Of a DNA stretch of 64,000 nucleotides, positions 1 to 64,000 are shown piece after piece. Origin of the DNA: Isoalcanivorax pacificus W11-5 (lineage in GTDB: Bacteria; Pseudomonadota; Gammaproteobacteria; Pseudomonadales; Alcanivoracaceae); the NCBI RefSeq assembly GCF_000299335.2, contig NZ_CP004387.1, forward strand, positions 620,001 through 684,000, written 5' to 3'. Both the position numbers and the translations under genes were made by a program. Below the pieces are notes generated by a model. It saw only the letters and a program-made list of their open reading frames with translations, was not told where the DNA came from and did not search any database. How positions within the stretch are numbered: the stretch's first letter is position 1; each line of letters starts with the position of its first letter.

Positions 1-139
1 GAATGGCCTGTTCGAAACGCAGTTCAAGCAGCGCATGAAGCAGGCCTCCGGCCAGTTGTCCAAAACGCATGAGATCGGGGCGGTCCGTCGTGACATTGCG
101 CGCGTCAAGACCATCCTCAGAGAGAAGCAGGGTAAATAG
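1..139 (+). CDS. rpmC: 50S ribosomal protein L29, 3' part
   Basis: The reading frame enters at base 2 and runs to the TAG at 137-139, giving the last 46 residues ([12 protein letters not shown]... to ...ILREKQGK). L29 is about 63 residues, so the first quarter is missing to the left of the window. L29 binds 23S rRNA near the peptide exit tunnel. rpsQ starts 2 nt after the stop, the usual S10-operon order. Confidence 0.93.
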
Positions 140-141
140 TC

Positions 142-411
142 ATGGCTGAAGCGAACCAGAAAACGAAGCGGACGGCCACCGGCAAGGTGATCTCGAACAA
201 AGCCGACAAGACCATCACTGTGCTGGTCGAGCGTCAGGTGAAGCACCCGCTGTACGGCAAGTTCATTCGTCGTTCCACCAAGCTGACGGCGCATGACGAA
301 ACCAACCAGTGCCGCGAAGGCGACCTGGTGACTATTGAAGAGTGCCGGCCGCTTTCCAAGAAAAAAACCTGGATGCTGGTCAGCGTTGTAGAACAGGCGC
401 AACAGGCCTGA
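142..411 (+). CDS. rpsQ: 30S ribosomal protein S17
   Basis: An 89-residue protein that matches S17, an OB-fold primary binder of 16S rRNA. Typical segments are [18 protein letters not shown] near the N-terminus and a central [13 protein letters not shown] stretch. It follows rpmC by 2 nt and is probably translationally coupled to it as the last gene of the S10 operon. The length is normal. Confidence 0.97.
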
Positions 412-462
412 CCTGGCGTTGCTGAGGCTGCCTGCAGAAGGCAGGAGTTGGAGAGATAAGCG

Positions 463-831
463 ATGATTCAGACCGAAAGCATGCTTGAAGTGGCCGATAA
501 CAGCGGTGCGCGCCGGGTACAATGTATCAAAGTACTGGGTGGTTCCCATCGCCGCTATGCAGGCATTGGTGACATCATCAAGGTTACGGTCAAAGAAGCC
601 ATTCCGCGTGGTCGCGTCAAGAAAGGCGACGTGATGAACGCTGTGGTAGTGCGTACCCGCAAGGGTGTGCGTCGCCCGGATGGTTCAGTAATTCGTTTTG
701 ATGAAAATGCCGCGGTCCTGTTGAACAACAACAAGGCACCGATCGGTACCCGGATCTTCGGCCCGGTGACCCGGGAACTGCGTACCGAGCAGTTCATGAA
801 GATCATTTCCCTGGCACCTGAAGTTCTGTAA
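463..831 (+). CDS. rplN: 50S ribosomal protein L14
   Basis: A 122-residue protein, full length for L14, starting [19 protein letters not shown], which is characteristic of the family. It binds 23S rRNA and contributes to bridges with the 30S subunit. A GGAG-type ribosome binding site lies at about 443-454. It is the first gene of the spc operon; I could not identify a convincing promoter in the 51-nt gap after rpsQ. Confidence 0.97.
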
Positions 832-846
832 AGGCGGGTGAAGGTA

Positions 847-1161
847 ATGCTTAAGATCAAGCGTGATGACGAAGTCATCGTAATCGCCGGTAAAGACAAA
901 GGTAAGCGTGGCAAAGTCACGAGAGTGCTGCCGAATGGCCGCCTGTTTGTCGCTGGTGTGAATATTGTCAAGAAGCACACGCGCGCTAATCCGCAGCGTG
1001 GGATTCAGGGCGGCATCGTTGAGAAGGAAGCCAGCATTCACCACTCCAATGTGGCGATCTGGAATCCGGCCTCACAGAAAGCCGACCGCGTGGGCTTCCG
1101 TGTCGAAGACGGGCAGAAAGTCCGTATCTTCAAGTCCAATGGCGAAGTAGTCGGCGCCTGA
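847..1161 (+). CDS. rplX: 50S ribosomal protein L24
   Basis: A 104-residue protein starting [20 protein letters not shown], with the KOW motif that nucleates 50S assembly. An in-frame GTG at 838 would add three residues. I prefer the ATG at 847 because L24 proteins begin with this short lead into (K/R)RDDEV, and AAGGCGG at 831-837 is well spaced for 847. It sits between rplN and rplE in normal spc order. Confidence 0.95.
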
Positions 1162-1176
1162 CAGGTTGGGTGAAGC

Positions 1177-1716
1177 ATGAATACTCTGAAAGAGCTGTAC
1201 GAAAAAGAGATTGTGCCGAAACTCATCGAGGAGTTCGGTTACAAGAACGTCATGGAAGTGCCGAAGATCACCAAGATCACCCTGAACATGGGTGTCGGTG
1301 AAGCTGCCCAGGACCGCAAGGCGATGGATGGTGCACTGGCTGACATGACAGCGGTTTCCGGCCAGAAGCCGATCGTGAACAACGCACGCAAGTCCGTTGC
1401 GGGGTTCAAGATCCGTGAAGGCTGGCCGATCGGCTGTAAAGTCACGCTGCGCAAGCAGCGCATGTACGAATTTCTCGGACGTCTGATCGACGTGGCGATT
1501 CCCCGGGTGCGTGACTTCCGTGGTCTGAACCCGAAATCGTTCGATGGCCGCGGGAACTACTCCATGGGTCTGCGCGAGCAGATCGTGTTCCCGGAAATCG
1601 AGTACGACAAGATCGACAAGCTGCGTGGCATGGATATCACCATTACCACGACGGCAAAGACCGATGATGAAGCCCGCGCCCTGTTGCGCGCTTTCAACTT
1701 CCCGATGAGAGGCTGA
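1177..1716 (+). CDS. rplE: 50S ribosomal protein L5
   Basis: A 179-residue protein, full length for L5, which binds 5S rRNA and contacts P-site tRNA. Family segments include [11 protein letters not shown] and the glycine-rich [19 protein letters not shown]. It lies 15 nt after rplX and 11 nt before rpsN, consistent with one polycistronic mRNA. Confidence 0.97.
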
Positions 1717-1727
1717 GGAGAGCTGTC

Positions 1728-2033
1728 ATGGCAAAGACCTCGATGATTAACCGGGAGCAGAAGCGCGCCAAACTGGTTGCCAAGTTTGCTGCCAAGCGTG
1801 CCGAGCTGAAAAAGATCATTCTCGACCCGACTGCTGAGCCGGAAGCCAAGTGGGATGCCCAGGTGCAGTTGCAGAAACTGCCGCGCGATTCCGCTCGTAC
1901 CCGTCAGCGTAACCGGTGCCGTATCACCGGGCGTCCGCACGGTGTGTACCGTAAGTTCGGCCTGGGTCGTAACAAGTTGCGGGAAGCGGCCATGCGCGGT
2001 GATGTACCGGGCCTGGTGAAATCCAGCTGGTAA
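1728..2033 (+). CDS. rpsN: 30S ribosomal protein S14 (zinc-independent form)
   Basis: A 101-residue protein with the C-terminal signature [19 protein letters not shown]. The longer length and lack of paired CxxC motifs identify the zinc-independent S14 type found in most gammaproteobacteria. It assembles late into the 30S head. A GGAG ribosome binding site precedes the ATG. Confidence 0.97.
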
Positions 2034-2071
2034 GAAGCCTGCAAAGGCGTGAGTAGCGGAGCGATAGCAGC

Positions 2072-2467
2072 ATGAGCATGCAAGATACCCTGGCGGATAT
2101 GTTTACCCGTATCCGTAACGCGCAGATGGCAAAGAAGGTCAAGGTGGATATTCCTTCTTCCACCAGCAAGGTGGCCATTGCCAAGCTGCTGCAGGATGAG
2201 GGTTACATCGCTGGATATCAGGTAGACGGTGACAACATCAAGCCGACCCTGACCATCGAGCTGAAGTACTTCGAAGGCCGCCCGGTGATCGAAAAGATCA
2301 AACGGGTGAGCACGCCTGGTCTGCGTATCTATCGCGGTGCTGGCGACATTCCGAAGGTGAAAGGCGGTCTGGGTGTGATGATCGTTTCCACCAACCAGGG
2401 TTTTATGACCGATCGCGCAGCACGCAAGGCCAATGTTGGCGGCGAGCTGATCTGCGAAGTGTCCTGA
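2072..2467 (+). CDS. rpsH: 30S ribosomal protein S8
   Basis: A 131-residue protein beginning [18 protein letters not shown], as in E. coli S8, and ending in a conserved [12 protein letters not shown]...GGELIC core. S8 binds helix 21 of 16S rRNA. In E. coli it also represses translation of the spc operon at the rplE start; I did not model an equivalent mRNA fold here. Confidence 0.97.
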
Positions 2468-2498
2468 CGATAGCGGCATAGACGGGTTAGGTGCAGCA

Positions 2499-3032
2499 AT
2501 GTCAAGAGTAGCGAAGAATCCGATTAAACTGCCGCAGGGCGTTGAGGTAAAAATCGACGACCAGCGTGTAGCCATCAAGGGCGGCAAAGGTGCTCTTGAA
2601 CATGTGGTGCACGAGCTGGTAGCCGTGGCAGTGGACGATGGCGTGCTGAGCGTACGTCCGCAGAAAGAATCCCAGCAAGCCTGGGCGCTGGCAGGCACCA
2701 CGCGTGCACTGCTGAGCAACATGGTGACCGGCGTTTCCGCTGGCTTCGAGCGCAAGCTGGAGCTGATCGGTGTTGGTTATCGTGCCCAGGCGCAAGGCAA
2801 GGTTCTGAACCTGTCGCTCGGTTTTTCCCACCCGGTAGCGTACGAACTGCCGGAAGGTATCACCGCGGAAACCCCGACACAGACAGAAATTGTCCTCAAG
2901 GGTATCGACAAGCAATTGATTGGCCAGGTGGCAGCCAACGTTCGCGGCTTCCGTCCGCCGGAGCCCTACAAGGGCAAAGGTGTCCGGTATGCAGGCGAGA
3001 AGGTTCGCCGTAAGGAAGCCAAGAAGAAATAA
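2499..3032 (+). CDS. rplF: 50S ribosomal protein L6
   Basis: A 177-residue protein, full length for L6, with the two repeated L6 folds. It starts [17 protein letters not shown], and the C-terminal [15 protein letters not shown] motif is typical. L6 lies near the factor-binding site and the sarcin-ricin loop of 23S rRNA. Position between rpsH and rplR is standard. Confidence 0.97.
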
Positions 3033-3049
3033 CCGTCGAGACTGAAGTC

Positions 3050-3400
3050 ATGATAGACAAAAAAGTATCACGTCAGCGTAGAGCCAAACGTACCCGGATG
3101 AAGATCCGCGAGCTGGGTGCTGTCCGTCTTTGCGTACATCGTACTCCGCGTCACATCTATGCTCAGGTGACGACGGCGGCAGGCGACAAGGTGCTGGCCA
3201 GCGCATCCACGGTCGAAAAAGACCTGCGTGGTAGCGCAACCGGTAATGCTGATGCAGCCGTGGCAGTGGGCAAGCTGATTGCCGAGCGCGCCAAGGCGGC
3301 AGGCGTTGAACGCGTTGCCTTTGATCGTTCCGGCTTCAAGTATCACGGCCGGGTCAAGGCGCTGGCCGATGCCGCGCGTGAAAACGGGCTTGAATTCTAA
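3050..3400 (+). CDS. rplR: 50S ribosomal protein L18
   Basis: A 116-residue protein with the basic N-terminus [13 protein letters not shown] and a C-terminal [20 protein letters not shown] segment diagnostic of L18. It anchors 5S rRNA to the 50S subunit. The length matches the family (about 117 residues). Confidence 0.97.
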
Positions 3401-3411
3401 GGGTATTGGTT

Positions 3412-3909
3412 ATGGCGAAGGTTGATCCCAACGAAGGTCTGCAGGAAAAGCTGGTTCAAGTGAACCGCGTTGCCAAAGTAGTAAAAGGCGGTCGTATTTT
3501 TGCTTTTACCGCGCTGACTGTGGTGGGCGATGGCAAAGGTAAGGTGGGTTTTGGCCGTGGCAAGGCGCGTGAAGTGCCGGCCGCTATCCAAAAGGCCCTG
3601 GAGGCTGCCCGCCGTAACATGATCCAGGTGGATCTGGACGGCACCACTATCCAGCACCCGATCAAGGCTCGTCATGGCGCCTCCAAGGTGTACATGCAGC
3701 CTGCTTCCGATGGTACCGGCGTGATCGCCGGCGGCGCGATGCGTGCTGTCCTGGAAGTGACCGGCGTGCAGAACGTATTGGCCAAGTGCTACGGCTCCAC
3801 CAATCCGGTGAACGTAGTGCGGGCAACCTTCGAAGGTCTGCGTGCCATGTCCTCCGCTGAGCATATTGCAGCGAAGCGCGGCAAGACCGTTGAAGACATC
3901 CTGAATTGA
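3412..3909 (+). CDS. rpsE: 30S ribosomal protein S5
   Basis: A 165-residue protein with the double-stranded-RNA-binding segment [19 protein letters not shown] and glycine-rich [10 protein letters not shown]. The start is the ATG at 3412; a TTG at 3406 is also in frame but less likely. AAGGG at 3399-3403 is correctly spaced for 3412. S5 contributes to decoding accuracy and 30S assembly. Confidence 0.96.
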
Positions 3910-3937
3910 GCCCTGCGAACTAACCGGAAGCAGAGAG

Positions 3938-4123
3938 ATGGCGGCTAACAAGATCAAGGTAACCCAGACGAAGAGCTCTTTCGGTCGTCTGGAAAAGCAC
4001 AAGGCCTGCGTGCGTGGCCTCGGCCTGCGTCGTATCGGCCATACGGTTGAGGTGGAAGATACGCCTTCGGTACGCGGCATGATCAACAAAGTCTCGTACA
4101 TGGTACGGGTGGAAGGAGAGTGA
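3938..4123 (+). CDS. rpmD: 50S ribosomal protein L30
   Basis: A 61-residue protein with the L30 pattern [20 protein letters not shown] and [21 protein letters not shown]. Its stop codon is 2 nt before the rplO start, and the rplO ribosome binding site lies within its 3' end, so the two are probably coupled. Confidence 0.96.
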
Positions 4124-4125
4124 CG

Positions 4126-4560
4126 ATGCGTCTGAACGAACTGAGCCCCGCAGAGGGTTCCCGTCCGTCCGCCAAGCGCCTCGGCCGTGGTATCGGCAGC
4201 GGCCTCGGCAAGACCGGCGGTCATGGTCATAAAGGCCAGACTTCCCGTTCTGGCGGCACCGTCAAGCCCGGCTTCGAGGGTGGTCAGATGCCGCTGCAGC
4301 GTCGTCTGCCGAAGTTCGGCTTCACCTCTCGCAAAGCCATGAGCACTGCGGAAGTGCGTCTGGCCGAACTGGCCCGTGTGGACGGCGACGTGGTGGATCT
4401 GGACAGCCTGAAGAAAGCGAACGTGATCCGTCGCGACATGAAGCGCGCCAAGATTGTGCTGAGCGGTGAGCTGGATCGTGCGCTGACTGTGCGGGGCCTG
4501 CTGATCACTCGTGGCGCCCGTGAGGCGATCGAGAAAGCCGGCGGTAAAGTCGAGGAATAA
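4126..4560 (+). CDS. rplO: 50S ribosomal protein L15
   Basis: A 144-residue protein starting [12 protein letters not shown], with the glycine-rich [20 protein letters not shown] signature. A GTG at 4120 would add two residues and overlap the rpmD stop. The ATG at 4126 matches other L15 starts and follows GGAAGGAGAG at 4111-4120. L15 is a late 50S assembly protein. Confidence 0.96.
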
Positions 4561-4575
4561 TCAAAGGCGATCCTC

Positions 4576-5949
4576 ATGGCCAAGAACCGTGCACAGACAC
4601 TGAGTCAGAATACCCCGGACGGGTCCGCGCTGCGGGGCCTGTGGCGACGCATCGGCTTCTTGCTGGGCGCCCTGGTGGTATTCCGGATCGGCGCGCACAT
4701 TCCCGTCCCGGGCATCAACCCGGACGCGATGGCGCGCCTGTTCGACCAGAACCGCGACACCGTATTGGCAATGTTCAATATGTTCTCCGGGGGTGCCCTG
4801 GAGCGCATGAGTATCTTCGCGCTGGGTGTGATGCCGTATATCACCGCATCCATCGTGATCCAGTTGCTGTCCGCCGTGAACCCCACGCTGGAGCAACTGC
4901 GCAAGGAAGGTGAGCAGGGCCGCCGCAAGATCACCCAGTACACCCGTTATCTGACGGTGTTTCTGGCGCTGATCCAGTCGTTCGGCGTGGCCGCCGGCCT
5001 GTACAGCCAGAATGTGACCCTGGTACCGGAGAATCCGGCCACCATGGACATCTTCTCGTTCTACTTTGTGGCGGTAACGTCGCTGGTGACCGGGACCATC
5101 TTCCTGATGTGGCTGGGTGAGCAGATTACCGAGCGGGGTATCGGCAACGGTATTTCCATGCTGATCTTCGCGGGCATCGTCGCAGGCCTGCCGGGTGCGG
5201 TGGCACAGACCTTTGAAGCCACCCGCCAGGGCGAGATGAACCTGATGATCCTGCTGGCGGTGCTGGTAGTGGCCGTGGCGGTGATCTTCGCGGTGGTGTT
5301 CTTCGAGCGTGGCCAGCGCCGTATTACGGTGAATTATGCCCGCCGGCAGCAAGGCCGCCGGATGTACGCAGCACAGCAGAGCCATCTGCCGCTGAAAGTG
5401 AACATGGCAGGTGTAATCCCGGCGATTTTTGCCAGCTCGATCCTGCTGTTCCCGGCGTCGATCAGCCAGTGGTTTGCCGGCAGCTCCGACACCTGGTGGG
5501 CGAACGCCATGCGTATCACCACTGATGCGCTGATGCCGGGTTCGCCGCTGTATATCCTGCTGTTTACGCTGGGTATTGTGTTTTTCTGCTACTTCTACGC
5601 GGCGTTGATGTTCAACCCGAAAGACGTGGCAGACAACCTGAAGAAGTCCGGGGCCTACATCCCTGGTATCCGCCCGGGTGAGCAGTCTGCCCGGTACATC
5701 GATACGGTAATGGGCCGCCTGACCTTGGTTGGTGCAGCTTATATGACCGCGGTGTGCCTGCTGCCGCTGTTTCTCCAGGGCATGTGGAACGTACCCTTCT
5801 ATCTGGGTGGTACGTCCCTGCTGATCGTGGTGGTGGTCGTGATGGATTTCTGGGCGCAGGTGAATGCCCAGCTGATGTCTACCCAGTACGAAAAGCTGAT
5901 GAAGAAAGCGAATCTGAAAGGCTATGGCGGCACCGGCCTGGTGCGGTAA
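4576..5949 (+). CDS. secY: SecY, preprotein translocase channel subunit
   Basis: A 457-residue polytopic membrane protein forming the SecYEG channel for Sec-dependent export and membrane insertion. The start region holds [20 protein letters not shown], and the plug region [16 protein letters not shown] is present. Ten hydrophobic segments are expected, and a run of them can be seen. The conserved cytosolic loop [15 protein letters not shown] and the C-terminal [17 protein letters not shown] match the family. It follows rplO by 15 nt, the standard spc position. Confidence 0.97.
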
Positions 5950-5988
5950 CCCAGTCGTAGCGGGCGTAGTAACAGCGAGGCGAAAGCA

Positions 5989-6105
5989 ATGAAGGTTCAG
6001 GCTTCTGTTAAGAAAGTGTGCCGTAACTGCAAGATTGTCCGCCGTAAAGGCCGGGTAATGGTGATTTGCAGTGCCGAGCCGCGGCACAAGCAGCGTCAGG
6101 GCTGA
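5989..6105 (+). CDS. rpmJ: 50S ribosomal protein L36
   Basis: A 38-residue protein ([19 protein letters not shown]..., ending [10 protein letters not shown]). It has the zinc ligand set Cys11, Cys14, Cys27 and His33, so it is the zinc-containing L36 type. It lies 39 nt after secY with a GCGAGGCG ribosome binding site, the usual last gene of the spc operon. Confidence 0.95.
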
Positions 6106-6142
6106 TTCGGGGTACCCCCGGAACGCTCCTGGCATGGTTCAG

Positions 6143-6171
6143 TTGAAAAATTGCTGGTCTGAGGCTACCAT
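6143..6171 (+). promoter_or_regulatory. Predicted sigma-70 promoter for the alpha operon
   Basis: TTGAAA at 6143-6148 and TACCAT at 6166-6171 are separated by exactly 17 bp. They lie in the 133-nt gap between rpmJ and rpsM, the largest gap in this ribosomal cluster. Position and spacing fit a promoter that starts the alpha operon independently of spc. The leader of about 60 nt could also hold an S4 repressor target as in E. coli, but I did not fold it. Confidence 0.55.
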
Positions 6172-6238
6172 TCGCGCCCTTTGAGGCCCCAGGCAGTCTG
6201 GCCAGCATTGAATAGTTGCGTTAAGCGGAGAAATTTGG

Positions 6239-6595
6239 ATGGCCCGTATTGCAGGCGTCAACATCCCGGATAACAAGCATGCGGTGATCTCGCTGACCTA
6301 CGTCTACGGGATCGGTCGTACCACGGCACAGAAGATCTGTGTTGCCACCGGTATCGCGCCGACCACCAAGGTACGTGAGCTGAGCGAAGAGCAGCTGGAC
6401 CAGATCCGGGGCGAAGTGGCCAAGATCACGGTCGAGGGTGACCTGCGCCGTGAAGTGAGCATGAACATCAAACGTCTGATGGACATGGGTTGCTTCCGTG
6501 GCATCCGCCACCGTCGTGGCCTGCCGCTGCGCGGCCAGCGCACCAAGACCAATGCCCGGACCCGCAAGGGCCCGCGCAAACCGATCCGCAAGTAA
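6239..6595 (+). CDS. rpsM: 30S ribosomal protein S13
   Basis: A 118-residue protein starting [19 protein letters not shown], with the helix-hairpin-helix region YGIGRTTA and the C-terminal [19 protein letters not shown] tail that reaches tRNA. It forms the head bridges to the 50S subunit. First gene of the alpha operon. Confidence 0.97.
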
Positions 6596-6620
6596 ACCCT
6601 GATTCGGGCTAGGCATTATT

Positions 6621-7019
6621 ATGGCAAAGTCAAAGAAAGACACCGGCGCTCGCCGTAAGAAAGTTACCCGGACGGTAGCGGACGGTATTGCGCACGTTCA
6701 TGCGTCCTTCAACAACACCATCATCACGATCTCCGATCGTCAGGGCAATGTACTGTCCTGGGCGACCTCGGGCGGTGCTGGTTTCCGCGGCTCTCGCAAG
6801 AGCACCCCGTTCGCAGCCCAGGTAGCGGCTGAGAACGCGGGTAACGCGGCCAAAGACTACGGTCTGAAAAACCTGGAAGTACGGGTCAAGGGCCCGGGTC
6901 CAGGTCGTGAATCCTCGGTGCGCGCCCTGAATGCCTGTGGTTACAAGATCACCAGCATCAACGACGTCACGCCGATTCCGCATAACGGCTGCCGGCCGCC
7001 GAAAAAACGCCGCGTGTAA
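6621..7019 (+). CDS. rpsK: 30S ribosomal protein S11
   Basis: A 132-residue protein with [17 protein letters not shown] and the C-terminal signature [19 protein letters not shown]11 lies in the platform near the E site. Normal length and position between rpsM and rpsD. Confidence 0.97.
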
Positions 7020-7035
7020 CGGGAGTTAGAGCAAG

Positions 7036-7662
7036 ATGGCAAGATACATCGGTCCCAAGTGCAAGCTTTCCCGTCGTGAAGGCACCGACCTGTTCCTGAA
7101 GAGCGGTATTCGTCCGCTCGACTCCAAGTGCAAGGCGGAGCAGGCACCGGGTGCGGCAGCGGCCAACCGTCGCCAGAGCCGTCTGTCTGATTACGGCGTG
7201 CAGCTGCGTGAAAAACAGAAAGTACGTCGCATGTACGGCGTGCTGGAAAAGCAATTCCGCGGCTACTACAAAAAAGCCGCTGGTTCGAAAGGTGCTACCG
7301 GCGAGGTGCTGCTGCAGCTGCTGGAAGGTCGCCTGGACAACGTGGTTTACCGGATGGGCTTTGGTGCCACTCGCGCTGAAGCTCGCCAGCTGGTCTCCCA
7401 CCGTGCCATCACGGTAAACGGCCAGACTGTTAACGTGGCGTCCTATCAGGTACGCCCCGGCGACCTGGTCGCCGTGCGTGAAAAGGCCAAGAACCAGCTG
7501 CGCGTGAAGAACGCGATGGAACTGGCCCAGCAGCGCGGTTTTGCTAGCTGGCTCGAAGTGGACGAGAAGAAGCTGGAAGGTACACTCAAGGCACTGCCGG
7601 AGCGTATCGACCTGCCGGCCGAGATCAATGAAAACCTGATCGTCGAGCTGTATTCCAAGTAA
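7036..7662 (+). CDS. rpsD: 30S ribosomal protein S4
   Basis: A 208-residue protein starting [20 protein letters not shown], with a C-terminal S4 RNA-binding domain ([20 protein letters not shown]). S4 nucleates 30S assembly and in E. coli represses alpha operon translation. It is longer than the 206-residue E. coli protein by two residues, which is unremarkable. Confidence 0.97.
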
Positions 7663-7682
7663 GCACAGCCTGAGGGAGCCCT

Positions 7683-8690
7683 ATGACCGCCGTGAACGAC
7701 TTTCTCACGCCTCGCTCGATCGCCATCAATGCGATCAGCCCGACTCATGCAAAGGTTGTGCTGGAGCCCCTCGAGCGTGGTTTCGGCCACACCCTGGGTA
7801 CCGCGCTGCGCCGTATCCTGCTGTCCAGCATGTACGGTGCCGCGATTACCGAAGTCGAGATCGATGGTGTGCAGCACGAGTACTCCACCGTGGAAGGTGT
7901 CCAGGAGGATGTGATCAACATCCTGCTGAACCTGAAAGGTGTGGCGCTGCGCATGAACGATCGCGATGAAGTGATCCTGGACCTGAGCAAGAAAGGCCCG
8001 GGCGTTGTGACCGCCGGCGATATCCAGCGCGACCATAGCGTTGAGATCGTCAACCCGGATCACGTGATCTGCAACATCACCGGTGATACCGAGCTGAAAA
8101 TGAAGCTCAAGATCACCCGTGGTCGCGGTTACGTGCCGGCTGACGCGCGCCAGAGCGATGAAGACGAAACCCGTGGCATTGGCCGTCTGCAACTGGACGC
8201 CAGCTACAGCCCGGTGCTGCGCGTGGCCTACGTGGTGGAAGCCGCGCGGGTTGAACAGCGCACCGACCTGGACAAACTGGTTATCGATCTGGAAACCAAT
8301 GGCACCATCGATCCTGAAGATGCCATTCGTTCCGCCGCGACCATCCTGCAGCAACAGATCGCCGTATTCGTCGACCTGGAGCAGGACCGCAAGCCGGAGC
8401 CGAAACAGGAGCGTGAGGAAGTTGATCCGATCCTGCTGCGTCCGGTTGACGATCTGGAACTGACCGTGCGTTCGGCGAACTGTCTGAAAGCGGAAAACAT
8501 CTACTACATCGGTGACCTGGTACAACGTACCGAAGTAGAGCTGCTGAAGACCCCGAACCTGGGCAAAAAGTCGCTGACCGAGATTAAAGACGTGCTGGCA
8601 TCCAAAGGCTTGTCCCTGGGCATGCGCCTGGAAAGCTGGCCGCCGGCAAGTCTGCGCGACGATGACCGCCTGACGCACAAACTGCGTTAA
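7683..8690 (+). CDS. rpoA: RNA polymerase alpha subunit
   Basis: A 335-residue protein. The N-terminal dimerisation domain holds [20 protein letters not shown]. The C-terminal DNA-binding domain holds [20 protein letters not shown] and [16 protein letters not shown], including the residues that contact UP elements and activators. It assembles the core polymerase. Position between rpsD and rplQ is standard. Confidence 0.98.
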
Positions 8691-8760
8691 GCGGCACATT
8701 CAACATATATAGCAGTGTGCGGGCGTCGTGAGACGCCCCGAATCTTAAGGAACCGGAACC

Positions 8761-9153
8761 ATGCGTCATCGCAAAAGTGGCAGAAAATTCAACCGGACCA
8801 GCGCGCATCGCCAGGCGATGCTCCGCAATATGGCGGTGTCGCTGTTCGAACACGGAGCCATCAAGACCACCTTGCCGAAAGCCAAGGAACTGCGTCGTGT
8901 GGCTGAACCCCTGATCACCCTGGCCAAGGAAGACTCCGTGGCGAACCGTCGTCTGGCGTTCTCCCGGACCCGCTCCAAGGAAGCCGTGGGCATCCTGTTC
9001 AACGACCTGGGCCCGCGCTATAAAGAGCGTCCCGGTGGTTACATGCGCGTCCTGAAAATGGGCTTCCGCGCAGGCGACAACGCGCCGATGGCGTACGTTG
9101 AGCTGGTGGACCGTCCGGAAGGCGCCGTAGCAGCCGAGGCGGAAGCCGAGTAA
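8761..9153 (+). CDS. rplQ: 50S ribosomal protein L17
   Basis: A 130-residue protein starting [20 protein letters not shown], typical of L17, with an alanine/glutamate tail. An AAGGAACCGG ribosome binding site lies before the ATG. It is the last gene of the alpha operon and is followed directly by a strong terminator. Confidence 0.97.
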
Positions 9154-9177
9154 GGCTTCAGGCACACGGATCAATAC

Positions 9178-9206
9178 AAAAAAGCCGGGCAATGCCCGGC
9201 TTTTTT
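9178..9206 (+). terminator. Rho-independent terminator after rplQ
   Basis: Perfect 10-bp stem AAAGCCGGGC / GCCCGGCTTT with an AAT loop (9181-9203), followed by further T residues to 9206. It is preceded by an A run, so it can work in both directions. It ends the ribosomal protein transcript and may also serve the convergent lipoprotein gene. Confidence 0.9.
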
Positions 9207-9305
9207 GTGGGGTTTATCACATATGAATGATGCGTGGCGGGCCCGGCGGCCCGGACAGAACGCAGCGGCTGAGTGGACGCTGCGGTGTGTCTGCCCATGC
9301 CAGCA

Positions 9306-10112
9306 TCAGTTCACAGTTTGTCGGGGCAGTGAGGCGTTGGCGTTGTAGACCTTGCTGAAGTAGGGCGAGAGCAGTCGCCGCATGGCAACAGGGTTGGTCG
9401 GGCCGATATAACGTGCAGACCAGATGACGACGTTATCTTCCAGGCGCACCACCGCAGCATCGGCCACTACATCACTGCTCGGCGGAATGTAGCCGCTGCC
9501 GCCCGGCAGGACGCTGAAGGCGACCGCCATGCCGGTGTTGGCAGCCGCCGCGCCACGGGTATAGCTCCAGCCGTTCACACGCATCAGCAGTACGCAGCAG
9601 GCGTCTCCGAAGGCTTCTTCCGGCCAGGGCGGCAGTGTCAGTTGCCGCGTGGCCACCGGATCAATGATCTCGGGAGCACCAAGACCATAGAGCGGTGTGG
9701 TATCGCGAATGGCTTCCGGGTCCTCGTCCTGTGCCCAGAGATCGTCATGGAGCTGGCGCAAGGCCGGCTCGTTGTCGAAGGCCGGGTTGATCAGCCCGGC
9801 CAGTGGCACATAACGCTGTTCGATTTCATAAGAGCGTGCCGCACCAAGGGTTTCGGTGGCGAACGCCTTGCCAAACGTGTCGTTGAAGCCGCTTTGTGTG
9901 CTGACTTCCTCGTCATTGCCCTGGCGGATCGACAGCGTGTAAAGCGGTGGCAGGATCACCAGCTGATCATGTCGCTGAACATTCAGCGTTTCACCCGGGT
10001 AGTCTTTCAGGCAATAGCCATCACAGCGCACGCCTTCCGCAAACTGTTTGGCGATGGTGCATCCCTGCAGCAGCGTGATGCTGCACAGGGCTGTCAGCGC
10101 ATACTTTCGCAC
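9306..10112 (-). CDS. Predicted lipoprotein of unknown function
   Basis: A 268-residue protein. It starts with GTG (AAGGGG ribosome binding site 7-8 nt upstream), and a short signal peptide ends in the lipobox LLQGC, with the lipidated residue Cys18. The mature part contains several cysteines (CDGYC, ACCVLL) and a C-terminal stretch DAAVVRLEDNVVIWSARYIG, which resembles the end of DUF-type outer-membrane lipoproteins that dispose of a beta-sheet domain. I do not recognise the family. It lies 65 nt downstream of uvrA on the same strand and might be cotranscribed. Confidence 0.75.
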   Translation of the reverse strand: MRKYALTALCSITLLQGCTIAKQFAEGVRCDGYCLKDYPGETLNVQRHDQLVILPPLYTLSIRQGNDEEVSTQSGFNDTFGKAFATETLGAARSYEIEQRYVPLAGLINPAFDNEPALRQLHDDLWAQDEDPEAIRDTTPLYGLGAPEIIDPVATRQLTLPPWPEEAFGDACCVLLMRVNGWSYTRGAAAANTGMAVAFSVLPGGSGYIPPSSDVVADAAVVRLEDNVVIWSARYIGPTNPVAMRRLLSPYFSKVYNANASLPRQTVN

Positions 10113-10177
10113 GTCGTTTCCCCTTGTGTGTCGATTGACGTTTTCTTTTTATGGGCGGGCCCCGGCCCGCCTGAATG

Positions 10178-13000
<2,823 letters not shown>

Positions 13001-13015
13001 CGAGATACTACACTA

Positions 13016-13031
13016 CTGGCCAAAATGACAG
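13016..13031 (-). promoter_or_regulatory. Candidate LexA (SOS) box upstream of uvrA
   Basis: CTG-N10-CAG at 13016-13031 fits the gammaproteobacterial LexA core, and the flanking TA at 13014-13015 extends it on one side. It is 16 nt from the uvrA start codon, where LexA would block transcription. uvrA is a classic SOS gene. The inner eight bases are less AT-alternating than in the consensus, so this is only a candidate. Confidence 0.45.
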
Positions 13032-13232
13032 GGCAGTATAGGATGATTGGCAGCACCGCGCTACGGGGGCAGGCGGGCTGCTGACAGGAGCTGTCATGAC
13101 CCTGATGCGGCGGCAGGGCGAGGTGACGTCCGCCGTTTGGAGGCGGGTGGTTCAGCCCGGCTGGCGGGTGTGATGCTGTGCCTGGACGTGGTGGGTTTCG
13201 CCATGGGCGCTACCCACTCAGTGGTCCGTAAA

Positions 13233-13883
13233 TCAGAGGTTTTCCTGGGCCCAGTTCACCGCTTGCAGGCGGTTGGAGGCGTTGATTTTCTTGAAGATGT
13301 TGTAGATGTGCGTCTTGATGGTGTGCGGGCTCAGGTTCAGGCTGCGGGCGATATCCGAGTTCTTGGCGCCGGTGGCCATGACCTTGAGCACTTCCACTTC
13401 GCGGTCGGTCAGGTTCACCTCGCTGCGGGAAAAGGTCTTGTTGAAGGCGCGGCTCTTCATCAGGTATTGCTGCAGCACCTTGCGCGGCAGCCACAGCTCG
13501 CCGTCGAACATGGCCCTGATACCCTTGAGCAGCAGTTCCTGCGGACAGTCGTGCAGGAAGCCGCCATTCACCATCGGCAGGCCGGCGAGGCGGGACAGCG
13601 AGTCCTCCTCATCCACGTTGAACACCGCGATGAACAGCTCAGTGTCGATTTCCTGGTCGATGTCCAGCAGATGACTGATGGTGTCGTTGATATCGACCGT
13701 ACTGAAATCCACCAGAAACAGTGCCTGGGCGCAGGGGGAGAGTTCCTCGGCGGTGACGTCCTGCACGCGCTTCACACTGCGTGCGGCAACCTCCTGTTTG
13801 CTGAGAAACTCGGCCAGCAGCGAGTTCTGCAATTGCTGGCCGCCGGCGACGTATACCTGGTGATCACTGCCGATAGAGCTCAT
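13233..13883 (-). CDS. CsgD-like LuxR-family transcriptional regulator
   Basis: A 216-residue protein. The C-terminal GerE/LuxR helix-turn-helix reads LTDREVEVLKVMATGAKN then SDIARSLNLSPHTIKTHIYN. The distinctive run KTHIYNIFKKINASNRLQAV, then NWAQENL, closely matches E. coli CsgD. As in CsgD, the N-terminal receiver-like half (residues 1-140) lacks the usual acidic pocket and phosphorylated Asp pattern. CsgD controls curli and matrix genes in enterics; no curli genes are visible nearby, so the regulon is unknown. It is divergent from the MFS gene and lies downstream of nothing obvious. Confidence 0.8.
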   Translation of the reverse strand: MSSIGSDHQVYVAGGQQLQNSLLAEFLSKQEVAARSVKRVQDVTAEELSPCAQALFLVDFSTVDINDTISHLLDIDQEIDTELFIAVFNVDEEDSLSRLAGLPMVNGGFLHDCPQELLLKGIRAMFDGELWLPRKVLQQYLMKSRAFNKTFSRSEVNLTDREVEVLKVMATGAKNSDIARSLNLSPHTIKTHIYNIFKKINASNRLQAVNWAQENL

Positions 13884-14235
13884 TCAGTACGTTCCCTGCT
13901 TTTGTATTTATCAGGCGTGATGCCTGTTGCCCCAGCAGCGTGGCCTGGCCAGCGCGGGCTGAAGCGCATTATACCGGTGATCAGGCATACCTAAGAAGAA
14001 AAACTGATCAGAGACGAATTTAGCACCAGTTCGATGGCCATTCAATTTACCCGGTGTACGCCCTCGCACACATGCTTTCTGCTACACTGCGCGGCTTCCG
14101 GCCGCAGCGTACGCGGGCCGGCTATGTTCCTCGCGGGCTGCGGTGGCGGCAGGATGCCCGGCGCCGGCCGGGCTCGCGGCCGGTCACGGGCGCGGCCCGT
14201 GTCAGGGTGACGCCATGTACTGACGGGCCTGAGAC
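13884..14235. other. 352-nt intergenic region between divergent genes
   Basis: This gap separates the CsgD-like regulator (minus) from the MFS gene (plus) and should hold both promoters. TACACT at about 14091-14096 could be a -10 box for the MFS gene, but I see no matching -35. The 14100-14215 part is very GC-rich and self-complementary. No gene is supported. Confidence 0.4.
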
Positions 14236-15621
14236 ATGAGTACCTCTTCCTCCCGATCCACGCTGGTCCGCACCGAAATAAGGGTGACCGGAGCACTGGC
14301 GTCGATCTTTGCCCTGCGTATGTTCGGCCTGTTCATGATCCTGCCGGTGTTCGCCGTGTTCGGTGCGGCGCTGCCGGGGGCGACGCCATTCCTGATCGGT
14401 CTCGCGGTCGGGGCCTATGGCCTGATGCAGGCGCTGCTGCAGCTGCCGTTTGGCATGCTGTCCGACCGTTTTGGCCGCAAGCCACTGATCCTTGCCGGGC
14501 TAGTGCTGTTTGCCTGCGGTGGTGTGGTGGCGGCGACGGCCGAGACGATCCAGGGCGTGATCCTGGGGCGGGCACTGCAGGGAGCAGGCGCGGTCGCGGC
14601 GGTGATCATGGCGCTGGTGGCGGATGTGGTGTCCGAGCAACACCGCACCCGTGCCATGGCGGCGGTGGGCATGTCGGTAGGTGGCGCGTTTGTATTGGCG
14701 CTGATTCTCGGCCCGCTGCTGGCGACCTGGCTGGGGTTGTCCGGCCTGTTCTGGCTGTCCTCGCTGCTGGCGGTGGGTGGCCTGCTGGTGGCGCTGGCAT
14801 GGGTGCCGAATCCCGCCGTGCGCGTGCGTGAGGCACAACTGCCGCTGGGGCCGCGCCTGCTGCGCATTCTCAAAGACCCGCTGCTGTTGCGCCTTAACAG
14901 CGGTATTTTCGTATTGCACGCAGTGCTGACCGCCTGCTTTGTGGTGGTGCCGGGCCTGCTGTCCGAACGCCTGGGCCTGCCGTTGGCCCGCCACAGCCTG
15001 CTGTATCTCGTGGTTTTCCTGGCCAGCTTCGTGGCCATGGTGCCGTTGATTATCGCGTCCGAGCGGCGCGGGCTGCGCCCGGTGATGGCGCTGGCGGTGC
15101 TGTTGCTCGGGGTGGCACTGGTATTGCTTGCCCTGGCTGGGGACCGTCTGTGGTGGTTCGGACTGGCGCTGTTCGTCTTTTTCACTGGCTTCAACCTGCT
15201 GGAGGCCCTGCTGCCGTCGCTGGTGGGGCGCGCTGCGCCGGTGGGGACACGCGGTACGGCGCTGGGGATTTACTCCTCCAGCCAGTTTCTGGGGGTCTTT
15301 GTCGGCGGCGGGCTGGGCGGCTGGCTGTTGCAGCAGTATGGGCCGGAGACCGTTTTCCTGGCCGCTGCGGCGCTGACTGCCGGCTGGCTGCTGCTGGTCT
15401 TTGGCATGCCGCCCCTGGCAAAGCTCGACAATCGTGTTTTGCCACTGGTGGTCGCGGCCGGCGAGGCGGATCGCTGGGTGAATGAACTGCTGGCGGTGGA
15501 CGGCGTGCTCGAGGCGGTGGTGCTGCCGGAAGCGGGTATTGCGTTGCTGAAAGTGGACCCGGCCAGTGTTGACGAGGCTGCGCTGACGCGCCTGAGCGGC
15601 GATGTCGTCGCTCAGGTGTAG
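14236..15621 (+). CDS. MFS transporter, YajR-like with C-terminal cytosolic domain
   Basis: A 461-residue membrane protein with twelve hydrophobic segments. The major facilitator signature FGMLSDRFGRKPLI lies after the second segment. After the last segment, about 60 residues (DNRVLPLVVAAGEADRWVNE to the end) form a soluble tail with the size and pattern of the ferredoxin-like YAM domain of E. coli YajR. The substrate is unknown. The order uvrA - MFS - ssb occurs in Pseudomonas and relatives, which supports the assignment. The start ATG has only a weak ribosome binding site. Confidence 0.85.
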   Translation: MSTSSSRSTLVRTEIRVTGALASIFALRMFGLFMILPVFAVFGAALPGATPFLIGLAVGAYGLMQALLQLPFGMLSDRFGRKPLILAGLVLFACGGVVAATAETIQGVILGRALQGAGAVAAVIMALVADVVSEQHRTRAMAAVGMSVGGAFVLALILGPLLATWLGLSGLFWLSSLLAVGGLLVALAWVPNPAVRVREAQLPLGPRLLRILKDPLLLRLNSGIFVLHAVLTACFVVVPGLLSERLGLPLARHSLLYLVVFLASFVAMVPLIIASERRGLRPVMALAVLLLGVALVLLALAGDRLWWFGLALFVFFTGFNLLEALLPSLVGRAAPVGTRGTALGIYSSSQFLGVFVGGGLGGWLLQQYGPETVFLAAAALTAGWLLLVFGMPPLAKLDNRVLPLVVAAGEADRWVNELLAVDGVLEAVVLPEAGIALLKVDPASVDEAALTRLSGDVVAQV

Positions 15622-15755
15622 GCCAATGCCCCGGCGAGCTGTCAGTGATCGCCGTTGATACAGGGCCGGCAGTGGGAAAAGCCGTGGTGAACTGCCACAA
15701 TGATCCGCCTGCCGCAGCAAGGCAGGTGCAGGATGAATGTTGACGGAGAGGCAAG

Positions 15756-16298
15756 ATGGCACGAGGCATAAACAAGGTAATTCTGATCGGTAATCTGGGT
15801 GCGGACCCGGAAACCCGTTTCCTGCCCAGCGGCGGTGCGGTGACCAACGTCAACATCGCCACCAGCGAAAGCTGGAAAGACAAGCAGACCGGGCAGATGC
15901 AGGAACGCACCGAATGGCACCGTGTGGTGTTCTTCAATCGCCTCGGTGAAATCGCCGGTGAATACCTGAAAAAAGGCTCGAAGGTGTACATCGAGGGCAG
16001 CCTGCGCACGCGCAAGTGGCAGGGGCAGGATGGCCAGGACCGCTACACCACGGAAATTGTTGCCAGCGAGATGCAGATGCTCGACAGCCGCAGCGGCGGT
16101 GGTGGCGACAACTACGCTGGTGGTGGCAACAACTATGGCAACCAGGACAACGGTTTTTCTGGCTACGAGAGCCAGGCGAACAACAATCCCGGTGCCGGGC
16201 GCCCGGCGGGTGGCGGCGGCAATGCCGGCAATCAGGGCAACGCAGGCGGTGGCTTCTCGGCGCCGGCGGATGATTTCGACGACGACATCCCGTTCTGA
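15756..16298 (+). CDS. ssb: Single-stranded DNA-binding protein
   Basis: A 180-residue protein starting [19 protein letters not shown], with an OB fold over residues 1-110 and a glycine/asparagine-rich disordered linker. The acidic tip DFDDDIPF binds partner proteins in replication, recombination and repair. An ACGGAGAGGC ribosome binding site precedes the ATG. Usual length and composition. Confidence 0.98.
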
Positions 16299-16311
16299 CG
16301 GAGCCTGACAC

Positions 16312-17019
16312 ATGCCCCGTCCGTTGACGCTGATCGCGCTGTTCCTTGTTTGCGTGCTGTTTTTCCTGATCCGTGCCTTGCCGGCGGCACCGTTCTTGCA
16401 GAAGGCAGATGGCCTGATGCTGGCCGGCCAGCCGTTGGCGCTGCATCAGATTCACGGCCGCATCTGGCAAGGTGATGCACGCTGGCGCTGGGGGCGCTGG
16501 CGGGGCGAGGCGAACTGGTCCACGGACTGGCGCGGGTTGTTGCCGGGGCTGACGCTGGACGTGGCCGGACACGGTATGCACGCGCGCGGCTGGGTGGCGG
16601 CAACCCCCGGCAGCGTGCGGGTGAACGATCTGGCATTGCAGGTGCCGCTGGCCGAAATTTCCCGCGATATGGCCGCTGGTCAGGCGGACGGCACCGTGAC
16701 GGCGCAGGTGGATTACCTGCGCGTGTACCGCGAAGGCCGGGTGGAGGTCGAGGGTACGCTGCGCTACGGTGGTGGCCAGGTGACCTGGAAAGACGGTGGG
16801 TCCAGTGTGCCACCACTGGATGGAAGGCTTTTCACCGAGCACAATGTCGCCTGGCTGAAAGTCACCGACCCTCAGCAGACCTTGCTGCTGGATGCCAGCG
16901 TAGAGCAGTGTGAGGCGGCGGTACGTGTCTATCGGTCATGGCCGCGCCTGCTGGGTGTGAGCCAGGGTGGTGCGGACGATGACGTGGTATTTCAGGTCTC
17001 GCAGCCGCTGGGCGGCTGA
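16312..17019 (+). CDS. gspN: GspN, type II secretion system protein N
   Basis: A 235-residue protein with an N-terminal membrane anchor (LTLIALFLVCVLFFLIRALP), followed by a periplasmic domain of the GspN type (AGQPLALHQIHGRIWQGDAR). GspN is a non-universal inner-membrane component of the type II secretion system. It begins 13 nt after ssb and precedes gspC and gspD on the same strand. The order N-C-D separate from other gsp genes is also seen in Acinetobacter-type genomes. Recognition rests on the N-terminal pattern and context. Confidence 0.78.
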   Translation: MPRPLTLIALFLVCVLFFLIRALPAAPFLQKADGLMLAGQPLALHQIHGRIWQGDARWRWGRWRGEANWSTDWRGLLPGLTLDVAGHGMHARGWVAATPGSVRVNDLALQVPLAEISRDMAAGQADGTVTAQVDYLRVYREGRVEVEGTLRYGGGQVTWKDGGSSVPPLDGRLFTEHNVAWLKVTDPQQTLLLDASVEQCEAAVRVYRSWPRLLGVSQGGADDDVVFQVSQPLGG

Positions 17020-17045
17020 CGCGTCTGCCATGGCCAACAGAACAA

Positions 17046-17090
17046 CAGCCTGCCCTGAAGCAGGCTGACAACAGCCGGGATGGCTGTTTT
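17046..17090 (+). terminator. Two tandem hairpins between gspN and gspC
   Basis: The first stem is CAGCCTGC / GCAGGCTG (17046-17053 and 17060-17067, loop CCTGAA). The second is AACAGCC / GGCTGTT (17070-17076 and 17082-17088, loop GGGAT), followed by TT. The second looks like a weak Rho-independent terminator. The hairpins separate ssb-gspN from gspC-gspD, so gspC probably has its own promoter in the remaining 190 nt. Confidence 0.5.
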
Positions 17091-17279
17091 CGACCGGCTG
17101 CGGGAATTTTTCCCGTGACCGGGCTCTAAGCAGTTTGTGGGGTGATTTCCCGAAAGACATTCAGGGGAAGACAAACTCCCGCAATCTGTTAACCGTCATG
17201 ACACTGGAATATGTCATAACAATAATTGGTGATCCTTATGGTGCCGGCCATGACCGGTGCTGGGTAGTCGGGACAGAAA

Positions 17280-18158
17280 ATGGTTTTAGCCCTCAAGCAG
17301 ATACAGATCGACAGGCTGGCGCGTATTGTCCGGTGGCTGCTCGCCGTGGTGCTGGTGATCTGGCTGGCGCGGGTGCTGGCGGACAGCGTGCTGCTGTGGA
17401 TGGCTGGCCCGCAACAGACACCGACGGTAGACCCGTCGATGCTGCGCCTTACCGCGATCAACAATGAACAGGGCGGCGCGCTCTCACCGGCCGAGATAGA
17501 GCGCTGGAAACTGTTTGGCATTCCACCGGAACAGGCGCCCGAACAGCGCGCGGTGGACGCGCCGGAAACCCGCCTGCGGCTGGAATTGCTGGGGCTGTTC
17601 CAGAACAGTACGGCCGAGATGGCCCGCGCGATCATCGCGGAGCAGGGCAAGGATGCGGAGCTGTTCCGCCCCGGCGACAAGGTGCCGGGCAATGCCGAAC
17701 TGGTGGAAGTGCTGGGTGACCGGGTGATTTTGCGTCGCCAGGGCCAGCTTGAAACGCTACGCCTGAAAGAACCCGAACTCAGCGGCACGGTATCCGCCTC
17801 CGCGCCACCGCCACGCCGTCGCAGCCAGCCGGTCGTGCAGGAGAGTCAGCCTGAACCCGCGCAGTTGCTGCCCGACGGTGACCCGGCCCAGCAGCGGGCC
17901 ATGATCATCCAGCAGCTTGCCCTGGAGCCGGTCACCGAAGGGGCGGCCGAAGGCTACCGGATTACGGCGGGCGCGCCGGCGGCGATGCTCAGCAGCGTTG
18001 GCCTGCGCCCCGGCGACCAGATCCTTTCCGTGAATGGCCACCCGCTGGGTGAGGAACAGGGCGATATCTCCGCCCTGCAGGAAGCCATGGCGTCGGGGTC
18101 CGCCTCGATTGAAGTGCAGCGCGGCTCACGCCGCTTTACCGTTAATTATCCGCCATAG
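17280..18158 (+). CDS. gspC: GspC, type II secretion inner-membrane protein
   Basis: A 292-residue protein. It has one N-terminal transmembrane segment (WLLAVVLVIWLARVLADSVLL), then a homology region (residues about 75-165), where LRLELLGLFQNSTAEMARAI resembles the HR domain that contacts GspD. A C-terminal PDZ domain follows (AMLSSVGLRPGDQILSVNGH). GspC links the inner-membrane platform to the outer-membrane secretin. gspD starts 18 nt downstream. Confidence 0.9.
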   Translation: MVLALKQIQIDRLARIVRWLLAVVLVIWLARVLADSVLLWMAGPQQTPTVDPSMLRLTAINNEQGGALSPAEIERWKLFGIPPEQAPEQRAVDAPETRLRLELLGLFQNSTAEMARAIIAEQGKDAELFRPGDKVPGNAELVEVLGDRVILRRQGQLETLRLKEPELSGTVSASAPPPRRRSQPVVQESQPEPAQLLPDGDPAQQRAMIIQQLALEPVTEGAAEGYRITAGAPAAMLSSVGLRPGDQILSVNGHPLGEEQGDISALQEAMASGSASIEVQRGSRRFTVNYPP

Positions 18159-18176
18159 ACCGAAAAGGCGAGAGCG

Positions 18177-20234
18177 ATGAAAACAATCAAGCACACGCTG
18201 GCGGTGCTGTGCTGCGGAACCATGCTGATGGTAGCGCAGCCGGCGCTGGCCCAGCAGAACGCAGCCACACCCAGCGCGGACGGCAAGACCTGGACCGTGA
18301 ATATCCGCAATGCGGATATTCAGGCCTTTATCGGTCAGGTGGCGGAGATGACGGGCAAGAATTTTGTCGTCGATCCGCGTGTGCGCGCCCGGGACGTGAC
18401 GGTAATTTCGCGCCAGACGCTGACCTCGGCGGAAGTCTACGAACTGTTCCTGGCGGTATTGCAGGTGCACGGTTATGCCGCCGTGCCGTCCGGCGAGATC
18501 ATCAAGATCGTGCCGAACACCACTGCAAAACAGAGCAACCTGCCGCTGACCCAGGACACCAGCCTGCGCGGTGAAGAGCTGATCACCCGTGTGATCACGG
18601 TAGACAATTCGCCGGTGGAAGAACTGGTGCCGGTGCTGCGTCCGCTGGTGCCGCAATACGGTCACCTGGCGGCGGTGAGCTCCGCCAACGCGCTGATCAT
18701 CAGTGACCATGCCGACAATATTCGTCGCATGGAAGCCATTATTGCCCACCTGGATGGCTCCGAAGCCGAGGAAGTGGAAATCATCCCGCTGCAACATGGC
18801 TGGGTGGGCGATATCGTCAAGCTGCTTGAAACCCTGATTCCGCAACAGGGCGCTGCTGCACAGGGCGGTCGTCGCCAGAGCCCGCGCGAGGGGCGTGTGA
18901 GTGTGGTGGCCGACGAGCGCACCAACCGCCTGATCGTGAAAGGCGACAGCATCATGCGTCGCCGCGTGGCTGATCTGGTGCTGGAACTGGATGTGCCCTC
19001 GAACAAGAGCGGCTCGGCGCAGGTCATCCGCCTGAGCCATGCCGACTCGGAAAAACTGGCGGAACTGCTGAACAATTTCGCTGATGCGACCAAAGCGACC
19101 GAAGGGGGGCAGCAGGCACCGAACCCCGATTCGAAAGTCTCCATCCAGGCCGATACGTCACTGAACGCGCTGGTGATTCGCGCCGAGCCGGCAAAGATGG
19201 AAGAACTGCAGAGCATCGTGCGTCAGCTTGATGTGCGCCGTTCACAGATTCTGATCGAAGCCGCGATTGTGGAAGTTGGCGGCAACCTCGGTCTGGACCT
19301 CGGCGTGCAGTGGGCGGCAGGTGACCTGGAGCGCGGCGTGGGCGGCACCAACTTCGACACGGCCGGCATCAGCCTGAACGATGTGATTGCGTCGGTTTTG
19401 GCTGGAGAGCCTCAAGCGAAATTGAGCAATGGTTTGATCATCGGTGGTGGCGAAACTGACAGCGACGGCAACCTGCGCTGGGGCGGTTTCCTGCAGGCAC
19501 TGGCCAGCAACTCGAACGTCAATCTGCTGTCCACGCCAAGCGTGCTGACGCTGGATAACCAGGAAGCGTCCATTGTGGTGGGCCAGAACGTACCGTTTGT
19601 GACCGGCCAGAGCACCAGCACCGGCTCCGGTATCGACAACCCGTTCCAGACCATCCAGCGGCAGGATGTGGGCATCACGTTGACCGTGACGCCGAGCCTG
19701 GCAGGCGACAGCACAGTGCGTCTGGAGCTGGAACAGGAAGCCTCGGCAGTGCAGGCGTCCGTGGACGGGGTGAACTCCGTGGACCTGATCACCAGCAAGC
19801 GCTCCATCAAGACCACGGTGCTGGCGGACGATGGCGAGACCATTGTGCTGGGCGGTCTGATCCAGGATGACGTGCGCCGCACGGAAACCAAGGTGCCTAT
19901 TCTGGGCGATATTCCCCTGCTGGGCGTGCTGTTCCGCTCCACCAGTGATTCACGCGAGAAGCGCAACCTGATCGTGTTTTTACGCCCGACCATTCTCAAC
20001 GACAGTGCACGGCTGGTCGGCTTGACCCGTCAGCGCTATCTGGGCATCACTGCACTGCAGTTCCGCGTTAACCGCCGTGGTGAACTGGAGCGTATCGTGG
20101 CCGAACCGTTGCCTGCTGAAGCAGATAGCTTATTTCAAGGACGTACTCCACCTCCTCAGGAGCTGAAAGAATATATGGAGAGAGGCGTGCTGCCAGACCA
20201 AGAGCAAACTTTACGGGACGAGGCTTTGGATTGA
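18177..20234 (+). CDS. gspD: GspD, type II secretion secretin
   Basis: A 685-residue outer-membrane channel protein. A signal peptide (cleavage near PALAQQ, residue 26) is followed by N-domains (WTVNIRNADIQAFIGQVAEM) and the secretin core with VPFVTGQSTSTG and SIKTTVLADDGETIVLGGLI. The C-terminal part holds KVPILGDIPLLGVLF. The last 30-35 residues (after SLFQGRTPPP) use AT-richer codons than the rest of the gene, and the next 700 nt are also AT-rich. The 3' end, which would include any pilotin-binding S domain, may therefore have been replaced. gspE and later genes do not follow. Confidence 0.95.
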   Translation: MKTIKHTLAVLCCGTMLMVAQPALAQQNAATPSADGKTWTVNIRNADIQAFIGQVAEMTGKNFVVDPRVRARDVTVISRQTLTSAEVYELFLAVLQVHGYAAVPSGEIIKIVPNTTAKQSNLPLTQDTSLRGEELITRVITVDNSPVEELVPVLRPLVPQYGHLAAVSSANALIISDHADNIRRMEAIIAHLDGSEAEEVEIIPLQHGWVGDIVKLLETLIPQQGAAAQGGRRQSPREGRVSVVADERTNRLIVKGDSIMRRRVADLVLELDVPSNKSGSAQVIRLSHADSEKLAELLNNFADATKATEGGQQAPNPDSKVSIQADTSLNALVIRAEPAKMEELQSIVRQLDVRRSQILIEAAIVEVGGNLGLDLGVQWAAGDLERGVGGTNFDTAGISLNDVIASVLAGEPQAKLSNGLIIGGGETDSDGNLRWGGFLQALASNSNVNLLSTPSVLTLDNQEASIVVGQNVPFVTGQSTSTGSGIDNPFQTIQRQDVGITLTVTPSLAGDSTVRLELEQEASAVQASVDGVNSVDLITSKRSIKTTVLADDGETIVLGGLIQDDVRRTETKVPILGDIPLLGVLFRSTSDSREKRNLIVFLRPTILNDSARLVGLTRQRYLGITALQFRVNRRGELERIVAEPLPAEADSLFQGRTPPPQELKEYMERGVLPDQEQTLRDEALD

Positions 20235-20238
20235 TCTT

Positions 20239-20272
20239 TTAGGCTGCTAGTAGGGAGAAACTAGCAGCCTAA
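20239..20272 (+). terminator. Hairpin after gspD
   Basis: A perfect 13-bp stem: TTAGGCTGCTAGT (20239-20251) pairs with ACTAGCAGCCTAA (20260-20272), with an 8-nt loop. It is followed by CTTTCCCT, a poor T run. It lies 4 nt after the gspD stop and closes the gspC-gspD transcript. Its AT-rich composition differs from the GC-rich terminators elsewhere in the window. Confidence 0.65.
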
Positions 20273-20435
20273 CTTTCCCTCTGAGATGAGATGGCTTGTT
20301 GGGGCTTAATCTCAATATGATGTTGATGTGAGGGCTTGTGATATTGCTTTATGGGCTATTTCCCTTTTTGTTTTAATTTCCTTTTTTGTTTGATAGATTT
20401 TATTTGTCGCAATGAGCGGCTAAAAGGAGACTGAA

Positions 20436-20771
20436 ATGAAAGGATTTCTAGCTTTTCCGTTGATTTTTATTTTTGCTGTTTTTTTTCCTCTTAATGTTCA
20501 TGCCCAGTGTAGCAAGGTTACTATTACAAGTTTGGGTTCATGTGCAGGGCAGCCCGCCGGATCAAGTCGAATAGCTATAAAGAACAATGGGAATCAAGAG
20601 GTGCGTCAAGAGATTAATGTGAATTGGCGTCATGGAATTGATAGAGGCACCTCCGTTCGAAGCTACGATTTAATCCCTGGGCAGCAGCAAGTGCTTGGAT
20701 GTACGGTGATGCATGGTTTGCCATATTACTACTACTATTCATATAGTAAAAAAAGCTGTAGCCCCCTTTAA
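20436..20771 (+). CDS. Small exported protein of unknown function in an AT-rich patch
   Basis: A 111-residue protein with a clear signal peptide (GFLAFPLIFIFAVFFPLNVHA, cleavage before QCSKV). The mature part has four cysteines (Cys25, Cys36 and two near the C-terminus), which could form two disulfides, and a run of tyrosines (LPYYYYYSYSKKS). A strong ribosome binding site, AAAAGGAG at 20423-20430, precedes the ATG. I do not recognise the family. The codon use is AT-rich, unlike its neighbours, and suggests acquisition by transfer. It is probably monocistronic. Confidence 0.75.
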   Translation: MKGFLAFPLIFIFAVFFPLNVHAQCSKVTITSLGSCAGQPAGSSRIAIKNNGNQEVRQEINVNWRHGIDRGTSVRSYDLIPGQQQVLGCTVMHGLPYYYYYSYSKKSCSPL

Positions 20772-21039
20772 AAATTAAGTCAACCTAATGGCCGGCGGCG
20801 ATTGGTTACCTATAGCCTCGTCGCTGGCTGTCAAACCTAGTTTCCATGGAGAGCGTCAGGGCATTAAGTTAATGGTCCTTATGTTAGTTTCTCCAAATAG
20901 AAAATATGGTTTTCCCCTTTTTTATAGTTGCAGTCCCTGCCTGCTTGGTATCTGATGTAGTGCTGTCGTGCCAGCACTGCTGCACCGCGCCGAAGACAGC
21001 GCGAGGACAACAGACCACAGGGATGCGGATAAACCTTCG

Positions 21040-21504
21040 ATGCTGAAACTGTATTTCAGAGACCAGCGCTGTGCGCCAGTGCGGCTGATGGATTCGCGTT
21101 ATGCCATTGGCCGTGATCCCGGCAACGATATTGTCGTTGACGAGGAAGAGGTCAGCCCGTTGCATGCCGAGCTTTGGGTGGAGACGGAGCGCCGTGTGTT
21201 TATCACCGATATTGGCAGTACGCGCGGCACGCTGGTGAATGATCAGCTGATTCATACCCGCACGTTGCTGAAGGCAGGCGACATCATTCGCGTCGGCAGG
21301 GTGGAGCTGGAACTGGTTCAGCCGGTGGAAAGCGTGTCCGTGCTGCCGCCGCCGCAGGTGCCGGCAGCAGAGCAGGTTGCCGGACAAAGGGACTGCCCGC
21401 TGGCCGGCGCGGCCCGTCGTGGGCGCGGCTGGTGGCGCGCCGGGCTGCTGGCGCTGCCGGCCTCATTACTGCTGATTGCCGGGATGGCAGTCTGGCTGGA
21501 TTGA
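21040..21504 (+). CDS. FHA-domain protein with C-terminal membrane anchor
   Basis: A 154-residue protein. The forkhead-associated domain (residues about 5-95) has the phosphothreonine-binding pattern GRDPGNDIVV...SPLHAEL...DIGSTRGTLVN. A proline/alanine linker and one C-terminal hydrophobic segment (GLLALPASLLLIAGMAVWL) would anchor it in the membrane with the FHA domain in the cytosol. The start could lie further upstream (in-frame ATG at 20968), but the domain begins right after 21040. The gene ends 2 nt before a mobile-element end and is convergent with a lipoprotein gene. Confidence 0.82.
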   Translation: MLKLYFRDQRCAPVRLMDSRYAIGRDPGNDIVVDEEEVSPLHAELWVETERRVFITDIGSTRGTLVNDQLIHTRTLLKAGDIIRVGRVELELVQPVESVSVLPPPQVPAAEQVAGQRDCPLAGAARRGRGWWRAGLLALPASLLLIAGMAVWLD

Positions 21505-21505
21505 T

Positions 21506-21529
21506 CCGGGGAGTTATTCAGAGGTTCCC
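21506..21529. repeat. Solo 24-bp end of the 53.7-kb miniature element
   Basis: These 24 bases are identical to the outer part of the right inverted repeat of the miniature element at 53711-53994 (positions 53972-53995). No left end is found nearby. The sequence gives the last codons and the TAA stop of the minus-strand lipoprotein gene. An exact 24-base match within 64 kb is not expected by chance. Confidence 0.8.
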
Positions 21530-22560
21530 TGACGGCCCGGGTTGCTGTCGGCCTTGAGCTGTTCCAGGGAATCCATCACACGCCGGGTGCGGTCGAGTTT
21601 CTTGGCCAACTCGGCATCGTCGGGCATCAAAGGCGCCACATCCTGCCAGAGCTGATACGCCCCCGCATAATCCCCGCGCGCATAGCGTGCGTCCCCTTCT
21701 GCGTTGTCACGGACGAAACGCTCGCGGCACAGCCGCTCCACGGTTTCATGCTCCGCCTCCAGGTGGCCGCGCTGGCGATGTTCGCGAATATAGTGGCGGG
21801 CGGATACCAGATCAGGCACCGCCTGGCTGTTGCGATAACGCGCCAGCCTGGTACGTGCTTCCTCGCGCAATGTCTCGGAGCGGTTCTCGCGGGCGCGCTG
21901 ATGGGCGTTGCTGAGCCGGGATTCGGCCTGTGCCAGCGCCGGGTGTGTTGCGTACTGGTCATCCAGTGAGGCAGCGGCGCGCAATGCCTGGCGCGCCAGC
22001 CGCCAGTTCTGCTGCCCGGCATGCCATTCACCGAGCGCCACCAGTTCATCCCGTACTTCGGCTTCGCGTCGGGTGAGCCGTGCGCTCAGCGCGCGGGCCG
22101 ACGGGTCGGCGTAGCGCGCAAGCTTGTCCAGTGCGGCGCGCTGGCTGTGCAGCCACTGCGCTTCATCGGCGAATAATTCGGTACGCAGCGCCACCAGCGA
22201 GGCCAACTGTTGCTGATCCAGTTCCGAGCGTGCACGGGGCAGCGGTTCGCCGTAGGGCCATTGCTGGATCGCCTGGTCCAGCGTGCCCAGCGCCTGCTGC
22301 CAGTCGCCATCGCCGGCCAGGCGCTGGGCCTGGCGAATGCTGTCGCGTTCAAACCGGACGATCGCTTCGCGAGCGGCGCGCATGCGGGCCTGCAGTGCCT
22401 CCGGGGCATCGTCGCCCTGCCGCTGCATCACCTGCCAGGCGGCGCCGTAGTCGCCGGCGGCCAGGGCGGCATCCAGCGTCGTCACCGGATCTTGCGGTGG
22501 GCGCAACGTCTGGCAGGCCGTCAGGGTCAGTATCAATAACAGGGGTAAGGCAACGCGCAT
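21514..22560 (-). CDS. Predicted lipoprotein with helical repeats
   Basis: A 348-residue protein. The signal peptide ends in the lipobox LTAC (Cys16), so it is probably membrane-anchored. The rest is alanine/arginine/leucine-rich and helical, with repeated patterns such as ALAAGDYGAAWQVMQRQ and ARYARGDYAGAYQLWQDVAP, which look like TPR-type helices. I do not recognise a specific family. It lies 45 nt downstream of the cyclase gene on the same strand, so the two are probably an operon. The final residues GTSE and the stop are encoded by a mobile-element end. Confidence 0.8.
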   Translation of the reverse strand: MRVALPLLLILTLTACQTLRPPQDPVTTLDAALAAGDYGAAWQVMQRQGDDAPEALQARMRAAREAIVRFERDSIRQAQRLAGDGDWQQALGTLDQAIQQWPYGEPLPRARSELDQQQLASLVALRTELFADEAQWLHSQRAALDKLARYADPSARALSARLTRREAEVRDELVALGEWHAGQQNWRLARQALRAAASLDDQYATHPALAQAESRLSNAHQRARENRSETLREEARTRLARYRNSQAVPDLVSARHYIREHRQRGHLEAEHETVERLCRERFVRDNAEGDARYARGDYAGAYQLWQDVAPLMPDDAELAKKLDRTRRVMDSLEQLKADSNPGRQGTSE

Positions 22561-22605
22561 GGGCTGATCTCGGGTACTGTCACAGTAGCGTGCCGTAGCG
22601 GGTGG

Positions 22606-24129
22606 CTACGGGTGGCCACCGGCCTCGCGGGCAGGCGGCCAGGCGGCCGGCGCATCTTCGCCGTGGGCGCTGAGAAAACGGGCGATCCGCTGTTCCATCA
22701 GCGTTTCAGACTGGGCGTGCACACCTTCGACGCGATAGGTCAGTACCGGGTCGCTCTTGCCGCGCACGCGCATGGTGCCGGCCACCGTGCTGCGCAGCCT
22801 CGATGAGATGTTCGGGTCGCGCACCAGCGCGTCGGCGATGATGATCTCGCCGGCACCGGCCATGTTCGACAGGCGAGAGGCCAGGTTCACTGCATCGCCG
22901 ACCACGGTGTACTGCATGCGATTCTGCGAGCCGAGATTGCCGGCCAGCATGGTGCCGGCGTTGATGCCGATGCGGAACTCCACCGTCACCCGCCCCTGGG
23001 CGCGGCGCTGTTCGTTGATGCGCAGGATCAGGCGCTGGATCATCACCGCGCAGCACAGGGCATGGTACAGGTGCTCGCTGTCTTTTTCCGGCACACCGAA
23101 CACCAGCATGGCGCAGTCGCCCATGTATTTGTCGATGGTGCCGCGATAGAAATCGGCAGCGCAGTTGATCGCGTTGAAATAACAGTTCAGCAGCTCGGCC
23201 ACTGCGTCCGGTGCCAGCCGCTCGGACAGCCGGGTGAAGCCGACGATATCGGCGAACAGTACGGACGCTTCGACTTCACGGCCACCCAGCTGCACCTCGC
23301 CGATGTCCGCCATCATCTGCTGTGCCACGCGCGGACTGACGAAGCGTGACAGCACGCGTTCTACCTGATCTTTTTCCAGCAGGCCGTGGGCCATGCTGTT
23401 GTAGGCGGCGATCAACTGGCCGATTTCATCGTTGCCGGCGTTGCGCAGTCGATAGTTGAGATCGCCGGCACGGATCGCCGAGGTGGCGGCGACCAGGTCG
23501 TGCAGCGGCTGCGCCAGCCGACGGCTGATCCAGAAGGCGAGAATGATCGCCACCAGGCCCATCAGCAGCGTGGCGGTGACCATGGTGCGGCGTGCCTGTG
23601 CCTGGGCGGCGGCGATGTCGGTGCCGGACAGTGTCACGGCCACATAGCCGGCGGTGTGCTGCTCGGCGGTGATCGGGGCGAAATAGGTGGTCATGGGGGC
23701 GCCATCGTGGTGCCAGTGGCGCACCGGGCCGCTGATGGTGGGCACGGCCTCCGCTGGCAGCAGGCCGGCCTGTTCCAGCGGTCGCAGGTCGCGGCTGAAC
23801 AGGGCCGCGCCGGCCAGGTTTTCGCTGGTGCCGAGATTATGGATCAGGATTTTCAGCGTGAAGGTGTCATCCGCCAGCAGCGGCTCGCGGGCGCTGTCGG
23901 CCAGCTGGCCGGCCACGGTCTGGCCGAAACGGTCCGCCTGGGACTGCATGTCGGTGAGCTGGTTGCTGAGGATGATCGAGCCGAGCACCGTCATGCCCAG
24001 CAGCACCAGGGCCGAGAAGGTCAGGCCCAGCTTCCAGGCCACCGGCAGGTAGTCCGGCAGCCACGGGCGTACCGTGTCCGCCAGGGGGCGGAAGACGTGG
24101 CCCAGAGTGTTGCGCCATTGCCGGCTCAC
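22606..24129 (-). CDS. Membrane-bound class III adenylate/guanylate cyclase
   Basis: A 507-residue protein from a GTG start at 24129 (GAGG upstream); the frame stays open further back, but without protein-like sequence. Two transmembrane segments (LGLTFSALVLLGMTVLGSII and TLLMGLVAIILAFWIS) flank a periplasmic sensor domain of about 150 residues. A HAMP domain follows. The C-terminal catalytic domain has the metal-binding FADIVGFTRLSERL, DKYMGDCAMLVFG and VVGDAVNLASRL. It makes cyclic nucleotide in response to an unknown periplasmic signal. It lies near the FHA gene and upstream of the helical lipoprotein. Confidence 0.9.
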   Translation of the reverse strand: MSRQWRNTLGHVFRPLADTVRPWLPDYLPVAWKLGLTFSALVLLGMTVLGSIILSNQLTDMQSQADRFGQTVAGQLADSAREPLLADDTFTLKILIHNLGTSENLAGAALFSRDLRPLEQAGLLPAEAVPTISGPVRHWHHDGAPMTTYFAPITAEQHTAGYVAVTLSGTDIAAAQAQARRTMVTATLLMGLVAIILAFWISRRLAQPLHDLVAATSAIRAGDLNYRLRNAGNDEIGQLIAAYNSMAHGLLEKDQVERVLSRFVSPRVAQQMMADIGEVQLGGREVEASVLFADIVGFTRLSERLAPDAVAELLNCYFNAINCAADFYRGTIDKYMGDCAMLVFGVPEKDSEHLYHALCCAVMIQRLILRINEQRRAQGRVTVEFRIGINAGTMLAGNLGSQNRMQYTVVGDAVNLASRLSNMAGAGEIIIADALVRDPNISSRLRSTVAGTMRVRGKSDPVLTYRVEGVHAQSETLMEQRIARFLSAHGEDAPAAWPPAREAGGHP

Positions 24130-24254
24130 GGTCAGTGGATCCTCGGTGGTACGACGGGGCGGACCGGCCCCTGCGGGCCGGTTTTCAGCGCACAACCATA
24201 GCATTTTGTGAAGGCACGGCGACAGCGGCGGCGACGGCCGCCTCCTGTGGCGGT

Positions 24255-25235
24255 TCAGACGGCCAGCGGCAGGCCGTGGTCGCGCCGGTCGGTGAGGATC
24301 TCGAACGCCGCCCGGTGGGCGCTGTAGAGCGACAGGGGCGGCGCGCCCGGCTGTTCCAGCGTGACGGTGCAACTGGCGATCTTGCTGTTGAGGCAGGTTT
24401 TACTGCCGGCGGGCGGGTTGTAGTAGGTCAGTGCCGTGAAATGACTGGCCGGCGCGTGCAGGTGCACGGTCAACTGGCGGCCCTGATGACGGGTGCGGAA
24501 CGACCAGTCAAAGAAATGGTACTGCTCGGTGGCACGCAGCGCGGTGCTGATACGGTTGAAGTACAGGGTGTCATCACCCAGCCGCAGGCACGCGATGGTC
24601 AGCCAGGGCGAATGGAGCGGGCCGAGCCTGACGCGTGCGGTGATACATTCCAGAAAGGCGTCTTCCCGGTTGTCGAAGCCGGCCACCTGCCCCCAGGCGT
24701 ACTGGTCGGTGTGCTGGCGGCCCCAGTTGTGGTTCTCGCTGCCGGGCCAGTCCGTGATCTCGAACGGTTCGCCGTCCACCTCGAAGCGGCCGCTGAAATG
24801 CACCTGGGGCCGGCTCACCAGTGCTTTCGCCTTGGGCAGCCTGGTCCGATAGAGATTTTCCGGCAGCAACAACAGCGGGGCGCCGCCGTCGCCATAACGC
24901 AGGTCCCATTGCAGGGTATGGCCGGCATGGCGGGCGCTGCCGCTGAGCCTGTGGCTGGCCAGTGACGCGGTGGGCAGTTGGACCAGCATCTGCTCGCGGT
25001 CGAAATGGCAGGTGTCGAGGGGGAATTCGTTTTTCACGGCAACAACCTGATCACGGCCCGCATCGAACCAGATGGCCCACAATTCGCCCAGGGCGGGCCG
25101 GTCATCCGCCGGTACAAACAGCGTATAGCGAATCCAGAACGCCTGGGGCTTGTGCGGATGGTTGGCGCGCAGGAACCAGGATTCATAGTGGCCGCCGCTG
25201 CCCCCGTACTGACTGCCGTGATAGGGGATCATCAC
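24255..25235 (-). CDS. Lipocalin-like (CrtC/tocopherol-cyclase-like) protein
   Basis: A 326-residue protein without a signal peptide. It is rich in aromatic and beta-strand patterns. The motif GSENHNWGRQHTDQYAWGQV and the opening YHGSQYGGSGGHYESWFLRA resemble the two-lipocalin-domain fold of CrtC/tocopherol-cyclase-type proteins, which act on hydrophobic substrates; this is a pattern judgement with moderate confidence. Its ATG overlaps the stop of the upstream 148-residue gene (25232-25235), so it is translationally coupled. The operon order is GMC oxidoreductase - 148 aa - this gene, suggesting a shared lipid or terpenoid substrate. Confidence 0.55.
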   Translation of the reverse strand: MMIPYHGSQYGGSGGHYESWFLRANHPHKPQAFWIRYTLFVPADDRPALGELWAIWFDAGRDQVVAVKNEFPLDTCHFDREQMLVQLPTASLASHRLSGSARHAGHTLQWDLRYGDGGAPLLLLPENLYRTRLPKAKALVSRPQVHFSGRFEVDGEPFEITDWPGSENHNWGRQHTDQYAWGQVAGFDNREDAFLECITARVRLGPLHSPWLTIACLRLGDDTLYFNRISTALRATEQYHFFDWSFRTRHQGRQLTVHLHAPASHFTALTYYNPPAGSKTCLNSKIASCTVTLEQPGAPPLSLYSAHRAAFEILTDRRDHGLPLAV

Positions 25236-25678
25236 AAGACCTCCGCGTCGTGGTAGGCCCGCTCTTCGCGCACCAGGCGCAGCGAGCGGAACAGGAACAG
25301 CAGGATCGGTTCACGATAGGCCACTTCTGCCTGGCCGATGGCCTCGCCCTGGCGGTAGAGCGTCAGCGGGCAGGTGATCAGCGAACGGATCAGGCCGCCG
25401 CGACCGTAGGTCTTGTGGCCGATGGCTTCCAGCGGGCCCAGTTCGGGGTGTTCGAAGGCGACGCGATAATGTGGCCCGGTCAGGCGGATGGTCAGTTCCC
25501 CGTGGCAGGCCAGGTGCAGATCCCCCAGCCGCAACTGGCCACGAAACGGGCGGGGCACGGTGAGGCTGAAAATACGCGTGGTAAAGGCGCGCAGTGAGAA
25601 CGCGAACGGCTGCGGCGCGTCGCCGTCGAGTGTCAGCGTGCCACGCATGGTTTCACACAACAGCAGGCCGATGGCCAT
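25232..25678 (-). CDS. Conserved-looking protein of unknown function in GMC operon
   Basis: A 148-residue protein that I do not recognise. It has no signal peptide. The sequence alternates short beta-strand patterns (RGTLTLDGDAPQPFAFSLRA) with a basic, hydrophobic C-terminal part (EPILLFLFRSLRLVREERA). It begins 2 nt after the GMC oxidoreductase stop and overlaps the next gene by 4 nt. This tight coupling on both sides is the best evidence that it is real and works with those proteins. Confidence 0.7.
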   Translation of the reverse strand: MAIGLLLCETMRGTLTLDGDAPQPFAFSLRAFTTRIFSLTVPRPFRGQLRLGDLHLACHGELTIRLTGPHYRVAFEHPELGPLEAIGHKTYGRGGLIRSLITCPLTLYRQGEAIGQAEVAYREPILLFLFRSLRLVREERAYHDAEVL

Positions 25679-25680
25679 GG

Positions 25681-27621
25681 TCAGGCTCCTTGCTCAAGTA
25701 AGGTGTCCGCCAGCCGCGCGGCGGCGCGGCTGGCGAGGGTCATCAGCGTCACCTGCGGGTTGGCGCCGAGGCTGGTGGGTGGGTTGCTGCCGTCCATCAC
25801 GTACAGCCCCTGCCAGCCATGGACGCGGTGATCCGGATCGCATACGCCCTGTGCCGGGTCGGCGGCCAGCCGGGCGGTACCGAGTGGGTGGTACGCGCTC
25901 ATCAGAAAATCGCGCGGGCGGTGACGCCGGGCCATGAAAGCCTCCAGTTCCCGGGTGTTGCGCACGGTGATCAGCCGGCGGGTGCCGGGCAGCAGCACTT
26001 CTTCGGCGCCGGCGGCCAGGTAAATCCGCGCCAGCGTATCGATGCCGCGCAGGAACAGCGCGAAATCGGTGTCGTTCATGTGATAGCTGATCCACGGCAG
26101 GTCGCGATGTGGGCCACGCCGCACGCGGCCTTCGCTGGTATCGCGGATCATGAAGCCGAAATAGGCGGTATGCGGATAGCGCTCGGTGAAGCGCACAAAC
26201 TGCTCGCCATATAACGTGTTGAGCAGGCCGTGCCCGGCGAACGGCACAGTGCCGCCTTCGAACATCAGGCCCTCGTCAGCGAAATCCTGGATGCCGAAAC
26301 CCTGCGGAATGGTGCGGCCGTTACGCAATGCAGTCTCGGGGAACACGGCATTGACCACACCACAGGGGTGCAGCGTCAGATGCCGCCCCAGATGCGGATT
26401 GCGCACGCCGTTGTCGCGCAGGAACCGTGGTGTCATGAGCGAGCCCATGGCCACCACCGTGGCACGGGCGTTGACGCGCAGGCGCACGGTGCGGCCATCG
26501 GCACCACGCCCTTCGGCTTCGATGCCACGCCCGTGCTGACCGTCGCGCAGCAACCGCCGTGCACGCAGGCCGGTGAACAGAAAAGCGCCGCGTTCCAGCG
26601 CACGGGGCATGTAGCTGACATTGGTGGATTGCTTGGCATCGGTGGGGCAGCCGAACTGGCACAGGCCCTGACCATCGCAGCCTGCCGCGTTGCGTTGCAG
26701 GGCATGCAATTGTTCCAGGCCCAGTGCGCGGGCGCCCTGTTCGATGATATTGCCGATCGGGCCAACATGGCGCCGCTCGGCACGCTGCACACGCAGCATG
26801 GTTTCCACCCCCTCGAACCACGGGGCCAGTGTGGCGTCATCAAGGTCGGTCAGCCCGAACTCTTCGCGCCAGCGTTTCAGTACCGGTGCCGGCGTGCGCA
26901 TGCAGGTGCCGGAATTGATGGTAGTGGTGCCGCCGACATTGCGGCCGATGGGCACTGGAATGAGCGCGTTGCCCAGCGCGGTGGTGGCGCCGAACCCCCG
27001 GTACAGCCGGCGGATCATGTCCGGAAGGTCGCCGTTGAAGTGACGCCGGTCATGCCAGTCACCTTCCTCGACCACCACCACCGCCAGGCCACGGCTGGCC
27101 AGTTCATAGGCCGCCGCCGCGCCCCCGGCGCCGGTGCCGATGACCACCACGTCGGCGTCCAGGGTCTGGTCTTCTTCAAGCTCTGCGGCGCGGGTGATCT
27201 GCTGTTGCCAGCGGAACGTTTCGATCTGTTCCGGTACCTGGATGCGGGGCACCCCCATGCGCGCCGCGCGCTCGCTGTCGAGCACATAGGCGGCGCGGAA
27301 CGGCAGGCTCACCAGCCGCAGCAGCAGGCCACTGATCAGCGTGGGGGCCAGTGCGTCCAGCAGGGCGCGGCGCGGGGCCACGGCAGCGCGGCTGAAGCGC
27401 GAGCCAAGCTGCCGCAGCCCCCGCCATTCCAGCCAGCCGAGCCCGAGCGACAGCAGGCCACGCAGCAATGGCCGGCCTGCCACATAGCCCGCCACCTGCG
27501 TTGCCAGGGCCGTGGCGTCGGGGGCGGGCAGCGTTTCGCCGGCAGGGAACATCGCCTCGGCGAAGGCCACTGACACAGGGCCGGGGTGGTCCGCGCGGGC
27601 GGAATCGGTTAATTCAGTCAT
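25681..27621 (-). CDS. GMC-family FAD-dependent oxidoreductase (alcohol oxidase-like)
   Basis: A 646-residue protein. The FAD-binding Rossmann motif is VVVIGTGAGGAAAAYELASR, preceded by about 150 residues with a hydrophobic patch (ALAPTLISGLLLRLVSLP) that may associate with membrane. A cysteine-containing segment CQFGCPTDAKQSTNVSYMP and the C-terminal catalytic region YHPLGTARL...NPPTSLGANPQVTLM are typical of long-chain alcohol or sterol oxidases in the GMC group. The start is the ATG at 27621; the frame runs on to 28800, but that part is antisense to the acylase gene. Probable role: oxidation of a long-chain alcohol or sterol. First gene of a three-gene operon. Confidence 0.85.
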   Translation of the reverse strand: MTELTDSARADHPGPVSVAFAEAMFPAGETLPAPDATALATQVAGYVAGRPLLRGLLSLGLGWLEWRGLRQLGSRFSRAAVAPRRALLDALAPTLISGLLLRLVSLPFRAAYVLDSERAARMGVPRIQVPEQIETFRWQQQITRAAELEEDQTLDADVVVIGTGAGGAAAAYELASRGLAVVVVEEGDWHDRRHFNGDLPDMIRRLYRGFGATTALGNALIPVPIGRNVGGTTTINSGTCMRTPAPVLKRWREEFGLTDLDDATLAPWFEGVETMLRVQRAERRHVGPIGNIIEQGARALGLEQLHALQRNAAGCDGQGLCQFGCPTDAKQSTNVSYMPRALERGAFLFTGLRARRLLRDGQHGRGIEAEGRGADGRTVRLRVNARATVVAMGSLMTPRFLRDNGVRNPHLGRHLTLHPCGVVNAVFPETALRNGRTIPQGFGIQDFADEGLMFEGGTVPFAGHGLLNTLYGEQFVRFTERYPHTAYFGFMIRDTSEGRVRRGPHRDLPWISYHMNDTDFALFLRGIDTLARIYLAAGAEEVLLPGTRRLITVRNTRELEAFMARRHRPRDFLMSAYHPLGTARLAADPAQGVCDPDHRVHGWQGLYVMDGSNPPTSLGANPQVTLMTLASRAAARLADTLLEQGA

Positions 27622-27772
27622 GCGGGCATGCTGGCACAGCCGCAGCAGGCAGGCTTGACCCTGCCCGCAACGCGCCATGCAGGATGGGACAAACGCACCG
27701 GGCGATATTGGCACCCTTGTACGTGCCCCATAGCATGCCGGGCGACAATACCCATTGGACAGGGAGAAGGGC

Positions 27773-30319
27773 ATGCGGCACTGGATCAGGGCACTGTTGC
27801 TGGGCGGGCTGGCGTTGGCCACCACCGGCTGTATGGAAGGCTGGCTGGACAAGTGGCTGGCGGCGTCTGTCGATCCGCAGACCGGCACCCTGCACGTCGA
27901 GGGGCTGGCGGCGCCGGTGACGATCGGTCGCGATGCACTGGGTATTCCGCTGGTAGAAGCGGAATCATTTGAAGACCTGGCCTTTGCGACCGGCTGGGTG
28001 ATGGCCGAGGACCGCCTCTCGCAGATGGTCGGCTTCACCATGGCGGCGCAGGGCCGGCTGGCAGAAATGGCGGGCGAGGTGGCCTTGCCGATGGACCTGT
28101 ACAGCCGCACCCTCGGGTTGCGCCGGATTTCCGAGCAGCAACTGGCCGCCGGCAGTGACGAACTGACCTTCCTGCTGCAGCGTTTCAGCGACGGCGTGAA
28201 TGCCTGGCTGGTGGCGCATGAAGATCGCATGCCGCTGGATTTTCGCCTCGGCAGTTTCCGGCCGGAACCCTGGGCGCCGATCAATTCAGTGGATGTGTTC
28301 ACCATGATCAACCTCGGGCTGGGGGTGAACCTGCACGAGGAGATCATGGCGCTGAACCTGGCCGACCGTGTCGGCACGGACAGGCTGCCCTGGCTGGTGC
28401 CGGTGTATCCGGATGAACCACTGTCCTTTGCAGAAGCCGCGAAATTAAATGACCTGCCGTTACCGGCGCTGGCCAAGCAGGCCCAGGCGCTGGATGCCGC
28501 ACGCGACGGTTTCGAGCGGTTGCTGATGCCGCAAGGCCTGGCGGCCAGCAATAACTGGGTGGTGGCGCCATCGCACAGCACGACCGGCCACAGCCTGCTG
28601 GCCAACGACACACACCTGCTGATCAGCCAGCCACCGATGTGGATGCTGCTGCACCAGAAAACCCCGGGCATCCAGGTGGCGGGTGTGGCCGCTGCCGGCA
28701 TGCCGGTGCCGGTGATCGGCTTCAATGGCAACGTGGCCTGGGGTGCGACCATGGTGATGGCCGATGCGCAGGACCTGTTTCTGGAACAACTGCGGGACAT
28801 CGATGGCCAGTTGCACTATCTGGCCGATGGCGAGTGGCTGCCGGTAACCGAGCGTGAGGAAGTGTTCAAGGTGCAGGGCGGTGATACCGTGACGCACACG
28901 GTGCGCAGCACGCGCCATGGTCCGCTGCTGGAAAGTGTGCTGAATGCACCGCCGATATCGCCGGTTGTTCCGCCGCGGCTGGCGGACAGCATGGCGCGCT
29001 ATGGCCTGGCGTTCTCCTGGACAGCGTCCCAGGCGGACACCACCATGGATGCCATGTTTGCGCTCGGGCGTTCGCAATCCCTGGCCGAAGCACGTGAACA
29101 TATTCGCGGCGTGCGCTTTATTCATCTGAATATGGTGATGGCGGACCAGGACGCCGCAGGCTGGCAGGTGACCGGTCGCTACCCGCAGCGCAAACAGGGC
29201 ACCGGGCAGTTCCCGTCGCCGGGCTGGGACGGCGTCTATGACTGGACCGGCTTTGCCGACTTCGACCAGCATCCGAATGACTTCACGCTGGAAAAAGGGT
29301 TTGTCGGTACCGCCAACCATCGTACGGTCGCGGCGGATTACCCGCTGCTGCTGAGCCGGTCCTGGTTCTACCCCCAGCGGGGTGACCGGATCAATCAGCT
29401 GTTGTCTGCCAAGGCGAAACACAGTGCCGAAGACATGGTGGCCATGCAGGCGGACCGGTTTGACCGTTTCGTACCCGCTTTGCAGGCGGTGCTGTCGGAT
29501 AACAGCGTCGCGCTGGCCACCGCCATCAATGCCTTGCCGTCCGCGCGGCAGGCGCCTGCCCGGCAGGCGCTGGCCATGCTGGACAATTTCGACGGGGTAA
29601 TGCTTGAAGACAGCGCTGCCGCCGCGCTGTACGGCGTCTTCTTTCACCTCGCCGCGCGCAATATCTTCCTCGACGAACTGGGGCCGGAAGACGGCCCGGT
29701 CTGGCAGTCCTTCACCCGCATGACGCTGCTGTCCTATTCCGCGCCGCAGGATCATCTGCTGCAACGCGAAGACAGCCCGTTCTGGGATAACGCTGGCACC
29801 CCGGAAACAGAAACCAAGTGGGACATTTTTGCGCAGACGCTGGCGGACGCGTGGGCCTTCAATACTCAGGCACTGGGCGATGATCCGGCCCAATGGGCCT
29901 GGGGCGACCTGCATACGTATGAATGGAAAACCGCCGCCAGCCAGATGAAGCCCTGGTTGCCCCGTGTGCAGCGCTGGGCCATCAGTGCGATGGAAGGATA
30001 CCTCAATCGCGGGCCTTACCCGGCCGGTGGCAACCACAACACGCTGAACGTGGCCGGCGCCATGATCGGTCGTGATTTCGATGTGCATTCGATTCCGGCG
30101 ATGAGGATGGTGGTGGATTTTGCCGCCGACGAGCCGTTGCAACTGGTCAACAGTGGCGGCCAGAGCGGCAACCCCGCCAGCCCGCATTATGACGATGGTA
30201 TCGATGTGTGGCTGGGCTGGGGCAATCGGACGTTGCCGTTCTCCGAGGCAGGGCGCGCTGCGCACTATGCCCAGCGCCTGACCCTGACGCCGTCAGAAGC
30301 GCCGGCGGCGACGCCGTAG
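27773..30319 (+). CDS. Penicillin acylase-family lipoprotein
   Basis: An 848-residue Ntn-hydrolase. The signal peptide ends in a lipobox (LATTGC, Cys20). The autoprocessing site and catalytic serine are at AASNNWVVAPSHS (Ser259), preceded by the alpha-chain part, and the beta chain follows. A large precursor of this size is usual. Members include penicillin G acylase and acyl-homoserine-lactone acylases, so the substrate could be an amide with a fatty acyl chain, but specificity cannot be read here. AGGGAG at 27761-27766 supports the ATG at 27773 over an upstream TTG. It overlaps the convergent SDR gene by 27 nt. Confidence 0.9.
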   Translation: MRHWIRALLLGGLALATTGCMEGWLDKWLAASVDPQTGTLHVEGLAAPVTIGRDALGIPLVEAESFEDLAFATGWVMAEDRLSQMVGFTMAAQGRLAEMAGEVALPMDLYSRTLGLRRISEQQLAAGSDELTFLLQRFSDGVNAWLVAHEDRMPLDFRLGSFRPEPWAPINSVDVFTMINLGLGVNLHEEIMALNLADRVGTDRLPWLVPVYPDEPLSFAEAAKLNDLPLPALAKQAQALDAARDGFERLLMPQGLAASNNWVVAPSHSTTGHSLLANDTHLLISQPPMWMLLHQKTPGIQVAGVAAAGMPVPVIGFNGNVAWGATMVMADAQDLFLEQLRDIDGQLHYLADGEWLPVTEREEVFKVQGGDTVTHTVRSTRHGPLLESVLNAPPISPVVPPRLADSMARYGLAFSWTASQADTTMDAMFALGRSQSLAEAREHIRGVRFIHLNMVMADQDAAGWQVTGRYPQRKQGTGQFPSPGWDGVYDWTGFADFDQHPNDFTLEKGFVGTANHRTVAADYPLLLSRSWFYPQRGDRINQLLSAKAKHSAEDMVAMQADRFDRFVPALQAVLSDNSVALATAINALPSARQAPARQALAMLDNFDGVMLEDSAAAALYGVFFHLAARNIFLDELGPEDGPVWQSFTRMTLLSYSAPQDHLLQREDSPFWDNAGTPETETKWDIFAQTLADAWAFNTQALGDDPAQWAWGDLHTYEWKTAASQMKPWLPRVQRWAISAMEGYLNRGPYPAGGNHNTLNVAGAMIGRDFDVHSIPAMRMVVDFAADEPLQLVNSGGQSGNPASPHYDDGIDVWLGWGNRTLPFSEAGRAAHYAQRLTLTPSEAPAATP

Positions 30320-31261
30320 TGGCCTGACGTTATCGCGATAATCCTGCGGTGGCGGCAAGACCTTGCCGCGCGCCGCCGCAGATTCCGGCGTCACCTGATA
30401 GGCCAGGTTGACCATCGCCTCTGACAGCGTCGGCAGCACGGCATGTGCAGTCTGGGCAAAATAGGCGAACGGGCTGGCCACCCGTTTCTGTCGCGTGATG
30501 ATCGCGCGGCAGATCTGGTCCACGGCCTGCTCCGGCGAAATGGCCGGCGTGTAGCGATAGATCTCGGTGGGCGCGATCATCGGTGTGCGCACCAGCGGGA
30601 AGTTCACCAGCGTAAAACGGATACGGCGGTGGCCGAGTTCATTGGCGGCTGCCTGGGTCCACATTTCCAGCGCCCCCTTTGACGCCAGGTAAGCGGAAAA
30701 CCGTGCGGGAATGGTCTGCATGCCCAGTGTGGAAACATTGATGACCTGCGCGCCGCCCTGTTCCACCATGCGCGGCAGCAGCGCCATGGTCAGCCGTATC
30801 GCACCAAAATAATTGAGCTGCATCGTGCGTTCAAAATCGTGAAAACGATTCAACGAATGCATCACCGGCCGGCGGATGGAACGGCCGGCGTTGTTCACCA
30901 GGATATCGATGCGTGGATGTTCGGCGAGGACCTCTGCGGCCATGCGCTCGCAGTCTTCCGGGTTGGCAATGTCGCAGGGGTAGGCGGTGGCACGCCCGCC
31001 GTGCTGTTCGATCAGGCTGACTACATTTTCCAGTTTCTCGGTGCTGCGTGCCGACAGCAGCACATGCGCGCCGGCGCGCGCCAGCCGGTGGGCCAGTGCT
31101 TCGCCGATACCGGTGCTGGCCCCGGTGACCAGTACCGTGCGGCCCTGCAGGCGCTGGCGCAGGTGATAGCCGGGGAACAGGCGGGCATCCAGGTTGCGCG
31201 CCAGTGAACCGGCCATCTCGGTGGCATACGGCAACAGGTTTGGCAATCGAAAGCGGGCCAC
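30293..31261 (-). CDS. Acr1-like short-chain dehydrogenase (putative fatty acyl reductase)
   Basis: A 322-residue SDR from a GTG start at 31261, chosen for its AGGAGG ribosome binding site 5 nt upstream. The NADPH motif is VLVTGASTGIGEALA, and the catalytic Tyr/Lys lies in FSAYLASKGALEM. The run NNAGRSIRRPVMHSLNRFHD, then FERTMQLNYFGA, and PLVRTPMIAPT near the C-terminus are shared with Acinetobacter Acr1 and with the C-terminal half of the fatty acyl-CoA reductase at 34284. That supports reduction of a fatty acyl thioester to aldehyde, as Acr1 does. It ends in an arginine-rich tail overlapping the acylase gene. Confidence 0.78.
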   Translation of the reverse strand: MARFRLPNLLPYATEMAGSLARNLDARLFPGYHLRQRLQGRTVLVTGASTGIGEALAHRLARAGAHVLLSARSTEKLENVVSLIEQHGGRATAYPCDIANPEDCERMAAEVLAEHPRIDILVNNAGRSIRRPVMHSLNRFHDFERTMQLNYFGAIRLTMALLPRMVEQGGAQVINVSTLGMQTIPARFSAYLASKGALEMWTQAAANELGHRRIRFTLVNFPLVRTPMIAPTEIYRYTPAISPEQAVDQICRAIITRQKRVASPFAYFAQTAHAVLPTLSEAMVNLAYQVTPESAAARGKVLPPPQDYRDNVRPLRRRRRRF

Positions 31262-31485
31262 ACTGTCCTCCTGACGGATGAGCTGTTTTGCCTGACGATA
31301 CGCCAGCGGGCGGCAAACGCCACTGTCATTTTGCATCAGCGGTCGGGCGCAATGGTCAATCAGGGCGATTGTGCTGCCGGTCACAGAACGGGCCTCGGCG
31401 TTACAGCTTGTTACGCCTGCGGGGTGGTGCGGCGGCGCGGGTATTGGCACTTTGTCAGCGAGTTTTCAGCACGGGTCTTTCTGTA

Positions 31486-32613
31486 ATGAGCCGTTACCTG
31501 CGCGAGCAGTTCGAAGAAGTGGACCTGACGCCCGGCCGTGGCCGCCTCAGTGCGATGGTGTCCCTGGCGTTTGGCATGCTCGCTTTCACCGGCAGTTTCT
31601 GTTTTCTGTTTCCTGACTGGTTCACCACGCCGGAATTCCGGGCGCTGTATTCCGCCACCTGGTTGCGGGTGGCGCTGTATGCCGGCATTGCCGTGGCCTT
31701 TGTGGCCGGTTTTGTCAGTGTGTTGCGCCACGAGAACCGGCGTTACGGGCTGGTGGGCATGTTGCTGGCCTGCATGGCCGCGCTGTTCGGTTCCGGCCAG
31801 CTTGACGTGCCGCCCGTGGCCGGTCGCAGCGTGTACGCCGGGCTGGACTACTTTGTGCTGACGTTGCTGGTGCTCGGGCTGGTATTCATTCCGCTGGAGC
31901 GGGCGTTCGCCAAGGACCCGGCGCAAAAGACCCTGCGCAAGGGCTGGGTGACGGACATGAAATATTTCCTGTTCAGCCACGTCGGCCTGCAGTTGATCAG
32001 TTTCTTTACCATCATTCCGATCCAGGTGCTGCTGCACGACAAGGTGGATATCGGCTTCCAGCAGAAAATTGCCAGCCTGCCGCTGTGGGTGCAGTTCATC
32101 GGCATTCTGGTGGCGGTGGACTTCGGCACCTATTGGGCGCATCGGGCGATGCACGAAATTCCCGCCCTGTGGAAGATCCATGCGGTGCACCATTCCTCTG
32201 AGCAGATGGACTGGCTGGCGTCCTCCCGGCTGCATCTGGGCGAGATTCTGGTGAACCGTTTCCTGGGTTACCTGCCGATCTTCGTGCTCGGTTTTTCGCC
32301 TGCGGCGGTGTACGCCTATCTGGTGTTCATTTCCTTCCATGCGATCTTTATTCACGCCAATGTACGGTTCCGTTTTCCGGTGCTGCGCTGGCTGATCGCC
32401 ACACCTGAGTTCCACCACTGGCATCATTCTTCCGAAGACGAAGCGGTGGACAAGAATTACGCGGCGTTCCTGCCGGTCTATGACGTGCTGTTCGGAACGG
32501 TGTACATGCCGGACAAGCTGGCCAGCACGTACGGGACGCGCGCCAGCACGCAGGTGCCGGAGGGTGTGGTAAAACAGTTTCTGTTTCCGTTCCGGCGTAA
32601 CCGGCCAGCCTGA
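31486..32613 (+). CDS. Fatty acid hydroxylase / sterol desaturase family membrane protein
   Basis: A 375-residue polytopic protein. The three histidine clusters of the di-iron membrane hydroxylases are visible: HRAMHE, HAVHHSSE and EFHHWHHSSE. At least five hydrophobic segments are present in the N-terminal two-thirds. Such enzymes insert oxygen into, or desaturate, sterols and fatty acyl chains. It starts at the ATG at 31486, divergent from the Acr1-like gene. It ends just before the terminator in which the IS element sits. Confidence 0.88.
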   Translation: MSRYLREQFEEVDLTPGRGRLSAMVSLAFGMLAFTGSFCFLFPDWFTTPEFRALYSATWLRVALYAGIAVAFVAGFVSVLRHENRRYGLVGMLLACMAALFGSGQLDVPPVAGRSVYAGLDYFVLTLLVLGLVFIPLERAFAKDPAQKTLRKGWVTDMKYFLFSHVGLQLISFFTIIPIQVLLHDKVDIGFQQKIASLPLWVQFIGILVAVDFGTYWAHRAMHEIPALWKIHAVHHSSEQMDWLASSRLHLGEILVNRFLGYLPIFVLGFSPAAVYAYLVFISFHAIFIHANVRFRFPVLRWLIATPEFHHWHHSSEDEAVDKNYAAFLPVYDVLFGTVYMPDKLASTYGTRASTQVPEGVVKQFLFPFRRNRPA

Positions 32614-32640
32614 TCGGCCGGGTGGGATGGGATAAAAAAG

Positions 32641-32661
32641 AAAGGCGCCTGTGGCGCCTTT
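32641..32661. repeat. Left copy of duplicated terminator (IS target site)
   Basis: A 21-bp palindrome with 9-bp arms AAAGGCGCC / GGCGCCTTT around a TGT loop. It is identical to 34243-34263 on the other side of the IS. The A run on its left (32634-32639) becomes a T run for minus-strand transcription, so the undisrupted site was probably a bidirectional terminator between the desaturase and acyl-CoA reductase genes. Confidence 0.85.
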
Positions 32662-32673
32662 CAGATCGCTGAC

Positions 32674-32697
32674 AAACCCCGGTTATCCGGGGTTTTT
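32674..32697 (+). terminator. Inward-facing terminator in left end of the IS
   Basis: A perfect 9-bp stem AAACCCCGG / CCGGGGTTT with a TTAT loop, followed by TT, giving a five-T run. It faces plus-strand transcription entering from the desaturase gene. It overlaps the terminal inverted repeat of the IS. Confidence 0.8.
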
Positions 32698-32843
32698 CAT
32701 TTCTGCAGTTGGGATGTGTGACGTTCGGCAGGTCATTTTCGCTGGGTGGGATAGTCGGCGACATGGCTTGATTCAGAGGGCCAAAGGGCGTTGCGGAAGC
32801 GAGGGAGGCTGGCATAGCGCCGGAGAGAGGGCCAGAGGGCTTC

Positions 32844-34187
32844 TTACCCTGCCAGCAAGGCGATTTTCTTGATGTTCTGAGCCGCCGCCGTCAGCAGACA
32901 CTGCGCCTGCACCTTGTCCCGGCCACGGTAGCGGGCATAGCGGTATTGATGCAGCTCCTTGGCGTCGGCGAAGCTGCGCTCCACCGTTTCTTTTCGGCGT
33001 TGGTAGATCGCCTTGCCCCATTCCGTCAGGCGGTGAGCATCCTGGCGTTCCCGGCTGTCTTCCCAGACATGGCGGGTGATGATCTTGATGTGTTTGGCGT
33101 GTTGGGTGCAGCGGGAGAGCAGCGGACATGCCTGGCAGATCGCCGGGTCTGACTGGTAGTGCCGGTAGCCTGTACGGCTGGTGGTTTTATAGGGCAAGTC
33201 CTGCCCTTGCGGGCACCGGTAGCTGTCGGTGTCGGGTTGGTAGTGGAATTCCCGCTTGTAGAGGTATCCCTTCCGGTGCGTGGGGCGACGGTAGCCAAAG
33301 ACGGCTTTGATCTGCTCGTCCTCCAGTCCCTTGCTGATCGCGGTGGTGTGGTAACCGGCATCCAGCCCGACATGAGTGACGTCGAACCCGAAGCGCTCTT
33401 TCTGCCGTCTCAGGCGGGCCATGTAGGGCACGGCATCGTGTACATTGCCCGCACTGACGTGCACATCGGTGATGATGTTGGCCTTGCTGTCCACAGTACG
33501 GTGATCCAGATAGAAGAACCCTTGGGGCTTGTTGTCCCGGGTCATGTAACCACTCTCAGGGTCCGTCGTGCTCTGCTTGATCTCCCGAGCCGCTGCCGGC
33601 CTGGACGCCGGCCGCAAGGGCTTTTTTCCGTGAGCTAACCGGTCCTCCTCCACTGCCCGATCCAGGTCATCCAGATACGCCTGCCGCAGGGGTTCAACCC
33701 GAGCCTTGGTCCACTTGCCCTTGTTGGCATTGGCCTTGAGGTGAGTAGAATCCGTGTACAACACCTCCCCGGACACCAGTTTGCGGCGCATCGCCTGCAA
33801 CACAATCTCGTCAAATATCTGCTGATAGATATCCGAGTCGTTGAACCGACGCCGACGGTTCTGGCTCAGGGTGCTGGCATCCGGCACCTTGTCCGTTAGC
33901 GTCAGCCCCAGAAACCACCGGTAGGCGACGTTCACCTGCACTTCCCGGATCAACTGACGTTCACTGCGAACACCGAACAGGTAACCCAGCAACAGCAGCT
34001 TGAACATCAGGGTCGGATCCAGTGCTGGCCGACCGTTGTCAGCACAGTACAACGCCTTCACCCGATCATGGATAAAGCTGAAGTCGATGTGTTTATCCAC
34101 CTTGCGAAGCAGGTGGTCCGGCGGGACAAGTTCATCAATACAGACGAACTCGAGTGTGGATTGGGTCGGAGCGCGGTCTTTTAGCAT
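32844..34187 (-). CDS. IS1182-family transposase
   Basis: A 447-residue DDE transposase. The N-terminal part (STLEFVCIDELVPPDHLLRK) and DPTLMFKLLLLGYLFGVRSE are typical of IS1182-type proteins. The catalytic acids fit LYTDSTHLKANANKGK, HVGLDAGYHTTAI and ETVERSFADAKELHQ. A cysteine-containing insert (CPQGQD...CQACPLLSRC) lies before the glutamate. The frame is intact. There is no clear Shine-Dalgarno, and TATAAT on the minus strand (34194-34199) ends 6 nt before the ATG, so the mRNA could be leaderless. Confidence 0.93.
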   Translation of the reverse strand: MLKDRAPTQSTLEFVCIDELVPPDHLLRKVDKHIDFSFIHDRVKALYCADNGRPALDPTLMFKLLLLGYLFGVRSERQLIREVQVNVAYRWFLGLTLTDKVPDASTLSQNRRRRFNDSDIYQQIFDEIVLQAMRRKLVSGEVLYTDSTHLKANANKGKWTKARVEPLRQAYLDDLDRAVEEDRLAHGKKPLRPASRPAAAREIKQSTTDPESGYMTRDNKPQGFFYLDHRTVDSKANIITDVHVSAGNVHDAVPYMARLRRQKERFGFDVTHVGLDAGYHTTAISKGLEDEQIKAVFGYRRPTHRKGYLYKREFHYQPDTDSYRCPQGQDLPYKTTSRTGYRHYQSDPAICQACPLLSRCTQHAKHIKIITRHVWEDSRERQDAHRLTEWGKAIYQRRKETVERSFADAKELHQYRYARYRGRDKVQAQCLLTAAAQNIKKIALLAG

Positions 34188-34201
34188 GCCCCGATTATAG
34201 A

Positions 34202-34230
34202 AAAGCCCTCACCACGAGGGCGAGGGCTTT
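34202..34230 (-). terminator. Inward-facing terminator in right end of the IS
   Basis: AAAGCCCTC (34202-34210) pairs with GAGGGCTTT (34222-34230), with an alternative inner pairing GCCCTC/GAGGGC around ACCAC. Read on the minus strand it ends in TTTTCT, so it can stop transcription coming from the acyl-CoA reductase gene before it reaches the transposase. Confidence 0.65.
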
Positions 34231-34242
34231 GTCAGCAGTCTG

Positions 34243-34263
34243 AAAGGCGCCTGTGGCGCCTTT
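34243..34263. repeat. Right copy of duplicated terminator (IS target site)
   Basis: Identical to 32641-32661: arms AAAGGCGCC / GGCGCCTTT with a TGT loop. It lies 20 nt past the stop of the fatty acyl-CoA reductase gene. Confidence 0.85.
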
Positions 34264-34283
34264 CCTGTTTCACCCGGCAGGTA

Positions 34284-36299
34284 TTACCAGTGAATGCCCT
34301 TGAACAGCCGTGAAAACGCCTGCTGCTCGCGGCTGATCTTCTTCGGTGTGTTTTCCTTCTGACCCATGGCAGCGGCAGAATCGGCAAAGATCTTGTAGCC
34401 GGTGTTCATGATGGTTTCGGTGATTTTCGGCGTCAGGAAATGCATCACCGAGCCAAGAATGCCGAGGTTGGTGGCGATCCGTTTCGGCTGGCGGATGATG
34501 GCGTCGCTGATCATGTCGGCCGCCTGGCTCGGGCTGATGGTCGGTACATGATTGTAGATCTTGGTCGGCGCGATCATCGGTGTGCGCACCAGCGGCATGT
34601 TGATGGTGGTGAAGCGGATGCCCTGGTGGGCCATCTCCGAGGCGGCGCAGCGGCTGAAGGCATCCAGGGCTGCTTTCGAGGCCACATAGGCGGAGAAGCG
34701 CGGCGCATTGGTCAGCACGCCAATGGACGAAATGTTGATGATGTGACCGCCACCCTGCTCGGTCATCGACGGCAGCAGTTTCATGATCAGCCGCAGTGCA
34801 CCGAAATAGTTGAGCTGCATGGTGCGTTCGAAATCGTGGAAGCGGTCCAGCGCGTGCATTACGGAGCGGCGGATGGAGCGGCCGGCGTTGTTGACCAGAA
34901 TGTCGACACGGCCATGGTCCTTGAGCACTTCTTCCACCAGCGCATCGCAGCTGGCCAGGTCGGACACGTCGCAGCTGTAGGCCTGTGCGCGGCCACCGAT
35001 CTTGGCGATTTCTTCCAGCGTTTCGTCGAGCTTTTCCTTGGTGCGGGCGACCACCAGCACATAGGCGCCGGCCCGGGCCAGTTTCAGTGCCGTGGCCTTG
35101 CCGATGCCGGAGGTGGCGCCGGTGACCATGACCACCTTGTCGGCCACACGTTCTTCCAGTGTCGGCAGCGGTTGCAGCTCATCGGCGCGGTCGTCGCGCT
35201 CCGGGTCCAGGTGATTGGCCCAGTAGTCCCACAGCATCTGCGCATAGATTTCCAGTTCGGGCGCCTGGATGCCGCTGCCTTCCAGTGCCGCACGGGTGCG
35301 TTCGTTGGCGTAGGTCGTCGGGAAGGTCAGGAATTTCAGCGTTGCCTCGGGAATGTCGAGGCTTTCCAGCGCCTGATTAAGCAGGAACTTGCTCGGCGGC
35401 AGGCTGGCCACGCCCTTGCGCAGCATGCCGATACCCGGCAAGGCACGGAACAGGCTGTTGTCCAGGCGCACCGCCATTTTCGGGGCATCGGCCACGGCGG
35501 CGAAGATGTTCACCACCTCACCCAGGCTGTAGTGACGGTCGGCGGTGAGGTGGAAACATTCGCCATCGCCGTCGGGCTGGTGTGCCAGGTGATCAATGGC
35601 ATCGGCCACGAAATCCACCGGCACGATATTGAAGCGGCCACCCTCGACCCCGAGCAGCGGAATCCAGGGGGGCAGCAGATCGTGCAGGCGCTGGATCAGC
35701 TTGAACAGATAATAGGGGCCATCAATCTTGTCCATCTCGCCGGACTGCGAGTGGCCGACCACCATGGACGGGCGATAAATGCGCACCGGCAATTTGGCTT
35801 CCTCACGCACCAGCCGCTCGGACTCGTGCTTGGTGTAGAGGTAAGGGTCGCTGAGCGGGCCGGCTTCCTCGAACATGGTTTCGTCGAACGTGCCTTCATA
35901 CAGGCCGCCGGCGGCCACTGAGCTGACGTGGTGGAAGCATTTGGCACCCAGCTCCTCGGCCAGTTTCAGGGCCTGCCGGGTGCCTTCGATATTGGTCACC
36001 TGCTGGCTTTCGGCGTCCATGTTCAGGTCATAGATGGCAGCCAGATGCATGAACTGGTCGATTTGACCCTTGAGGTCGTCGCGCTCGCGCTTGCTCACGC
36101 CCAGCAGCTTGCGGGTCATGTCGCCCTTGATCGCCACCAGTTGCTCCGGCTCGGCTTTCAGGCGCTTGCGCAGCGCGTCGAGCTTGTACTCGGAGCCTGG
36201 GCGCACCAGCGCGAACACACGGGTGCCCGGCCGTTTGAGCAGGCGGGCAACAAGAAAACGACCGATAAAGCCGGTAGCGCCGGTGACGAAGTAATTCAT
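34284..36299 (-). CDS. Two-domain fatty acyl-CoA reductase (alcohol-forming type)
   Basis: A 671-residue fusion. Residues 1-370 form an extended-SDR/male-sterility-type reductase (MNYFVTGATGFIGRFL; active Tyr/Lys in PYLYTKHESERLV). Residues about 385-671 form a classical SDR (VVMVTGATSGIGKATALKLA; RFSAYVASKAALDAFSRCAA). This architecture and many local identities match the Marinobacter enzyme (Maqu_2507), which reduces fatty acyl-CoA to fatty alcohol for wax ester synthesis. It is divergent from a FabR-like regulator. The nearby Acr1-like SDR resembles its C-terminal half. Confidence 0.88.
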   Translation of the reverse strand: MNYFVTGATGFIGRFLVARLLKRPGTRVFALVRPGSEYKLDALRKRLKAEPEQLVAIKGDMTRKLLGVSKRERDDLKGQIDQFMHLAAIYDLNMDAESQQVTNIEGTRQALKLAEELGAKCFHHVSSVAAGGLYEGTFDETMFEEAGPLSDPYLYTKHESERLVREEAKLPVRIYRPSMVVGHSQSGEMDKIDGPYYLFKLIQRLHDLLPPWIPLLGVEGGRFNIVPVDFVADAIDHLAHQPDGDGECFHLTADRHYSLGEVVNIFAAVADAPKMAVRLDNSLFRALPGIGMLRKGVASLPPSKFLLNQALESLDIPEATLKFLTFPTTYANERTRAALEGSGIQAPELEIYAQMLWDYWANHLDPERDDRADELQPLPTLEERVADKVVMVTGATSGIGKATALKLARAGAYVLVVARTKEKLDETLEEIAKIGGRAQAYSCDVSDLASCDALVEEVLKDHGRVDILVNNAGRSIRRSVMHALDRFHDFERTMQLNYFGALRLIMKLLPSMTEQGGGHIINISSIGVLTNAPRFSAYVASKAALDAFSRCAASEMAHQGIRFTTINMPLVRTPMIAPTKIYNHVPTISPSQAADMISDAIIRQPKRIATNLGILGSVMHFLTPKITETIMNTGYKIFADSAAAMGQKENTPKKISREQQAFSRLFKGIHW

Positions 36300-36672
36300 G
36301 GAACGGACCCCTTTTTGCTTCCCTGTTGTGGACCGCTGAGCGCACAGCGGCGTGACATTGATTCCTGCGTGGCCTGGCGCTCTCTCTCGGCGCCCTTGGC
36401 TGGCTACGCTGTCCCGCCCCTGCGGGCGGCCGTAATTGTCCTGTGTGATAGTCGCCCCGCCATGTGACAGCCGTCCAGCGGAGGCCGCCGGATGCCTTGC
36501 AGGTTTTTTGCCAAGTGGGCATTTCGACTAACAAGTGTGCGGCGAATTCTGGTGTCGAAAGAGTCGCCTGTCAATAATCAGTACAAAAAAAGCACAAAAT
36601 AAGAAGTTGTGATGTCAGATTGATCAATATAGGCTAACAACTGTTCTGCGAATATAGGCTTATGAGTCAGCC
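36300..36672. other. 373-nt divergent intergenic region with a 10-bp direct repeat
   Basis: The region separates the acyl-CoA reductase from the FabR-like gene and should hold both promoters. The reductase-proximal half is GC-rich and the regulator-proximal half AT-rich (36570-36660). AATATAGGCT occurs at 36626-36635 and again at 36651-36660, one 25-bp period apart, directly before the regulator start. It may be an operator or duplicated -10 region. No gene is supported. Confidence 0.45.
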
Positions 36673-37311
36673 ATGAGTACGCTTTCCCGCGCTGAAAAGA
36701 AACAACATACCCGTGAACGTATCCTCCTGGCGACGCTGTCGCTGATCACGGAGGGCCGCAGCCTGGACAGCCTGGGCCTGCGCGAAGTCGCGCGTGCGGC
36801 CGACCTGGCGCCGACGTCCCTGTACAACCATTTTCCGGATATGGAGGCGCTCGGGCTGGCGCTGGTGGAGCAGGCCTGCACCCGCCTGCGTGAACGCATG
36901 CGCGAAGGCCGGCAGGCGCTGATCAAGGGACAGGCCACCACCGCGATTCGCAGCATGATAGAGCGCTTTATCCGCTATCTGGACGATCATCAGATCGAGT
37001 TCCGCCTGCTGGTGCGTCAGCGCCTGGGGCCATCGCCGGTGTACCAGAAGCGTATCCACCGGGCGCTGCAACTGCTGGTGGAAGAGCTGGCCGACGACGT
37101 GCGGCAAGTGGTCGCCACTCGTGTCCAGGTGCCGGTGAACGTGGAGGCGGAAGCCGAGGCGGCGGTGGCGATCATGTTCGGTTTCGGCATCCTGGCGCTG
37201 GATATGTCACCGGACACCCGCGCCCTGCAGTTGCCGCGCCTGGAGGTGCAACTGCAGATGGTATTTCTGGGCGGGCGGGCGATGGCGGCAGGCATGCGAC
37301 TTGACAGTTGA
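36673..37311 (+). CDS. FabR-like TetR-family transcriptional regulator
   Basis: A 212-residue protein. The N-terminal helix-turn-helix (LGLREVARAADLAPTSLYNHF) closely follows E. coli FabR, as does the next stretch, LRERMREGRQALIKG. FabR represses unsaturated fatty acid synthesis genes in response to acyl-thioester composition. The C-terminal ligand domain is of matching length. Divergent placement next to the fatty acyl-CoA reductase suggests that it controls that gene. Start ATG at 36673; an ATG at 36662 is out of frame. Confidence 0.82.
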   Translation: MSTLSRAEKKQHTRERILLATLSLITEGRSLDSLGLREVARAADLAPTSLYNHFPDMEALGLALVEQACTRLRERMREGRQALIKGQATTAIRSMIERFIRYLDDHQIEFRLLVRQRLGPSPVYQKRIHRALQLLVEELADDVRQVVATRVQVPVNVEAEAEAAVAIMFGFGILALDMSPDTRALQLPRLEVQLQMVFLGGRAMAAGMRLDS

Positions 37312-37435
37312 TGGATTTGTGAGGTTTATCCCATAACTTCATGACGGGGCTGATAAAAACGTGACGAACGGCCTTGCTGATCATGAGTGGCTACTTTAAA
37401 AAGTGAAGATAACTCACTGATTCGTGGAGTCAGCG

Positions 37436-37774
37436 ATGCACTTCAATCCCTGTGATCCCTATGATGCAGCTGCCCTGTACGACATGTGGCTCAATTGCCA
37501 GGGCTGTCCTGCCACCTTCGATTTCGAACCGTCACGGCCGCTCGGGCTGGACTACTACCATGACATCGGCCAGCGGGCGAAGGCGGAGCGCTGGGTGGTG
37601 CGCGAGCAGGACGACCCGTCCGATCCGCTGGGGGTCTCCTACCTGGTGCTCTGTGCCTGTTGTGGTGACCGTTTCGGCATGGTGCCGGAGGCGGCCCTGC
37701 GCCGGGCACCGGCGCCGGTGATCGCGGAAATCTGCTCGGCGCTGCGGGACGCCGAGGCCGGTGTTGCCGCATAG
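37436..37774 (+). CDS. Small cysteine-rich protein of unknown function
   Basis: A 112-residue acidic protein from the ATG at 37436 (a GTG at 37424 is also in frame). Two CxxC-like clusters, CQGC near residue 26 and CACC near residue 74, could bind a metal. No signal peptide or membrane segment is seen. I do not recognise the family. It sits alone between the regulator and the nitroreductase. Confidence 0.65.
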   Translation: MHFNPCDPYDAAALYDMWLNCQGCPATFDFEPSRPLGLDYYHDIGQRAKAERWVVREQDDPSDPLGVSYLVLCACCGDRFGMVPEAALRRAPAPVIAEICSALRDAEAGVAA

Positions 37775-37915
37775 CGTAAGTCTCACGAAGTAAGTGACTG
37801 CACACTCAGGGTGGCGGAAGTGTCGCGGCTGCCCACGCCGTGGTTGCTTTCGCCATGGTCCCCGCCTTTGTGCCGCTCCTATAGTGCGTGCTCTGCATTC
37901 GCCCAAGGAGACGCC

Positions 37916-38593
37916 ATGACCGCCGCCGATATGAGCCTGGAGCAGGCCCTGCACACCCGCCGCTCCGTGCGCGGCTTTCTCGACACACCGGTGCCCCGCG
38001 AGACACTGGATGCCGTATTCGCATTGGCACAACTCACCCCCAGCAACTGCAATATCCAGCCCTGGCGCGCCCTGGTGGCCTCCGGCAGCGTCCGTGACAC
38101 CCTGCGTGCGCGCATGGTCGAGAAGGCCGGCAACGGCATCATGATCAATCCCGATTTTGAAGCCATGCCCACCTTCGAGGGTGAATACCGGCGCCGCCAG
38201 GTGGATTGCGCCGTCGAGCTGTATAGCAACATGGGCATCGCCCGCGACGACAAGGCCGGCCGTACACGCGCCGTGCTGCGCAACTTTGAACTGTTTGATG
38301 CGCCGCATGTGGTGTTCATTGGCATGGACCGGCGCTTCGGCGTCACGGTAGCGCTGGATGTGGGCATGTATATCCAGAGCCTGATGCTGGCCATGACGGC
38401 CTTTGGTATCGGCTCCTGTGCCCAGGGCAGCATGCGTTACTACCCGGACGACGTGCGCGAGGTGTTCGATGAGCCCGACAGCACCGCCATCCTGTGCGGC
38501 ATCAGCTTCGGATACGAAGACGTCGCCGTGCCGGCCAACCGCACCCGCGTCGGGCGTGACCCGCTGGCTGCGAGTGTGGTGTTCAGCGGCTGA
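37916..38593 (+). CDS. Nitroreductase-family protein
   Basis: A 225-residue FMN-dependent oxidoreductase. Family landmarks are the N-terminal HTRRSVRGFLDTPVP (FMN phosphate contact), LTPSNCNIQPWRALVASG and the C-terminal LCGISFGYEDVAVPANRTR. AAGGAG at 37905-37910 supports the ATG at 37916. The substrate is unknown; such enzymes reduce quinones, nitroaromatics or enones with NAD(P)H. Confidence 0.9.
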   Translation: MTAADMSLEQALHTRRSVRGFLDTPVPRETLDAVFALAQLTPSNCNIQPWRALVASGSVRDTLRARMVEKAGNGIMINPDFEAMPTFEGEYRRRQVDCAVELYSNMGIARDDKAGRTRAVLRNFELFDAPHVVFIGMDRRFGVTVALDVGMYIQSLMLAMTAFGIGSCAQGSMRYYPDDVREVFDEPDSTAILCGISFGYEDVAVPANRTRVGRDPLAASVVFSG

Positions 38594-38664
38594 CGGCGGT
38601 TGGCCCACCTGGCGGTGGCGACCGCGATACAATCGCGGTTTTCCACCGCTTCGGGAGCCCAGGG

Positions 38665-39504
38665 ATGAGCATTCTCCACCCCCTTCGTGACGACGACACC
38701 CTGACGGATTTCAGCGTCAGTGAATTCACCCATGCCGGCTATACCTACCCGGTGTTTCGGCAGGGCGAAGGGCCGGCGGTGCTGATCGTGCACGAGGTGC
38801 CGGGTATCACGCCGGAAGTGGCACGTTTTGCCCGGCGTGTGGCGGCGGAAGGTTTCACTGTGCTGATGCCGAGTTTGTTCGGCACGCCGGGCCGGCATTT
38901 TTCGCCGGGCTACGTGGCGCAACAGATGGCGATGACCTGTGTGCGCAAGGAATTTTCCGTGCTGGCAGCCAACCGCACCAGCCCGGTGACTGATTTCCTG
39001 CGCGGTCTGAGCCGGGCTGCGCACGAGGAACTGGGTGGTGCCGTGGGTGCCATCGGCATGTGCCTGACCGGCAATTTCGCGCTGGCACTGGCACTGGATC
39101 CCTGGGTGAAGGCCCCTGTGCTCAGCCAGCCTTCGCTGCCGCTGGGCCTGACGCCCGGCCTGCGGCGGGCGGTGCACCTGGCGCCGGCCGATGTGGCGCG
39201 CCTGCGCCAGCGCATGGACGAGGAGCAGTTGAAGGTGCTGGGGCTGCGCTTCACGGCCGATACCCTGTGCGGCGGCAGCCGCTTCAAGGCGCTGCGCGAG
39301 CGGCTCGGGCCGGGTTTCGAGGGGATCGAGATCTCCTCCCGCCCCGGCAACCCGCACGGTATCGTGCCGGTGGCGCACTCGGTGGTGACCACCGATCTCG
39401 TGGACGAGGCCGGCCATCCGACCCGCCAGGCGCTGGATCGCGTGCTCGGCTTCTTCCGGGAGGCGCTGCAGGAGGCCCCTGCGGCGTCCGGGGGCGGAGT
39501 GTGA
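38665..39504 (+). CDS. Dienelactone hydrolase-family alpha/beta hydrolase
   Basis: A 279-residue protein. The nucleophile elbow is GAIGMCLTGNFAL with Cys133, as in dienelactone hydrolases that use Cys rather than Ser. VLIVHEVPGITPEVARFARR precedes it and matches the family's oxyanion region. The likely acid/base residues lie toward the C-terminus (RPGNPHGIVPVAHS). The physiological substrate is unknown. It follows the nitroreductase on the same strand by 71 nt. Confidence 0.85.
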   Translation: MSILHPLRDDDTLTDFSVSEFTHAGYTYPVFRQGEGPAVLIVHEVPGITPEVARFARRVAAEGFTVLMPSLFGTPGRHFSPGYVAQQMAMTCVRKEFSVLAANRTSPVTDFLRGLSRAAHEELGGAVGAIGMCLTGNFALALALDPWVKAPVLSQPSLPLGLTPGLRRAVHLAPADVARLRQRMDEEQLKVLGLRFTADTLCGGSRFKALRERLGPGFEGIEISSRPGNPHGIVPVAHSVVTTDLVDEAGHPTRQALDRVLGFFREALQEAPAASGGGV

Positions 39505-39549
39505 TAGACTCCCGCGCCTTGTAACCCAGGCAGGCGCTATCAGTCACGC

Positions 39550-39909
39550 ATGATCATTGTCAAAGGCGAAATTCCGGTCAAAGAAGACCATCGGGACGAA
39601 GCGGTGGCGCTGGTGCAGGCGCTGGCCGAGGCCTCCCGGTCTGAGGACGGCTGCCTTTCCTATGAAGTCTATGTGCAGGCTGACCGGCCTGAGGTCATCA
39701 TGATCTGGCAGCAATGGCGTTCACTGGCTGCGCTGGAAACCCATTTTGCCTCTGATCACGTGGACGCCTTTCTCGACGCCATCCCTGACATGATCGACGG
39801 CCAGGTCACCTCGTCGCGCTATGAAGTGCAGGCGGAGGAATCCGATGACCTGGACGAGATGATGGAGCTGCCGCGTGTGCTTTACGGTGACGAAATCATC
39901 ATGCACTGA
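39550..39909 (+). CDS. Antibiotic biosynthesis monooxygenase (ABM)-domain protein
   Basis: A 119-residue protein with the ABM/YgiN-like ferredoxin fold over residues 1-95 (VKGEIPVKEDHRDEAVALVQ, CLSYEVYVQADRPEVIMIWQ). It is followed by an acidic tail. Members act as quinol monooxygenases or heme-type oxygenases, or are uncharacterised. It lies 45 nt after the dienelactone hydrolase and could be cotranscribed with it. Confidence 0.82.
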   Translation: MIIVKGEIPVKEDHRDEAVALVQALAEASRSEDGCLSYEVYVQADRPEVIMIWQQWRSLAALETHFASDHVDAFLDAIPDMIDGQVTSSRYEVQAEESDDLDEMMELPRVLYGDEIIMH

Positions 39910-40027
39910 TCAGGCCGGAACAGCCTGAACCTGCCCTGATCGTTTTGGTCAGGACGCCCCTCCCCGCTGTGCTTTACACTGCCTGACACCCGCGTTATCA
40001 CCATCCCGCGCTGTCAGGAGACGCTGA

Positions 40028-40945
40028 GTGAAAACCCGCATTGCCTCGGTGGACGAGGTCCGCGAGAACTTTGCCCGCCAGGGGTATATCTGCAACGACG
40101 ACATCGCCATGGCGGTGTTTCTTGCCGCGCAATTGCGCAAGCCTGTGCTGGTGGAAGGCCCGCCCGGCGTCGGCAAGACCGAGCTGGCGAAGGCCTCCGC
40201 CGCGTTTCTGGAAGCTCCCCTGATCCGCCTGCAATGTTACGAAGGGCTGGATGAAACCCGCGCCCTGTACGAGTGGAAATACAGCAAGCAGTTGCTGTAC
40301 ACGCAACTGCTGAAAGAGAAGCTCGGCGATGTGCTCGGCGATGCGCAGACACTGACGGACTCCATGCAGCGCCTGGCGGGTTTCGGTGATGCGTTTTATT
40401 CCGAGGATTTTCTGGAGCCGCGTCCCTTGTTGCAGGCGTTGCGGTCGGACGAGGCGCCGGTGTTGCTGATCGACGAGATCGACAAGGCCGACCAGGAATT
40501 TGAAGCGTTCCTGCTGGAACTGTTGTCCGATTACCAGATTTCCATCCCCGAGCTGGGCACCATCACGGCGCGCAATGAACCGCTGGTGTTCCTGACCAGC
40601 AACAACACCCGCGAGTTGTCCGACGCGCTCAAGCGCCGCTGCCTGCATCTGTACATTCCCTTTCCGGACATCCGGCTGGAGCAGCAGATCATTGCTGCGC
40701 GTGTGCCGGAAGTGGCGGCGGGCCTGCGTGAACAACTGGCCACGTTCGTGTCGCGGTTGCGCGCCATGGATCTGAAAAAACATCCCGCCGTGTCGGAAAC
40801 GCTCGACTGGGCGCGCGCGCTGGTTCTGCTGCATGCACAATCCCTGACCCCCGAACTGGTGGAGGCGACACTGCGGCTGCTGCTCAAGTATGAGGAAGAC
40901 CTTGTCACCGCCCGTGCGGACATGACCCGGCTGCTGAAACGCTGA
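40028..40945 (+). CDS. MoxR-family AAA ATPase
   Basis: A 305-residue ATPase from a GTG start (CAGGAG upstream). Walker A is EGPPGVGKTELAKA, Walker B is VLLIDEIDKAD, and the sensor region is VFLTSNNTRELSDALKRRC. MoxR ATPases act with VWA proteins as chaperones that insert cofactors or assemble complexes. The next gene, a VWA protein, starts on its last base. Confidence 0.92.
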   Translation: MKTRIASVDEVRENFARQGYICNDDIAMAVFLAAQLRKPVLVEGPPGVGKTELAKASAAFLEAPLIRLQCYEGLDETRALYEWKYSKQLLYTQLLKEKLGDVLGDAQTLTDSMQRLAGFGDAFYSEDFLEPRPLLQALRSDEAPVLLIDEIDKADQEFEAFLLELLSDYQISIPELGTITARNEPLVFLTSNNTRELSDALKRRCLHLYIPFPDIRLEQQIIAARVPEVAAGLREQLATFVSRLRAMDLKKHPAVSETLDWARALVLLHAQSLTPELVEATLRLLLKYEEDLVTARADMTRLLKR

Positions 40946-42312
40946 TGGCCACGGATACCCTGACCGAATTCGTCAAGGCGCTGCGTGGGGCCGGGGTCCC
41001 CGTGTCCACGGCGGAGACGCTGGATGCGGTGCGGGTAACGGAGCAACTGGGGTACGTCGATCGCGGGCGATTGAAAGCGGGGCTGTCGCTGGCACTGGCC
41101 AAGACCGAACAGGACAAGCTGCGTTTTGCACAGTGTTTTGATGATTTCTTCGCCTTTGCGCGGCCACGGGAGACGGCAAACACGCCGCCTGCTGCCGAGC
41201 CGCCGCAAGGCGGCAGTGGGGAATCGGATGGTGGCGGTGCCGGCGGCGGCATGCAGGGCGTCACGTCTGAGCTGGGCCAGATGCTGGCGCAGGGCGACGA
41301 GGCACAGCTTTCCGCGCGCATGGCGCAGGCGGCGCGAGCGGCCGGGCTGTGGCAGATCCGCGTGATTACACAAAAAGGGCTGTTTGCGCGCCGGGTGATG
41401 CGGGAAATGGGCGCCGAGGCGCTGGATGAAGAACTGATGGCGCTGGAACGAGAGGGCGATCCGCGCGCCGTACCGTTGCGCTCGGCACGCACGGCGCTGC
41501 AGCAGCAGGTGCTGGAGCAGGTCAATCGCGAGTTCCTGTTGCAGGCGCGTGCCGAAGGTCAGCGCCTGCGTGAGCAGGCCATGCGTGATGTGAACCTGCG
41601 TGACCTGCATGAATTCCGTGACGTGCAGGCGTTGGTGCAACGGATGGCAAAGCGATTAATAGCGACCCATTCCCGGCGCCGAAAAAAAGCCAAGCGCGGC
41701 ATGCTGGACGCGCGCCGTACCCTGATGAGCAGCGTGCGCCACGATGGCCTGCCGGTACGGCTGCACTGGAAAAGAGTGCGCCGTACCCGGCCGCGCGTGT
41801 TCGTGATTTGCGATGTGTCATCCTCCGTGGCGGCCGCCGCGCGGTTTCTGCTGCTGTTTCTCTATGCCGTCAACGAGGTGTTGCCACGGGTGCGCAGCTT
41901 TGCCTTCGCCTCGCGCTTTGGCGAGGTCACGGATTATTTTTCCGGGCCGTCGGGCCAGGCTGCCGGGGCGGTGGATCGTGTGCTGGCGGAGTATGCCGGC
42001 AGCGGCACCGACTACGGCGGCATGCTGTCGCAGTTCTGGGTGGATTGCGAGGGTGTGCTGGACAAGCAGAGCACAGTGATCATTCTCGGCGACGCGCGCA
42101 ACAATAACCTGCCGCCGGGGCAGCAGTGGCTCAAGCAGATCAGTGAGCGCGCCCGGCAGGTGCTATGGCTGAACCCGGAAGGGCGCAACCGCTGGGGCAG
42201 TGGTGATTCGGAGATGCCGGCCTATCTACCGTATTGCCGGCAGGCATTGCCGTGCCGCAACCTGGCACAACTGGAACGATTTGTTGATCTGTTGCTGCGC
42301 GATGTACGGTGA
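40945..42312 (+). CDS. CoxE-like VWA-domain protein
   Basis: A 455-residue protein partnered with the MoxR ATPase (start overlaps its stop by 1 nt). The C-terminal VWA-type domain has the metal-binding DVSSSVAAAARF and a later GTDYGGML. The N-terminal half is helical, with a glycine-rich linker (GGSGESDGGGAGGGMQG). CoxE proteins help mature molybdenum hydroxylases; no such enzyme is adjacent here, so the client is unknown. Confidence 0.88.
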   Translation: MATDTLTEFVKALRGAGVPVSTAETLDAVRVTEQLGYVDRGRLKAGLSLALAKTEQDKLRFAQCFDDFFAFARPRETANTPPAAEPPQGGSGESDGGGAGGGMQGVTSELGQMLAQGDEAQLSARMAQAARAAGLWQIRVITQKGLFARRVMREMGAEALDEELMALEREGDPRAVPLRSARTALQQQVLEQVNREFLLQARAEGQRLREQAMRDVNLRDLHEFRDVQALVQRMAKRLIATHSRRRKKAKRGMLDARRTLMSSVRHDGLPVRLHWKRVRRTRPRVFVICDVSSSVAAAARFLLLFLYAVNEVLPRVRSFAFASRFGEVTDYFSGPSGQAAGAVDRVLAEYAGSGTDYGGMLSQFWVDCEGVLDKQSTVIILGDARNNNLPPGQQWLKQISERARQVLWLNPEGRNRWGSGDSEMPAYLPYCRQALPCRNLAQLERFVDLLLRDVR

Positions 42313-42323
42313 GCTCCCGTGCG

Positions 42324-44744
42324 TTAGCGGCCCAGCACCGCGCGCAATCCCCGGTCGAGCTTTTCCGCTGTAATCGGTTTGGCAATATGGCTGATCATGC
42401 CGGCTTCGTGGCAGGCGCGTATCTTGTCCGGCACAGCGTGGGCGGTGAGCGCCACGATCGGCATCTGCGGCAGCCGGCCGTCCTGTTGTAGCTGGATGAT
42501 TTGCCGGGCGGTGGCAAAGCCGTCCATGTCGGGCATTTCGCAATCCATCAGGATCAGGTCGAAATCATGGTCGCCACCAAGCAGCACGGCGATGGCCTCC
42601 ATGCCACTTTCTGCCACGTCCACTTCGTGGCCGAGTTTGCGACACAGCCCTTCAGCGACCATCAGGTTGATATGGTTATCGTCGACAATCAGCAGGCGTG
42701 CGCGCGGCATGGGATGTTCCGGCATGCGTGGCACCGGATGTTCGCTCAGTTGGTGCGCGCCGGGCAGCGGCATGCGGAACCAGAAACAGGAACCTTTGCC
42801 CTGCTGGCTGCGGACCCCGATCTCGCCGCCCATCATTTCCACCAGCTGCCGTGAGATCGCCAGGCCCAGGCCGGTGCCGCCGTAGCGACGGCTGGTGGAA
42901 TTGTCGAGCTGGTGAAAATGCTCGAACAGTTGCGGCAGCTTGTGCTCCGGGATCCCGATACCGGTATCTTCCACTTCAAACTGCACGTAGTCCGTGTTGC
43001 TGCTTTCACGGCGCACGCGCACCTGGATGTGGCCGTTCTCGGTGAATTTCACCGCATTGCTGACCAGATTCACCAGCACCTGCCGCAACCGCATCGGGTC
43101 ACCGCGAACATCCTCGATGCCGGAAAGCTCTATCTGCTGTGCCAGTGTGTTGCCGCACAGGGTGGCACGGTGACGAAACAGCGCTGTGCATTCCTCCACC
43201 AGTCGTGGCAGCGCGAAAGCTGTTTCCTCCAGCGGCATCTTGCCGGCTTCGATGCGCGCATAGTCGAGCACATCGTTGATCAGTTGCAGCAGGCTGTTGC
43301 CGGACTGTTCGATCACATGCAGGTGCTGTTGCTGTGCGTCGTTGAGGCCGCTGTCGCGCAGCAGGTCCAGCGTGCCGATGATACCGTTCAGTGGTGTGCG
43401 GATCTCGTGGCTCATTACCGCCAGGAATTCGCTGCGCGCACTGAGTGCTTCGTTGAGTTCACGCGTGCGCTCGCGCACGCGCTGCTCCAGTACCTCGTTG
43501 GCTTCGCGCTGGATACGCTCGTTTTCTTCTTTCAGCGTGGTCATGCGGTTCGCCAGCGCGAAGGACAGCAGCAGGGCTTCCAGGGTCGCGCCGAGCTGCA
43601 TGGCCTGTTCCAGCAGCCAGCTTCCCGGCAGCAGTTGAAACACCTTGAGGACGTACAGCGAGGTGCCGACCGCCAGCGTCATGAACGCCAGCAGGAAATA
43701 GCGCGCGGACCGGTAGCCGCGCCGGGCCTGGCTGCCGGCGATCAGCATGATGATGATGACCCAGGGCAGCACCAGTGCAGTGGACGCCTGAATCCAGAAA
43801 CCGAAATGCACCAGCGCCAGCGGCGCCATGCAGGCAATGGCCAGCGCACTGAACAGCAGCACCCGGTCGAGTTGTGGGCGATAGCGGGACAGTTGCAGGA
43901 AGCTGCGGGCGAACAGGATCGAGAAGACGACCGAGAGCAGGTTCAGCACCGGCAGGCTGTGATGGTTCCACCAGGGCGCCTGGGGCCACAGCCATTGATA
44001 GGCAAGGCCGTCGCGGGCAAACAGGTTCAGGCCCAGTGTGCCGAGGTAGAGCACGTACAGCAGGAAACTGCGGTCGCGCATGGAGACGAAGATCAACAGG
44101 TTGAACAGGCACATGATCAGCATGGCGCCGTAGTAGAACCCGTAGCGGAGCTGGTGGCGGCTGTCCCGTTGCTGAAGTGCCAGTGGCGTCATGATGGCCA
44201 CCGGCATCTCGATCACATTGCGGCCCTGGGCGCGCAGCAGCACCAGGTTCTCGCCTGGCGACAGTGTCAGCGGCAATACCAGCGCCCGATGCGGCACCGG
44301 CCGGCTGTCGAACGGGACGCGATCGCCGATCAGGTAGTGCGAAAGCAGCGTGCCATCCGGTGAAAGCTGATACAGGTCGAGGTAATCCAGATGAGGTCGG
44401 CTGGCCTGCAGCAGCCAGTCCTGCTGGGCAGAGAGATTGTTCAGGCGCAGCAGGAACCATTGCGGGCCTGTACGGAAGCCAAGCGTCGGATAGTTGATAT
44501 CCAGCTGCTCTCCATCACCCCGAAGCAACCGGGCGAGCGCCTGTTCCGGTGTCAGCACGTCCTGGGTATCGTCCAGCCAGCGCAGGGCGAGAGTGCTGTA
44601 GTAGCTGTGCGCATCGGTCAGTGTCTGCGCCGGCAGTGCACTGTTGCCCTGGGCCTGGACGTGACAACTCAACAGGCACAGCCAGATCAGCAGGCCGATG
44701 GGGCCTGGCAAGCGGTAGCCTGTAGGCATGCGATAGCGGTCCAT
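42324..44744 (-). CDS. Hybrid sensor histidine kinase with 7TM-DISM sensor
   Basis: An 806-residue protein. In order: signal peptide, periplasmic 7TMR-DISM extracellular domain (about residues 35-180), seven transmembrane segments (about 195-385), coiled coil (EENERIQREANEVLEQRVRE), and HisKA with the phosphorylated His in FLAVMSHEIRTPLNG. An ATPase domain (GTGLGLAISRQLVEMMGGEI) and a C-terminal receiver with the acceptor Asp in DLILMDCEMPDMDGF complete it. No cognate output gene is next to it. It is convergent with the VWA gene, with an 11-nt gap. Confidence 0.93.
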   Translation of the reverse strand: MDRYRMPTGYRLPGPIGLLIWLCLLSCHVQAQGNSALPAQTLTDAHSYYSTLALRWLDDTQDVLTPEQALARLLRGDGEQLDINYPTLGFRTGPQWFLLRLNNLSAQQDWLLQASRPHLDYLDLYQLSPDGTLLSHYLIGDRVPFDSRPVPHRALVLPLTLSPGENLVLLRAQGRNVIEMPVAIMTPLALQQRDSRHQLRYGFYYGAMLIMCLFNLLIFVSMRDRSFLLYVLYLGTLGLNLFARDGLAYQWLWPQAPWWNHHSLPVLNLLSVVFSILFARSFLQLSRYRPQLDRVLLFSALAIACMAPLALVHFGFWIQASTALVLPWVIIIMLIAGSQARRGYRSARYFLLAFMTLAVGTSLYVLKVFQLLPGSWLLEQAMQLGATLEALLLSFALANRMTTLKEENERIQREANEVLEQRVRERTRELNEALSARSEFLAVMSHEIRTPLNGIIGTLDLLRDSGLNDAQQQHLHVIEQSGNSLLQLINDVLDYARIEAGKMPLEETAFALPRLVEECTALFRHRATLCGNTLAQQIELSGIEDVRGDPMRLRQVLVNLVSNAVKFTENGHIQVRVRRESSNTDYVQFEVEDTGIGIPEHKLPQLFEHFHQLDNSTSRRYGGTGLGLAISRQLVEMMGGEIGVRSQQGKGSCFWFRMPLPGAHQLSEHPVPRMPEHPMPRARLLIVDDNHINLMVAEGLCRKLGHEVDVAESGMEAIAVLLGGDHDFDLILMDCEMPDMDGFATARQIIQLQQDGRLPQMPIVALTAHAVPDKIRACHEAGMISHIAKPITAEKLDRGLRAVLGR

Positions 44745-44841
44745 TCCCTGTCCCTGAATGGCGTGATAGTAGCCGGTCCCCGGTCCCGACCCAACCGCGT
44801 ACGTCGGATGCAGTGAAACGCGCGTGGTGTTCCGCTGTTTT

Positions 44842-44864
44842 ACACTGTTTTTCGCAAACAGTGT
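44842..44864. promoter_or_regulatory. 9-bp inverted repeat upstream of the barrel gene
   Basis: ACACTGTTT at 44842-44850 and AAACAGTGT at 44856-44864 form a perfect inverted repeat with a 5-nt spacer TTCGC. It lies about 107 nt before the outer-membrane barrel gene and about 100 nt from the histidine kinase start. It could be an operator for either gene or an RNA hairpin; it has no T run in the plus direction. Confidence 0.45.
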
Positions 44865-44970
44865 TAATTCCGCGATCTGGTCACAGGGCCGTCATCTGGT
44901 CCGAAAATCACTGAACCGATGCCGTAGGATGGCTCTCGAAAGCGATGTCACTACCGAGCAGGAGGAGCAC

Positions 44971-45525
44971 ATGAAGAACGGAAATTCTGTCAAGCTTTTA
45001 CTGGCGGCCATTGCCCTGGGTAGCAGCAGCGTGGCGATGGCGGCGGGGCCATACATTGGCCTGAACTATACCCAGTTCCAGTTTGAAAGCGATGACACTG
45101 ACGAGGAGCTCAAGCCTGATGGCGTGACGCTGCGTGCCGGTATCGAGTTCAATGACTTCATCGGGCTGGAAGCCCGTGGTGCCACCGGCGTGAGCTCTGA
45201 CAAGCGCAGCACAGCGCTGGGTGACGCCGAATTCGATCTGGACCGCCTGTACGGGGGCTACGTAAAGCTCTCGGTCCCGGTGGGCGAGATGGTGCGGCCG
45301 TACATCGTGGGCGGCTACACCGAGGCCAAGGGCGAAGCGAAATTCACCACTGGGCTGGGGTCGATCGAGCGTGAGTCCGATACCGTCAATGATGAGTCCT
45401 ACGGCGCCGGTGTGGATTTCAATCTCACCGAAACATTCGGCATGAACGTGGAGTACATGCGTTATCTGGACAAGGACGACTATGAACTGAACGGCATCAG
45501 CGTGGGCTTCCGCTCCGCGTTCTGA
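44971..45525 (+). CDS. Outer-membrane beta-barrel protein
   Basis: A 184-residue protein. The signal peptide is KNGNSVKLLLAAIALGSSSV..., cleaved after AMA. The rest alternates amphipathic strands (GPYIGLNYTQFQFES, VRPYIVGGYTEAKGEAKF) and ends in a C-terminal Phe, as outer-membrane barrels do (NGISVGFRSAF). An eight-stranded OmpA-like or OmpX-like barrel is likely. GCAGGAGGAG precedes the ATG at 44971. The function is not known. Confidence 0.85.
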   Translation: MKNGNSVKLLLAAIALGSSSVAMAAGPYIGLNYTQFQFESDDTDEELKPDGVTLRAGIEFNDFIGLEARGATGVSSDKRSTALGDAEFDLDRLYGGYVKLSVPVGEMVRPYIVGGYTEAKGEAKFTTGLGSIERESDTVNDESYGAGVDFNLTETFGMNVEYMRYLDKDDYELNGISVGFRSAF

Positions 45526-45593
45526 TCCGTGCAGCACTCTGTCCGGGATGGCAGAGGGTCGGCCACAGGGAGGTGGCCGGCTCATGGAAGAGC

Positions 45594-45618
45594 AAACGGG
45601 CCGCTGTGCGGCCCGTTT
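45594..45618. repeat. Left copy of duplicated terminator (miniature element target site)
   Basis: A 25-bp palindrome with 11-bp arms AAACGGGCCGC / GCGGCCCGTTT and a TGT loop. It is identical to 45808-45832. The undisrupted site was a terminator between the barrel gene and the convergent UbiB-like kinase gene. Confidence 0.85.
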
Positions 45619-45807
45619 CAGGCTGCTGACAAACCTCGGCAGCCATTCTTCTACTAAAAAATTATCCACCCAGGGCAAAGAGTCGCTGTTTTTCTGGTGA
45701 TAGCCTCCACTTGCATAGCCATAGGGCTGCAACCTGGAATGCGACCACCCACTTTTATATCGCCTCGAAGAGGTGATTCATAAAAACAGGGGTTTGTCCT
45801 CAGTCTG
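45619..45807. mobile_element. Miniature inverted-repeat element related to the IS1182 element
   Basis: A 189-bp non-coding element. Its left end CAGGCTGCTGACAAACC and right end (read inward) CAGACTGAGGACAAACC match each other and the ends of the IS at 32662-34242 (shared core CAG..TG..GACAAA.CCC). It is flanked by a perfect 25-bp duplication of a terminator hairpin. It has no transposase gene, so it would need one supplied in trans, most simply from that IS. The interior shows no clear similarity to the IS by eye. Confidence 0.75.
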
Positions 45808-45832
45808 AAACGGGCCGCTGTGCGGCCCGTTT
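45808..45832. repeat. Right copy of duplicated terminator (miniature element target site)
   Basis: Identical to 45594-45618. It is followed by TTTATATTT-like sequence to its right, so it retains a usable T run for plus-strand termination. Confidence 0.85.
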
Positions 45833-45862
45833 ATATTTCAGCAGGCAGACGCGCTGTTGTTT

Positions 45863-47200
45863 TCAGGCATTCGCCTGGCTGGCCTCGAACAACCGCTCGA
45901 CGTTGGGCCGGAAGGCGGCCACCACGCCGAGATTCACCATGGTCCAGTAATGCCCGCCGAGCACGCGGTTGACCAGCAGTGTGCGCGCCGATGGCTGGAA
46001 GGACTCCAGGTAACGCCAGGGCGTGTCGCGGGTCTGCTTGGCCAGCCGCAAGTGCAGGCGTGAGTTGGCGAAATCGAATGGCTCCGCACCGAACGGCGGC
46101 AGCAGCAGGTCGACCCAGCGCATGTAGAACTCGCGGCTGATGGCCGGGCCCTGCGTCTTGCGAATGCCAAGCCGGTACAGGACCTGCTCCAGTTGCGGGA
46201 TATCGTCCTCGTAGGCTGCCTGGGTCAGGTCGCGGAACGCGGCGATATCTTCCTCATCCATGCGCTTGATGGCACCGAAGTCGTACATCACGATGCTGCC
46301 GTCCGGGCGGTAGGCAAAATTGCCGGGATGCGGGTCGCAGTGCACCGCACGCAACACGAACATCTGCCGGCCGATGGCATCGAAGATGCGTTCGCCGAGC
46401 AGGTTGCGCAGGGGCTGGTCGTAGGCGTCGCTGGTGCGCACCGTGTCCAGGTCATCGCCGGGCTCGAAGGTCAGCGTCAGCACCCGGTCGCTACTGTGGC
46501 TGTCGATCACATCGGGAATGACCAGCCAGGGTTCATCGGCGTGGAAGGCGCGGAATTGCCGCAGGTTGTCCGCTTCCTGGCGGTAGTCCAGTTCTTCTTC
46601 CAGTTGATCGCGAATCTCGCGAAAGATCGCGTCGAGGGTGGCCTCTTCCACTTTCAGCAGGCCACCGAGCCTGAGAATGCGGCGCAGGTGGCGCATGTCC
46701 GAATCAATCGATTCCTTGACGGCCGGATACTGGACTTTCACCACCACGTCGCGGCCATCCTGAAGGCGCGCGCGGTGCACCTGCCCGATGGAGGCGGCGG
46801 CAAACGGCTGCTCCGAGAACTCGGCAAACAGCGCTGCCGGCTCATCGCCGAGCTCGCGCTTGATCTGGCGGCGGATCACGGAGAAGGGCATCGGGGCGGA
46901 GGCTTTCTGCAGCACCGACAGGGCGTCGGCGATTTCCGGCGGCAGCAGATCCTGCATCTGTGAGGCGATCTGGCCGACCTTCATGACCGCGCCTTTCATT
47001 TCGCCCAGTGTGCTGGCCACTTCCCGGCCAATGTGACGCATCAGTTTCTCGCGGTCTTTCTGCCGGGCTTCATCGGACTGGAACAGGCTCTTTACGGAAT
47101 GGCCCGCCACCCGCGAGGCGATCGACGTGGTCATCCCGGTCAGCCGCAGCAGGCGGCCCGCCTGGGTGGTGGTGCGGAAGGAGGACTTGTCTCTGGCCAC
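45863..47200 (-). CDS. UbiB/ADCK-family atypical kinase
   Basis: A 445-residue protein from a GTG at 47200 (GGAG upstream). The family signature KxGQ is in MKVGQIASQMQDLLPPEI, with AAASIGQVHRARL and the kinase-like CDPHPGNFAYRPDGSIVMYD and FGAIKRM. UbiB-like ATPases support ubiquinone synthesis or lipid handling; this is not the ubiE-ubiJ-ubiB locus, so it is a paralogue. It ends near the miniature element and is convergent with the barrel gene. Confidence 0.88.
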   Translation of the reverse strand: MARDKSSFRTTTQAGRLLRLTGMTTSIASRVAGHSVKSLFQSDEARQKDREKLMRHIGREVASTLGEMKGAVMKVGQIASQMQDLLPPEIADALSVLQKASAPMPFSVIRRQIKRELGDEPAALFAEFSEQPFAAASIGQVHRARLQDGRDVVVKVQYPAVKESIDSDMRHLRRILRLGGLLKVEEATLDAIFREIRDQLEEELDYRQEADNLRQFRAFHADEPWLVIPDVIDSHSSDRVLTLTFEPGDDLDTVRTSDAYDQPLRNLLGERIFDAIGRQMFVLRAVHCDPHPGNFAYRPDGSIVMYDFGAIKRMDEEDIAAFRDLTQAAYEDDIPQLEQVLYRLGIRKTQGPAISREFYMRWVDLLLPPFGAEPFDFANSRLHLRLAKQTRDTPWRYLESFQPSARTLLVNRVLGGHYWTMVNLGVVAAFRPNVERLFEASQANA

Positions 47201-47364
47201 GTTCAGGCTCCGTTGTTGTTCTGCGCTGTCGTCCCTGCCGGCGCGGCAGTACAGGTAAGGCATGCGAGGTTCAATACGGCAATCTGCGACCTGCGGCGCG
47301 GGGTGTCAACGGCCTGCCGGGTCAAAAGCGCTGGCGGCAAGGCCCGCGGGGGAGGGGGAAACAG

Positions 47365-47390
47365 AAACGGGGGCCATCAGGCCCCCGTTT
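47365..47390 (-). terminator. Terminator after the phasin gene
   Basis: A perfect 11-bp stem AAACGGGGGCC / GGCCCCCGTTT with an ATCA loop. On the minus strand it is followed by CTGTTT. It lies 24 nt past the phasin stop and separates it from the UbiB-like gene. Confidence 0.8.
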
Positions 47391-47414
47391 GTGGTGCTGT
47401 GTTGCATGCTGATA

Positions 47415-47843
47415 TCAGGCGCGTTGTTCGCCGGCGCTGACCAGATCGTTGAACAGCTTCTGGCTTTCTTCGCGGGCGGTCAGGACCGCGCCGATGCCGG
47501 CCAGCAGGTACTCGCTGGTGGCTTCGGCTTTCTCGCCACGCTCTTTGCGGCCGGTTTCCAGAAAGCGCTGGTACAGCTCTTTGCGTTTCTCCGGTGCGGA
47601 TTCCACCAGTTCGCCAGCTGCTTTCAGCAGGCCGCGGCCGGCCAGCAGGGCTTTCGGCTTGCCAGCAGCGGCTTCACCCAGCTCGGTGGCGCCGGCTTCG
47701 GCATACTTGTCGAACAACTCGCCGGAGGTGCCTTCCACTTTGGAATAGGCGCCCAGGCCAGCCAGATAGATCTTGCGGTTCACTTCTTTGGCGCGTGCCA
47801 CGATGCTTTCTTGCTGTTCACGCAGGTTCTTCAGCTCGCCCAT
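47415..47843 (-). CDS. Phasin-like polyhydroxyalkanoate granule-associated protein
   Basis: A 142-residue helical protein from ATG 47843 (AAGGAATT upstream; a GTG one codon earlier is also in frame). The segment RKIYLAGLGAYSKVEGTSGE is typical of PhaF/PhaI-type phasins, which coat storage granules. No pha synthase gene is in the window. In this lipid-oriented neighbourhood it may also bind other lipid inclusions. Confidence 0.8.
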   Translation of the reverse strand: MGELKNLREQQESIVARAKEVNRKIYLAGLGAYSKVEGTSGELFDKYAEAGATELGEAAAGKPKALLAGRGLLKAAGELVESAPEKRKELYQRFLETGRKERGEKAEATSEYLLAGIGAVLTAREESQKLFNDLVSAGEQRA

Positions 47844-48123
47844 CACTCAATTCCTTCTCTGTGTCTGCGGTAGATGTTCCGTGCCTGACAGCGGCCTTGA
47901 TGCAGGGCAATCGTCTGTCATGCGGTGGGCGCAGAATAACGACCATGGAACCGGGGTGCCGGGTGGCTGTCCGACAATCACACAGTCGTGTGGGGCAGGC
48001 AGACCGGTGGTGGTGCCGGGGGCCTGTGACTGGTGTCATGGCCTGGCGTACGATTGGTACACAGCGGCTTCACCCCCGCCCCTTTAGACTGCGACACTGC
48101 GTAGCCATGTTTCTGGAGAGCGC

Positions 48124-48504
48124 ATGATCGAGAAGTTCATTGCCAAGGTGCCGGACCGCATATGGGAAGAAGGCCGGCCCGCGCGTTTGCGCATCTGGGA
48201 AGGAGAATACAACGTTGCATCCTGGGTCCGGGTTACCGGTGCCACAGGCGCGCTTGAACTGCTGATTACCTACAGCGACGAGGCCGGGGAGCATCGCGCC
48301 CGGGTGGACAGCACGGAGATCCGCGCCGATGGCAGCGCGCTGTTGTCCGGCATGGTGCGGCTGCGCTTCACCGGCAAGGTGGAACAGGTGCAGGTGGTGC
48401 TGGTGCTGGGAAACCCGCAGATGCGGTTTGTGGTGGAGGAGCTGTATGTGCAGCGTCGTGGCAGCACGCTCAGCCGCACGGACAAGCTGATTTCCAATTA
48501 TTGA
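48124..48504 (+). CDS. Conserved-looking protein of unknown function
   Basis: A 126-residue protein with strand-rich sequence and no signal peptide (KFIAKVPDRIWEEGRPARLR, VVLVLGNPQMRFVVEELYVQ). I do not recognise the family. GGAGAGCGC before the ATG is a plausible ribosome binding site. It ends 2 nt from the convergent 76-residue gene. Confidence 0.7.
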   Translation: MIEKFIAKVPDRIWEEGRPARLRIWEGEYNVASWVRVTGATGALELLITYSDEAGEHRARVDSTEIRADGSALLSGMVRLRFTGKVEQVQVVLVLGNPQMRFVVEELYVQRRGSTLSRTDKLISNY

Positions 48505-48506
48505 TC

Positions 48507-48737
48507 TCAGGCCTTGCGCAGCAGCGGGTCAGCGCTGGCTGTTTGCGCACTGGCCGGTGCCGGGCAATCCGGCGCCGGATGCATGGCCTGCAGGCGGATG
48601 CTGTCGGCATCGCCATTGCTGACCGGAGCGCTGAGCAGGGATTCCGGATACTGGCTGAAATCCAGTCCGGTGAGCCGCTGCAACTGCTCCAGTGCCTGCT
48701 CCGGTGCTTTCTCTTCGATGCTGATGACTTTGCCCAT
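48507..48737 (-). CDS. Small protein of unknown function
   Basis: A 76-residue protein. The first 35 residues (VISIEEKAPEQALEQLQRLT) look like a helical domain; the rest is proline/alanine-rich. The ATG is preceded by a GGGGGG run, a possible but odd ribosome binding site. It is convergent with the upstream gene. It is real only if codon bias is trusted; confidence is modest. Confidence 0.5.
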   Translation of the reverse strand: MGKVISIEEKAPEQALEQLQRLTGLDFSQYPESLLSAPVSNGDADSIRLQAMHPAPDCPAPASAQTASADPLLRKA

Positions 48738-48933
48738 AACTGCCCCCCGGCTGTCGTCAGGGGGAGTTATGCCAGAACCATGCCATCCCGTGAATCTCGT
48801 GTTTTCTTAATTAAATCAATGTGATACTTGTCATCGGCGGGCGAGCCGCCACGCTGGCGCCGGCAGTGCCTCCCTGGCCCGGCAGATAGTGACAATTATT
48901 GTGACCTGCCGGTGACGCCAGCGCCCGGGCTTG

Positions 48934-49764
48934 TCAGTCGAGGAAGAAATCCGGCAGCAGTTGTGACTCGGGCAATGACGGGTCCACCTGATAATGGCTG
49001 AGATTCTCGACGCCGTTCTCGCGCAGTACCTGTTCGTCGATAAAAAAGTTGCCGGTGCAGGTGGTGGCGTCCCGGGTCAGGATGACGTGCGCGGCGTCGG
49101 CCATGATCTCTGGCTGCCGCGCCAGGCGAATGCTGGCGTCGCCGCCGATATGGTTCTGTACGGCGGCAGTATTGATCACCGTGCGTGGCCACAGCGCGTT
49201 GAATGCCACCTTGCCGCGATATTCCTCCGCCATCCCGTAGACACACAGGCTCATCCCGTATTTGGCCATGGTGTAGGCACAATGCCGTGCGAACCAGTGC
49301 GCGCTCAGTTTGATCGGCGGCGCCAGGTTCAGCACATGCGGGTTGCCGGCCTGTTTCAGGTGCGGCAGGCAGCGCTGGGTAGCGAGGAACGTGCCACGGG
49401 TGTTGATCTGGTGCATCAGGTCGAAGCGCTTCATGTCCGTGGCTTCGGTAGGGGTGAGCGACAGGGCGCTGGCATTGTTGACCAGGATGTCGATGCCGCC
49501 AAAGGTGCTGACCGCCTGATCCACCGCGGCCTGCACCTGGTCTTCGAAGCGGATGTCGCCCACGCACACCAGGGCTTTGCCACCGGCGGCCTCGATGTCC
49601 TTGGCGGCGGTGTACAGGGTGCCGGGCAGCTTCGGGTGTGGTTCGGTGGTCTTGGCGAACAGCACGATGTTGGCGCCGTCGCGCGCGGCGCGGACGCCGA
49701 TGGTCTTGCCGATACCACGGCTGGCGCCGGTGATGAAGAGCGTTTTGCCTGCCAGATCTGTCAT
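48934..49764 (-). CDS. Short-chain dehydrogenase/reductase (HSDL2-like)
   Basis: A 276-residue SDR from the ATG at 49764, supported by AGGAG 7 nt upstream. The cofactor motif is TLFITGASRGIGKTIGVRAA. The sequence LYTAAKDIEAAGGKALVCVG and the catalytic CAYTMAKYGMSLCVYGMAEE resemble HSDL2-type dehydrogenases, which are linked to lipid metabolism. It is divergent from the AraC-family gene. Confidence 0.87.
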   Translation of the reverse strand: MTDLAGKTLFITGASRGIGKTIGVRAARDGANIVLFAKTTEPHPKLPGTLYTAAKDIEAAGGKALVCVGDIRFEDQVQAAVDQAVSTFGGIDILVNNASALSLTPTEATDMKRFDLMHQINTRGTFLATQRCLPHLKQAGNPHVLNLAPPIKLSAHWFARHCAYTMAKYGMSLCVYGMAEEYRGKVAFNALWPRTVINTAAVQNHIGGDASIRLARQPEIMADAAHVILTRDATTCTGNFFIDEQVLRENGVENLSHYQVDPSLPESQLLPDFFLD

Positions 49765-50003
49765 GAGGGGCTCCTGTTGTGTGTCGCTGCGGGCAGCCTC
49801 GCATGCGGCGTCGGGCCTGCCCATGACCGGAAAGTCCACGGTCGTGATTGGCTTTGCCGCCCGGCCTGGGCATCCCCAGAGGCAATCCGCTATCAGATGA
49901 TGGCTTGCGGAGCGGGGGATCGCACAGGTATCTTTCTGGGGTCGGTCATTTTGGGCCAGCGAGAAACAGGCGGTACGCTGCCCGTGTTGAGGGATTGCAA
50001 GGC

Positions 50004-51023
50004 ATGACCATTCTGAAAATGAACCCGGAAGAGTATTCCTTTGCCGCGGAGTACGTCCCGTTGCTGATCAGCATCCTCGAGAAGCGGGGCATTCCGCAGG
50101 AACACCTGCTGCGCGATACCGGCGTGCAGCCGGCGCTGTGGCGCGAGCCGGGCGCACGCGTGTCCGCCGAGCAACTGGAAAAGGTGATTCGCCGCGCGCT
50201 GTCGCTGACCGGCGACGACTGGCTGGGCTGGGAATTCGGCGCGGCCATGACCATGTCCACACACGGCTTTCTTGGTTATGCCGCCCTCAGCAGCGAGACG
50301 CTGGGGGAGGCCATCGAACTGGCGGTGAAGTATTTCCGCACGCGCAGCACCATTCTTGACCTGCAACTGGTGATCGACGGTGACATGGCCGCGTTGCAGC
50401 TTGAGGAACTGATTTCCCTGAATGACCTGGCGCCGTTTCTGGTGGAGGGGCTGTTCAGCAGCTTTCATTTCATGACCATGAAGGTGCTGCCGGACATGCC
50501 CATTGACGATGGTGAGCTGCGTTTCGCTTATCCCAAGCCGCACTATTTTGATCAGCTCAAGCCGTTGATCCCGGTCCCTTGCCTGTTCGACTGCGCTTAC
50601 CACCAGATGCGTTTCCCGGCCTGGAAACTGAACGAGAAGCTGCATTTTGCCGACCCGCGCCTGGCCAGCATGGCCGCCGCCCAGTGCGAGCAGGAACTGG
50701 CCACCATCAAGGCACCACCGGGCCTGCTCGGGCAGGTGCGACGCATTGTGCTGAGCCATTCAGGGCGTTTCCCGAGTGTGGATGAAGCAGCTTCGGAACT
50801 GCACATGTCCTCGCGCACTCTCAAACGGAAGCTGCAACAACTGGGCACCAGCTATCAGAAGATACTGGATGACCTGCGCAAGGGGCTGGCAGTGGAGCAC
50901 CTGACCCAGACCAGCAGCACGGTGGATGACATCGCGCTGATGCTGGGTTATTCCGATGCCTCGAACTTTGCCCGCGCCTTCCGCCGCTGGACCGGCAGGA
51001 GCCCGACCGATTACCGGGCATGA
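50004..51023 (+). CDS. AraC-family transcriptional regulator
   Basis: A 339-residue protein from ATG 50004 (AAGG upstream). The N-terminal ~200 residues form an arabinose-binding-like effector domain (TMSTHGFLGYAALSSETLGE). The C-terminal AraC helix-turn-helix pair is at VDEAASELHMSSRTLKRKLQ and DIALMLGYSDASNFARAFRR. Such OruR/ArgR-type AraC regulators often control neighbouring catabolic genes, here perhaps the divergent SDR. Confidence 0.9.
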   Translation: MTILKMNPEEYSFAAEYVPLLISILEKRGIPQEHLLRDTGVQPALWREPGARVSAEQLEKVIRRALSLTGDDWLGWEFGAAMTMSTHGFLGYAALSSETLGEAIELAVKYFRTRSTILDLQLVIDGDMAALQLEELISLNDLAPFLVEGLFSSFHFMTMKVLPDMPIDDGELRFAYPKPHYFDQLKPLIPVPCLFDCAYHQMRFPAWKLNEKLHFADPRLASMAAAQCEQELATIKAPPGLLGQVRRIVLSHSGRFPSVDEAASELHMSSRTLKRKLQQLGTSYQKILDDLRKGLAVEHLTQTSSTVDDIALMLGYSDASNFARAFRRWTGRSPTDYRA

Positions 51024-51052
51024 TCCTATTTCTGTATTGACGGAGGTACCGG

Positions 51053-51472
51053 GTGAGCGAACCCGTGATGCTGCATCCCCGCCTGGAGGCGGATACCCAC
51101 GCCATTGGTGAGACAGCGGAATACTGGCTGCGCTGGATGAATGATCGCCGTTTCCCCTGGGTGGTCGTGGTGCCAAAAAAGCCCGGTCTGCGGGAATGGC
51201 ACGAACTGGATTACGACGCCCAGCACGCGCTGCTGGACATGGTCAACCGCTGCAGCCTGCACCTGCAGAACCTGACCGGGGCGGAAAAAATGAACATCGG
51301 CGCGCTGGGCAATCTGGTGCCGCAACTGCATATCCACATCATTGCGCGTCGCAGTGGCGATGCCTGCTGGCCCGGTCCGGTATGGGGCCAAGGCACGCCG
51401 GAGCCCTGGGGCAATGAGCAGCCGGCCTGGCTGCCGGCGCTGCGCGATCGTCTGAGCCAGCGCTGCGCCTGA
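51053..51472 (+). CDS. HIT-family protein
   Basis: A 139-residue protein from a GTG start preceded by GGAGG. The histidine triad is in LVPQLHIHIIARRSGD. HIT proteins hydrolyse nucleotide phosphoramidates or dinucleotides. It follows the AraC gene by 29 nt and precedes a CPXCG protein by 17 nt. Confidence 0.9.
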   Translation: MSEPVMLHPRLEADTHAIGETAEYWLRWMNDRRFPWVVVVPKKPGLREWHELDYDAQHALLDMVNRCSLHLQNLTGAEKMNIGALGNLVPQLHIHIIARRSGDACWPGPVWGQGTPEPWGNEQPAWLPALRDRLSQRCA

Positions 51473-51489
51473 AACGTCGGGAGTGATGC

Positions 51490-51678
51490 ATGCATGAGCT
51501 TGAACCGGTCACCGTCACCTGTCCCTATTGCTGGGAAGCCATCGAGGTGCTGGTGGACCCGAGCGAAGGCGAGCAGGACTACATCGAGGATTGTTCGGTG
51601 TGCTGCAATCCGATCCGCTTCGTGGTGCGGGTGGATGACGGGGGTGTGGTGGTAGAGGCGCTGGGACAGGACGATTGA
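51490..51678 (+). CDS. CPXCG-motif cysteine-rich protein
   Basis: A 62-residue protein with two cysteine pairs, CPYC near residue 11 and CSVCC near residue 35, typical of the CPXCG zinc-ribbon-like family. The function is not known. It is likely cotranscribed with the HIT gene. Confidence 0.88.
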   Translation: MHELEPVTVTCPYCWEAIEVLVDPSEGEQDYIEDCSVCCNPIRFVVRVDDGGVVVEALGQDD

Positions 51679-51725
51679 CTGAAAAAGCCTCTTCGATGAG
51701 GTGCCTCAGGCTATATCAACGGGCC

Positions 51726-52010
51726 CTAAGGCGTTTTCCGGTCGATATGCCCCAGCTCGCGCCCGGGTGCGACCACATCCCGTACCCGCCGTTTCAACTC
51801 GGTGATTTCGGGGAAGCCGCCCTCGGCCTTGCGGTCCCAGACCAGCGTATCGTCTGCCTCGACGCGGAACACGCCACCGGTGGCAGGGCGCAGGGCCACC
51901 TCGGCCAGTTCATCACTGAAGGTCTGTAGCAGTTCCTGCGCCATCCAGGCGGCACGCAGCAACCACTGGCACTGCGTGCAATAGGTAATCACGACACGCG
52001 GGCCCGCCAT
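51726..52010 (-). CDS. SelT/SelW/SelH-family (Rdx) protein
   Basis: A 94-residue thioredoxin-like protein. The redox motif CTQC lies at residues 11-14 in VVITYCTQCQWLLRAAWMAQ, a cysteine version of the selenoprotein W motif. The rest matches the small Rdx fold (TGGVFRVEADDTLVWDRKAE). It lies 3 nt after the YajG-like gene on the same strand. Confidence 0.88.
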   Translation of the reverse strand: MAGPRVVITYCTQCQWLLRAAWMAQELLQTFSDELAEVALRPATGGVFRVEADDTLVWDRKAEGGFPEITELKRRVRDVVAPGRELGHIDRKTP

Positions 52011-52013
52011 GGT

Positions 52014-52598
52014 TCAGGGCTCGTCGTTGCCGGCCAGGAAGGACAGCATTTTCGGGTCGTTGAGCAGGCGCGCCAGCGTGCGCTCCAGTACGTCGTTGAT
52101 CATTTCCTCATTGCGCGAGGCGCTGGGCGTGAGCGGCATGTCATGGGTCACGCTGCTCTGGTAGCGGCCGGTATGTTCGACCTGCGGCCGGCTGGCGATG
52201 GCTTCCACTGTCGCGCTGACCTGCACACGGTTGACCAGATTGCCTTCGCCGGGGGTGTAGCTCAGTTCCGTCAGGCGCACTTCCAGCCCGGTGGCGTCGT
52301 CGGTGGGGTTGTAGGCGTTGAACCCCTGGGCCTGCAGGCCGGCGGTGACCGCATCATAAAGGGCCTTGGGTACGTCATTGCCGGGGCGGATCAGGCTGGT
52401 TTCCGGATAGATGCCGCCCCGGGAGCCGAACTCGTCTTTCTCCCGGGCATCGCGGGCCAGTACGGACACCGGGCGGTTCTCGCCGACATTGGTGCTTTCC
52501 ACTGCAGGCGACGGGGCCAGGTTCACGACCTGCGGGCTGAGTCCGCAGGCGCTGAGCAGGGTGGCGCTGAGCAGGGCAAGCAGGGTGCGGGACATCAT
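52014..52598 (-). CDS. YajG-like lipoprotein
   Basis: A 194-residue lipoprotein: the signal peptide ends in LLSAC, followed by GLSPQVVNLAPSP, which matches the C-x-x-P-Q-x-x-x-L start of the YajG family. The mature part ends ...LNDPKMLSFLAGNDEP. The function is unknown. The second Met (52595) is an equally good start. Confidence 0.8.
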   Translation of the reverse strand: MMSRTLLALLSATLLSACGLSPQVVNLAPSPAVESTNVGENRPVSVLARDAREKDEFGSRGGIYPETSLIRPGNDVPKALYDAVTAGLQAQGFNAYNPTDDATGLEVRLTELSYTPGEGNLVNRVQVSATVEAIASRPQVEHTGRYQSSVTHDMPLTPSASRNEEMINDVLERTLARLLNDPKMLSFLAGNDEP

Positions 52599-52624
52599 GG
52601 GTGTTCCTCCGTGCCGTATGGGGG

Positions 52625-53605
52625 TCAGAACTGGCGTGCGGCGGCTTCTCTGGCCAGTTGTTCCAGTGATTGCCTGTAGAGGGAGTCCGGCACGTCGGCC
52701 AGGGCCTTCAGGGCGATCTCGGTGTGCTGGCGGGCAAGCTGGCGCGTATATTCCAGACCGCCGGCCTGCTGGACAGTTTCAATAATCTCGTCCAGCCGGT
52801 CGAGGCCGCCGGTACGAATGGCATTGCGGATCAGCTCGGCCTGGGCCGGGGTGCCCTCGCGCATGGTGTAGATCAGCGGCAGGGTCGGCTTGCCTTCGGC
52901 GAGGTCGTCGCCGACGTTCTTGCCCAGCGCAGCGACGTCGCCCGTGTAGTCGAGCACATCGTCGATCAGCTGGAAGGCGATACCCATGTGGCGGCCATAG
53001 TCACCGAAGACCTTCTTCGCGCGCCCGGTGGCGGCGTCGCCCTCGACGGCCAGCACGGCGCCGGTCTGTGCGGCGGATTCGAACATCTTCGCCGTCTTGT
53101 GGTGGATCACGCGCATGTAGCGCTCTTCGGTGGTGTCCGGGTCGCGGCAGTTGATCAGTTGCAGCACCTCGCCCTCGGAAATCACGTTGGTGCTCAGCGA
53201 GAGGATGTCCAGCAACACCGGGTGCCCGACCTGCACCAGCAACTGAAAGGCGCGGGAAATCAGGAAGTCGCCCACCAGCACGCTGGCGGCATTGCCCCAG
53301 ACCGCATTCACGGTCGGGCGGCCACGGCGCATGCCGGACTCGTCCACCACGTCGTCGTGCAGCAGGGTGGCGGTATGCAGGAACTCGATCACCGCCGAGA
53401 TGTTCACATGGAAGCCGCCCTGGTAGCCGTTGGCGCGGGCGCTGAGCAGGCAGACCAGCGGGCGCAGGCGCTTGCCGCCGCCCTCGATGATGTACTCGCC
53501 GACCTCACGGATCATCGGCACGCTGGAATCCAGATGGCTCTGGATGAAGCGGTTGACGGCATCGAAATCGTCCGCCACGGGAGCGGAGATGGCTTTGAAA
53601 TCCAT
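52625..53605 (-). CDS. ispB: Polyprenyl (octaprenyl) diphosphate synthase
   Basis: A 326-residue trans-prenyltransferase that makes the ubiquinone side chain. The two aspartate-rich motifs are LLHDDVVDESGMRRGRPTVN and QLIDDVLDYTGD. It is divergent from rplU-rpmA as in E. coli, which supports the ispB name over other prenyl synthases. Its predicted -35 box abuts a miniature element. Confidence 0.95.
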   Translation of the reverse strand: MDFKAISAPVADDFDAVNRFIQSHLDSSVPMIREVGEYIIEGGGKRLRPLVCLLSARANGYQGGFHVNISAVIEFLHTATLLHDDVVDESGMRRGRPTVNAVWGNAASVLVGDFLISRAFQLLVQVGHPVLLDILSLSTNVISEGEVLQLINCRDPDTTEERYMRVIHHKTAKMFESAAQTGAVLAVEGDAATGRAKKVFGDYGRHMGIAFQLIDDVLDYTGDVAALGKNVGDDLAEGKPTLPLIYTMREGTPAQAELIRNAIRTGGLDRLDEIIETVQQAGGLEYTRQLARQHTEIALKALADVPDSLYRQSLEQLAREAAARQF

Positions 53606-53681
53606 GAGGCGTGTGGTTCCAGTGGGGCCAGTGGAGCTACTGCTGCGTTGCTAACTGGTTAGCGGGCGCAAGTTCGCGGCA

Positions 53682-53709
53682 ATGCTAACAGTGGGGGGCG
53701 CTGAGTCAA
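53682..53709 (-). promoter_or_regulatory. Predicted promoter for ispB
   Basis: On the minus strand TTGACT (53709-53704) and TAGCAT (53687-53682) are 16 bp apart, 77 nt before the ispB start. The -35 box overlaps the left CAAG target duplication of the miniature element at 53711-53994, so everything upstream of -35 is now element sequence. Confidence 0.5.
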
Positions 53710-53710
53710 G

Positions 53711-53994
53711 GGAACCTCTGAATAACTCCCCGGTGGTTCTGCGGGCGCTACAGCATGCAGTAGCAAGGCGCGGCGCGCCGGCAATACCCCATTCGGGGCA
53801 CATAGTGGCCGTAGCCCTTGTCAAGCGACGCAACGCGGCTAATGCGTGCTGTAGCGCCCGCCCTGCGGGGCTTTCCGGGCGGCACCTGCTCCGCGTTGCG
53901 ACTTCTCGACGTAGCCCGCTATGCCTTCGAAGTCGCGCCTTGATCAGATGCCGCCCGGAAAGCCAGAACCACCGGGGAGTTATTCAGAGGTTCC
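53711..53994. mobile_element. Structured miniature inverted-repeat element
   Basis: A 284-bp non-coding element. The ends GGAACCTCTGAATAACTCCC... (53711-53741) and its exact complement (53964-53994) form a 31-bp perfect inverted repeat. CAAG precedes (53707-53710) and follows (53995-53998), a 4-bp target duplication. Inside are two more perfect inverted repeats: GCGGGCGCTACAGCA with its complement about 90 nt on, and CTTTCCGGGCGGCA with TGCCGCCCGGAAAG. A related transposase is not in the window. Confidence 0.88.
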
Positions 53995-54044
53995 CAAGGA
54001 AAGCCGCATTCCGGGCGCGGCAGAGGGCGGCCCCGCAGAATGCT

Positions 54045-54074
54045 TGCCGTGGCGGCCTGCAATGGCGTAAAATC
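54045..54074 (+). promoter_or_regulatory. Predicted promoter for rplU-rpmA
   Basis: TTGCCG at 54045-54050 and TAAAAT at 54069-54074 are separated by 18 bp. They lie about 140 nt before rplU and 50 bp past the miniature element, so the core promoter is intact. Confidence 0.5.
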
Positions 54075-54213
54075 CGCGACCCTTATACCCCCTGGGCCGT
54101 CTTGCGGGCAGGGCTATTGAAGAAACCGTCGTCGTGGCTTTCAAGCAGGCTGCTCCTGCCCTCTCAAGGGCCGGCAGGCTCGCCACCGGGGACCCGCTCG
54201 GAGTCAGTGCATC

Positions 54214-54525
54214 ATGTACGCAGTCATCAAGACCGGTGGCAAGCAGTATCGCGTGGAAGAAGGCGATCTGCTGCGCATCGAGAAAATCGAAGCCGGTGAA
54301 GGCGAAACCCTGGAGTTCGGCGAAGTGCTGCTGGTAGCCAATGGCGACAGCATCACCGTAGGCCAGCCGCTGGTTTCCGGCGCCAAAGTGACCGCCGAAG
54401 TCGTGTCGCAAGGCCGCCACAAGAAAATCAAGATCGTCAAATTCCGTCGCCGCAAGCACTATCGCAAGCAGCAGGGCCACCGTCAGTGGTTCACGGAAGT
54501 GAAGATCACCGGTATTGCCGGCTGA
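54214..54525 (+). CDS. rplU: 50S ribosomal protein L21
   Basis: A 103-residue protein starting [20 protein letters not shown], with the C-terminal [20 protein letters not shown] signature. L21 binds 23S rRNA together with L20. It precedes rpmA by 27 nt as in nearly all bacteria. Confidence 0.97.
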
Positions 54526-54552
54526 TCCGGGCACAGCGAGAGGTATTGAACA

Positions 54553-54813
54553 ATGGCACACAAAAAAGCTGGCGGTAGTACCCGTAACGGCCGCGATTCA
54601 GAAAGTAAACGCCTTGGCGTCAAGCGCTTCGGCGGCCAGGTTGTGCAGGCAGGTGAGATCATCGTGCGTCAGCGCGGCACCCGCTTCCACGCTGGTGAGA
54701 ACACCGGCCTGGGTCGTGACCACACCATCTTCGCCACCGCCGAAGGCCGGGTGAAGTTCCTGGTGAAAGGTCCGCAGAACCGCAAGTTCGTGACCATCGA
54801 GCCGGTTGCCTGA
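54553..54813 (+). CDS. rpmA: 50S ribosomal protein L27
   Basis: An 86-residue protein starting [20 protein letters not shown], whose N-terminal tail reaches the peptidyl transferase centre. [20 protein letters not shown] follows. The start needs no N-terminal processing (no extra leader of the Firmicutes type). Confidence 0.97.
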
Positions 54814-54832
54814 GGCCGCGGTCACTGCCGAC

Positions 54833-56154
<1,322 letters not shown>

Positions 56155-56161
56155 GACGAGC

Positions 56162-57280
56162 ATGAGCGGCGACAACAAGGCCCCCGCGCGCTGGGTCATC
56201 AAGATCGGCAGCGCCCTGTTGACCAACAATGGCCAGGGCCTGGATCTGGTCCTGATGCAGGCTTGGGTGGACCAGATGGTGGCCCTGCGCGGGCAGGGCA
56301 TCGAGGTGGTGGTGGTGTCCTCTGGCGCGGTGGCCGAGGGCATGCGCCGCCTGGGCTGGAGCAGCCGGCCTGCCTCGGTGCATGAGCTCCAGGCCGCTGC
56401 TGCGGTGGGCCAGATGGGGCTGGTGCAGGCGTGGGAATCGCGCTTCCAGGTGCATGGTCTGGTCACGGCCCAGGTGCTGCTGACCCACGATGATCTGTCT
56501 GACCGCACCCGCTATCTCAATGCCCGCTCCACGCTGGTGACGCTGCTGGGCCTGAATGTGGTGCCAGTGGTGAACGAAAACGACACCGTGGTCACCGACG
56601 AAATCCGTTTTGGCGACAACGACACTTTGGCCGCGCTGGTGGCCAATCTGGTGGTGGCCGACCGGCTGGTGATTCTCACCGACCAGAGCGGTGTGTTCGA
56701 GCGTGATCCGCGCCAGGACCCGGGTGCACCCCTGATTCGTGAAGCCCAGGCGTCCGACCCGCGCCTGATGGAAGTGGCCGGTGATTCCGGCTCCGGCCTG
56801 GGGCGCGGCGGCATGATCACCAAGATCCGCGCTGCCCGACTGGCGGCCCGCAGCGGCGCGCGGACCACCATCGCCAGCGGTCGCAGCCCGGAAGTGCTGG
56901 CCGCGCTGGCTGCCGGGGAAGCGCCGGGCACCACGCTGCTGCCCGATACCTCAGCCTACAATGCCCGCAAGCAATGGCTGGCTGGCCACCTGCAGATGCG
57001 CGGCCGGCTGGTGCTGGATGATGGCGCCGTACAGCGCCTTCGCGAAGCGGGCTCCAGCCTGCTGCCGGTGGGCGTGGTCAGTGCCCATGGCCAGTTTTCC
57101 CGTGGCGAGATGGTGGCCTGCGAAGACCAGCAGGGCCGGCGTATTGCCTGCGGGCTGGTGAATTACGATCACGAGGAAGCGGCGCTGATCTGTCGCAAGA
57201 AGAGCAGCGAGATTCAGGCCATTCTGGGCTATATGAATGAAGAGGAGCTGATTCACCGGGATAATCTGGTCATCCTGTGA
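56162..57280 (+). CDS. proB: Glutamate 5-kinase
   Basis: A 372-residue protein. The amino acid kinase domain ([51 protein letters not shown]) is followed by a PUA domain (from about residue 275, [20 protein letters not shown]). It catalyses the first step of proline synthesis and is feedback-inhibited by proline in other bacteria. Start ATG 56162; obgE-proB is an established gammaproteobacterial pair. Confidence 0.96.
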
Positions 57281-57317
57281 CGGATGACAGCGGTGGGCGG
57301 TGAGCTCAAGACATAAA

Positions 57318-57342
57318 AAAACCGGCCGAAGCCGGTTTTTTT
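57318..57342. terminator. Bidirectional terminator between proB and rpsT
   Basis: A perfect 9-bp stem AAAACCGGC / GCCGGTTTT with a CGAA loop, an A run on the left and a T run to 57342. Both strands have a T run after the stem, so it can end proB and the convergent rpsT. Confidence 0.9.
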
Positions 57343-57391
57343 ATATTCGCGGCCAGAGGCTCGAAGCCCGCCGCTGGCATTGGCTGCTGCC

Positions 57392-57661
57392 TCAGGCGGC
57401 GGCCAGTGCCTTGATCTTCGCGTTCATGCGGCTCTTGTGACGAGCTGCCTTGTTCGGGTGAAACTTGCCCTTGCGGGTGGCCTTGTCCAGGACCGATACA
57501 GCCGTTTGATACGCTGCTTGAGCGGACTGCTGGTCACCGGACGCAATGGCCGCGTTTACCTTTTTGAGGTAGGTCCGCACCATGGAGCGCATTGCTGCAT
57601 TGTGCTGACGACGCTTCTCCGCCTGACGAGCACGCTTTCGCGCTTGCGGTGAGTTAGCCAA
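57392..57661 (-). CDS. rpsT: 30S ribosomal protein S20 (TTG start)
   Basis: An 89-residue protein [20 protein letters not shown]... ending [17 protein letters not shown]. The only plausible start is TTG at 57661, after AGGAGCAGG; the E. coli gene also starts with UUG. S20 binds 16S rRNA and in E. coli represses its own translation. The upstream in-frame ATGs at 57733 and nearby would add a tail not found in S20. Confidence 0.92.
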
Positions 57662-57882
57662 GGTCCTGCTCCTGTCGAATTGGGTTGTCATCGTCTGAAA
57701 GCCCCGGATCATGGGGCTTTCAGCGACCGGCACGACAAGCGGATGCTGGACGGGCCGGAAAGACGCGCAACTATGCCGATGCCGGGGGTGAATGTCAATG
57801 GTTGGCGGCGCCCAAAACCGCCGGTTTGCAGTGGCGTACGACGCCCCGAATCGCTACGCTTGCGCGGTTTGATGGAGCAGCC

Positions 57883-59454
57883 ATGAGCGAACCCGCCCAA
57901 CCTGATTCTCCCCGCCGGCGCGGTGGCCTGCTGGCCTCGACGCTGGTGGTCAGCAGCATGACCCTGCTCTCTCGTGTGCTGGGGCTGGTGCGTGATGTGG
58001 TGCTGGCGCGCCTGCTGGGCGTGTCTGCCGGCACCGATGCCTTCTTTGTTGCCTTCCGGATCCCCAACTTCCTGCGCCGGCTGTTCGCCGAGGGCGCCTT
58101 TAACCAGGCGTTTGTCCCGGTGCTCAGCGAGTACAAGACGCGCGGCTCGCTGGCCGCCTCCAAGCTGTTGGTGGACCGGGTGGCCGGCACGCTGGGCAGT
58201 GTACTGATCATGGTGACGGTGATTGGCGTGGTGGGGGCGCCGGTGTTGATCTCGGTGTTCGCCCCTGGCTTTGGCGATGACCCGACCCAGCGCGCCCTGG
58301 CCGTGGAAATGCTGCGGCTCACTTTCCCGTATATCTTCTTTATCTCGCTGACGGCGTTTGCCGGCAGCATCCTCAATACCTGGGGCCGTTTCGCGGTGCC
58401 GGCGTTCACGCCGGTGCTACTGAACCTGTGTCTGATCGCCGCAGCCCTGTTCCTGGCGCCGCTGTTCGCGGAGCAGCGCATGGCGGTGGCGCTGGCCTGG
58501 GGCGTGCTGGCAGCGGGCATGGTGCAGTTGCTGTTCCAGCTGCCGTTCCTGGCCCGGCTGGGGCTGATGCCGCGCCCGCGCATGGCCTGGCAGGACCCGG
58601 GCGTAAAAAAGATCATGGCGCTGATGGCGCCGGCGCTGTTTGGCGTCTCGGTCAGCCAGATCAACCTGCTGCTGGATACCGTGCTGGCGTCGCTGCTGGA
58701 AACCGGCAGTGTCACCTGGCTGTACTATTCCGACCGGCTGGTGGAACTGCCGCTGGGCGTGTTCGCCATCGCTATCGGCACTGTCATCCTGCCGAGCCTG
58801 TCGAAGACCCATGCGGCGGATGCGCCGCAACAGTTTTCGCGCACCCTCGACTGGGGGCTGCGGCTGATCCTGATTGTCGGCTTCCCGGCAGCGCTGGCGC
58901 TGGCGGTGATCAGCGAGCCGCTGCTGGCGTCGCTGTTCCTTTATGGGGAGTTTTCCGTCCTCGATGTGAACCAGGCGTCGCTGTCGCTGCGGGCCTACGC
59001 CTTTGGTGTGGTCGCCTTCATGCTGATCAAGGTGCTGGCGCCGGGGTTCTTTGCCCGCCAGGACACGCGCACGCCGGTGAAGATCGGCATCATTGCGCTG
59101 GTGGCCAATATGGCCTTCAACCTGATGCTGGTCTGGCACCTGCGGCACATGGGGCTGGCACTGGCCACGGCGCTGTCGGCCTGGCTCAATGCCGGCCTGC
59201 TCTGGTACGGGCTGCGCAAGGCCGGTATTTATCAAGCACAGGCCGGCTGGGGCATGTTGCTGCTGCGATTGCTGGTGGCGGGCGGCCTGATGTCGGCGGC
59301 GATCTTCGCACTGTCGGCACAAACGGACGTCTGGTTCACCGGGCTGGCCTGGCAGCGCGCGCTGTGGCTGCTGGCCGTGGTACTCTGCGGCGTCCTGGTC
59401 TATGCCGTGGCGTTGCTGGCGCTGGGCCTCAGGCCTCGTCACCTGCGGCGTTGA
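57883..59454 (+). CDS. murJ: MurJ, lipid II flippase
   Basis: A 523-residue MOP-superfamily membrane protein with about 14 hydrophobic segments. Near the start is SMTLLSRVLGLVRDVVLARL, then TDAFFVAFRIPNFLRRLFAE and GAFNQAFVP, the MurJ signature. It flips lipid II across the inner membrane. Start ATG 57883 (GGAG upstream). It lies divergent from rpsT and upstream of ribF, the usual order. Confidence 0.96.
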   Translation: MSEPAQPDSPRRRGGLLASTLVVSSMTLLSRVLGLVRDVVLARLLGVSAGTDAFFVAFRIPNFLRRLFAEGAFNQAFVPVLSEYKTRGSLAASKLLVDRVAGTLGSVLIMVTVIGVVGAPVLISVFAPGFGDDPTQRALAVEMLRLTFPYIFFISLTAFAGSILNTWGRFAVPAFTPVLLNLCLIAAALFLAPLFAEQRMAVALAWGVLAAGMVQLLFQLPFLARLGLMPRPRMAWQDPGVKKIMALMAPALFGVSVSQINLLLDTVLASLLETGSVTWLYYSDRLVELPLGVFAIAIGTVILPSLSKTHAADAPQQFSRTLDWGLRLILIVGFPAALALAVISEPLLASLFLYGEFSVLDVNQASLSLRAYAFGVVAFMLIKVLAPGFFARQDTRTPVKIGIIALVANMAFNLMLVWHLRHMGLALATALSAWLNAGLLWYGLRKAGIYQAQAGWGMLLLRLLVAGGLMSAAIFALSAQTDVWFTGLAWQRALWLLAVVLCGVLVYAVALLALGLRPRHLRR

Positions 59455-59491
59455 CACCTATAATCTCGCCCTCATTGTCAGAAGGTCCGGC

Positions 59492-60436
59492 ATGGAGCTG
59501 ATACGCGGTATTCACAATCTGCGCCGGCAGCAGCAGGGCTGTGTCGCCACCATCGGTAATTTCGATGGTGTGCATCTGGGGCATCAGAAGATTCTGGAAC
59601 GGGTGCAGGCCGAGGCGCGCGCGCGCGGTCTGGCCAGCACGGTGATGCTGTTCGAGCCGCAGCCGACGGAATTTTTCTGCCCCGGGCAAGCGCCGGCGCG
59701 GTTGATGTCGCTGCGTGACAAGTTGCGCACGCTGGCGGCGATGGGGGTGGACCGGGTGTTCTGCGCCCGTTTCAATGACCGCTTCCGCAGCCAGTCCGCC
59801 GAGCAGTTCGTCCGCGACCTGCTTGTGGACGGTCTCGGTGTGCAGTATCTGGTGGTCGGCGACGACTTCCGTTTCGGCAGTGGCCGGGAAGGGGACTTCG
59901 CCTATCTGCGGGAAACAGGGCAACGGTACGGTTTCGGTGTCGAGGACACGCCGACCTGTGAGTACGATGGCGGGCGAGTTTCCAGCACCCGTGTCCGTGC
60001 TGCGCTGGCGGCGGGTGAGTTACCGCTGGCCGAAGCGCTGCTGGGCCACGCCTACAGCATCAGTGGCCGGGTGCATCACGGCGACAAACTGGGCCGTACC
60101 ATTGATGTGCCCACGGCCAACCTGCCGCTGCGCCAGTTGCGTGTGCCGATCACCGGCGTGTTTGCCGTGACGGTGAACGGCCCCGGTCTGGTCCGTCATC
60201 CGGCCGTGGCCAACATGGGCTCGCGTCCGACAGTGAACGGCCGCGACTGGCGGCTGGAAGTGCACCTGCTGGATTTCGACGGTGATCTGTACGGGCAGCA
60301 TATCGAAGTGTCGTTGCGGCACTATCTTCGCCCGGAACTGAAGTTTGATGGCTTCGACGCGCTGCGTGCCGCGATCCATCAGGATATCGAACACGCCCGG
60401 CAGTGGTTCGCCGCGAACCCCTCTGGGACAACCTGA
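59492..60436 (+). CDS. ribF: Bifunctional riboflavin kinase / FAD synthetase
   Basis: A 314-residue enzyme that makes FMN then FAD. The adenylyltransferase domain begins VATIGNFDGVHLGHQKILER. The C-terminal flavokinase domain holds GKLGRTIDVPTANLPL-like sequence (DKLGRTIDVPTANLPLRQLR) and a conserved GSRPTVNGRDWRLEVHLLDF. Start ATG 59492 follows GAAGG. It sits upstream of ileS, as in most gammaproteobacteria. Confidence 0.96.
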   Translation: MELIRGIHNLRRQQQGCVATIGNFDGVHLGHQKILERVQAEARARGLASTVMLFEPQPTEFFCPGQAPARLMSLRDKLRTLAAMGVDRVFCARFNDRFRSQSAEQFVRDLLVDGLGVQYLVVGDDFRFGSGREGDFAYLRETGQRYGFGVEDTPTCEYDGGRVSSTRVRAALAAGELPLAEALLGHAYSISGRVHHGDKLGRTIDVPTANLPLRQLRVPITGVFAVTVNGPGLVRHPAVANMGSRPTVNGRDWRLEVHLLDFDGDLYGQHIEVSLRHYLRPELKFDGFDALRAAIHQDIEHARQWFAANPSGTT

Positions 60437-60475
60437 CCACGCTGTGCCCGACACCGGCACCGCCCGAGAGATGAC

Positions 60476-63304
60476 ATGACAGATTACAAGTCCACGCTGA
60501 ACCTGCCTGACACGCCGTTCCCGATGAAAGCCGGGCTGGCCCAGCGTGAACCCGCGCAACTGGCGATCTGGCAACAGGACAACCTGTACCAGGCTATCCG
60601 CGAGCGGTTTGCCGGCCGGCCGAAATTCATCCTGCACGACGGCCCACCGTACGCCAACGGCAGCATTCATATCGGCCATGCGCTGAACAAGATCATCAAG
60701 GACATGATCGTCAAATCGCAGACCCTGAACGGGTTTGACTCGCCCTACGTGCCGGGCTGGGATTGCCACGGCCTGCCGATTGAACACAAGGTCGAGCAGA
60801 AGGTGGGCAAGGTCGGCCAGAAAGTCGATGCGCGCACGTTCCGCGAAGAATGCCGCCGTTATGCCGCGAGCCAGGTCGACGGCCAGCGTCAGGAATTCAT
60901 CCGCCTGGGTGTGTTCGGCGACTGGGACAAGCCGTACCTGACCATGGATTTCGCCTTCGAGGCGAACATCATCCGTGCGCTTGGCAAGATCGTTGAAAAC
61001 GGCCACCTGCAAAAAGGGTACAAGCCGGTGCACTGGTGCCTGGATTGCGGCTCGGCGCTGGCCGAGGCGGAAGTGGAATACCAGGATAAAGAGTCCTTCT
61101 CCATCGACGTCGCCTTCCCGGTAATCGATGCTGCGGATTTCGCGCAGCGCACCGGTGTGCAGGCCGTGGCGCCTGCAGTGGCGATCTGGACCACCACCCC
61201 CTGGACGCTGCCGGCCAACAAGGCCGTGGCGGTGCACCCGGAGCTGGATTATGTCGTGCTCAGCGGTGACAGCGAGCACGGTGCCCGTTCACTGGTGGTG
61301 GCCGAAGCGCTGGCAGACACCGTGGCCGGGCGCGCAGGTCTTGCCGACGTCCAGCGCTCCGCGCCGTTTGCCGGTACAGTGCTCGAAAACCTGTTGTTGT
61401 CACACCCGTTCCTGTCCACGCAGGTGCCGGTGATTCTTGGCGACCACGTGACGACGGATGCCGGTACGGGCGCAGTGCATACCGCGCCGGGCCATGGTCA
61501 GGACGACTTTATCGTCGGCCAGCGTTACGGCCTGGACACCGACAGCCCGTTGCTGGATACCGGCCTGTTCGTGGAAGGCACGCCCGTGGTCGGCGGCCTG
61601 CATGTCACCAAAGCCAACGAGCCGGTGATTGAAGCCCTGACCGCCAACGGCAACCTGATCGCGCTGGCAAAGATCACGCACAGTTACCCGCACTGCTGGC
61701 GGCACAAGACGCCGCTGATTTTTCGCGCCACGCCGCAGTGGTTTGTCAGCATGCACAAGGCCGGCCTGCAGGCGCTCGCCAACAAGGCGGTTGATCAGGT
61801 GCAGTGGCTGCCGGAGTGGGGCAAGGCCCGTATCGAAGGCATGCTCAAGGACCGCCCGGACTGGTGTATTTCGCGCCAGCGCACCTGGGGCGTGCCGATT
61901 GCGCTGTTCGTGGATCGCGAGACCAGCGAGCCACACCCGGAGACACCGCGCCTGATCGAAGCGGTGGCGAAACGGGTGGAGCAGGAGGGCGTGGAAGCCT
62001 GGTTCTCGCTCGACTGTGATGCCTTCATGGCAGAGCAGGGGCTGGCGGTGGATGCCACCCGTTATCAGAAAGTCACCGACACACTCGACGTGTGGTTCGA
62101 TTCCGGCGTGACACATTTCTGTGTGCTCGACCAGCGCCCTGAATTGCAGGTGCCGGCAGACGTTTACCTGGAAGGCTCTGACCAGCATCGTGGCTGGTTC
62201 CAGTCGTCGCTGCTGACCAGCCTGGCCATTCGCAACGCGCCGCCCTACAAGACAGTGCTGACACACGGCTTCACCGTCGATGAGACCGGCCGCAAGATGT
62301 CCAAGTCGCTGGGCAACGTGATCGAGCCGAAGAAAGTCACCGACGAACTCGGCGCGGATATCCTGCGCCTGTGGGTGGCTTCCACCGATTACCGTGGCGA
62401 GATGAGCGTCTCCCACAACATCCTCAAGCAGATGGGCGATGCCTATCGCCGTATCCGCAACACGGCGCGTTTCCTGCTGGCCAACCTGAACGGTTTTGAC
62501 CCGGCGCAGAACGCGCTGCCGCCGGAAGAGATGCTGGCGCTGGATCGCTGGGTGGTGGACCGCGCGGCCGAGTTGCAGGACGAGATCCGGCAACTGTTCA
62601 ATGAATTCCAGTTTCATCAGGTGTATCAGCGCATTCACCATTTCTGCCTGGTGGACCTGGGCGGTTTCTATCTGGACATCATCAAGGACCGCCAGTACAC
62701 CACGCCGGCCGAATCGCGTGCACGCCGTTCCTGCCAGACCGCGTTGTACCACATCAGCGAAGCGCTGGTGCGCTGGATGGCGCCGATCCTGAGCTTCACC
62801 GCGGAAGAAATCTGGCAGCACCTGCCGGGCGAGCGTGACCGCTCTGTCTTTCTGGCCGAGTGGTACACCGGCCTGTTCCGCCTGCCGGCGGACAGCGACA
62901 TGAACGCAGCCTTCTGGCAGCAGGTGCAGCAGATCAAGCAGGCGGTCAACAAGGCCATCGAGGATGCGCGCAATGAGAAAGTGGTGCGCGCCAACCTGGC
63001 CGCTGATGCGGTGCTGTACGTGGACGATGCAAAACAGCAATTGCTGGCGCGTCTTGGTGACGAACTGCGTTTTGTCACCATCACCTCCTCGGCGACACTG
63101 AAGCCGCTGTCCGCCGTGCCTGCCGGGCTGGCGCCGTCAGCGGTTTCCGGCCTGAGCGTGGCGATCACGGCATCGCCAGATCCGAAATGCGTCCGTTGCT
63201 GGCACCACCGCCCGGATGTCGGCCAGCACGCAGGCCACCCGGAGCTGTGCGGCCGTTGTGTGGACAATATCGAAGGTGACGGTGAGGTGCGCGACTATGC
63301 CTGA
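60476..63304 (+). CDS. ileS: Isoleucyl-tRNA synthetase
   Basis: A 942-residue class I aminoacyl-tRNA synthetase. HIGH motif in [13 protein letters not shown] (residues 65-68) and KMSKS at residues 607-611 ([11 protein letters not shown]). The editing domain includes [12 protein letters not shown] and the threonine-rich segment around [19 protein letters not shown]. The C-terminal zinc site has [12 protein letters not shown]...CGRCV. Full length for the bacterial type. Confidence 0.97.
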
Positions 63305-63806
63305 TGTACTGAAAGCGACCACTCACCCGATCGACTGGCAGCGCCTGCACTGGCTGTGGATCACCCTGGTGGTGCTGGTGCTGGACCAGTGGAGCAAGGG
63401 CTGGGCCGAGGCCGCGCTGCGCATGTATCAGCCCATGGAAGTGCTGCCGTTTTTCAACCTGACGCTGGCCTACAACGAAGGCGCGGCATTCAGCTTCCTG
63501 GCCGGTGCCGGTGGCTGGCAGCGCTGGTTCTTCGCCGGCATCGCCCTGATCGCCAGCATCGTTATTCTGGTCTGGCTGGTGCGCGGTCGCGACAGCCGCA
63601 TGGTGGCGGCAGCGCTGGCCCTGATCCTGGGCGGCGCGCTGGGTAACCTGTGGGATCGTCTGGCGCTGGGGCATGTGGTGGATTTTCTTGATTTCCACTG
63701 GGCGGGTTACCACTTCCCGGCCTTCAATATTGCTGACAGCGCCATCACCGTCGGCGCCGCGCTGATCATCCTCGACATGCTGCTGGGAGGCCGTGGCCAT
63801 GAGTGA
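63297..63806 (+). CDS. lspA: Signal peptidase II (prolipoprotein signal peptidase)
   Basis: A 169-residue membrane enzyme with four hydrophobic segments. The catalytic aspartates are in [18 protein letters not shown] and [14 protein letters not shown]. It cleaves lipoprotein signal peptides, including those of the lipoproteins above. Start ATG 63297 overlaps the ileS stop by 8 nt; the longer frame from 63216 is the ileS 3' end. Confidence 0.96.
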
Positions 63807-64000
63807 CGACATCCTGCGCGTTGGTCCGCAGATGCGTATCACGATGCATTTCGCGGTACGGCTGATGGATGGCACCGAGATCGACAGCACCTTCGAGCGC
63901 GATCCGGCGACCTTCAGTTGGGGGGATGAATCCCTTCTGCCGGGTTTTGAGCGCGCGCTGTTGGGCCTGAAGGCCGGCGACCGGCGCAGCATGGTGATCG
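63799..64000 (+). CDS. fkpB: FKBP-type peptidyl-prolyl isomerase, 5' part
   Basis: The first 67 residues ([20 protein letters not shown]..., [20 protein letters not shown]) of a protein of the SlpA/FkpB type, cut by the window end. The start overlaps the lspA stop by 8 nt. The order ileS-lspA-fkpB matches E. coli, where ispH follows. Confidence 0.9.

Follow-up and report, generated by a model that had tools for sequence, protein, structure and literature searches.

Whole-hairpin target duplication by an IS1182-family insertion sequence, its relatives and a miniature element in Isoalcanivorax pacificus

A 189-bp miniature element and an IS1182-family insertion sequence (IS) in the genome of Isoalcanivorax pacificus W11-5 are mobile and follow the same target rule. 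They lie at DNA hairpins of differing sequence, and the hairpin, which is single at empty sites in a sister species, stands on both sides of the inserted element. Relatives of the IS in other bacteria obey this rule as well, pointing to an enzyme that reads the shape of DNA and not its letters. In the reading we prefer, to which we assign a probability of roughly 0.7, the miniature element is moved in trans by the transposase of the IS, which would choose hairpin targets by shape, most likely as extruded cruciforms, and attack them at their 5′ feet.

Structure and setting of the two elements

Both elements were found in a stretch of 64,000 nucleotides (contig NZ_CP004387.1, positions 620,001 to 684,000), hereafter the window, to which coordinates refer unless stated otherwise. 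The miniature element occupies positions 45619–45807 (+ strand) and is enclosed by two perfect 25-bp copies of a hairpin (45594–45618 and 45808–45832), read directly from the sequence. Each copy has an 11-bp stem and a TGT loop (AAACGGGCCGC-TGT-GCGGCCCGTTT), and a first-pass annotation of the window had placed element, duplication and loop exactly. The element starts with CAGGCTGCTGACAAACC, its left terminal inverted repeat (45619–45635, + strand), and finishes with GGTTTGTCCTCAGTCTG. The right terminal inverted repeat (45791–45807, − strand) reads CAGACTGAGGACAAACC as the reverse complement and, compared by eye, is like the left one at 14 of 17 positions. The element is short, has terminal inverted repeats, contains no transposase gene and is present in multiple dispersed copies with target duplications, and is thus a non-autonomous miniature element (MITE). 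As annotated, it lies between convergent genes: an outer-membrane beta-barrel gene (44824–45525, + strand; PF13505) ends before it, and an ABC1-type atypical kinase gene (45863–47263, − strand; PF03109) ends after it.

The IS, 1581 bp long (32662–34242, − strand), lies 11 kb from the MITE and also sits between convergent genes. A fatty-acid hydroxylase-type gene (31288–32613, + strand; PF04116; start of the open reading frame unrefined) ends before it, and a gene for a two-domain reductase (34284–36299, − strand; NAD_binding_4 plus short-chain dehydrogenase, PF07993 and PF00106) ends after it. It is flanked by identical 21-bp hairpins, AAAGGCGCC-TGT-GGCGCCTTT (32641–32661 and 34243–34263). The IS starts with CAGATCGCTGACAAACC and reads CAGACTGCTGACAAAGCC from the opposite end. 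These ends are of the CAG...CTG type, and the left terminal repeat of the MITE matches IS ends over 15–20 bp; the relationship between the two sets of ends had been proposed from the window alone, and the alignment holds across further copies.

A single open reading frame between the terminal inverted repeats encodes a 447-aa DDE-type transposase (32844–34187, − strand; NF033551, PF13751, PF05598, PF01609). This is the layout of the IS1182 family, whose members measure about 1.3–2 kb, and the protein scores 489.7 bits against the family model NF033551 (transpos_IS1182; cut-off 270). The Pfam domains DDE_Tnp_1_6 and DDE_Tnp_1 identify the DDE fold. A structure model of the transposase (mean pLDDT 84.4) had Tn5, Mos1 and piggyBac transposases as its top Foldseek matches, with TM-scores below 0.4; this search adds only that the modelled protein appears to be a DDE transposase. 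A sequence search of solved structures gave no match at E ≤ 1.

Further hairpins lie just inside the ends of the window IS (32676–32693 and 34203–34229). At loci L033–L112, an inner hairpin is present in 47 of 75 IS ends upstream of the transposase gene (26 with TTTT at the foot) and in 36 of 44 other IS ends, compared with 225 of 1500 random 62-mers. These inner hairpins may act as terminators that protect the transposase gene against read-through. Elsewhere in the genome, a 42-bp stretch (L014, genome positions 3773993–3774034) shows 88% identity to the IS at its left end and contains a free-standing ACAAACCCCGG...CCGGGGTTTGT hairpin; it may be a remnant of the IS or a chance likeness.

Copies in the genome and empty sites in a sister species

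The genome, a single contig of 4,168,427 bases, holds eight full-length copies of the MITE at eight places. All are identical (189/189, 100%), and each lies at a different duplicated hairpin. Exact direct repeats flank seven of them (25, 25, 21, 18, 25, 22 and 20 bp); the eighth, L007, has a 20-bp repeat with two changes. The IS is present three times, identical over the 1570 bp compared of each copy, and every copy has an exact hairpin repeat (21, 24 and 20 bp). The genome search and flank listing that had been suggested as a check of the window sites hence found a duplicated hairpin at every copy: ten of the 11 insertions have exact repeats (18–25 bp) and one a repeat with two changes. This bears out the argument, made from two insertions, that chance is unlikely. 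A perfect stem of 8–11 bp ends exactly at the element in 10 of the 11, at L007 on the left side only; at L004 the perfect stem is 6 bp long and stops one base short of the element. The TGT loop, which the first-pass annotation had regarded as a common feature, proved to be a coincidence of the two window sites, since different loops occur in the repeats of all nine remaining insertions.

Two of these loci deserve description. At L007 (element at genome positions 345717–345905), the two changes lie in the 5′ arm of the right hairpin, AGGCGGTT for AGCGGGTT, and the elements themselves are identical in all eight copies. Arm changes are also seen at L160 and L068. The L007 changes might stem from error-prone filling of the hairpin gap. 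At L004 (element at genome positions 3832332–3832520), a tRNA-Arg (ccg) gene precedes a copy of the L004 hairpin that no element interrupts, and the copy with the insertion comes after a nearby repeat of the tRNA-Arg 3′ end. The uninterrupted copy looks like an empty site within the same genome.

Empty sites were found in the sister species Alcanivorax sp. S71-1-4 (G004). At the site orthologous to that of the window MITE, the element is absent and one hairpin, AAACGGGCCGCGATGCGGCCCGTTT, stands between otherwise similar flanks; its loop is GAT, versus TGT in the window. Flank searches inspected by eye yielded eight further empty sites (L002, L004, L005, L006, L007, L008, L012 and L013), so that a single corresponding hairpin without an element is present at 9 of 11 orthologous sites. 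The hairpin at the empty L007 site has a different stem sequence. The remaining two sites were uninformative, since the region differs at L003 and the intergenic region differs at the site of the window IS (L120). G004 also holds one 93% match to the MITE, the only one outside the MITE's own genome among 46 genomes of the family. This copy (L016) is flanked by two different hairpins.

The hairpin rule in relatives of the IS

Relatives of the IS were sought with four aligned transposases, and the best 80 of 110 loci were analysed. An IS end with at least 30 bases of flank was scored as adjoining a hairpin if a perfect stem of at least 6 bp with a loop of 3–8 ended within one base of the element. 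Hairpins adjoin 103 of 110 such ends of relatives, which have CAG...CTG ends and include rule-followers from both Pseudomonadota and Bacillota. The background frequency is 0.6–0.7% (470 of 63,955 positions in the window and 590 of 100,400 in the loci). The seven missing ends belong to L042, L068, L077, L080 (both ends) and L081 (both ends).

Both flanks were present at 32 of the relatives' loci. The hairpin is duplicated exactly at 22 and approximately at one (L058); two different hairpins occur at four (L033, L049, L070 and L074), partial or decayed repeats at another four (L042, L068, L077 and L080), and at L081 a tandem end displaces a 24-bp repeat. Matching hairpins are also carried by three pairs of contigs that break off within the IS in a draft genome of Zhongshania marina (L035/L038, L036/L040 and L037/L039).

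We pooled the 11 insertions of the genome itself, the 32 of the relatives and 21 further loci into a set of 64 two-sided insertions. An exact hairpin duplication of 17–28 bp is present in 49 of these (10/11, 22/32 and 17/21, respectively); the 21 loci were picked for the same kind of ends, so the first two figures are the less biased. L197, L202 and L205 duplicate L166, L165 and L163 and were omitted. The 15 inexact cases comprise three approximate duplications (L007, L058 and L160), the four partial or decayed ones, six with two different hairpins (the four above, L166 and L208) and two that are ambiguous through tandem ends (L081 and L209).

Recombination between copies, or misassembly, would be expected to leave two different hairpins at one element. 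In G536, a genome of one contig, the two other copies fetched have ordinary duplications. At L042 the whole hairpin stands on the left and just its final 8 bases, TCCCGGCT, on the right; the ends may have been joined at another point, or a deletion may have followed. The element end CAGATTGCTGACA stands twice in tandem at L081, and CAGACTGTAGACAAA is found on both sides of a hairpin at L209, which looks like insertion of one element next to an older end.

The 49 exact duplications cover every length from 17 to 26 bp, plus 28 bp, of which 32 are even and 17 odd. In 37 of them, here termed closed sites, the first base pairs with the last. The stems of closed sites are 7–12 bp long (mean 8.6, sd 1.2), the loops measure 3–6, and the closing pair is A:T in 32; the palindrome extends 1–7 pairs outside the duplication in 30. 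Among the other 12 exact cases, a perfect stem of 6–10 bp fills the repeat to one base at either end in 11, and the twelfth, L207, has a mismatch below a 5-bp core. The arms vary in sequence between sites, and the target, like that of IS1272-type elements, is a hairpin regardless of sequence. The earlier proposal that the shape of the target is shared and its sequence is not, based on the two window sites, is upheld by the 11 insertions in the genome, the empty sites in the sister species and the relatives.

The hairpin is followed by TTTT or preceded by AAAA at 41 of the 49 exact sites, and intrinsic terminators carry such a run on one strand or the other. The targets had also been described as terminators, which fits most of these sites but not the window MITE site itself: it is among the eight that have no such run, and a terminator scan did not call its hairpin.

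Distribution within the IS1182 family

A survey of 398 Pseudomonadota genomes found the IS1182 model in 45 and gave 30 loci, one of which was the window's own. Six of the 29 loci examined have CAG-type ends, with exact hairpin repeats at four (L158, L161, L163 and L165), two changes at L160 and two different hairpins at L166; one locus, L178, was unreadable. At the other 22, a repeat search that included the flanks found no direct repeat of at least 11 bp that is a hairpin; many of these have GGCCCAGA- or CAGGCTGTGTG-type ends, and their true ends may be located beyond the positions assigned to them. Of nine members on plasmids, five duplicate hairpins (elements of Macrococcoides canis, Brevibacillus, Rhizobium, Vibrio penaeicida and Aminobacter) and four have no hairpin repeat (the ISEfa7 copy L188, ISCfr1 and two others). 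Three more members comprise a hairpin duplication in Staphylococcus arlettae, two different hairpins in S. simulans and the ambiguous ISEfa7 copy L209. The 22 loci and four plasmid members rule out a rule common to the whole IS1182 family, for some members of which long direct repeats are on record.

In a quick tree of 63 transposases, 29 labelled duplicators lie on one side of a single branch (SH-aLRT 99) and 14 labelled non-duplicators on the other; 20 rows are unlabelled, IS1272 is not included, and the program warns of long branches. The duplicator label of L035 rests on a contig pair. Five rows were too short and were dropped: L070, L076 (labelled duplicator), L082, L083 and L196 (labelled non-duplicator).

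Proposed mechanism of insertion

The target would be a perfect or near-perfect hairpin of any sequence, with a stem of about 7–12 bp and a loop of 3–6 nt, usually terminator-like and most likely extruded as a cruciform. Both 3′ ends of the transposon would attack the 5′ foot of the hairpin, one on each strand. Such an attack could explain the variable length of the duplication, because the two 5′-foot phosphates would meet at the four-way junction whatever the length of the arms. Each new junction would carry one single-stranded hairpin, and gap filling would copy it, so that the hairpin would end up on both sides and the duplication would follow its length, with no fixed stagger. Duplications of hairpin units that measure 17–26 and 28 bp are left unexplained by a fixed stagger on B-form DNA. 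At 30 of the 37 closed sites the palindrome continues outside the duplication, so the largest possible cruciform has its foot beyond the cut. The outer pairs mean that a stem of about 8–9 bp, not the largest palindrome, sets the cut, which would add a requirement to the model: partial extrusion, on one reading, or a preferred stem length. For the host, each convergent gene would still meet a hairpin and then its original downstream sequence, and both neighbours would keep a terminator.

We lean, with somewhat less assurance, towards extending this scheme to a clade of DDE transposases in Pseudomonadota and Bacillota. These enzymes would recognise the four-way junction of a cruciform as a Holliday-junction resolvase does, join the element ends to its two 5′ feet and leave an intact hairpin on each side, a harmless way of landing at gene ends without a target sequence code.

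A transposase dimer could instead bind the palindrome as double-stranded DNA, one arm per subunit, and cut with a long, flexible stagger without any cruciform. The little-varying stem and the prevalence of A:T closing pairs could then reflect measuring along the duplex arms. We consider this unlikely, as the variation in arm sequence leaves little for a sequence reader to read, and duplications of 17–28 bp of either parity would demand a very flexible complex. Slightly less probable again is a target in the form of a single-stranded DNA hairpin, at a replication fork or a transcription-unwound terminator, with only one strand structured when attacked. The terminator-like appearance of most sites would suit this idea, local unwinding and negative supercoiling being expected at terminators, but duplication of the whole hairpin should need 5′-foot cuts on both strands, for which a hairpin on one strand would not suffice.

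The cruciform reading further holds that the MITE depends on the transposase of the window IS. This protein has only three matches in the genome at E ≤ 0.001, namely the three identical IS copies. MITE and IS occur together in the same two of seven genomes of the genus, and neither was found in the other five; the transposase of G004 is cut by a contig end. In the family, the MITE is present in 2 of 46 genomes, again the same two, and the transposase in six, one of them a weak partial match. No further transposase was found at E ≤ 1e-100 in 369 genomes drawn from the class. On the basis of related ends, co-occurrence and a common target rule, the MITE is likely mobilised in trans by this IS1182-family transposase.

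The interior of the MITE has no match of note in the window IS or the other IS loci compared; stretches that match the IS reach only about 31 bp and lie mostly at the ends. The MITE is therefore not a simple internal deletion of the window IS, an origin that the first-pass annotation had raised and that is common for MITEs, yet not obligatory. This unrelated interior, the several positions at which MITE and IS ends differ and the 93% relative in another species would all suit a MITE that is IS-like by its ends only and is moved by another transposase, for example one since lost from the genome. We regard this as very unlikely, given that the genome holds no other match to the IS transposase at the above threshold and that the MITE obeys the hairpin rule of the IS clade. 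Finally, we can dismiss the notion that the 189-bp sequence serves at its locus as a conserved functional RNA or regulatory element, or that the hairpins belong to the element: positions 45620–45808 do fold better as RNA than shuffles (z −4.1), but the sequence occurs at eight loci with eight different hairpins, the orthologous site in Alcanivorax sp. S71-1-4 is empty with one hairpin, and none of four weak Rfam matches around the MITE reaches the gathering score of its family.

Comparison with known systems

The closest known elements are IS1272 and TnSha1, IS1182-family elements of Staphylococcus with a DDE transposase (PMC5678879, PMC4923244). The major form of IS1272 measures 1945 bp and encodes a 548-aa transposase (PMC5678879, PMC4923244). 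Like the elements described here, they target hairpins without a common sequence (PMC5678879, PMC4923244), several of which were confirmed as terminators (PMC4923244), and the target sizes of three new insertions, 22, 24 and 30 bp, are similar to ours (PMC5678879). The outcome is not the same: when IS1272 or TnSha1 inserts, the hairpin is lost wholly or in part and nothing is duplicated (PMC5678879, PMC4923244), whereas here the hairpin is present once at the empty site and twice after insertion. A geometry that would yield duplication, with attack at the 5′ feet of both cruciform arms, was put forward as a hypothetical alternative, pathway b, and the present elements fit that pathway as it is described there (PMC5678879).

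Palindrome targeting by the IS1182 family is already in print, credited to Siguier et al. in the available text of PMC5678879 and PMC4923244, as are terminator targeting with loss of the hairpin (PMC4923244) and IS1182-family MITEs (PMC11578231, PMC3852290). MITEPye1 of Paracoccus yeei resembles our MITE in being non-autonomous and intergenic and in having IS1182-family ends. It differs in its 4-bp direct repeats and in its 18-bp ends, which are like those of ISPye18, and a hairpin target is unmentioned in the available text (PMC11578231). MITEs of 160 and 169 bp in Methanosarcina acetivorans were assigned the IS1182 partner ISMac2; the table entries for them, 26/4 and 25/0, which we read as lengths of inverted and direct repeats, differ from our repeats, and the accessible portion of the paper gives no hairpin rule (PMC3852290). 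IS elements that insert into REP sequences also enter palindromic DNA, but their targets are repeated REP families, and the term 'IS1182' is absent from the text as available (PMC1525189). Among the elements we analysed, the transposase of ISEfa7, an IS1182-like element of Enterococcus faecium plasmids, groups in the quick tree with the M. canis duplicator. Its copy L209, counted as ambiguous, has CAG...CTG ends and, by eye, the same hairpin on both sides, whereas copy L188 has no flanking repeat.

No title or abstract opening retrieved from the open-licence literature reports whole-hairpin duplication by an IS, and an earlier notice of long palindromic duplications elsewhere is possible. What is new relative to that literature is a clade that duplicates whole hairpins as a rule, together with a MITE that obeys the same rule. 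With a 447-aa transposase and a 189-bp substrate, the system is a compact one for sequence-independent insertion into terminator-like hairpins. IS1272, for which structure-guided targeting by a DDE transposase had been proposed, loses the hairpin. The elements described here retain two copies of it, so that dozens of insertions reveal the target boundaries to the base, which makes the cruciform idea directly testable.
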